From: a virus
DNA length: 31,769 bases
Direction: 5' to 3' (one strand)
IMG/VR virus record: IMGVR_UViG_3300006737_000102
Location: 1-31,769 of that record
The translations under genes were made by a program, and so were the position numbers. Shown in pieces: positions 1-31,769 of the stretch. The notes beneath the pieces are model-generated. The model had not been told where the DNA came from. It made no database searches and worked only from the letters and a program-made list of their open reading frames with translations. Positions within the stretch are counted from its first letter, which is position 1. Every line of letters begins with the position of its first letter.

Positions 1-329
1 AACTTAAGGCATCTTACACAGATACCACCATCTCTACGTACTCTATTCTTTCTACATAAAGTACAACGTATGGGGTATGACTGGTCCTCCCTGTATATCT
101 TATCTTTCTCTGCAAGTCTCTCTCGTTCGTATCTATCAATATTGTATTTGAATATACCATCTTGATTGACTTGATATTCTTGTCTGCATTGGTAGCAGAA
201 GTTATTGTTCTTAGGTATCTTCTTATCACAGATACTGCATCTGTACTTGAAGTCTAAGTTCTTTGGTAAACTCTCTGAAGGAACGTGGATATTGTCCCAA
301 CGAAAAGTTGGTATATTTGATTTACTCAT
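1..329 (-). CDS. Tandem zinc-ribbon protein, C-terminus cut by window edge
   Basis: This leftward frame is open from an ATG at 329 to the window edge, giving 109 residues without a stop. Two zinc-ribbon modules are visible: Cys31-x2-Cys34 with Cys45-x2-Cys48, and Cys89-x2-Cys92 with Cys104-x2-Cys107. A charged helical stretch of about 40 residues joins them. The start is supported by AAAGGG five bases upstream. Such modules usually bind nucleic acid or hold a protein scaffold. I do not recognise the family, and a transcription or recombination accessory role is only a guess. A smaller frame inside it on the same strand and a longer hydrophobic frame opposite are shadows. Confidence 0.7.
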   Translation of the reverse strand, partial: MSKSNIPTFRWDNIHVPSESLPKNLDFKYRCSICDKKIPKNNNFCYQCRQEYQVNQDGIFKYNIDRYERERLAEKDKIYREDQSYPIRCTLCRKNRVRRDGGICVRCLK

Positions 330-688
330 AGTACCCTTTCTGACCGAGTTGGTCGGCTTTTGTTTTCAAGGTAGCAGTTCGGCATTATATATAGATTATT
401 CAAATGCCTTGGGTTTTTTGACGCACGTCCTGGGTTATAATACAACGTGCTTCTTTATAAATAGTTTATACAGAAACGCATACGCTTTAAAAAAAAAGCC
501 AAGTTCCTCTCTCTCTCTTATAGTTATATATACAAAAGTAAATGGAAAGAACAACAATCAATAATATCTATATATATAATACAGCTCTGAGGTTTCCTGC
601 CGTAGACCTGACACAAAGAAAAAAAATATATATATATCTAATAGCATAAAAAAAAGGTAGATGGCTGTTACACCACCTACCCTTAGTA
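330..688. other. Noncoding gap between two leftward genes
   Basis: No gene is supported here. The stretch is A+T rich, with T and A runs near 414-419 and 488-498 and alternating TA near 570-637. An inverted repeat GCACGT (423-428) / ACGTGC (445-450) flanks a perfect TATAAT (436-441). No -35 box at normal spacing was found on either strand, so this is only a candidate operator or promoter region. The terminator of the right-hand gene occupies the right end. Confidence 0.4.
648..681 (-). terminator. Rho-independent terminator of the 149-residue gene
   Basis: Read on the minus strand, GGTAGGTGG and CCATCTACC form a 9-bp stem (one G-U pair) around an 8-base loop, followed directly by eight T. 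It starts seven bases after the stop codon of the leftward gene ending at 689. This is a textbook intrinsic terminator and confirms both the direction and the end of that gene. Confidence 0.9.
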
Positions 689-1138
689 CTAACTTGGAAA
701 CTCTACGAATTGTTCCCAGGCTTTATCCTTTTTAGGATTGCCAGCTTTGATAGAAGTATTAACTGCTTTCTTAGCTAACTCATTCTTAGAATATAGATTG
801 ATAGGACAAATGTAATCGAATACTTTACGTATAGCATCAGTACCAATGATATCATCCATACCTTTCTTTAAGTCACCTGCTTGAGTAAAGATTTCTTTAG
901 CGTCTCCACTTGCAACTATCTGATGTACTTGATAGCAACCTTGCCAAGAACGTATAAGATACTTACTCTCTTTACCATTAACTACTAGACGATACCTAAC
1001 CTTAGGTTTACCATCTGTACCTAATACAGCGTTGTCAATTCTACCGACTTGCACGGTTATATTCTTTTTACCAAGTTTACCTTGAGTAACACCACCTAGA
1101 AATCTAGTGATGTCTGAATTAAGTTTAGCCTTAGCCAT
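689..1138 (-). CDS. Unknown 149-residue phage protein
   Basis: I do not recognise this protein. It is soluble-looking, without membrane segments or signal peptide. The first 60 residues suggest beta strands with a DGKPKVRYRLVVNGKE stretch resembling a small beta-barrel, perhaps nucleic-acid binding. The C-terminal third is helical and lysine-rich. Two cysteines stand alone, so zinc binding is unlikely. The ATG at 1138 follows AAAGGG about nine bases upstream, in the 10-mer CAGAAAGGGT that also precedes the leftward zinc-ribbon gene. A strong terminator follows the stop. The 5' region can fold into two alternative hairpins, which suggests post-transcriptional control. The flanking terminator and ribosome site make it a real gene. 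Confidence 0.75.
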   Translation of the reverse strand: MAKAKLNSDITRFLGGVTQGKLGKKNITVQVGRIDNAVLGTDGKPKVRYRLVVNGKESKYLIRSWQGCYQVHQIVASGDAKEIFTQAGDLKKGMDDIIGTDAIRKVFDYICPINLYSKNELAKKAVNTSIKAGNPKKDKAWEQFVEFPS

Positions 1139-1159
1139 TGTCTTAACCCTTTCTGTTAC

Positions 1160-1209
1160 GGTTGTCTACTAATAACAACCTCTGACACACTTGCTCAGAG
1201 TGTTGTTAT
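1160..1209 (-). promoter_or_regulatory. Mutually exclusive hairpins upstream of leftward gene
   Basis: Bases 1172-1180 plus 1181-1185 pair with 1195-1200 plus 1202-1209 as a 14-bp stem with one bulged base (T1201) and a 9-base loop. The same bases 1175-1180 (ACAACC) can instead pair with GGTTGT at 1160-1165. On the leftward transcript the large hairpin is made first and the alternative lies closer to the ribosome site of the gene starting at 1138. The arrangement resembles a two-state leader, but neither form covers the ribosome site, so a regulatory role is inference. Confidence 0.45.
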
Positions 1210-1244
1210 GTTGGTGAGAGTTGTTGAGGATGAAGTAGTGCACA

Positions 1245-1333
1245 AGAAATCTTAACTGGGACGTGGGGTTTGCCGTGCCCCGCACGGTATGCTTAGGCTT
1301 GTCCTAACATCCCCACGAAGGAAGAAGATTTCT
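1245..1333 (+). ncRNA. Candidate structured RNA with three-way junction
   Basis: An outer 9-bp helix pairs 1245-1253 with 1325-1333. After an internal loop a perfect 7-bp helix pairs 1262-1268 with 1311-1317. Inside are two hairpins: 1271-1278 with 1282-1289 (8 bp including one G-U) and 1293-1297 with 1303-1307 (5 bp, loop CTTGT). All four helices are compatible and no reading frame covers the segment. The pairing works on either strand; plus is chosen because flanking sequence is G-rich and C-poor on that strand. It matches no tRNA, tmRNA, RNase P or riboswitch consensus that I know. It could be one domain of a much longer RNA. Confidence 0.5.
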
Positions 1334-1620
1334 GTAATGTTCTTGAGTTGTAATGGTATCACGGAGCTAGCGAATACGTGGAGCGTACGGAGTGATAGTA
1401 GAGCGAATTAGGACTGTTAGTTAGACACTGCAACATAATGAGCTCACAATGGAAACGATTAGAACATTTGCACAACGAGGATAGAGACTTGAGTGTATAG
1501 TGAAGGAGATGTCTCGCCCGAAGGCGAGTGTCAACGAGCCCTCGGATATATTAATAGCGAGACACGACTGAATGAAAGTAAGTTGATATTACTGTAATAG
1601 TGTGTGAAAGAGAAAGAGTA

Positions 1621-1633
1621 TACTATATATAGT
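1621..1633. promoter_or_regulatory. 13-base dyad motif, copy 1 (one mismatch)
   Basis: TACTATATATAGT contains the perfect palindrome ACTATATATAGT. It differs by one base from the motif at 1731 and 20402. As at 20.4 kb, the two bases before it complete TATACT, a good -10 box (1619-1624), but no -35 box lies at 17 bases. It may be an operator or a weak promoter. Confidence 0.4.
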
Positions 1634-1730
1634 GGTATAGGAAAAGAGTATAGGAGTGTAGAGAGTGTCTGAGGTTTGTATCATAGGGAACTAATTTAAG
1701 TATATATACTAGACATATGTTAACAAAGGG

Positions 1731-1743
1731 TACTATATGTAGT
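1731..1743. promoter_or_regulatory. 13-base dyad motif, copy 2
   Basis: TACTATATGTAGT is identical to bases 20402-20414 upstream of the scaffold gene. With the next base it forms a TACTA / TAGTA hairpin-like dyad. All three copies in the window lie in gene-free DNA, which argues for a protein-binding or promoter role. Confidence 0.45.
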
Positions 1744-1774
1744 ATGTTTTAAAGATAGGGTGGGATAAGTAATT

Positions 1775-1794
1775 GTATGCGAGCGTATGCGAGT
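1775..1794. repeat. Tandem 10-base repeat, two units
   Basis: GTATGCGAGC is followed at once by GTATGCGAGT. The pair sits in the loop of a possible 5-bp stem (GGATA 1763-1767 with TATCC 1794-1798) and between two TAGGGTGGG copies. The function is unknown; iterated sites like this occur at origins, but two units are few. Confidence 0.4.
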
Positions 1795-1924
1795 ATCCAA
1801 GTAGGGTGGGGTACATATAGATGTATGTTAAATGTAAATTATGAACAGGTGGTTAACGCGTAACGGGGGATATTAATGTGGCGTGGGGTGGTTAGAGTAT
1901 GTCATATCAAAAAAAATTACTGGT

Positions 1925-2018
1925 AACTAGCTTAATGTAGACGTGACACTTACCTGTACATTGACTGGGAAAGTGTTACAGGAGGATTGTAAAGTCCTGC
2001 ATAAGTAAGTGTCTAGTT
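1925..2018 (+). ncRNA. Second candidate structured RNA domain
   Basis: A perfect 9-bp helix pairs GACACTTAC (1945-1953) with GTAAGTGTC (2005-2013). An outer 5-bp helix (1925-1929 with 2014-2018) can stack beyond it across a one-sided bulge. Inside, 1954-1958 pairs with 1977-1981 with further pairs toward the loop, and a second hairpin uses AGGA / TCCT (1983-1986 / 1995-1998). This gives a three-way junction of about 70 bases. It is not a tRNA: no T-loop GTTC and a 9-bp closing stem. Strand is uncertain. It may be part of one large RNA with the domain at 1245-1333. Confidence 0.45.
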
Positions 2019-2311
2019 TATTATAGCATACACGTACGTAAGTCTAGTAAAAAAGCAATTCTTTTTTATAGTGCGTTTGGGGGGTGTTTTCGGGCAGGAG
2101 CGGACATTGTACGTACGGTAAAAAAATATAATTCTTTTCTTTTCGTAAGTCCTTGGGTACTCGCCTTGTGGTAATCCCAGTCCTAGCCTTCTGCTAGTAG
2201 CGAGCTTTCGTCCGTCCGATAGCCTCTTTACCTGTAACTTATTAGTTCAAAAAGAATGTTTGTTAAAAGTATATTCATACTAACATACTATTAAGAATAA
2301 AGGAGGATATT
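2019..2311. other. Gene-free leader upstream of the nuclease gene
   Basis: A 7-bp A/T hairpin lies at 2049-2067 (six A plus G, loop CAATT, C plus six T) and could act as a weak terminator in either direction. A nested structure follows at 2160-2204: CTCGC pairs with GCGAG, enclosing CTAGC-CTTCT-GCTAG. Here the plus strand is C-rich, unlike 1340-1900. TTGTTA near 2251 with CATACT or TACTAT downstream is a poor promoter match. A strong AGGAGG ribosome site sits at 2301-2306. Confidence 0.4.
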
Positions 2312-2842
2312 ATTTATGATTTTAAACAACAGTTATCTGTGGGAGAACAAGGGGAGAAACTCATTAGGTTCTTCTATGAATCTAAACGAGAAGAAGAGAA
2401 AACTCTCTATATTGTTAGAGAAGCACAACAATGGGAGCAGCAACAAGGTGCAGACTTCTTCGTGGTCAACAACAGGTTGGGTACAAAGTACTTTGAGGTA
2501 AAGACAGATACTCAAGCTAAAGATACAGGTAATGTAGCACTTGAGATACAGATAGTAGACAATGATGGATTTAAGTCTATAGGGTGTGCAATGAAAACAT
2601 TTCCTGACTTTCTCTTTTACTGGATACATCCAACTACTGAGATACTTTACTACGACCCAAAGAAACTAAATCCCTGGATTGTAGATTGGATTGCTGACGG
2701 CAATCACAGGATAGTAGAGACAGAAAATAAAAATTTTTTTTCACGCTCATTACTAATACCTATAAGCGAATTAAAAGCTACAGGGGAAGTACGTACTTTG
2801 AACGTAACAGAAGAGTTAGTAGAAAAAGCTATTTACTCTTAA
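2312..2842 (+). CDS. PD-(D/E)XK-type nuclease with no ordinary start
   Basis: The protein shows the order typical of small phage PD-(D/E)XK nucleases. An N-terminal helix holds VGEQGEKL, then GADFFV carries the metal-binding Asp and FEVKTD supplies the E-x-K pair, followed by a TGNVALEI strand. Numbered from a GTG at 2339 these are Glu6, Asp39, Glu53 and Lys55. Repair, resolution or genome processing is the likely role; the substrate is unknown. The start is odd. The strong AGGAGG (2301-2306) is set for an ATG at 2316, which is in the wrong frame. In the correct frame only ATT codons (2309, 2312) lie near it, and GTG 2339 is 32 bases away. The likely conserved FKQQLSVGE segment lies upstream of that GTG, so ATT at 2312 is used here provisionally. 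A -1 shift at a T-TTA-AAC heptamer or one lost T are alternatives. Confidence 0.7.
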   Translation: MYDFKQQLSVGEQGEKLIRFFYESKREEEKTLYIVREAQQWEQQQGADFFVVNNRLGTKYFEVKTDTQAKDTGNVALEIQIVDNDGFKSIGCAMKTFPDFLFYWIHPTTEILYYDPKKLNPWIVDWIADGNHRIVETENKNFFSRSLLIPISELKATGEVRTLNVTEELVEKAIYS

Positions 2843-3023
2843 CTATTTGTTTGTGAACAGTATCAGATATACAAGGTAAACCATCTATGTGGTGTTTGTA
2901 TTTTTCTTGACAAGCTAAACATCTTTGATGTCTATTGTAAGTAAAATCTACTTGTGCCATTAGGTAATCTAAATTTAAAGCAACTTGTCTTGCAATTTTA
3001 TTGATGTCTTTTTCCTCAGCCAT
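2829..3023 (-). CDS. Small unknown protein, 64 residues, antisense to its neighbours
   Basis: This leftward frame begins at an ATG at 3023 and ends 14 bases inside the nuclease gene, tail to tail. It encodes an acidic-to-basic helical protein with a CLAC pair near residue 36 and one later cysteine, so zinc binding is possible but incomplete. There is no good ribosome site. A TATTAT box ten bases before the ATG on this strand would give a nearly leaderless message. It fills a gap that has no rightward gene, which is the main argument for it. A longer upstream start at 3083 would overlap the divergent gene and is less likely. Confidence 0.45.
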   Translation of the reverse strand: MAEEKDINKIARQVALNLDYLMAQVDFTYNRHQRCLACQEKYKHHIDGLPCISDTVHKQIVKSK

Positions 3024-3032
3024 AAGTTCTAC

Positions 3033-3047
3033 TATAATAACATAGTG
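3033..3047 (+). promoter_or_regulatory. Candidate -10 box for a leaderless start
   Basis: A perfect TATAAT at 3033-3038 is followed after six bases by GTG at 3045, where transcription would be expected to begin. No Shine-Dalgarno sequence precedes this GTG and no -35 box stands out. The overlapping TATTAT on the other strand would serve the divergent gene starting at 3023. Confidence 0.4.
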
Positions 3048-3188
3048 AAGAAAATCTGCAACAACTGTGGTAAGAGACTTCAATACATAAGAAAATTTAA
3101 GTATTGTGTTAATCTAGGTTGTATAGATTATAATAAAAAACTAAGGAGATATGATGTACGGAAAAAAGATGAAGAAGAAAAAGAATAA
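3045..3188 (+). CDS. Zinc-finger mini-protein, 47 residues
   Basis: From a GTG at 3045 the frame gives a lysine-rich protein with CNNC, then C-x4-C (Cys5, Cys8, Cys21, Cys26), a plausible four-cysteine zinc site, and a charged KKDEEEKE tail. No ribosome site is seen, but a TATAAT box places the predicted transcript start on the GTG itself. The 3' end overlaps the next mini-gene by 38 bases in another frame. An upstream ATG at 2985 would run antisense through the divergent gene and adds a hydrophobic segment that looks spurious. The function is unknown; nucleic-acid binding is likely from the composition. Confidence 0.5.
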   Translation: MKKICNNCGKRLQYIRKFKYCVNLGCIDYNKKLRRYDVRKKDEEEKE

Positions 3189-3219
3189 GTCTTCTCGTAA
3201 ATCTAAAAAGATGTATTAA
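3151..3219 (+). CDS. Very small Lys-rich protein, 22 residues
   Basis: A strong AAGGAG (3143-3148) precedes ATG-ATG at 3151 and 3154. The second ATG has the better spacing. The peptide is almost all Lys, Ser, Met and Tyr, with about half its residues basic. Its TAA overlaps the next ATG as TAATG, the coupling used throughout this operon. It may be a true basic mini-protein, or mainly a leader that brings ribosomes to the next gene. Confidence 0.5.
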   Translation: MMYGKKMKKKKNKSSRKSKKMY

Positions 3220-3425
3220 TGCCTACTGTTAATATATTCTCAGAGCCTAAAGAATTACAAAAATGGGCTATCAAACTTGCTAACGCTTGTGGTGGAACGC
3301 AAGTAGAGAGAACAATAATATTAGCAAAACCTAATCCTGATAAGATTGCAATGCTTATGGATAGGTTTGTAAATGACCACAATGAAAATACTATTGCAAT
3401 ATTAAATAAACTGGAAGAAGAATAA
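3219..3425 (+). CDS. Unknown 68-residue protein
   Basis: A compact helical protein without cysteine pairs or membrane segments. It starts at an ATG overlapping the previous stop (TAATG) and ends with an acidic LEEE helix. I do not recognise it. Unlike the genes around it, it is not Lys-rich, and it has balanced composition typical of a folded domain, so it is likely real. A longer leftward frame on the opposite strand is a shadow. Confidence 0.6.
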   Translation: MPTVNIFSEPKELQKWAIKLANACGGTQVERTIILAKPNPDKIAMLMDRFVNDHNENTIAILNKLEEE

Positions 3426-3491
3426 ATGAAATTAGATAACTGTTGTGGAGCTTGCCCTGATTCGTGCAAGGGTGGCTTAAATGGCTCCTAA
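3426..3491 (+). CDS. Cys-rich mini-protein, 21 residues
   Basis: The ATG follows the previous TAA directly and the TAA at 3489-3491 lies just inside the next gene, so the frame fills the gap exactly. The peptide has CC-x2-C-x3-C within 21 residues, a density compatible with one metal site or with a leader peptide. No separate ribosome site is seen beyond the purine-rich end of the preceding gene. Real but tiny is my preferred reading; chance cannot be excluded. Confidence 0.4.
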   Translation: MKLDNCCGACPDSCKGGLNGS

Positions 3492-3663
3492 GAAAAAACC
3501 TAAAAGAAAACCTATTAATGCTTCTACTAAGAAGACATTACAGGCTAAAGCTGCAAAGAGTAAATATACTTATGGACAATTAGCATCAGTATATAGACGT
3601 GGACAAGGTGCATATTTGTCATCAGGTTCTAAGTCTGCATCAATGCAAGCCTGGGCTATGTGA
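3481..3663 (+). CDS. Small basic phage protein interrupted by in-frame TGA
   Basis: The 60-residue product starts with a Lys/Arg-rich tail and then follows a pattern I know from small marine phage proteins: YRRGQGAYLSSGS, then SMQAWAM. In relatives as I remember them this runs on as RVNSF and a short Gly/Asp-rich end. Here a TGA (3661-3663) comes straight after AWAM, and the same frame continues with RVNSFIKGG and QDNDIKKGKKK to a TAG at 3754-3756, for 91 codons in all. TGA is an ordinary stop elsewhere in the window. This is a recent nonsense change, a sequencing error, or programmed readthrough (the next base is C, a leaky context). AAGGGTGG upstream serves as ribosome site. Confidence 0.65.
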   Translation: MAPKKKPKRKPINASTKKTLQAKAAKSKYTYGQLASVYRRGQGAYLSSGSKSASMQAWAM

Positions 3664-3703
3664 CGTGTAAATTCATTTATAAAAGGTGGACACTCTCAAG
3701 ATA

Positions 3704-3934
3704 ATGATATTAAGAAAGGTAAGAAGAAAAGTGCCTCCAAGAAAAAAAAGAAGTAGACGTAAAGTTAAGTATGAAAAGGGAGTACCGTCTAAATATCTTA
3801 AGAATAAAAAAAATTCAAAGACTTCAGTTGCTCGTGAGATTAAGTCAACTGCAAAGGCTTATAAAGAAGGTAGGTACATAGATTTGAAAAAAGTACAGAA
3901 ATCAAGAGCTACTAAAAAAAGGAGGCGTAAATGA
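3704..3934 (+). CDS. Small Lys/Arg-rich phage protein, 76 residues
   Basis: The C-terminal half looks conserved: VPSKYL, then SVAREIKSTAKAYKEGRYIDL and a basic end. I associate this with short basic proteins upstream of terminase genes in marine phages, but give no family name. The start is uncertain: ATG 3704 is used; GTG 3686 or GTG 3731 are possible, and none has a strong ribosome site. It overlaps, in another frame, the downstream part of the TGA-interrupted gene. It ends with ATGA, sharing four bases with the next start. Confidence 0.6.
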   Translation: MILRKVRRKVPPRKKRSRRKVKYEKGVPSKYLKNKKNSKTSVAREIKSTAKAYKEGRYIDLKKVQKSRATKKRRRK

Positions 3935-4104
3935 AAGTTAAGGGTGTAGATTTATCTGCGTTGACTAAACGTCAACAACAGACTATGAAAAAGCATTCAC
4001 AACATCATAGTAAAAAACATATTCAGTATATGTACAACTCTATGAAACGTGGTGCATCTTTTACTCAGGCACATAAACGTGCTCAAAAAGCTGTAGGTAA
4101 ATAA
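3931..4104 (+). CDS. Small His/Lys-rich phage protein, 57 residues
   Basis: The ATG lies in an ATGA overlap with the previous gene and follows GGAGG by five bases; the stop overlaps the next ATG as TAATG. The sequence has LTKRQQQTMKKHS, then a His-rich patch, MKRGASFTQAHKRA and VGK. It is one amphipathic helical unit with a high positive charge. The spacing of the Met, His and Lys residues looks like a conserved family, not low complexity. A role in DNA condensation or packaging is only inferred from position and charge. Confidence 0.65.
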   Translation: MKVKGVDLSALTKRQQQTMKKHSQHHSKKHIQYMYNSMKRGASFTQAHKRAQKAVGK

Positions 4105-4394
4105 TGTCACACGCAGCACGTAAAAAAAACTTGATAAAGAAACACGGACTTAAAGGTGTTAATAAACCAAAGCGTACACCTAAACATCCTAAGAAGTCAC
4201 ACGTAGTTTTAGCACAAGAAGGTCATAAACTTAAATTAATTAGATTTGGTCAACAAGGTGTTAGTGGTGCAGGTAAAAGTCCTTCATCTTCTAAACAGAA
4301 AGCTAGACGTAAATCATTTAAAGCTCGACACGCAAAAAATATTAAAAAGGGGAAGATGTCTGCAGCCTATTGGGCTGATAGGACAAAATGGTAA
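4104..4394 (+). CDS. Basic phage protein upstream of terminase, 96 residues
   Basis: It shows the pattern HGLKGVNKPKRTPKHP, KSHVV, LIRFGQQGV, KARRKSFKARHAKNI and MSAAYWADRTKW, which I recognise as a recurrent small phage protein of unknown function. The Arg/Lys content is very high in the middle. It is coupled to both neighbours: TAATG upstream, and a 7-base overlap with the terminase start downstream. The constant place beside the terminase suggests a role in packaging or in the virion, but no function is established that I can name. Confidence 0.75.
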   Translation: MSHAARKKNLIKKHGLKGVNKPKRTPKHPKKSHVVLAQEGHKLKLIRFGQQGVSGAGKSPSSSKQKARRKSFKARHAKNIKKGKMSAAYWADRTKW

Positions 4395-6328
4395 ATGTAG
4401 TATGTGCAGTACCAGACTGTGCAAATTTATTACCTAAAGGTCAAAGAAAATTTTGTTCAGACAAATGCCGACAGTTAATTGATAAAAGGAAATGGCGTGC
4501 TAAGAAAAATGGAGAGGTCTATATTCTTCCTGATAAAAAAACTAATGTCAAAGCTAAGAAACCTAAGAAAGAAACTAAATCGGAAGACGGACGAGCTACA
4601 GCTAGACGCGGTAATATTTATGACAAATTTATTAAAGATGGAATTATTCACGAAGTATTACAAGATAGTATTACAAGAGATGAAGCAGCTACATTACTTA
4701 AAGTTAGTAAAGCACAAATTTCTAGATTTATGGCTGCGTATCAAGAAGATGTTGAGTTAGAAAAAGCACAACAAGATTGGGATGTACCTGACGCTGCTAT
4801 TGAATCGTTAGAAAGTTTTACAGAATTTAGGAATAGATATTTTTTAACTGAAAAAGGTATACCTTTTGAAACAGCACCATTTCATAGTAACTGGATAAAA
4901 ACATTAAATAAAGCTATAGATGAAGGTGGTCAACAAATGATACTGTCACCACCAAGACACGGCAAAACAGAATTGTTAATTCATTTTGCTGTATGGCGTA
5001 TTATGAAAAATCCTAACATTAGAATTATGTGGGTAGGTGGTAATGAAGATATTGCAAAAAACTCTGTGTCTTCTGTAATTGATACATTAGAAAGTAACGA
5101 ATCATTAAAAGAAGATTTTTGTGGACCAGGTGGTTCTTTTAAACCAAGAACACGAACAGGAAAGTCTTGGTCACAAAATGGTTTTACTGTATCAACAAGA
5201 ACAGTACACGGTATAAAGTCACCAACTATGATTGGTATAGGTAAAGGTGGTAAGATACTTTCACGTGACTGTGACTTAATTATTGCAGACGACATAGAAG
5301 ACCACGCATCAACAGCACAACCTAGTGCAAGAAACAATACTAAGAACTGGTGGACTACAACACTTGCATCACGTAAAGAGGAACATACTGCAATTATTGT
5401 TATTGGTTCTAGACAACACCCTGACGATTTATATTCTTCGTTATTAGATAGTGAGGCTTGGGAAACAATAGTAGAAGAAGCACACAGTTCAAGTTGTGAG
5501 ATACCTGAGTTAGAAGAACAAGAACATTTTGATTGTATGTTATGGAAAGGCTTTAGAAGTTATAAATGGTTAATGTCACGTAAACGTGATGCTATGACTA
5601 CTGGTGGTTTACAAAGATTTGAAATGGTTTATCAGAACAGACCAGGCGAAGGTGGTGCAACAATATTTAACGTAGAAAACATTACACAGTGTTTTGATAT
5701 AAATAAAAATGTAGGACAAGTACCTAGACATTCTTACTTAGTAGCAGGACTAGACCCTGCTGCATCAGGATATCAAGCAGCGTTTTTATGGGCAATCCTT
5801 GATGATGGTGAAGATGCAATGCTACAAATGGTAGATATAGAAAATAACAAAGGTGGCGGTATAGAAGAAGCATTACGTGTTATTAAAGAATGGCATAAGA
5901 AATATCATTTATCACATTGGGTTATAGAAGAAAACAACTTTCAAAAAGCTATTAGACAAGACCCACGTATAAAAGATTATGCAAACAATAACGGTATTAT
6001 TCTTGAAGGTCACGAAACATATAAAAATAAATGGGATAATCATTTTGGTGTTACTTCTTTAGCACCTATGTTTACAGACAAACTTATTGTGCTACCTTAC
6101 GGTAATACAGAATCTAAAGTAAAATCAGAGATATATAGAAAACAGCTATCATACTTTTCTGCTAGACGTAAAAACGTTTACAAGTCAGATGTAGTTATGG
6201 CAAGTTGGTTCCCTATAAAAGTATTAAGGAAGTTGCAGAAAGCAACTTATTCTGATATGGGAATTGATTATAAACCTAGCTATGAAGGATTTGATATAGT
6301 AGAATGGAACGAAGCACCTTGGAGTTAA
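4388..6328 (+). CDS. terL: Terminase large subunit with zinc and HTH N-terminus
   Basis: This is the ATP-driven DNA-packaging motor and nuclease. The ATPase half has Walker A SPPRHGKT at residues 187-194, Walker B LIIADD at 297-302 and a GSRQHPDD coupling motif. The nuclease half has Asp456 in GLDPAASG, Glu514/515 in VIEENN and Asp601 in KSDVVMAS. At 646 residues it is longer than usual, because about 130 residues precede the ATPase. They hold a zinc site (Cys6, Cys11, Cys23, Cys27), a Lys-rich linker, and a helix-turn-helix at about 97-115 (RDEAATLLKVSKAQISRFM). That resembles the DNA-binding part of a small terminase, for which no separate gene is visible. The start overlaps the previous gene by seven bases. 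Confidence 0.95.
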   Translation: MVNVVCAVPDCANLLPKGQRKFCSDKCRQLIDKRKWRAKKNGEVYILPDKKTNVKAKKPKKETKSEDGRATARRGNIYDKFIKDGIIHEVLQDSITRDEAATLLKVSKAQISRFMAAYQEDVELEKAQQDWDVPDAAIESLESFTEFRNRYFLTEKGIPFETAPFHSNWIKTLNKAIDEGGQQMILSPPRHGKTELLIHFAVWRIMKNPNIRIMWVGGNEDIAKNSVSSVIDTLESNESLKEDFCGPGGSFKPRTRTGKSWSQNGFTVSTRTVHGIKSPTMIGIGKGGKILSRDCDLIIADDIEDHASTAQPSARNNTKNWWTTTLASRKEEHTAIIVIGSRQHPDDLYSSLLDSEAWETIVEEAHSSSCEIPELEEQEHFDCMLWKGFRSYKWLMSRKRDAMTTGGLQRFEMVYQNRPGEGGATIFNVENITQCFDINKNVGQVPRHSYLVAGLDPAASGYQAAFLWAILDDGEDAMLQMVDIENNKGGGIEEALRVIKEWHKKYHLSHWVIEENNFQKAIRQDPRIKDYANNNGIILEGHETYKNKWDNHFGVTSLAPMFTDKLIVLPYGNTESKVKSEIYRKQLSYFSARRKNVYKSDVVMASWFPIKVLRKLQKATYSDMGIDYKPSYEGFDIVEWNEAPWS

Positions 6329-8110
6329 ATGCTAGTTAAAGACATTTTAGATAGAACAATACACTTAAAAGAAATGCACGATGAAGCATTACCTGATAGG
6401 GCTAGGTTTAGAGCAATTATGAATGGTGGACCAGGTGGCTTATCTGCTTTACTTGGACCATCAATGCAAAATATGGATGAGGATTTATTACCTGCACCAA
6501 ATTTGTTAGTATCTGCTTTAGATAGACTTGCACAAAAAATAGGAAGAGTTCCTTCATTAGATGTTCATATAACTAACCCAAGAGATAGTGAACGTAATAA
6601 AAAGAAAAAAGATAAGTTAGAAAGAATTGTTACATCATATGACCAATTCCAAAGACTAGAAACACAATTACCACAAGTAGCTAGATGGCTACCAGGTTAT
6701 GGTTTTGCAGTATGGGTAATTACAAGCAAGACTGACCCTCAAGGTAATGTGTACCCTGTGGCTGAATTACGTGACCCATACTCTACATTCCCTGGATATC
6801 AAGGTGCAAATCAAATGGCAGAGGAATTAGTATCTATTAGAAAAGTACCAGGAGAGTACTTAGTAGAAATGTACCCTGAGTTAAAAAGTTGGTTTGCAGA
6901 CCAAGGCAGGAAAACAAATGAACCATATAATTTTGTATCAGGTTTGTATGTTAACCCTGGGCAAGATGGCTCTTGGGAAAACTCAAATGAACACGGTGAA
7001 GTAATTGTTGAATATATAAATCCTGAAGGAACTTATATAGTTCACGTAGCTTCTAAAACAATAGTTGACTTTGTTCCCAATCCTCTTAAATCAGGACCTG
7101 CCTTTGTTTGTGCAAAGAGATATTCATTTGACCAAATACAAGGACAGTTTGACCAAGTTATAGGATTGATGGCTGCTATGGCAAAAGTAAATATTATGTC
7201 AGTCATAGCTATGGAAGATGCAGTATTTACAGAAACTAACATTGTAGGTGAGATTGAAAGCGGACAATACCGTAAAGGTAGAAATGCTATTAACTATTTA
7301 GCACCAGGTTCACAAGTAATTAAACCAGTTACTAATCTTCCTTATCAGTTATTTGAATCTGTAGGTAGGTTAGAAAGACATCTTAGAACCGTAGCAGGTT
7401 ATCCAGTACAAGATGATTCTATATCTCCTAACAGTTTTGTTACAGGTAGAGGTTTAGAAGAATTACAAGCAGGTATTGGAGCTATGGTAAATGAATATCA
7501 TAAAGTATTACAATATGCTATTCAAGACATAGATTACAAAAGATTAGAGTTAGATGAACTTGCACTTAGTAAACGTAAACCATTAGTAGGTACATTAAGA
7601 GGTGCATCATTTGCAGAAAACTATACACCTAAAACAGACATAAATGGCAACTTTCTTACAAAACGTAAGTATGGTGCAATGGCTACATTTGATGAAGCTA
7701 CAAAAGTAATTACAGGTTTACAGTTGTATCAAGCAGGTATTATAGATAAAAATACTATGCAACAAGAAATGGATGGCTTAGATAATATTGCAGCTATTAA
7801 TGAAAGAATAACTAAAGAAAAAGCAGAAAAGGTTATGTTTGAATCTTTATTAGCACAGGCTAGCAATGGAGACCCCAAAGCAGCAATGGCATTAGTAGAT
7901 ATATACAATAGTCCAAATAACATAGGTACAATACTTAAGAAGTTTTATACAGCAGAAGAACCTGAACCTAGTCAAGAAGAAGCTATGATGGCACAAATGA
8001 TGGGTGGTCAAGGAGGTCCGCCAATGCCACCAATGCCAGGAGGACCACCACAACAAGGTGGACCACCACCAAGTCCAGGAGAAGTAATGCAGTTGTTAGG
8101 GGGAGGATAA
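6329..8110 (+). CDS. Portal protein
   Basis: The gene starts directly after the terminase stop and has the size (593 residues) and position of a portal, the dodecameric ring at the capsid vertex through which DNA passes. Acidic and aromatic helical segments such as the SPNSFVTGRGLEEL region fit the portal crown and wing. The last 45 residues are a flexible Met/Gly/Pro-rich tail, unusual in composition. The final codons GGG-GGA-GGA also supply the ribosome site of the next gene, whose ATG overlaps the stop. The call rests on order, length and general resemblance to marine phage portals. Confidence 0.85.
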   Translation: MLVKDILDRTIHLKEMHDEALPDRARFRAIMNGGPGGLSALLGPSMQNMDEDLLPAPNLLVSALDRLAQKIGRVPSLDVHITNPRDSERNKKKKDKLERIVTSYDQFQRLETQLPQVARWLPGYGFAVWVITSKTDPQGNVYPVAELRDPYSTFPGYQGANQMAEELVSIRKVPGEYLVEMYPELKSWFADQGRKTNEPYNFVSGLYVNPGQDGSWENSNEHGEVIVEYINPEGTYIVHVASKTIVDFVPNPLKSGPAFVCAKRYSFDQIQGQFDQVIGLMAAMAKVNIMSVIAMEDAVFTETNIVGEIESGQYRKGRNAINYLAPGSQVIKPVTNLPYQLFESVGRLERHLRTVAGYPVQDDSISPNSFVTGRGLEELQAGIGAMVNEYHKVLQYAIQDIDYKRLELDELALSKRKPLVGTLRGASFAENYTPKTDINGNFLTKRKYGAMATFDEATKVITGLQLYQAGIIDKNTMQQEMDGLDNIAAINERITKEKAEKVMFESLLAQASNGDPKAAMALVDIYNSPNNIGTILKKFYTAEEPEPSQEEAMMAQMMGGQGGPPMPPMPGGPPQQGGPPPSPGEVMQLLGGG

Positions 8111-8334
8111 TGCCTGTACCTGAAGAAGCAAACATCAACAATATGTTTCATAGCATTGTTACAGCAGAAGAATGGAAAATAAATAAATTAGATGTCGCAG
8201 AGTTGTATTTAAACGATTCAATGCAACCTGAAGAAGAATTAGACAGTTGGGATAGTATGGATGGTTTGACAATTATGTATGTACCAGGATATGGAAAACT
8301 ACAAATGATATGGATAGAGGATGATAATGACTAG
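8110..8334 (+). CDS. Unknown small acidic protein, 74 residues
   Basis: An acidic protein of probable alpha/beta fold, with YVPGYGKLQMIWIEDDND at the end. It is coupled to the portal by TAATG with the GGGGGAGG ribosome site inside the portal gene. I do not recognise it. In this position, between portal and internal proteins, it may be a minor head component or assembly factor. Confidence 0.65.
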   Translation: MPVPEEANINNMFHSIVTAEEWKINKLDVAELYLNDSMQPEEELDSWDSMDGLTIMYVPGYGKLQMIWIEDDND

Positions 8335-8686
8335 AGGAGCTAATAAAAAAGCATTTGCTATAGATGACCAAAGAGGAGAAGGTGCTGCACAAAGAGAAAG
8401 TTTACTTAGAGGTGGACCTTTAGAAATGGATGAAACAGAAGTTGCTACACCTGATAATGTACAAAATGTAGGAGCATCACAAAATTTAGTAGATTTACAA
8501 AGAATGGCATCAAGTGGGGGAGCATTTGCACCATCTAATAACAATAGACCTATTATTGAAACTGTACCTAATGAAATGAATTATGAAGCAGTAGAGCCAG
8601 GTCAAGCAAGTAATACAAATATGATATTAGCTGCTATTAACGATTTACTGGGAGGTAGTGAAGAAGCAAGCTCTATGATAGGATAA
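8327..8686 (+). CDS. Unknown 119-residue protein, probably minor virion component
   Basis: An ATG at 8321 and one at 8327 are possible; GAGG at 8317-8320 gives proper spacing only to the second. The frame overlaps the end of the preceding gene by eight bases. The protein is rich in Asn, Gly, Glu and Met, largely disordered in appearance, with a short hydrophobic helix near the C-terminus (NMILAAINDLLGG). It is not recognised. Disorder plus a terminal helix fits a scaffold-like or cargo protein, but this is inference. Confidence 0.6.
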   Translation: MTRGANKKAFAIDDQRGEGAAQRESLLRGGPLEMDETEVATPDNVQNVGASQNLVDLQRMASSGGAFAPSNNNRPIIETVPNEMNYEAVEPGQASNTNMILAAINDLLGGSEEASSMIG

Positions 8687-8689
8687 CGT

Positions 8690-11600
8690 ATGGGATTTTA
8701 TGCTTTTGAACCACCTGACTTAGAACAAAGTTATATAGATAAATCTACAGAAAGAAATAAAAAATATAATTCTGTTAAAAATTTAATTCGTACAAAACCT
8801 GAAGTTGGTGATAACTTTGAAGATATTACAAACAAGTGGGGTAATCATTTAGGTAGAGACATAATGGTAGGTAGTGCTCTACTAGGTTTTAGTTCTATAT
8901 CACCTGAAGTTGCATTACTTATTGAAAGAAAAATAGAATTAGAGCAACAACAAAGTAAAAATTTTTGGGAACAAACTAAAGCAGCAGGTAGAGGATTAGT
9001 TAGAAATGCTATAGTAGGTATGGATTCATTAGCCGAAGCTACAGTTAAAAGACCATTTCAAGCATCAGCAAGAGCCCTAATAGATAATGGTATGAATCCT
9101 AATCTTGCTTATTTACAAATGTTTTCTAACTTAGTTGGTTTAGACAAACCATTAATGAATCTTGCATTAGGTGATGAATATGGTGAGTTTAGAAAAGACT
9201 ATGAATTAGCTAAAGATGAATTAGGTCCAACACAAGCAGGATATGCAATACGTGAATTAGCACAAGGTAACAGAGTTAATTTAGGTAGTGGATATTTTGG
9301 TAACTCAACATTAGCAAGAGAAACAGATATATATAAAGAATTATCACAATCTATAAAAGACCCTAACCAATTAGGTGAAATAGAAAAAGTAATACAGGCA
9401 CAATTAGGTTTTGATATATCAGGAACAGAGAGAGCTAAGGTAGATGCTAATAAATATAGAGGAGTTACTATAAGCCCTGGTAGATTAGCTGCTGTACAAA
9501 TATCAGAACCAGGAACAGATAGATATAAATTTATATCAGGTCTTATTGATGGTGTTGTTACATTAGGTCTTGACCCTGCAAACTTAGCAGGTGCTTGGAC
9601 AACAAAGCTAACTAAAGCAGGTAAAACATTTAATGTTGTAGAAAATAGTGCGGAATTAGCAGGCACTGTAGGAATAAGAACTTCAATAGGTCAAGGCAAT
9701 AGAGTATATCAAGTTGTTAAAAGACAAATAAAAGATGGTGAAAGTCCTACAAGATTAATAAATAACAGAGTATATTCTAATGAAATCATAGCTGTTGATG
9801 TAGGACCAACAATATTAAAAGGTGATGTTTCTTACACCTTAGATGAATTAAATGATATAGCTAAATCTAATGGAAGAAATAAAGCATATGTAGATGAATC
9901 TAATACTGCACAAAACTTTATAGATGATGGTGGTTATGGAAGAGGTCGTACTCCTACAAATACAGGAGATAGCTTTTATGTAAACAATATTACATTAACA
10001 GAGAAAGCAAGAGTATTAGATGATGGTATGTTCCTGCAACCTGCTAGAGCAGGTTCAGAAGGCACTATGTTAAATAACATTATGTCAAGACTTCGTGGTT
10101 TAAATAAACAAGAAATGGATGCTTTAGTAAATGGAACTCCTTTAGAAAAGTTTTTTAATAAAAAGGCTTTTAATAAAGATGCAAGATTTGATGGAGATGA
10201 TTTAATTAAAGAAATGACTGAGGCTATATCTGCTGATGATAATTTCTTCAAACAATGGTTTGATTATATAGGAGCAGATTATAAACCTAATAGGGCAAAG
10301 TTTAACTCAATAGAAGAAGTTATTGATAATACAATATTACACGAACAAGCACACGGATGGATTAAAAAAGGATATGCACCAAAAAGTATATCATTAGACC
10401 TAACAACATTACCACGTAAACTATTAGGTCCATTAAGTAAAGCAGGTAGAAGAAAACGTAGAGATGCTAATCTTATGAAAGCTAAACAAGAATTATCAGG
10501 ATATAAATATAAAGATGAACTTCCTGAACTAAAAGATGAATGGTCAAAGTATTGGACTTTAGAAAAAGATGTTAACCAACTTACTACCAATTTTAAAACA
10601 TCTTACTTACAAGACAGACAAGAACTAAAAAGACTTGCAGGACTACAAAAATTTCTTAAACCTTCATTAAATAAAACTGACTTTGAAGAATGGCATACAA
10701 CTATAGGTAGAGGTATATATAATTTTCTTGCAGACAATATACAATCAGGAGGATTAGAGTTTCAAGACATAAGAAAAATTATGCCTGAAGCTAGTCCTTC
10801 AACTATACAAAGTATGTTAGACAATCCAAACTTAGACCACATTGGTAATCTTATTGCACAAGAAGTAAGAACAGGTGGTATAACAAAAAGGTTAGACCCA
10901 TACTCATACACCTTTAGAGGTAAGCTATCTAGAAATTTAGGTAGAAATCTTAGTAGTAAAGGTAAAGTATTAGATGATGGTGGTCGTATCAATATGTCTG
11001 ATATGGGTAGCTTTCTTGGAGTAGGAGCTGTTGTAAGTAGAAAGTTTACAGATTCAGCTATGGCTAGAATGTTTGGACAAGTTAGTCCATCTTTTATAAC
11101 TGCTACATCTCACACACAAGGTATAAAAGAAATAGAAAAACTTATTGAATCTTTACCTTTTGAAAAATCAGTAAGAAAAAATCTTTATGAAAAACTAGCA
11201 CAGACTGATGCAAAGATACTAGATGATTATTTAGAAGGTGGTTCTTATTCTAAATTAAGATTAACAGAAGAATTTTTTAAATTACTAAATGGTTCAGGTA
11301 CTGCAGTAGATGCAGGAATACTAGGTGAACTAGAAAAATTATTGTCAGCAAGAGGATTACCTGGTGCATTAAATGGTGGTATTACAAAGTTTGTAGCAGA
11401 AATACAAGAAGCTAGAAAGTACTGGGTATCTTTAGTAGGAGATGAAATAGTTGATGTTGGATTTGGTACATCTAAATCAAATGATTTATTTTCTTCAAGA
11501 ATTAGAAAGATAGGTGAAGACGCAGGAACAAATGCAAAGATTGAAGAGTTAGCTAAAGCAGGTAAACAAGAAGAGATACAAAAATTTATTATGGCTACAT

Positions 11601-14600
11601 TTGGTAACGCAGATGAAGCAGTTCCTTCAGCACATCTTTTATCAGAAATGCTTGTTGGAAATATTCCTTTGTTTGACCCTAATGAAGTATTTAGAATATT
11701 AGGTACATTTAGAAATAGCTTACTTAAAATGTCAGGAGTAGGTTTACTTACAGGACTAAAAAGATTTGACCTTCCTCAACTATTAGGTAAAAATATTGAA
11801 AGTAATCCAATAGTATCTTTAGCTGCAAAAAATAAAAAGTTTGCTGATTATGTTGCAGGTTGGGAATTACCAGTTAAATCTCCTTCAGGTAAGAAAGTAA
11901 CACAAAAGTATATATCTGAATTACAAGACACAGCTATTGGAGAGTTAGTAACAGAGTACAATAAGTATGGTGACAACATTACTATGCAACAATTAAAAGA
12001 TGTTACAGATGATGATACATTTCAAATACTTAATAACTTAACAACTACACAGCAACTAGAAACTGTAGCTAATGTAGGCAACATAACATCTAATGCAATA
12101 ACTAAAGGACTTGCAAAGACACTTTATGCTAAACGTGTAACAGATGACGGTATCAAAATAGTAAACAGAGCATACATAAGATTTGCAAACAATGTTATGC
12201 AAGCAGCTTGGAAACCTTTGACACTACTTAGATTTGCTTGGACTACAAGAGTTATTATGGAAGAACAGTTAAGAATGTGGGCATCTGATTTAACACAAGT
12301 ATTTACACATCCTATTTCTCATTTAGCTTATGTATTGAAACCTGATGGAGCTATGGTTAGAAATGCATCTAGAGCAGAAAAAATATTTAAAAAAGCAATA
12401 CCAGGATTTGATGATAACAATCTAGCTTTAACAGAAAAACTTATTGATAAACTAAAGTTTGGTGAGTTTGACATATTAGGTAAAGATATGTCTCAAGAGT
12501 TATTATTTAAACAAGCTATGTCTAGAGGTTCTAATGGAATAATGATTAGAAAAGCAGCTTCTATAGATAGGTTCTTTAAAACAATTAAGAAGTCATCTGT
12601 AACTAATTCACGTGCTAGTAGAAGAACATATGCTAAAGGTTGGGCTACAGAAGTAAATCAATTAGCAGATGATGACATAATGCACTTAATAGCAAATATT
12701 ATTGTAGATGCAGGCAACACTGCATTTGGTGGTAGCATTACTAGAAATTCAACACCATTTATAAACATAGATGAACTAGCAGAATTTTTAGCAGGTAAAG
12801 GAAAAGACTTAAGATTTTATGAAGACAGAATGAGAGGTTTAAGAAAAGGAAACATAACTTATCAATCATTACTAGATGTTAGAAAATCCTACAAAGAATG
12901 GGTTAACAGTGGTGATGCAGTTACAGATTATGGAAGAAGATTAATTGATGGTGATGTAGAAAGAACAAAGGAACTTTTAAATAGTTATGTAGCACGACTA
13001 TTTGAAAAAGCAGGTGGTGGAGGCACCTTCAAAAAATATGTATTTAACGAAGGTTACAACAATGCAAGCGTACAAACGTTTACTAATTTTGATAAGGGTA
13101 TTGATTTTGAAAGAATGTTAGAAGCAGGAATCATAAGAGAAATAGATAAAGGATTGATATATAAAACTGCAGATAATCCAAATCTTGCAATGCCTATGTT
13201 ATACGAACCAATAAATGGAGATAAGACAAATAAATTTATTGAGTGGGTTGCAAATAGAGGATTTAATGCAGTTCCTACTGGTGAAACAAGTTCAGTAGTT
13301 ATACCTATTGGAAGATTTGCTAGTCCTAAACAATATGATTTCTTAGTAGATACTTTATATAAACAAACCAATGTAGGTCCTGACGTAGTAAAGATGTCTA
13401 AAGAATTTGAAGATGCAGGTAGATTTTCTAAAGGTCAATGGGATAGTGCTATAGAAAGATGGTTTGATACTTTAATGTCAAGACCAACAAACAAGTTGTC
13501 TCGTTCTCCTGCTTTCAGACAGTTCTATTATAGAAACTTAGAAAAGATGGCAGATAGATTAGAAGCAGATGCTTTATTTCGTATAACAAGATTTGATGTT
13601 ACATCACAATATATGCCAAAAAGCACACGTAAAAAGCTAAGAGAACTTGTACCTAAATCACCAGGAGAAGGTATAGGTCTTGATGACTTAGAACAATTTG
13701 ATGAGTTTTTAAAGTCTCTAGCTTTAGCAGAAACAGAAGACTTACTTTATAGTTTGAATAGACGTTCTCAGTTTTCACAAGCAACTGCTTTGTTATTCCC
13801 ATTCGCAGAAGTTCATTTAGAAATAGCAGGTACTTGGACAAGATTGTTAAGAGAAAATCCTACTAAAGCTAGAAGAGCTAGTGTTAGCGTACAAACATTA
13901 AAAGAAGCAAATCCATTTAATTGGAACTTTGTTGGTGGTGATGCAGGGGATGACGCACCTATGATATATACAGATGAAAGAACAAATGAAGAAGTATTTG
14001 TATTTCCTTTGTTAGACCCTATACTTAAAAACTTTTTTGACAATGTGCAGAAACAAGACCTCAATGGTCAGCAACAAAATGTAGATGTAAACTTAAGAAC
14101 TGTAGGTTTTACATCAGGTGTAAACATTATTGCAGGTGGGTTAATACCAGGAGTAGGACCAGTAGCACAGGTTGCTGCTAAAGCATTGATGCCTAATATG
14201 AAAGAAACAGGAGCATTCTATAAATTCTTATTCCCATTCGGTGAACCTACAGGCGGAATAATAGAACAAACTGCAGATGTGTTAGTACCACCTTGGTTAC
14301 AGAAACTAACAGCACTTACAGAAGGAGCACCTGAAGGATGGGTAAGAGGATATACAAATACTGCTAAAGAAGTACTAAGAGCAAAACTTATAAGTGGTGC
14401 TATACAAGTGGGTAATGAACCTAGAACACAAGCAGAGATGAACACTGTATTAAAGAATGTATCTAGAGATGCTTGGATACTACACCTAGTAAAGTCTGCA
14501 GCACAATTTACATTTACTACACCATCATTTAGATGGGAAGCAGAACTAGAAGAAGGTGGGCTAGCACACGTAGACCCACAAGAATTAAAGAAAAGAGGAA

Positions 14601-15490
14601 TAGACCCTGAAGGTAGATTGTTTGGATTTAATACATTACAAACTGTGTATGCAAGATTTTTAAATGAATTTCAAGATGAAGTTATAGCAACAGAAGTATT
14701 CACTAATGTATTTGGTTTTGACCCTACAGCATTAGTAATATCTAAATCTAAAGAAATTAGACGTGTTCCATACACAGATGAGGCTTTAGACTATGCAAAA
14801 GAAAATCAAGATAAGTTTGATTTGTATCCTGAATTATTTTATTATGTAAGACCTGACGTAGGTATTGATGAATTTGTTATGGCTGCTTGGGTTAATTCAT
14901 TTGATGATAACTATTTAGGAGATTATGCAGCAAGAGTAGATATAAGTTTGCCTGAGTATGCACAGTTACAAAATCAAGCAGCAGGACGTATGGCGTTAGA
15001 AAGATATAGAAGAAGTATTACTGACCCGACAAGTCCTTCTTATGTTAAAGATGACGATATTAGAAGTAATTTATTAACATCATACAAGTTAGTTTTGGCA
15101 GATTATTTTGTAGGATATGGAGAGAAACCAACAACAGAATCTAGAACAGATATAGGTAGTTTTCTTAAACAAGCAAGAGCTTTGGCTGCAGACCCTGATT
15201 TACAGAATGAACAAGTTATTAAAGGTTTAAACATATGGCTAGATAGTCTTGATGCTATATTAACAGTAAGAAGAACAGAGACAGGAAACATAGGTTCTGA
15301 TGTTACTGGTTCTTCAAATTGGTTAGTTGCTAGAGACGAGTTAAGGAAGAAGGCACAAGAAATAATTAAAATATATCCTTTGTTTCAGTTTGTTAATGAT
15401 GAAGTTTTAGAGAGAGTAATAAGAGAAAACGAAGATGAGCTGATACAATATGGTTATAAATATAAGACAGGCTACGAAGGAAGTCAATAA
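8690..15490 (+). CDS. Giant internal/ejection protein with HExxH motif, 2266 residues
   Basis: This single gene takes a fifth of the window. It lies between portal and scaffold genes in a phage without a tape measure, so a DNA-ejection or internal virion role is likely, as with the giant internal proteins of podoviruses. The N-terminal 350 residues include GLIDGVVTLGLDPANLAG, a style I associate with actinophage structural proteins. At 551-555, NTILHEQAHGW contains HExxH, the zincin motif, with Tyr and Gly downstream as in many phage polyvalent proteins; the third ligand is not evident. The middle is long helical repeats. Residues about 1806-1838 are Gly-rich and hydrophobic, a possible membrane-active part. 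There are no Walker or polymerase motifs that I can find. The ribosome site (AGGATAACGT before ATG) is weak. Confidence 0.75.
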   Translation: MGFYAFEPPDLEQSYIDKSTERNKKYNSVKNLIRTKPEVGDNFEDITNKWGNHLGRDIMVGSALLGFSSISPEVALLIERKIELEQQQSKNFWEQTKAAGRGLVRNAIVGMDSLAEATVKRPFQASARALIDNGMNPNLAYLQMFSNLVGLDKPLMNLALGDEYGEFRKDYELAKDELGPTQAGYAIRELAQGNRVNLGSGYFGNSTLARETDIYKELSQSIKDPNQLGEIEKVIQAQLGFDISGTERAKVDANKYRGVTISPGRLAAVQISEPGTDRYKFISGLIDGVVTLGLDPANLAGAWTTKLTKAGKTFNVVENSAELAGTVGIRTSIGQGNRVYQVVKRQIKDGESPTRLINNRVYSNEIIAVDVGPTILKGDVSYTLDELNDIAKSNGRNKAYVDESNTAQNFIDDGGYGRGRTPTNTGDSFYVNNITLTEKARVLDDGMFLQPARAGSEGTMLNNIMSRLRGLNKQEMDALVNGTPLEKFFNKKAFNKDARFDGDDLIKEMTEAISADDNFFKQWFDYIGADYKPNRAKFNSIEEVIDNTILHEQAHGWIKKGYAPKSISLDLTTLPRKLLGPLSKAGRRKRRDANLMKAKQELSGYKYKDELPELKDEWSKYWTLEKDVNQLTTNFKTSYLQDRQELKRLAGLQKFLKPSLNKTDFEEWHTTIGRGIYNFLADNIQSGGLEFQDIRKIMPEASPSTIQSMLDNPNLDHIGNLIAQEVRTGGITKRLDPYSYTFRGKLSRNLGRNLSSKGKVLDDGGRINMSDMGSFLGVGAVVSRKFTDSAMARMFGQVSPSFITATSHTQGIKEIEKLIESLPFEKSVRKNLYEKLAQTDAKILDDYLEGGSYSKLRLTEEFFKLLNGSGTAVDAGILGELEKLLSARGLPGALNGGITKFVAEIQEARKYWVSLVGDEIVDVGFGTSKSNDLFSSRIRKIGEDAGTNAKIEELAKAGKQEEIQKFIMATFGNADEAVPSAHLLSEMLVGNIPLFDPNEVFRILGTFRNSLLKMSGVGLLTGLKRFDLPQLLGKNIESNPIVSLAAKNKKFADYVAGWELPVKSPSGKKVTQKYISELQDTAIGELVTEYNKYGDNITMQQLKDVTDDDTFQILNNLTTTQQLETVANVGNITSNAITKGLAKTLYAKRVTDDGIKIVNRAYIRFANNVMQAAWKPLTLLRFAWTTRVIMEEQLRMWASDLTQVFTHPISHLAYVLKPDGAMVRNASRAEKIFKKAIPGFDDNNLALTEKLIDKLKFGEFDILGKDMSQELLFKQAMSRGSNGIMIRKAASIDRFFKTIKKSSVTNSRASRRTYAKGWATEVNQLADDDIMHLIANIIVDAGNTAFGGSITRNSTPFINIDELAEFLAGKGKDLRFYEDRMRGLRKGNITYQSLLDVRKSYKEWVNSGDAVTDYGRRLIDGDVERTKELLNSYVARLFEKAGGGGTFKKYVFNEGYNNASVQTFTNFDKGIDFERMLEAGIIREIDKGLIYKTADNPNLAMPMLYEPINGDKTNKFIEWVANRGFNAVPTGETSSVVIPIGRFASPKQYDFLVDTLYKQTNVGPDVVKMSKEFEDAGRFSKGQWDSAIERWFDTLMSRPTNKLSRSPAFRQFYYRNLEKMADRLEADALFRITRFDVTSQYMPKSTRKKLRELVPKSPGEGIGLDDLEQFDEFLKSLALAETEDLLYSLNRRSQFSQATALLFPFAEVHLEIAGTWTRLLRENPTKARRASVSVQTLKEANPFNWNFVGGDAGDDAPMIYTDERTNEEVFVFPLLDPILKNFFDNVQKQDLNGQQQNVDVNLRTVGFTSGVNIIAGGLIPGVGPVAQVAAKALMPNMKETGAFYKFLFPFGEPTGGIIEQTADVLVPPWLQKLTALTEGAPEGWVRGYTNTAKEVLRAKLISGAIQVGNEPRTQAEMNTVLKNVSRDAWILHLVKSAAQFTFTTPSFRWEAELEEGGLAHVDPQELKKRGIDPEGRLFGFNTLQTVYARFLNEFQDEVIATEVFTNVFGFDPTALVISKSKEIRRVPYTDEALDYAKENQDKFDLYPELFYYVRPDVGIDEFVMAAWVNSFDDNYLGDYAARVDISLPEYAQLQNQAAGRMALERYRRSITDPTSPSYVKDDDIRSNLLTSYKLVLADYFVGYGEKPTTESRTDIGSFLKQARALAADPDLQNEQVIKGLNIWLDSLDAILTVRRTETGNIGSDVTGSSNWLVARDELRKKAQEIIKIYPLFQFVNDEVLERVIRENEDELIQYGYKYKTGYEGSQ

Positions 15491-17109
15491 TGTGGATATT
15501 AATATCTAAAATACTTTTTACATCAAGCGGTACAGTTTCTAAATTTAATCCAAGTGGAGCAGTAGATTATTCAAAAGCTCTATGGTATGACCAAAATACT
15601 GGACAGACTAGAGACGCTACAAAGCCTGATGGAAGTCCTATTGTAGATATAGAGAATTATATACAAAGAGAACAAGAAGGAACTGTAACAAGTGCACCTC
15701 CTCCAGGTAATCCTAATAACCCAGGTCCTTCAATTTCTGACGGAGAAGTTATAAGAGAACCTCGTGCATTAACTCCTGCTGAAATAGATGAGGCTGTAGA
15801 TAATTATTATAACAATAATAATGTACCAACACCATTTGGATTTTTTATAAATGAAGAAGGAGTAGCAGAAGAGTATCCAAAAGATGAAGATGGAGAGTAT
15901 GTATTTCCAGGGATGGGTCCAAATGACCCGCCTCCTGCAATAAGTCCTGACGAAGCTATTAGGTCAAGACTTGCTACACAAGGTATTAAACAATTTTTAG
16001 GTTTTGATGTATTAGGTACACCACTGGGATATCAAGGTGCAGGAGAAGGATATGGTGATAAACCTGTCTATGTTTCTGAGTTCGTTACTACATTGTTTAT
16101 GGATGATATGTTGTCTGAAGACTATATTAGAAATCTACAAACTAAATTAGTAAAGGCAGGATATTTAGTAGGAGGATTTGAAGTAGGAGCAATGGATGCT
16201 CAAACACAAGCAGCCGTATTAGCATCTATGACAGAGCATAACTTAGAAGGTAGAGTGCCTTATTTTGATGATGGATTTTTAATTGAGGGTGCTTTACTTG
16301 CTCTGCAAACAACTGATATTGTAGTCACAGTAGATGGACAATCAGTGTCAGTGCCTGCAATCTTAGACCCTAGTACAGGACAACCTTTGCTACAAGGAGA
16401 TGAAGTAGCACAGTATCAAAGTCAGTTTGCATTTACTCCACAGAAAAAAGAACAGATAAGAGATTTTTACTTTGGTGAATTAGACAATGATATTAGTTCA
16501 TTAGATGAAAAATTGATAGATAGTTATAGTATTGATACACCTGTATATGATACAGAGACAGCAGGATATATAGCTATGGATGCAGTTAGTAATTACTTTG
16601 GAGGTGCAGATAAACTTAGTTATACACAAGCACAATCTCTTCAAGGTGTTGTTAATAAACTTTTAGAGTTAACTAAAAATGACTTTGACAAAATGATTGT
16701 TAAAAATGTTCAAGAAGACATAGATGCTACAGTTAGTCAAATTAACTATGACAAGTTTATTGCAGATGGTGGAGAAGAAGCATATAGAAATAGCCTTAAA
16801 GAACTGTATCCATATATGGACCCTAGAGCTATAGACAGTATGGTTAGAAATAAAGTAGCTTCATTTAAAATAACAACAGATGCAGGACTAGGACCTGCTA
16901 GTTGGGCAGGAGGTACTCAAGATGCTTTTGCACTTAGTGGTATGGGAGATAGATTTAATTCAATGTTTCAGTCAAGACTGGGTAGAGCTGTAGATAAAAT
17001 ATACGGAGATGAAAAAGATTTAGCCAATAACCAGGAAAAGTATAATACAGCTACAGCTAACTTCTTTAGAAGTGCTAACAGTCTAAGAAACTTAGGCTCA
17101 GGAATATAA
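15490..17109 (+). CDS. Internal virion protein with peptidoglycan-binding-like repeat
   Basis: The 539-residue protein is coupled to the giant gene by TAATG. After a Pro/Asn/Gly-rich linker with GNPNNPG it has, at about 212-250, IRNLQTKLVKAGY and MDAQTQAAVLASM. That is the helix pattern of PG_binding_1 domains, which hold cell-wall hydrolases to peptidoglycan. The rest is helical and acidic. With the lysozyme-like product next door, this suggests the two form a wall-penetration pair carried in the particle. The same GNPNNP linker occurs in that neighbour. The exact structure role is unproven. Confidence 0.65.
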   Translation: MWILISKILFTSSGTVSKFNPSGAVDYSKALWYDQNTGQTRDATKPDGSPIVDIENYIQREQEGTVTSAPPPGNPNNPGPSISDGEVIREPRALTPAEIDEAVDNYYNNNNVPTPFGFFINEEGVAEEYPKDEDGEYVFPGMGPNDPPPAISPDEAIRSRLATQGIKQFLGFDVLGTPLGYQGAGEGYGDKPVYVSEFVTTLFMDDMLSEDYIRNLQTKLVKAGYLVGGFEVGAMDAQTQAAVLASMTEHNLEGRVPYFDDGFLIEGALLALQTTDIVVTVDGQSVSVPAILDPSTGQPLLQGDEVAQYQSQFAFTPQKKEQIRDFYFGELDNDISSLDEKLIDSYSIDTPVYDTETAGYIAMDAVSNYFGGADKLSYTQAQSLQGVVNKLLELTKNDFDKMIVKNVQEDIDATVSQINYDKFIADGGEEAYRNSLKELYPYMDPRAIDSMVRNKVASFKITTDAGLGPASWAGGTQDAFALSGMGDRFNSMFQSRLGRAVDKIYGDEKDLANNQEKYNTATANFFRSANSLRNLGSGI

Positions 17110-17978
17110 TGGCAAAGGTATCTGCCAAACAACTTGTAGACTTATTACAAAACGCAGGAGCTAATACAGAAGACATACCTACATTAGTTATGATATCTTT
17201 TTATGAATCAAACTTAGAATCAGTTGCAGAAAATCAAGATACAACATCAGTAGGATTATTTCAAATTAATGCAGACCAACATTTTAAAAACGGTAAGCCT
17301 GACAATACTTTAAGTAGTTTTGCAGGAAAAGATATTACATTAGAAGAATTTGAAACTAAATTAAAAGACCCACAGTACAATGCAGAGTTTGCAGTACATT
17401 ACTTAAAAGTTATTAGAGAAGATTTAGAAGATGGAAGTAGTCAGTTTGGTATGGTAACTGCTGCTAACAATGACCCATTTGGTATATGGGAAGCATACAC
17501 AGATTATGTATTACCATACCTTAGTGGTGAAATGCCTGCAGGTAGAGGTAACAATGCTGATGAAAAAAAATCAGATGTTGTTGCAGGTATAAACTCTTAC
17601 GTTGATGCATACTATACTCTAGGTATGGAAACAAATAATAATGAACCTGTAGTAGAAGAAACGCAAACAAAAGGTAATCCTAATAACCCAGTTGAACCTA
17701 CACTTGAACCTAGTGGATTAGGACAAGAGCGTAGAGAAAGTGGTTATTCTGAAAGAGAGATAGCAAAATTTAATAGAGCTACTGAAAAGATAGCTAAAAT
17801 GATGAACCCTACTGACCCTACAAATTTAGAAACAATTAGACAATCTCAATTATATTTAGCAAATCAAGTAGGTATGAATATACAAGAAATACCTTTAGAT
17901 GTTCGTTCAAACTATGGACAAATAGATGCTGTTATAATGAACTTTGTTGGACAATTAGGAAAGATGAAGGCTAGATAA
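17109..17978 (+). CDS. Virion-associated lysozyme/lytic transglycosylase-like protein
   Basis: The first 150 residues have the lysozyme/SLT fold signature: catalytic Glu33 in FYESNLES, then SVGLFQIN at about 47-54. This family cuts the glycan strands of peptidoglycan. There is no signal peptide, and the gene sits among internal virion proteins, so it probably opens the wall during DNA entry and is not the lysis enzyme. A GNPNNP linker near residue 193 joins it to a C-terminal helical part of about 90 residues, perhaps a docking segment. It is coupled to both neighbours by TAATG. Confidence 0.8.
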   Translation: MAKVSAKQLVDLLQNAGANTEDIPTLVMISFYESNLESVAENQDTTSVGLFQINADQHFKNGKPDNTLSSFAGKDITLEEFETKLKDPQYNAEFAVHYLKVIREDLEDGSSQFGMVTAANNDPFGIWEAYTDYVLPYLSGEMPAGRGNNADEKKSDVVAGINSYVDAYYTLGMETNNNEPVVEETQTKGNPNNPVEPTLEPSGLGQERRESGYSEREIAKFNRATEKIAKMMNPTDPTNLETIRQSQLYLANQVGMNIQEIPLDVRSNYGQIDAVIMNFVGQLGKMKAR

Positions 17979-19228
17979 TGTCACACGTACCTGAACATAC
18001 AGACGATAGAACCAATTTAGAATATGATATTGATATGATTATAGAATCAGAGACTGCTCCCGCATTAGAGGATACAGTACCTACTCCTGATATGATTAGA
18101 ATGGGTAAGGATGGGCAATACTATTTCTTTTATACACTAGAAGCAGACCAAGTAGATGGATTAGAAGAAGATGTAACTGTATATTATTTGTCAGAATCTA
18201 ATTATAAACTAAATGTAGACCCAGGAAGTGCAGAAGAAATAGCTAATACTGCAATAAGTTTTGGTAGCATAGAAGAAGTTCAGTCTAATCTTGCAGGATT
18301 AAATCCTATAGATGTACTTATATCATCAATAAAAAAAGAAGCAGACTTAAATCCATACCTCGTAACACAAGAAGACAGTGGAGAGTTTGCTGTACTTGGA
18401 TTATTTTTAGAAAGTATATTTGAAGGAACAACATTAACTTACGAAGATTATGCGTATGTCAGTCCTACTATAGCTGAACTTAATGCAGACCAGTTGTCAT
18501 ACTTTAGAGCAGTAGCACTAGGTTCAGACAGAGAAGCTAATGCTACATTAAGAAGACTTCAAGATAGAACAAAAATAGAAGTTGCAGGATTAATAAGTAA
18601 GTATGGTCAGTATGACATACCACAAGATTTAATAAATAAACTTTATGATATGAGACTTAAAGGTGTTTTAAGTAAAGATGATTTATCAGAACAGTTTAGA
18701 TTAATACTATTTCCTGAACTACCAGGATTTAGAAATGATGAAATACAAGAGTTTATAAAAGATAAACAGTTAGAGATGCCTGAGAGTTTAGCATTTATAC
18801 AAAGAGCTAAAGACCAAGCAGAAGCTAAGTTAGGTATGGATTTAGCATCACTGTTTAAAGAAGAAGACTATAACTTTTTTAGTAATGTATTAGCTACTAC
18901 TAATGGACAAGCGTTATTAGATTCTAAGTTACAAGAAGTATGGGATGAAAATGTTTCAGATAAATATAAAGGTAGAGATTATAACACTTCAATTATTGGA
19001 GTTAGAACTATGTCAAATAAGTATGGTAACTTAGATGAAGCAGGTAGAGATAAAGATTTAGTATATAACTTGTTTCAAATGGATGACCCATCAGAACAAA
19101 GAAAAGCAATCATATCACACTTCTTAGAAGTAGGAGATGATGGTGCATTAACTAAAATGGCACAAGGATTAAAAGGTCAAGGATTAGGACAAATATATTT
19201 GTCTCCAACAATAACTGGACAAGGATAG
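17978..19228 (+). CDS. Probable internal virion protein, 416 residues
   Basis: An acidic, mostly helical protein with a beta-rich start (YYFFYTLEAD, TVYYLSESNYKL) and a Gly-rich end. I do not recognise the family. It contains SSIKKEADLNPYLV and GEFAVLGLFLESI, which distantly echo the Glu-containing region and GLFQ of the lysozyme-like neighbour but lack the full signature; this could be a decayed or structural copy. It belongs to the coupled run of internal protein genes (TAATG before, one base between its stop and the next start). Confidence 0.6.
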   Translation: MSHVPEHTDDRTNLEYDIDMIIESETAPALEDTVPTPDMIRMGKDGQYYFFYTLEADQVDGLEEDVTVYYLSESNYKLNVDPGSAEEIANTAISFGSIEEVQSNLAGLNPIDVLISSIKKEADLNPYLVTQEDSGEFAVLGLFLESIFEGTTLTYEDYAYVSPTIAELNADQLSYFRAVALGSDREANATLRRLQDRTKIEVAGLISKYGQYDIPQDLINKLYDMRLKGVLSKDDLSEQFRLILFPELPGFRNDEIQEFIKDKQLEMPESLAFIQRAKDQAEAKLGMDLASLFKEEDYNFFSNVLATTNGQALLDSKLQEVWDENVSDKYKGRDYNTSIIGVRTMSNKYGNLDEAGRDKDLVYNLFQMDDPSEQRKAIISHFLEVGDDGALTKMAQGLKGQGLGQIYLSPTITGQG

Positions 19229-19229
19229 T

Positions 19230-20399
19230 ATGGCAGAAATAACTAATGAAATACTTGCGGAAAATAGTATTAATCAAAGTATGTTATATACAGATGAGAA
19301 CGATAACAATGTTGTTTACGTATTTAAAAATGATGAATACATAACAGCTACAACTGCTGAAGAACTTGCTGAAGCATTGAGTGGTGGTGGAGTTGCAATA
19401 GCAGAAAACTTGTTTACAAACGAAAGTTATGGTGGTACTGGTACTACAAGTGGTACCGATATGGATGCAGGAGATGCTTCACCTACAGATGATTTAAGTT
19501 CTTTCTTTACAAAATTAAATGAAACAATATCAAGTATAGGAAGACAAGATAGAGAAGACGAGCCTACGTTTGTACCTACCCCAAAACAAATAGAAGACAT
19601 AGTTCCTTGGTTAGCAGGTAAAGGTGGCTTACTACAATCCTATGTAGATTCATATATAGAAACAGGTAATGCTGAATTTGCTTTAGGTGCTGTAAGAAAT
19701 ACAGAAGAGTATGCATTGTACTATCCAGGAATTAAAAGAGTTGATGGTTCTCTAAGAATGAATGAAGCACAGTATGAACAAGTTAGAGAAGGTTATTACA
19801 GAATACTTTTAGAGAATGACTTGAATCCTTTAGTGTTTGAAGAAGCAGGTAAAGTATCATCCCTTATAGCAGGTGATGTAAGTGTATCAGAATTTAGAAC
19901 AAGAATAGAAAGTGCTAGAACTGCATTTACAGACAACCCTATAGCACAAGAAATTAAAGACTACTATTCTGCAAATTTTCAAATAGACTTAACAGATAAC
20001 GCAGTATTTGCTGCATCATTAGACCCTGATATATCTATAAGCATATTACAGAATCAGATATCACAATCACAATTAGGTGCTGAAGCTGCATTAAGAAATC
20101 TAGATTTAACTACAGAACAAGCACAAAGATTAATACAAGCAGGAATTACACAATCAGGTGGACAAAGATTATTTGCAAGAGCTAGTGATTATATACAACA
20201 GTTAAATAGATTAAGAATGGTGCAAGGAAGACCTAATGAAATTAACTTACAAGATATTATTAATACAGAAGTTCAACAAGACCCTGCTGCTCAAAGAGAA
20301 CAGGAACGTATACTCAATCAAAATAAAGCAATAAGTACTGCACAGGCAGGAGCCGCTCAAACGCAGGGTGGAGAAGTTGCAGGTTTAACAGAAGCATAG
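19230..20399 (+). CDS. Probable internal virion protein, 389 residues
   Basis: The last gene of the internal-protein run. It starts with a beta-rich 45 residues (VVYVFKNDEYITA), like the beginning of its left neighbour, then a Gly/Thr/Asp linker and a long helical domain. The C-terminal part has AEAALRNLDLTTEQAQRLIQAG, a helical repeat style I have met in actinophage structural proteins with an AxxxGL-type pattern. The end is Gln/Ala-rich and disordered. The scaffold promoter overlaps its last 23 bases. Function is inferred from position only. Confidence 0.6.
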   Translation: MAEITNEILAENSINQSMLYTDENDNNVVYVFKNDEYITATTAEELAEALSGGGVAIAENLFTNESYGGTGTTSGTDMDAGDASPTDDLSSFFTKLNETISSIGRQDREDEPTFVPTPKQIEDIVPWLAGKGGLLQSYVDSYIETGNAEFALGAVRNTEEYALYYPGIKRVDGSLRMNEAQYEQVREGYYRILLENDLNPLVFEEAGKVSSLIAGDVSVSEFRTRIESARTAFTDNPIAQEIKDYYSANFQIDLTDNAVFAASLDPDISISILQNQISQSQLGAEAALRNLDLTTEQAQRLIQAGITQSGGQRLFARASDYIQQLNRLRMVQGRPNEINLQDIINTEVQQDPAAQREQERILNQNKAISTAQAGAAQTQGGEVAGLTEA

Positions 20400-20405
20400 T
20401 ATACT
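20377..20405 (+). promoter_or_regulatory. Sigma70-like promoter for scaffold and capsid genes
   Basis: TTGCAG (20377-20382) and TATACT (20400-20405) are separated by exactly 17 bases. Expected transcription start is near 20412, at the foot of the first leader hairpin. The -10 box overlaps the 13-base dyad TACTATATGTAGT (20402-20414) shared with the 1.7 kb region, so a phage regulator may bind here. It would raise scaffold and capsid output over the upstream genes. Confidence 0.6.
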
Positions 20406-20414
20406 ATATGTAGT
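20402..20414. promoter_or_regulatory. 13-base dyad motif, copy 3
   Basis: TACTATATGTAGT is identical to bases 1731-1743 and differs by one base from 1621-1633. Its overlap with the -10 box and predicted start is what an operator or a phage-specific promoter element would look like. Confidence 0.5.
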
Positions 20415-20506
20415 GCCTGACGAGTTCGGCACACTAAATATAGGGTCGTATTCGAGAGAATTTCTAAGGTATTCTCTTTGTTGTTCACAAACCCTTACGA
20501 CATCCC
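20411..20506 (+). ncRNA. Structured 5' leader of the scaffold-capsid transcript
   Basis: Hairpin one pairs 20411-20417 with 20428-20436 (7 bp with a 2-base bulge). A second unit is closed by GTCGTA (20445-20450) with TACGAC (20496-20501), extendable by GG/CC, and encloses AGAGAAT / ATTCTCT (20455-20461 with 20471-20477). An alternative pairing GGGT / ACCC (20443-20446 with 20491-20494) would break the outer stem. The fold starts at the predicted transcription start and ends 64 bases before the scaffold ATG. It may stabilise the message, control translation, or be a separate small RNA. No known riboswitch consensus was recognised. Confidence 0.5.
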
Positions 20507-20570
20507 TTTAATTACCTAGCGATTATTGTTATGGGATTTTTTATATGCTAGAGAAAATGGAGAATAATAT

Positions 20571-21026
20571 ATGGAAAATATAGAACAAACAAATACAGAT
20601 ACACCTGATGAAGGCGGTATTAAAGAGCTAAGAGAAGAATATAAAAAACTCAAAGCTGAAAATAAAGCCTACAAGCAGAACGTTATGAACTCTGCATTAA
20701 ACTCATTAGGGTTAGAAGCTGACAAAGGTATTGGAAAAGCTGTAACTAAATTGTATGATGGCGAAGTAAATAGCGAAGCTATTGCTGCTTTTGTACAAGA
20801 GGAGTTTGGTGAGGTTGGTGCTATTGATGCTAAAACTGAACCTGATACCACTGGTAATGTTGTTCAAGCTCAGTCACGTGTAGAGCAATTACAAAAGGTT
20901 GGAGTAGACAATAAACCTATGAATCTTATGGGTGAGTTTAAAGAGTATGTTAACTCTCCAAACACAACAACCAAACAGTCTATCTCTGCAAAACTTGCAA
21001 TGATGGACCAGGATAAGAAATCTTAA
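20571..21026 (+). CDS. Capsid scaffolding protein
   Basis: A 151-residue acidic protein placed just before the major capsid gene. It has a charged coiled coil at about 17-37 (IKELREEYKKLKAENKAYKQ), a middle segment GIGKAVTKLYDG, and a lysine-rich C-terminus that usually contacts the capsid protein. Length, charge pattern and order fit a scaffold that guides procapsid assembly and then leaves. GGAG eight bases before the ATG supports the start. The resemblance is closest, from memory, to scaffolds of actinophages. Confidence 0.85.
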   Translation: MENIEQTNTDTPDEGGIKELREEYKKLKAENKAYKQNVMNSALNSLGLEADKGIGKAVTKLYDGEVNSEAIAAFVQEEFGEVGAIDAKTEPDTTGNVVQAQSRVEQLQKVGVDNKPMNLMGEFKEYVNSPNTTTKQSISAKLAMMDQDKKS

Positions 21027-21037
21027 GGAGATAAATT

Positions 21038-22132
21038 ATGGGACCAATTACAACCCCTGACCCAATTTACGCTTCCGACATAAATAATTTTCAAGGAGAA
21101 TTATTTAGAGTTGGAGGTCAAAGAACACCTTTCTTATCTGCTATTGGTGGGTTAAGCGGTGGCGGAAAAGTTATACAATCAACTTTCTTCCAATTCCAAA
21201 CTGCAGACAATGCAACAGTCTCTGGTGCTGCTACCGAAGGTACTGAGGGTGGACAACCAACAGAATACCTTGGTCGTAACAGAGGTGCTTACACTCAAGT
21301 AACGCAGATATTTCACAAAGGTGTGAAAATGTCATACACAAGTATGGCTGCCTATAATCAACAAAATGCGTTTGATTTAGGTGCAGCAGGATATAGTACA
21401 TCAGATGGTGATGGAACACTTACTGCTGCTGACAAGTTAGCTCTATTCGGAGGTAACCCAATAACAGATGAACTAGCAGAACAAATGGAACTAGCTCTTG
21501 AAAAAATTGCTAGAGAAGTAGAGTGGTTTATGGTCAACGGTACATTCGCTGATGGTACACACGCTTCAAACCCTGTTGGAGACAACAGAACATTTAGAGG
21601 CTTGGCAGCTCACTGTGCGTTGAATGGTGGTAACAAATATTTCAACACATCCACAGAAGCTACAGGTGGTACTGCTAAAAAACTAGACTGGGATGCAGTT
21701 GCAGCATCATTAAAAAAACTTTTTGATTCTTCAGCTCCAGTTAAAAACCCTGTTCTTTTGGTTAGCTCTGCTAACTTACTAGAACTTAACAAGCAGTTAT
21801 ATTCACCACAATCAGGTGGTACAACTGCTTCTGTCGTTCAACGTGATAGAAACGTTGGTGGTATTGATATCGACACAGTCGTAACACCATTTGGTTCTAT
21901 CGGAATGATGGTATTAGATTCAAACATCTTGGCTGACACTGATGCTTTCATTGTTGATATGGCTTATGTAAGCCCTATCTTTACAAACATTCCTGGTAAA
22001 GGAACTGTTTTCGTGAGAGACGTTGACCAACAAGATTATGCTAGAGTTGCAAAAGCAATCTATATGGAAATGGGAATCGACTTCGGTCCTCCACAATATC
22101 ATTTGCACATAGATGAAATTGCTGCTCCGTAG
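21038..22132 (+). CDS. Major capsid protein
   Basis: The 364-residue protein follows the scaffold and has the strongest ribosome site of the region (AAGGAG at 21025-21030, seven bases before ATG, overlapping the scaffold stop). The start ELFRVGGQRTPFLSAIGG resembles the N-arm of SU10-like HK97-fold capsid proteins, where a TPF-SAI phrase recurs. Its codon use is less AT-extreme than its neighbours (more TTC, ATC, AAC), as often seen in highly expressed capsid genes. It builds the icosahedral shell. A long hairpin after the stop may protect this part of the message. Family assignment to SU10 is tentative; the role is secure from order. Confidence 0.88.
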   Translation: MGPITTPDPIYASDINNFQGELFRVGGQRTPFLSAIGGLSGGGKVIQSTFFQFQTADNATVSGAATEGTEGGQPTEYLGRNRGAYTQVTQIFHKGVKMSYTSMAAYNQQNAFDLGAAGYSTSDGDGTLTAADKLALFGGNPITDELAEQMELALEKIAREVEWFMVNGTFADGTHASNPVGDNRTFRGLAAHCALNGGNKYFNTSTEATGGTAKKLDWDAVAASLKKLFDSSAPVKNPVLLVSSANLLELNKQLYSPQSGGTTASVVQRDRNVGGIDIDTVVTPFGSIGMMVLDSNILADTDAFIVDMAYVSPIFTNIPGKGTVFVRDVDQQDYARVAKAIYMEMGIDFGPPQYHLHIDEIAAP

Positions 22133-22142
22133 TAATTGATTT

Positions 22143-22180
22143 GAAGATTAGGGTGGAACTCCACCTCCACCCTTATCTTC
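22143..22180 (+). terminator. Long hairpin after the capsid gene (no U-run)
   Basis: GAAGAT (22143-22148) and AGGGTGGA (22150-22157) pair with TCCACCCT (22166-22173) and ATCTTC (22175-22180), giving 14 bp interrupted by one T-T mismatch around an 8-base loop. It starts 10 bases after the capsid stop. There is no run of T after it on either strand, so full intrinsic termination is doubtful. Partial termination, RNA processing or 3'-end protection to favour capsid over downstream genes is more likely. Confidence 0.7.
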
Positions 22181-22198
22181 TGCTATAGTAAGGAAGAT

Positions 22199-22537
22199 AT
22201 GTACAAATTTAACGTTAAAGAAGTAACAATAGATGTATCTGCAAATGGAACTCAGTCAAGTAGTGTAAACACAGATGGTATGTTATTGACTGCCATTGTA
22301 TTTCCTGCAGCAATGACTGGTACTGCAATTACTTTTGACTTTTCTGTAGACGGAACAAACTTTTATGATGTTGTAGAAACAAATGGAACAGAGGTAAGTT
22401 ATACCGTATCAGCAGGAAACGTTGTTAGAGTTGACCCTAGTGGTTGGGCTTTTGCTTCTAGTGGTTTTATTAGATTAACATCAGGAAGCACAGAAGCAGC
22501 AGATAGAGATATTAAACTAATATTTAGAACAGCCTAG
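22199..22537 (+). CDS. Probable capsid decoration or stabilising protein
   Basis: A 112-residue all-beta protein (alternating hydrophobic strands, VNTDGMLLTAIVFP, ITFDFSVDG) just downstream of the capsid gene and of its hairpin. The size, fold type and place fit a head decoration protein or small fibre base. I know of no catalytic motif in it. AAGGAAG lies just before the ATG. Confidence 0.6.
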   Translation: MYKFNVKEVTIDVSANGTQSSSVNTDGMLLTAIVFPAAMTGTAITFDFSVDGTNFYDVVETNGTEVSYTVSAGNVVRVDPSGWAFASSGFIRLTSGSTEAADRDIKLIFRTA

Positions 22538-22545
22538 GAGGTCCA

Positions 22546-23571
22546 ATGAGTGCAACTATTGGAGACCTAATAGATAGGACCTATAGAGAATATCTAGAAC
22601 CAATGGACGACCTTACAAGTTACACAACTTTAGGTTCGACAATAAGTGCTAGTGCAACAACTCTTAATTTCAATGGTGCCTTGTTATCTATAGAAGAAGA
22701 AGACGCTATGGATGCAGGAGCTATTGTTGAAATAGGTCAAGAGCTTATGATATGCACAGACTTAAATGCAGTTACTAATACATTGACAGTAACTAGAGGT
22801 GCAAGAGGTACTACTGCTGTACAACATTTAGCAGATTCTATAATTAAAATAGCTCCAGTATTTCCTAGAAAGAATGTGTTTGATGCTATATCAGACCAAA
22901 TACATAACTTGTATCCTACATTATTTGCAGTAGAAACTGTATCAGTTAATGCAGCAACAGGCTACACAATACTTGGTGCTCACGGTACAGACCAAGATAA
23001 TAATAATTATTTAGTAGCACCATTAAAAGCTATATCACAATATACAGATTTTTCTGCAGGTTCAGATTCAACAGGCATACAGTACAGAGGGGTACAAGTA
23101 GAACTAATAGATTTACCTAACCCTTTTACTTATGTAGATAATGCAGGAACATCAAGAACTAAAACATACAACAATGGTCCAAATGTAGTACACGCTGTGC
23201 AAACATATAATATAGCGTCAGGACACGTTGTTTACATTACATTTAAAAAGAAGTTCTTAGACGTAAGAGATTATGATAGTGATGGAGATATAGAAGATAC
23301 TACTCTTTCACAAATAGGTTTAGAAACAGAATACGAACCAATCATTATGACAGGTGTAGCTGCACAACTTATGTCAGGTAGAGATATACCTACTGCTACT
23401 GCTGATTATATATCTGACCAAATGGGAGTAACTAACTTCCCAGTAGAATCTGCATCAAGAATAAGAAACTCATTATTAGCATATCAACGAGCTTTAATAC
23501 AACAAGCTAGAAAAGATTTAAGAGCTAGGTATCCCGAACCAGTATCAATTAACTCTATAAGTTACGGATAA
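22546..23571 (+). CDS. Head-tail connector/adaptor candidate
   Basis: The 341-residue protein comes between decoration and nozzle genes, where T7-like phages place the adaptor ring. Residues about 28-110 form a beta domain with TLTVTRGARGTTAVQH, a phrase found in several phage tail and connector proteins. The C-terminal third is helical (SGRDIPTATADYISD, LLAYQRALIQQARKDL), suited to contact with the portal. A strong AGGAGG is set five bases before the ATG. The next gene overlaps as TAATG. The role is inferred from order and fold. Confidence 0.65.
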   Translation: MSATIGDLIDRTYREYLEPMDDLTSYTTLGSTISASATTLNFNGALLSIEEEDAMDAGAIVEIGQELMICTDLNAVTNTLTVTRGARGTTAVQHLADSIIKIAPVFPRKNVFDAISDQIHNLYPTLFAVETVSVNAATGYTILGAHGTDQDNNNYLVAPLKAISQYTDFSAGSDSTGIQYRGVQVELIDLPNPFTYVDNAGTSRTKTYNNGPNVVHAVQTYNIASGHVVYITFKKKFLDVRDYDSDGDIEDTTLSQIGLETEYEPIIMTGVAAQLMSGRDIPTATADYISDQMGVTNFPVESASRIRNSLLAYQRALIQQARKDLRARYPEPVSINSISYG

Positions 23572-25553
23572 TGCCTAGGGTTGCATCAACTGTAAATATA
23601 TCTAACCCGAAAAGATATGGGTATGATGTAAGAATTGATGACATACTGTTACGTTCTGCAGTAGGTCCAGGCAGAGATATGACTATACAGTCATCAGATG
23701 TACAAGAAGGACAAATAAATCTGAAACAAAATCCTGAAGACTTTACATCTAACTTAGGTCGTATATATTCAAGAAATAATTTTGCAGGTGGTCAAGGATT
23801 AGATACTGCACATAGACAAGATGGAACACCAAAAGATTCTACAAGATTTTTTGACAGCAAAGGTGTAGATGTATTTCACGCAGATGATGAATCTTCTTAT
23901 AATGTTAAACTACTAAATACAACTACTACACAAAGTCAAAACTTTAGTGGTAGCAATAACTATATAGCACAGCTTACTAATGGTGATGTATATGTTACAG
24001 ATGGTACAACTATACATAAGTATGATTTATCAGGTACAAGTTGGTCTGAAATAGCTGCATCTACCTCAGGAGTATCAACTACAGGTTCCTCTACAATTAC
24101 AGGTATAGCTGCAGTAGGTGATAGATTATTTGTAACTACTGCTAATGGTACATCCTCTTCACAACTAATTGAGTGGACAGGTAGTTCTTGGGTAACTAGA
24201 ACAACAGACCAAACATCTAATGCTTTAACAGGTGTATGGTTTGCTAAGAATCAATTATTTATAACAGGAGATGATGGTTCCGTAGCATACCTTTGGGGTA
24301 TAAGTCCCATAGGACAATCTTGGGGTAGTAGTGCTTTAACAGAAGCTACTGCTCTACTTACATTTGATAGAAGTTATAGCATAACACAAGTAGTTGATGC
24401 AGGTTCAGTTGTATTAGCTGCGTCTACAAGTGGAGATATTTTTTCTATAAAAGATATAAGTGGAACTATGACATTGAAAGGTCAAACTAATATACCATTT
24501 GAAGAAGTACATTCTATAGCTGCAACAGAGGGGATTGTATTTTTCGGAACAGTAGAAAGAGCTACAACAATAGGTAGATTTTACAGAGCATCACTAGCAG
24601 TAGCAGATGATTTATATGTTATTTCACAAAGACAATTAATTAAAGAGTGGGATGTTACAGGACAAGACACTACACCTAAATTTATGTTTGTATCAAGAGA
24701 TAGTGTGTATTGTGGTATCAAAGAAAGTAGTAGCGAAAGCTATCTATGGAGATACTACTTACCAACAGCAGGTTTTGCTAGAGACATAAAGATGGGAGCA
24801 GGAGCATTTGTAACTGGTATAACACAAGTAGACAGTAAGTTTATGGTAGTTTTAGCAGGAGATGATGTATACCTAGAAACATCTACATATGAAACAGAAG
24901 GTTATGTATTGTTATCTGCAGCAGATTTCTTTACTGCTGAATCTAAACAGTTCGTAGGTGCAGAGTTATCTACAAGTACTTTGCCTGGTAGCACATCTGT
25001 AGAGTTGTTCTATTCAACTAAGTTTGAAGCATTAGACAACCCTAGTCACTCTAGCTTTAATGAAGCTATTGTTCAGACAACAGGTTCAGGAGATGTTGAG
25101 AAACAGTTAAACGAAGTATCTAGATATATAGTAGGTAAAGTAATTTTAAAATCATTAGCAGGTGTAGATACACCTAAAGTCAAGTCAGTACAGTTTAGAG
25201 CACTGGCAAGACCTGAACTTGTAGTAGCACAAATACCTGTAAATATATCTGATAGAGTAGAAAGACCTGGTAGAAAACCTATAAAGGTAAAAGGTTTAGG
25301 TGAAACAATATATGGAGAGTTACGTAATAAAGAAGGTGATTCTGTTACTTTAGAATTGTTTGACCCTGCAGAAATTATAAGAGGTGTAATAGAAAGAATT
25401 AGCTATCCTATAAATTCTAATGTTGAAAGAGGAAGTGTTACACAGTATGCTATAATAACGGTGCGTGGTACTAGGCAATCAACTATTACTGATGTCACAA
25501 GTACCAACGTATTTGGTATTAATCAGTTAGGAATTATGAGGTTCGGAGCGTAA
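23571..25553 (+). CDS. Tail nozzle-like protein with beta-propeller pattern
   Basis: The 660-residue protein shows repeated units with a small-polar loop and a strand pair, such as ITGIAAVGDRLFVTTANG, ALTGVWFAKNQLFITGDDG and VHSIAATEGIVFFGTV, at about 45-60-residue spacing from residue 120 to 440. This is the look of a beta-propeller, as in the T7 gp12 nozzle that forms the short tail tube. The C-terminal part is a beta-rich ring-like domain. Its place after the connector and before the fibre agrees. The last codons GGA-GCG provide the ribosome site of the fibre gene, whose ATG overlaps the stop. Confidence 0.7.
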   Translation: MPRVASTVNISNPKRYGYDVRIDDILLRSAVGPGRDMTIQSSDVQEGQINLKQNPEDFTSNLGRIYSRNNFAGGQGLDTAHRQDGTPKDSTRFFDSKGVDVFHADDESSYNVKLLNTTTTQSQNFSGSNNYIAQLTNGDVYVTDGTTIHKYDLSGTSWSEIAASTSGVSTTGSSTITGIAAVGDRLFVTTANGTSSSQLIEWTGSSWVTRTTDQTSNALTGVWFAKNQLFITGDDGSVAYLWGISPIGQSWGSSALTEATALLTFDRSYSITQVVDAGSVVLAASTSGDIFSIKDISGTMTLKGQTNIPFEEVHSIAATEGIVFFGTVERATTIGRFYRASLAVADDLYVISQRQLIKEWDVTGQDTTPKFMFVSRDSVYCGIKESSSESYLWRYYLPTAGFARDIKMGAGAFVTGITQVDSKFMVVLAGDDVYLETSTYETEGYVLLSAADFFTAESKQFVGAELSTSTLPGSTSVELFYSTKFEALDNPSHSSFNEAIVQTTGSGDVEKQLNEVSRYIVGKVILKSLAGVDTPKVKSVQFRALARPELVVAQIPVNISDRVERPGRKPIKVKGLGETIYGELRNKEGDSVTLELFDPAEIIRGVIERISYPINSNVERGSVTQYAIITVRGTRQSTITDVTSTNVFGINQLGIMRFGA

Positions 25554-26566
25554 TGGGAGTAGCACAGACTGCAACGTATAGTAACTTTTTTGAAACAACA
25601 TTAAATGGTATTTTGCCTGGTGGTAATCCAGGACAATCTACAATGACGTTAACTGCAGCTCCTACAACCAATGGAACAACAGGAATAGCTGCACCATATT
25701 ATTTAGTAATAGACCCTGATGAAACATCATCTAGAGAAGTTGTATTAGTTACAGCAGCATCAGGAGTTAATGTTACAGCAATGACTAGAGATGTTGAAAA
25801 CAGACACGGCACAAATAAGCCTACACACACAGACGGAACTACTGTACGTATGGCAGTTGTTGGTCAAATGTTTGAAGATTTACACTTACGATTAAATGAT
25901 GTAGCACTTACAGGAGATGTAACAGGAACTATTAGTAGTACTACACAGGATGTAGCTACAAGTATTGGTAGTGGTGTCATTGTAAACGCAGACGTAAATT
26001 CAAGTGCTGCTATAGATGCCTCTAAAATACACAACGGAAATGTATCTAATACAGAGTTTGGTTACTTAGATGGCGTATCTTCTGCAATACAAACACAGAT
26101 AGACAATATATCAGCAGGTGCAGTTACACTTACTGTACCTATTACAGTTAAAGTAGCTGATGATGGCTCAGGTTCACAAAATGTATTTTACTTTTTATCA
26201 GGAACAGATACAGGTGCAGGAACTAGGTCATCTAATTTTATATTCAAGATAGGTTTTAAATATAAGTTTGATACATCTGACAGCTCAATGTCAGGACACA
26301 ACTTTAAGTTTTCATTAACTGCAGATAACTCAGGTAGCTCAGAGTTTACAACAAACGTTACAACTGCAGGTACACCAGGTAATTCAGGTGCTTCTACAAC
26401 TATAGAAATTACACCTGAAACTTTAGGTATAGCAGGAGCTACATCAACACTTTATTATTACTGCTCTAACCATAGTGGTATGGGTGGTGCAGGTTCAATT
26501 AATTTATATTCATCAGGTAGTGGTGGCGGTGGAGACATACACGGATTCTTATTGATGGGAGCCTAA
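25553..26566 (+). CDS. Tail fibre protein with C-terminal cupredoxin-like domain
   Basis: The N-terminal 115 residues (YLVIDPDETSSREVVLVTA, then a TRDVENRHGT phrase) look like the particle-attachment domain of marine phage fibres. A shaft follows with ALTGDVTGTISS and VSNTEFGYLDGVSSAIQTQI, a common fibre repeat. Residues about 195-325 match a cupredoxin: FDTSDSSMSGHNFKF with His249, then LYYYCSNHSGMGG with Cys304, His307 and Met310, the full set of type-1 copper ligands in C-x2-H-x2-M spacing. Whether copper is bound is unknown; the fold may serve only as a receptor-binding beta-sandwich. The end is Gly-rich. It is coupled to both neighbours. Confidence 0.75.
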   Translation: MGVAQTATYSNFFETTLNGILPGGNPGQSTMTLTAAPTTNGTTGIAAPYYLVIDPDETSSREVVLVTAASGVNVTAMTRDVENRHGTNKPTHTDGTTVRMAVVGQMFEDLHLRLNDVALTGDVTGTISSTTQDVATSIGSGVIVNADVNSSAAIDASKIHNGNVSNTEFGYLDGVSSAIQTQIDNISAGAVTLTVPITVKVADDGSGSQNVFYFLSGTDTGAGTRSSNFIFKIGFKYKFDTSDSSMSGHNFKFSLTADNSGSSEFTTNVTTAGTPGNSGASTTIEITPETLGIAGATSTLYYYCSNHSGMGGAGSINLYSSGSGGGGDIHGFLLMGA

Positions 26567-26769
26567 TGGGTATATTAATGATGCTCAAAGAAGGTGGAAG
26601 TCTTGGTATAGATACTATTGGTAACTTACCTATAGACGAAGATATAGATTTACTACCTGATACTGGAACTGTATCATTAAATGTAGACTTACAATTAATG
26701 TTATGGTCTGATACAGGATTCGCATTACAGTACCTAGATGTGGATGAAATGCTATTATTAGGTGCATAA
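26566..26769 (+). CDS. Small fibre-associated protein, 67 residues
   Basis: The gene overlaps the fibre stop as TAATG and uses GGGAG in the last fibre codons as ribosome site. The acidic, Leu-rich product ends in LLLGA, close to the LLMGA end of the fibre. No domain is recognised. It may be a fibre-bound accessory or assembly protein. The shared end may only reflect the coding of the next ribosome site in the fibre case, but no gene overlaps the end of this one. Confidence 0.55.
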   Translation: MGILMMLKEGGSLGIDTIGNLPIDEDIDLLPDTGTVSLNVDLQLMLWSDTGFALQYLDVDEMLLLGA

Positions 26770-26796
26770 GATAAAATATGATAATATAGGAGAACT

Positions 26797-27120
26797 ATGG
26801 CAAACGCATATAAAATACTAGCACAACACGCAGGTGGTACTACACCTACAACTTATGCTAGTCCTGCAGATACAGAGACTATTATCTCATCTATTGTTGT
26901 AGCAAACAGAGTGAACGCAGCAAATACTTTTAGAGTTGCTGTGTACCCATCAGGTGGCTCATTAGGTAACTCAAGTTACTTAGCTTATGATGTTTCAGTT
27001 GCTGCAAATGATGTAATAACAATGACTCTAGGTGTAACTTTGGCAGCAGGCGATACATTATACTTGTACGCTAGCGACACTGATACATCCATAAATGCAT
27101 TTGGAACACAAATTTCATAA
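26797..27120 (+). CDS. Small beta-rich structural protein, 107 residues
   Basis: An all-beta protein with NTFRVAVYPSGG and ANDVITMTLGVTLAAGDTLYLYAS, the pattern of small phage head or fibre proteins made of one jelly-roll or sandwich. It has GGAG six bases before the ATG. The position among fibre genes suggests a fibre-tip, fibre-trimer or surface role. No catalytic motif is seen. Confidence 0.6.
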   Translation: MANAYKILAQHAGGTTPTTYASPADTETIISSIVVANRVNAANTFRVAVYPSGGSLGNSSYLAYDVSVAANDVITMTLGVTLAAGDTLYLYASDTDTSINAFGTQIS

Positions 27121-27134
27121 TAGGAGTTTAAGCA

Positions 27135-28022
27135 ATGGCTTTTAAAACTTTAAAATTAAATGAAAGTCCTTCTGCACATATAAGCAGAGGTACAGACTTA
27201 AATACTAAAGCTACTACTGTTGTTCAAACGAACAATGGTAATGGCTCATTTGCTCCTGCCAGTACTAAAACTAACTATCAAGTGTTTGCCGTTGGTGGTG
27301 GTGCAGGTGGTGGGGGATGGCGTGCAGGTGGTGGTGGTGCAGGCGGTGCTGTATTTTTTGAAGGAGTAAGATTTAACACTACTGGTAACATATCTATCGG
27401 TGGAGGTGGTGGTGGTGCTAACTCTGGTCAGTTCTTAAATGGTGGTAATGGTGGAACTACTAGCATAAACTCAGTACAAAGATTTATAGACCAATCAAAT
27501 AATAAAAACACTTTATCAAACATATCAGTATCAGGCGGAGGTCACGGTGGTGGTCAAGGACAATCAGGTGGTTCAGGAGGCTGCGGTGGTGGTTCAGGCT
27601 CTAGTAATACATCTACACCTACAGGAAATATTGGTGGTAATGGAGCACCTCGTCAAAACTCTAATGAATATAATGGTGGCGGTGGTGGAGGTATGGGTTC
27701 TGATTTAACTGGTGATAATGGTGGATATGGTGGAGGAGATGGTTTTGCATTTAAAAGTGTAAACTATGCAGCAGGTGGTGGTCAAGCAGGTTACTATGGC
27801 TCAGGTGGCGGTGGTAACGTAGGCAATACTAACGTTGGTGGTAACGGTGGTTGCTCTCCTCAAAATGGACAAAGCTATGGTGCAGGTGGAGGTAGTAGAA
27901 AGAATGACTGTAGTAATAACTCAGGTGGACACGGACACTACGGTCGTATGTTAATTCTTAAATACGAAGAACCAAGTCTTGCAGGTAATGTATCTCCTGT
28001 TAAAAAGGTTAAGAAGCTCTAA
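27135..28022 (+). CDS. Glycine-rich tail adhesin candidate
   Basis: Nearly 30 percent of 295 residues are Gly, in runs of up to six separated by short polar stretches from about residue 54 to 275. The first run begins VFAVGGGAGGGGW, the usual entry to Gly-rich phage adhesin domains that fold as polyproline-II bundles (as in T4-like gp38 adhesins). Such domains sit at the fibre tip and decide host range. Three to four cysteines are scattered in the Gly region. The C-terminus is basic. Repeats of GGT/GGA make this gene prone to slippage and recombination. The ribosome site is GGAG at normal distance. Confidence 0.7.
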   Translation: MAFKTLKLNESPSAHISRGTDLNTKATTVVQTNNGNGSFAPASTKTNYQVFAVGGGAGGGGWRAGGGGAGGAVFFEGVRFNTTGNISIGGGGGGANSGQFLNGGNGGTTSINSVQRFIDQSNNKNTLSNISVSGGGHGGGQGQSGGSGGCGGGSGSSNTSTPTGNIGGNGAPRQNSNEYNGGGGGGMGSDLTGDNGGYGGGDGFAFKSVNYAAGGGQAGYYGSGGGGNVGNTNVGGNGGCSPQNGQSYGAGGGSRKNDCSNNSGGHGHYGRMLILKYEEPSLAGNVSPVKKVKKL

Positions 28023-28375
28023 TGATTGTACAAATAGGTTCTGACAACGTAGTAAAAAATATACTCGTTGGAGAAGAAGTAGATACTTGGATGACTGAAG
28101 AAAATCCTGATGATACTTTTACAGTAGCACCTGCTAGTAATTTAGTTGTAATAGGTGATGTATGGTTTCCTGAAAAAAAAGTAACAAAACCTGCAAATCC
28201 TCGATACCCAAGTTGGACTTGGAATGAAGCAGAATGGCAATACTTACCACCAGTTACTTATCCTACAGATGAAATAACAGTAGACCAATGGTGGGATTGG
28301 GATGAAGACGCATATCAAGCAGATAATAGTGACCCTAAAGTATGGGTATTAATTACTGAAACACCACCTGAATAA
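28022..28375 (+). CDS. Small Trp-rich phage protein beside the fibres
   Basis: The 117-residue acidic protein has VQIGSDNVVKNILVGEE at the start and RYPSWTWNEAEWQYLPPV then YPTDE and WWDWDEDAY. I recognise this PSW...W.PPV.YP layout from short proteins that follow fibre genes in marine cyanophages and related viruses; the function is not known to me. Fibre assembly or a tip subunit are possible. It overlaps the adhesin stop as TAATG. Confidence 0.6.
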   Translation: MIVQIGSDNVVKNILVGEEVDTWMTEENPDDTFTVAPASNLVVIGDVWFPEKKVTKPANPRYPSWTWNEAEWQYLPPVTYPTDEITVDQWWDWDEDAYQADNSDPKVWVLITETPPE

Positions 28376-28391
28376 CAAATATAGGTGGAGT

Positions 28392-29069
28392 ATGTTATTT
28401 AATAGATACAAAAAATCCAAAGTAGTTTACGCAATAGATAGAAACTACAGTTTTCCTAAAAGTATATTTAGTGAACCATATTTATACAACCAAAACACTT
28501 ATGGTTGTCCTGCTGTACAGATAGTAAACAACAGATTATATGCAGTCAATGGTCCTTTAGATATTAAATGGATATACAATCCTGTAACAGATTCAAAGGA
28601 CACAGAGTTTACAGGTAGCAATACAGCAAGTGGATTAGGTGATGATGTTTATAATTTTATTAATGTTACTAAACAAGAAATCAATGGCATTACCACGCTG
28701 CAATGTATGATACCCTACACATTTTTTACAGATACAGAAGGTATAGAACTATCTTTACTTCCAGGCACAGACTTACAAATGAATAACTGTACCTTTATAT
28801 CAGGTTCCTTCAATATATATAGTTGGAATAGAACATTGAACTTTGCTATAGAAGTAACAGATAAGAACAAACAAGCTAGCTTTGAGTGGAGTGTAGATAA
28901 ACCTTTTATGCTTTTATATTTTAATAAACCTGTGGATGTAGAGTATAAACTTATGACAGATGAAATGTGGGCTATGTGTGAAGAAGTAAAGAATATAACA
29001 AAACTTAGAAACAACACTACTAAAATATATAACACAGTATTAAAAAGGAGACCTAAGAAGTTACTATGA
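28392..29069 (+). CDS. DUF6065-like protein A, 225 residues
   Basis: A beta-rich protein with GCPAVQIVNNRLYAVNGPLD, ITTLQCMIPYTFFTDTEG, SWNRTLNFAIEV and a helical C-terminus ending in KRRPKK. Together with the next gene it seems to be a distant pair: both carry a Cys-Pro-Ala phrase near the start, a mid-protein wall of aromatic strands and a basic end. From memory this layout matches DUF6065-type proteins of marine phages, which often occur in tandem; the name needs checking. GGTGGAG lies one base before the ATG. Confidence 0.5.
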   Translation: MLFNRYKKSKVVYAIDRNYSFPKSIFSEPYLYNQNTYGCPAVQIVNNRLYAVNGPLDIKWIYNPVTDSKDTEFTGSNTASGLGDDVYNFINVTKQEINGITTLQCMIPYTFFTDTEGIELSLLPGTDLQMNNCTFISGSFNIYSWNRTLNFAIEVTDKNKQASFEWSVDKPFMLLYFNKPVDVEYKLMTDEMWAMCEEVKNITKLRNNTTKIYNTVLKRRPKKLL

Positions 29070-29788
29070 AATTTACTGTTACACCTACAAATAAATCGTT
29101 AAATTGGATGGTAGACTTACATCCAATCATTGCTGCAAAAGAAGCTCCTCCTGCTTGGTGGAAGACAGTTAAACGTGACAGTCATATGGAAAGCCTAGCT
29201 GCTGTAGGTAACATAAAGACTTGTCCTGCTATCAGAGATATTATTAACTATGGTTATATAATGCCATCTTGGTCTTGGATTGAATTAACTAGAACTGAAG
29301 AAGATATTACTTGGGCTATTGGACAGGGTCCACAACCTGCATTAGAAGGACACTCACAAGGACAAATAGAGGGTTCTCCTATTACTCCTATTAAGGGAGG
29401 AGGTGTGTTTAAACTTACATCACCTTGGCATTTTAAAACAGAACCTGGATGGGCAGTAATATTTAATGACCCATTTTGGCACTATGAAGATAGACCTATT
29501 AAGTTTTTACCAGGACTTGTAAGAACAGATGCATATGGTCAAGTTAACTTTCCATTTGAAATAAACAAACCTATGGAAGTAGGAGATGTAATGCAGATAA
29601 CAGAGGGTACTCCTTTAATACATATATCAGTTGTACCTATAGATGACACATTTGAATTAGATGTATCTAGAGCTACAGATGAAAGTGAAATAATTTATAA
29701 TGAAGAAGCATCTAAATTAATTGCTACCAGTAGAATGTACTATGATAAAGCAGTAAAGAAACACGATAATGATAGAAGCACTGGATGA
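29066..29788 (+). CDS. DUF6065-like protein B, 240 residues
   Basis: It starts in an ATGA overlap with the previous gene. Key phrases are APPAWWKTV, KTCPAIRDIINYGYIMPSWSW, SPWHFKTEPGWAVIFNDP and EGTPLIHISVVP, the clearest match to the DUF6065-like pattern that I remember. The fold looks like a double beta-sandwich, perhaps of cupin type, with several His and Glu that could bind metal, but no defined active site. A host-interaction or particle-surface role is possible; nothing is established. The next gene starts 20 bases inside its end. Confidence 0.6.
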   Translation: MKFTVTPTNKSLNWMVDLHPIIAAKEAPPAWWKTVKRDSHMESLAAVGNIKTCPAIRDIINYGYIMPSWSWIELTRTEEDITWAIGQGPQPALEGHSQGQIEGSPITPIKGGGVFKLTSPWHFKTEPGWAVIFNDPFWHYEDRPIKFLPGLVRTDAYGQVNFPFEINKPMEVGDVMQITEGTPLIHISVVPIDDTFELDVSRATDESEIIYNEEASKLIATSRMYYDKAVKKHDNDRSTG

Positions 29789-29987
29789 ATGGATAATAGA
29801 TAGTGAGTTTGTTAAGAATCCTCCTGATTATGATTTGCTTCCTGACCCTTACACAATAACTTACATAGACGGTGATACATTACATAAAGCTATAGAGTTA
29901 GCCAAGAAAGATAAAAGCATAACAATAGATAGCACTCACGCAGATTATGTAGAATTGCTTATAAACCTGTTGGAGAGTATGATATAA
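29769..29987 (+). CDS. Unknown small acidic protein, 72 residues
   Basis: The ATG at 29769 lies inside the end of the previous gene. The product is acidic, with a helix (TLHKAIELAKKDKSI) and DPYTITYIDGDT. No ribosome site stands out. The even composition and the tight fit between neighbours support it, but it is not recognised. Confidence 0.5.
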   Translation: MIEALDEWIIDSEFVKNPPDYDLLPDPYTITYIDGDTLHKAIELAKKDKSITIDSTHADYVELLINLLESMI

Positions 29988-29995
29988 TCCCATTT

Positions 29996-30124
29996 ATGGA
30001 TTTCATTATTGTGTTTTTTTTAGGCTATTATTTTAAAGACTTGAGTTCGTATCTAAAAAGATTAGCTAATTATAAATCACAAGAGTGGGATTGGATTAGC
30101 TTTGAGAAAGATGACTTACCATAA
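29996..30124 (+). CDS. Small membrane protein, 42 residues
   Basis: A short frame fills the gap between two genes. It starts eight bases after the previous stop, and its TAA overlaps the next ATG as TAATG. The first 13 residues (MDFIIVFFLGYYF) are a short hydrophobic segment, followed by a basic, then acidic, amphipathic tail. It may be a membrane accessory of the next, holin-like protein. No good ribosome site is seen. Confidence 0.5.
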   Translation: MDFIIVFFLGYYFKDLSSYLKRLANYKSQEWDWISFEKDDLP

Positions 30125-30309
30125 TGAATAATGGCAATGGCTTTACACAGAAAGAAATGCTTACTTTAATATTGGAAGGGCAACAAGATATAAATAAACG
30201 CATAGATGAGTTACACGAAAAGGTTAATCAAAAAATTTCAAGACAAGAGCTAAGTGGTTGGTTAGTTGCAATCTCGGCACTGGTGGTGTTAATCAATAAC
30301 TTAATGTGA
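30124..30309 (+). CDS. XhlA-like holin-associated protein
   Basis: The 61-residue product has a coiled-coil amphipathic helix at about 9-43 (KEMLTLILEGQQDINKRIDEL) and one C-terminal membrane helix (WLVAISALVVLINNLM). This is the plan of XhlA-type (hemolysin XhlA) proteins, which sit at the inner face of the membrane and work with holin and endolysin in lysis. It can equally be a small holin. Its ATG overlaps the previous stop, and the next gene starts at a GTG inside its last codons. Confidence 0.6.
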   Translation: MNNGNGFTQKEMLTLILEGQQDINKRIDELHEKVNQKISRQELSGWLVAISALVVLINNLM

Positions 30310-31769
30310 AAAAGTTATTAGCTGTTGTAGCTGCAGTATTACTAATAGCTACTCCTGTATATGCTTATCATACTGAAACACAAACACCTTATGATATCAC
30401 TAACACAATAAACAATGATGGAAGTATTACAGTTAGTTGGCAAGAGAGTGATGGATTAGAAGATAACCAACCTGAATACTACATAGTTTATATAGGACTT
30501 ACAGAAACTGCTGATGATGTATCAGAACAAACAACCTTTGGTTTTACAGAAGCATTGTCCTGGCAGAGTTACACATTTACAGCAGAGTATTTATACAACG
30601 AGTTGTCTGTAGATAATCAAAAGATATATGCAAAAGTAAAAGCATTCCACGATACTAATGGTACAACTAGCGACTTTACACCAGTTGAAAGTGTATTATA
30701 TAATTATGATTATGTACCTGATACAACGACATCTAGTTCGTCAACAACAACGTCCACCACGTTACCTGCGGCAGAAGATGTGGTCGAAGATAATGTCACT
30801 ACGTACTTGGCTTGGGACGAAAATGGATGTGAGCACCCAGGTAATCCTTTATCGTATAAACAATATTTGGAAGCCGTAGAGAGTGGAGACTGGTATGGAT
30901 ATCAGCCTGGTGATTGCACCGATATACCTGATGATGTTATTGTTGTTATCGAGGAAGAAGAGATAGATGAGTTGGACGAAGAGATACTTCGAGATGACGA
31001 CTTCGGAGAAGAAGAAATTCAAGAAGAACTTGAGGTCGAGGATAGTGAAGAACTCACCGAAGAAGAACTAGCTATTATAGAAGCTGAAATTTTAGAGGAA
31101 GAAGAAGAACTTCTAATACTAGAAGAACTAGAGGATAGCGTAATACCTCTTGATGATTTATCTGAAGAGGAGATAGAAGAGCTTATAGATATAATACAAG
31201 AACTAGAAGACTTAGAAGAGTTTATAATAGAGGAAGAAATTATAGAGTTAGATATACCTGACGATATAATAATTATAGAAATAGAAGAGGAAGAAATTGA
31301 AGAAGAAATTATTATTGATGAGACCGATATTTTACCTGAGACTGATGAAGCAACAGAGGAAGTTTTGGATGAGCCAGTACAGGAAGATGTTGAAGAAGAA
31401 CCTGTAGAACTTACTGAAGAAGAAATAGCTGTTGAGGTAGCTGAAGTAGAAGAGGTTATCGAATCTATTGTTGTTGAAGAAGCTACTACCGAAGAAGTTA
31501 TTGAAGTACTTGAAGAAGTAAATGACGTAGGTGTACAAAATTTAGAAGATGTATCTGAAGAAGTACAAGAAGTTGTACAAGAAATAGTAGAAGATGCTAT
31601 AGATAATGTTGAAGAACTTACAGAAGAACAAGTTGAGGTTGTTGCTGAAGTATTACAAGTTGAAACTGAAGATGTTGAAATCATTGCAGAGGCAGTTAAA
31701 ACAGATGAAGCAGTAGCTGAGGCTGTAGAAGAATATGTAGAGCGTGCTGTAGAGAATGCAGACGTAGAA
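30306..31769 (+). CDS. Secreted protein with giant acidic region, cut by window edge
   Basis: From a GTG at 30306, in a GTGA overlap with the previous gene, the frame is open for 488 codons to the window edge. Residues 1-20 are a clear signal peptide (KK, hydrophobic core, V-Y-A cleavage). A fibronectin-III-like beta domain follows (about 28-130), then a Ser/Thr stalk ending TTLP (140-154), a short WDENGC...GDC segment with two cysteines (about 160-205), and from about 206 an extremely Glu/Asp-rich region alternating with Ile, Val and Leu. About half of the first part of this region is acidic. Near the end are repeated ELTEEQVEVVAEVL and EAVAEAVEEYVERAVENA helices. The TTLP stalk is typical of secreted actinobacterial proteins. 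Its role (surface, envelope or lysis-related) is unknown. A Ser-rich frame on the other strand is a shadow of the GAA repeats. Confidence 0.75.
   Translation, partial: MKKLLAVVAAVLLIATPVYAYHTETQTPYDITNTINNDGSITVSWQESDGLEDNQPEYYIVYIGLTETADDVSEQTTFGFTEALSWQSYTFTAEYLYNELSVDNQKIYAKVKAFHDTNGTTSDFTPVESVLYNYDYVPDTTTSSSSTTTSTTLPAAEDVVEDNVTTYLAWDENGCEHPGNPLSYKQYLEAVESGDWYGYQPGDCTDIPDDVIVVIEEEEIDELDEEILRDDDFGEEEIQEELEVEDSEELTEEELAIIEAEILEEEEELLILEELEDSVIPLDDLSEEEIEELIDIIQELEDLEEFIIEEEIIELDIPDDIIIIEIEEEEIEEEIIIDETDILPETDEATEEVLDEPVQEDVEEEPVELTEEEIAVEVAEVEEVIESIVVEEATTEEVIEVLEEVNDVGVQNLEDVSEEVQEVVQEIVEDAIDNVEELTEEQVEVVAEVLQVETEDVEIIAEAVKTDEAVAEAVEEYVERAVENADVE

Follow-up and report, generated by a model that had tools for sequence, protein, structure and literature searches.

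OLE RNA is a large ornate RNA with protein partners. The put RNA of phage HK022, which is present in two copies, acts as a nascent transcript: it binds RNA polymerase and thereby suppresses terminators farther downstream. Each put element is small, with two hairpins in about 70 nt (PMC9378689). Few phage RNAs as large as the one considered here are known at all, and the functions of GOLLD and ROOL are open; these two resemble the present RNA in size and complexity, and GOLLD has been reported from marine samples too (PMC12286853). Here we analyze a gene-free locus in a 31,769-nt stretch of viral DNA (hereafter the window), for which comparison of relatives supports a structured RNA of ∼0.9 to 1.1 kb, very probably on the minus strand, with several covarying helices, including a pseudoknot.

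Results

The original prediction described a possible large ornate RNA within DNA free of genes, ending at position 2018 and implicitly on the plus strand. No plausible gene was found between ORF149 (689..1138, minus strand), which encodes a basic protein of pI 9.7 and is the nearest downstream gene with the orientation of the RNA, and ORF167 (2312..2842, plus strand), a divergent nuclease-like neighbor whose true start is 2312, leaving a gene-free gap at 1139-2311. All of the helices named in that prediction were located in the sequence: a hairpin at 1172-1209 with arms ATAACAAC/GTTGTTAT together with CTCTGA/TCAGAG, junction arms at 1245-1254/1325-1334, a plus-strand hairpin CTCGCC-CGAA-GGCGAG at 1513-1528, and a 9-bp helix at 1945-1953/2005-2013. 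The reported excess of G over C on the plus strand is real (skew 0.30-0.53) but does not favor a plus-strand RNA; with the RNA on the minus strand, it becomes an excess of C over G. Folding of the single sequence was weak and gave no strand discrimination (z of -1.9 for plus and -2.0 for minus over 922 nt, 20 shuffles each; -3.6 for 1172-2018, 20 shuffles). Because the lone sequence barely surpassed its shuffles on either strand, the assertion that such helices are unlikely to arise by chance depends on relatives; comparison of these bears it out, whereas folding by itself is only mildly unusual.

Thirty-two IMG/VR loci were first gathered via protein neighbors, and they displayed conserved blocks alternating with stems that had been swapped wholesale yet were complementary. 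A 17-mer query, TGTGGTAATCCCAGTCC, taken from the 3′ end of the gap on the plus strand, retrieved 97 IMG/VR stretches, and the distinct sequences among them were clearly the same element except for locus L049, which was rejected as a chance match of the 17-mer. A second DNA pattern brought in chance matches (L128-L134); the covariance model described below gave no match there, and these loci furnished a useful negative control for that model. The phages that carry the element are related marine phages of at least five groups, to which a divergent clade is added. Wherever the contig extends to these genes, the element is flanked by an ORF149-like gene on one side and an ORF167-like gene on the other, before the terminase. 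The IMG/VR relatives keep a gene-free gap of about 0.6 to 1.2 kb at the same site (about 1.0 to 1.3 kb in the 32 loci gathered first, where the contig is long enough), with a leftward basic-protein ORF on one side, a rightward nuclease-like ORF on the other, and the terminase beyond the latter. A single copy per record was present in the five phage records searched. The phage collection searched contained no isolate phage with the element; blastn aligned 51 bases to a Vibrio phage, an AT-rich match that was taken as chance.

For the terminase and capsid proteins, the nearest relatives come from actinobacteriophages. In a 1.1-Mb marine Actinomycetota metagenome-assembled genome (MAG), one contig bears two copies of the element separated by 43.86 kb, about one phage genome length, and a divergent copy resides on another contig of the same MAG. 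The phage protein affinities and the MAG copies together indicate hosts that likely are near Ca. Actinomarina; known phages of this group have been discussed (PMC7771536). The phage contigs of this MAG that carry the RNA correspond to L136/L137 (PBPX01000045.1) and L216, and one of them apparently exceeds one genome length. Dozens of phages, whose hosts are probably ocean Actinobacteria, have the RNA in common.

ORF167, used as the anchor for fetching relatives, resembles PD-(D/E)XK nucleases through a weak NOV_C match, and the top structural match of its model is the homing endonuclease I-Ssp6803I (E 0.016). In window-like phages this gene starts with a conserved ATT (ATA in L014) immediately after a GGAGG ribosome site, and in the other groups it starts with ATG; retention of such a rare start codon across the clade suggests translational control.

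The most conserved and best-supported domain lies at 2098-2245, and the end proposed at 2018 was therefore too short. Domain 1 (2098..2245, minus strand) forms the 5′ part of the RNA. We aligned 40 non-redundant, diverse sequences with 24 proposed pairs in five minus-strand helices: P2 (2146-2150/2237-2241), P3 (2156-2159/2229-2232), P4 (2160-2164/2200-2204), P5 (2183-2187/2193-2197), and a pseudoknot (2101-2105/2214-2218). The loops GGACUGGGAUUACCAC and AGUACCC were invariant. Standard pairs accounted for 99.2% of these 24 pairs in the 40 sequences, two-sided changes affected 14 pairs (208 cells), and the covariation score of 0.544 compared with 0.137 ± 0.011 for shuffled and ≤0.074 for slid partners. 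A P6 hairpin was dropped since it is not universal, and RNAalifold, applied per group to both strands, was uninformative because the groups are too uniform.

The covariance model built for this domain, R1, identified it in 55 of the 78 loci fetched through ORF167. Seven of these (L165, L166, L167, L169, L170, L172, and L175) are divergent loci missed by the DNA motif, with R1 E values of 1e-19 to 1e-22. In the divergent clade, P4 is CUGCU/AGCAG and P2 is GUGGU/ACCAC, combinations absent from the training set, and the covariation score for this clade and the divergent MAG copy only was 0.228 versus a slid maximum of 0.060, above all controls. The ORF167 loci that R1 did not match still possess the long gap with the S1 domain (see below) and its promoter. 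In L173, L174, and part of L185-L215, domain 1 has drifted past the model, with the promoter and S1 domain remaining. The original prediction named variation without compensating changes among related phages as a refutation, and the comparison did not refute it: the changes are compensatory, and they exceed the relatedness controls, as befits a structured RNA. The large ornate RNA of the original prediction gains phylogenetically conserved, covarying helices, and the region almost certainly encodes a structured RNA.

A plus-strand reading was our initial assumption. On that strand, richly covarying domain 1 contained zero G.T pairs, and its deviations included A.C; the complete absence of G.T in such a domain led us to test the strand. 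Read on the minus strand, the domain 1 deviations were G.U rather than A.C by 10:0. The deviations in P5 and P3 were G.U on minus and A.C on plus, with P5 on minus pairing in all but one cell. Strand-blind scoring of mismatches in S1 gave 50 G.U on minus versus 12 A.C, although the events counted are not independent. In other groups, the hairpin of the S1 domain carries a GCAA or GCGA loop when read on minus, the UUCG loop and most GNRA loops agree with this strand, and the promoter points left. In the opposite direction, a few P6 loops are GNRA-like on plus (GAAA, GAGA, GTAA), and the helix G.U counts in the ORF-proximal part lean plus, with few deviations and hand-drawn arms. The wobble pairs together with the UUCG loop and the promoter conservation indicate the minus strand, on which the RNA very probably lies, and the plus-strand reading was abandoned.

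Helix S1 (1945-1953/2005-2013, minus strand) closes a variable domain. Its arms covary in 14 loci from five groups (0 of 2000 shuffles reached the observed pairing), and they have been replaced wholesale yet are complementary in all groups. S1 is located just downstream of P_L2, a leftward extended -10 element (2020..2028, minus strand) that reads TG-C-TATAAT at 2028-2020, from which a start near 2013 is predicted. The sequence TGnTAnnnT was present upstream of S1 in 70 of 73 distinct sequences, compared to a mean of 19 and a maximum of 32 after shuffling, and S1 with the adjacent extended -10 is conserved even where domain 1 has drifted. A leftward promoter-like element, P_L1 (2277..2285, minus strand; TG-T-TAGTAT), occurs upstream of domain 1. 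For this element, 41 of 42 distinct sequences have TAnnnT directly before a conserved ACAAAYA, and 28 have the full TGnTAnnnT, without a shuffle control.

From the promoters, the covarying helices, and the lack of genes, we infer that the whole RNA spans 1139..2270 on the minus strand, with a long form of ∼1.13 kb starting at P_L1 and a nested short form of ∼0.88 kb starting at P_L2. In the window, the interval separating the RNA from ORF149 yielded no terminator, and an intrinsic terminator (653..684, minus strand) directly follows ORF149. A similar hairpin plus T-run follows the ORF in L033, L039, L076, and L078, and is absent in several others. With no terminator before ORF149 and a strong one after it, two nested RNAs likely run into this gene; the RNA would probably begin near 2270 or 2013, reach about 1139, and continue into ORF149, ending at 684-653.

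Two 8-mers within 1963..1982 (minus strand) are complementary to domain 1 (1963-1970/2175-2182 and 1975-1982/2231-2238). These complementarities are practically free of mismatches in 22 group-1 sequences and occur in crossing order, so the pairing would be a pseudoknot or would involve two RNAs. In most other groups, the S1 loop again contains CCUGUAAC, the partner of GUUACAGG at the start of domain 1, and the L039-like and L185 loci contain shifted or changed 8-mer versions that, read by eye, are still largely complementary. These complementarities suggest an interaction of domain 1 with S1 within the long RNA. The 8-mers hardly vary inside group 1, and thus they could instead be protein or DNA sites.

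Additional structures are found closer to ORF149. The hairpin at 1513..1528, read on the minus strand, is a cUUCGg tetraloop hairpin (CUCGCC-UUCG-GGCGAG) with stem variants CUAGCC/GGCUAG, CUAACC/GGUUAG, and CUACC/GGUAG that retain the UUCG loop. The multi-helix junction at 1245..1334, tentatively placed on the minus strand, is restricted to group 1 and variable in length; its outer helix (1245-1254/1325-1334) covaries in nine group-1 phages (0 of 2000 shuffles reached the observed pairing). The long hairpin at 1172..1209 (minus strand) lies ∼34 nt before the ORF149 start and has covarying arms in group 1. According to our reading of the sequences, a rival hairpin, GGTTGT/ACAACC at 1160-1180, shares one of its arms. 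The 1160-1209 region would thus contain two mutually exclusive hairpins adjoining the ORF149 ribosome site, kept with altered sequence in L025 and L022, and the pair is a possible local switch. A near-palindromic motif resembling TACTATATATAGTA occurs twice within the C-rich tail (1619-1635 and 1727-1743); both copies are conserved in group 1 and are possibly protein binding sites.

The ORF149 homologues are co-oriented and occupy the same place in five groups. They have pI values of 9.4 to 10.0 in 12 of 12 cases and lysine-rich tails, but their between-group identity of 14 to 22% is far below the conservation of domain 1. The predicted ORF149 fold is compact (mean pLDDT 80.5), and a structure search with it returned no structural match. 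In L173 and L192, the downstream ORF encodes a different protein of 259 to 269 aa. Poor ORF149 conservation combined with a swapped downstream ORF fits poorly with a leader dedicated to a single gene.

The Infernal scan against Rfam that had been suggested with the original prediction matched no family; neither the window nor representative sequences from the other groups scored above chance with any Rfam 15 family. The failure to match GOLLD or ROOL by eye was repeated with models. The GOLLD model (RF02032) gave no hit in the window at the gathering threshold or at E<5 and none in six phage records at E≤10, with control genomes also falling below the family cut-off. The ROOL model (RF03087) gave none in six records at E≤10, in a search lacking a positive control, and the full-library cmscan provided no ROOL match either. 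Neither the window nor any of 25 related loci contained a tRNA gene. No description of this RNA was found in the open-access subset of the literature, which is weak evidence of absence.

Discussion

We tentatively propose that the RNA is a regulatory leader heading the leftward arm. Leftward transcription would begin at two nested promoters, at about 2280 and 2020, and the RNA would form the 5′ portion of a short transcript continuing through ORF149 to the terminator at 684-653. Domain 1 would pair with the S1 loop, so that the 5′ domain and the S1 domain co-fold in the long transcript, whereas the short one would leave them uncoupled. The folding state would set whether RNA polymerase or ribosomes enter ORF149, whose basic protein product may bind the RNA. 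As a whole, this mechanism is plausible with the balance against it. A long ORF149 leader is at least as likely as a free RNA. Somewhat doubtful is the fuller statement that the 5′ domain unique to the long form of two nested leftward transcripts pairs with the shared S1 loop as an internal RNA switch, for the first leftward gene or acting with its basic protein, kept across phages of an abundant ocean Actinobacteria group.

Besides a leader of the leftward arm, the principal candidates for its role are a free GOLLD-like RNA and an RNA partner of ORF149. In the first case it would be a large non-coding RNA that stands alone, as GOLLD and ROOL do, and is abundant in infection, with ORF149 as a separate gene or reached by minor read-through. 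Its conservation is far better than that of the downstream protein, its size and complexity are like those of GOLLD and ROOL (PMC12286853), and the downstream gene is replaceable while the second RNA domain stays. The absence of a detected terminator before ORF149, of a tRNA in or near the RNA (which distinguishes it from GOLLD and ROOL), and of any sequence match to either family makes this alternative unlikely, although a serious contender. It is quite unlikely that the functional unit is an OLE-like complex in which the ORF149 protein binds the preceding RNA of its own transcript: the adjoining, co-oriented position in five groups, the uniformly high pI with lysine-rich tails, and the compact predicted fold would suit a partner, but the protein diverges fast without a structural match and the RNA precedes an unrelated ORF in some genomes. 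Less probable still is a processive antitermination or Rho-attenuation element acting on RNA polymerase in the manner of HK022 put. The RNA is the first element of the leftward arm, whose other genes sit at the far end of a 41-kb relative, a strong terminator is close downstream, and the group-1 tail is C-rich and G-poor (C 0.28, G 0.11-0.13), as are Rho loading sites; however, this tail is absent in some groups (L042, L103), and put, with two hairpins in ∼70 nt (PMC9378689), is one-tenth the size of the present RNA. A pure DNA-level element (a replication origin, packaging, or recombination site with inverted repeats acting as DNA hairpins) was considered and is highly improbable, since its location at the divergence of two gene arms, 2 kb from the terminase, and the overall scarcity of G.U pairs are countered by the one-strand ratios of G.U to A.C (50:12 in S1, 10:0 in domain 1), the pseudoknot, the UUCG and GNRA loops, and the conserved promoter at the S1 edge.

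Whether as the leader that we favor or otherwise, the strong covariation, defined promoter and strand, fixed neighbors, and many variants make a structure model and direct tests possible now. The RNA also offers a marker for an uncultured phage group whose proteins point to marine actinobacterial hosts.

Among the described systems, put resembles the present RNA in being structured and in standing at the start of an early phage transcript near a promoter (here predicted). Only the position at the head of the leftward arm and the downstream terminator are put-like, however; domain 1 and S1 together occupy ∼300 nt rather than ∼70 nt with two stem-loops, and the RNA is 0.9 to 1.1 kb, multi-domain, and single copy in five phage records. 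The comparison with OLE lacks an Rfam match, and a protein partner is in this case guessed from the pI and location of ORF149. ROOL differs in its tRNA island and in giving no model match (the search having no positive control), but like the present RNA it is large, pseudoknotted, of phage or prophage origin, and without known function. GOLLD and ROOL both oligomerize, ROOL as an RNA-only nanocage. In GOLLD, the conserved part is not 5′ as it is here, and the present RNA has a promoter inside and no tRNA nearby; both are large structured phage RNAs of unknown function with a conserved and a variable part. The RNA described here is a new class within this known kind, the large structured phage RNAs.
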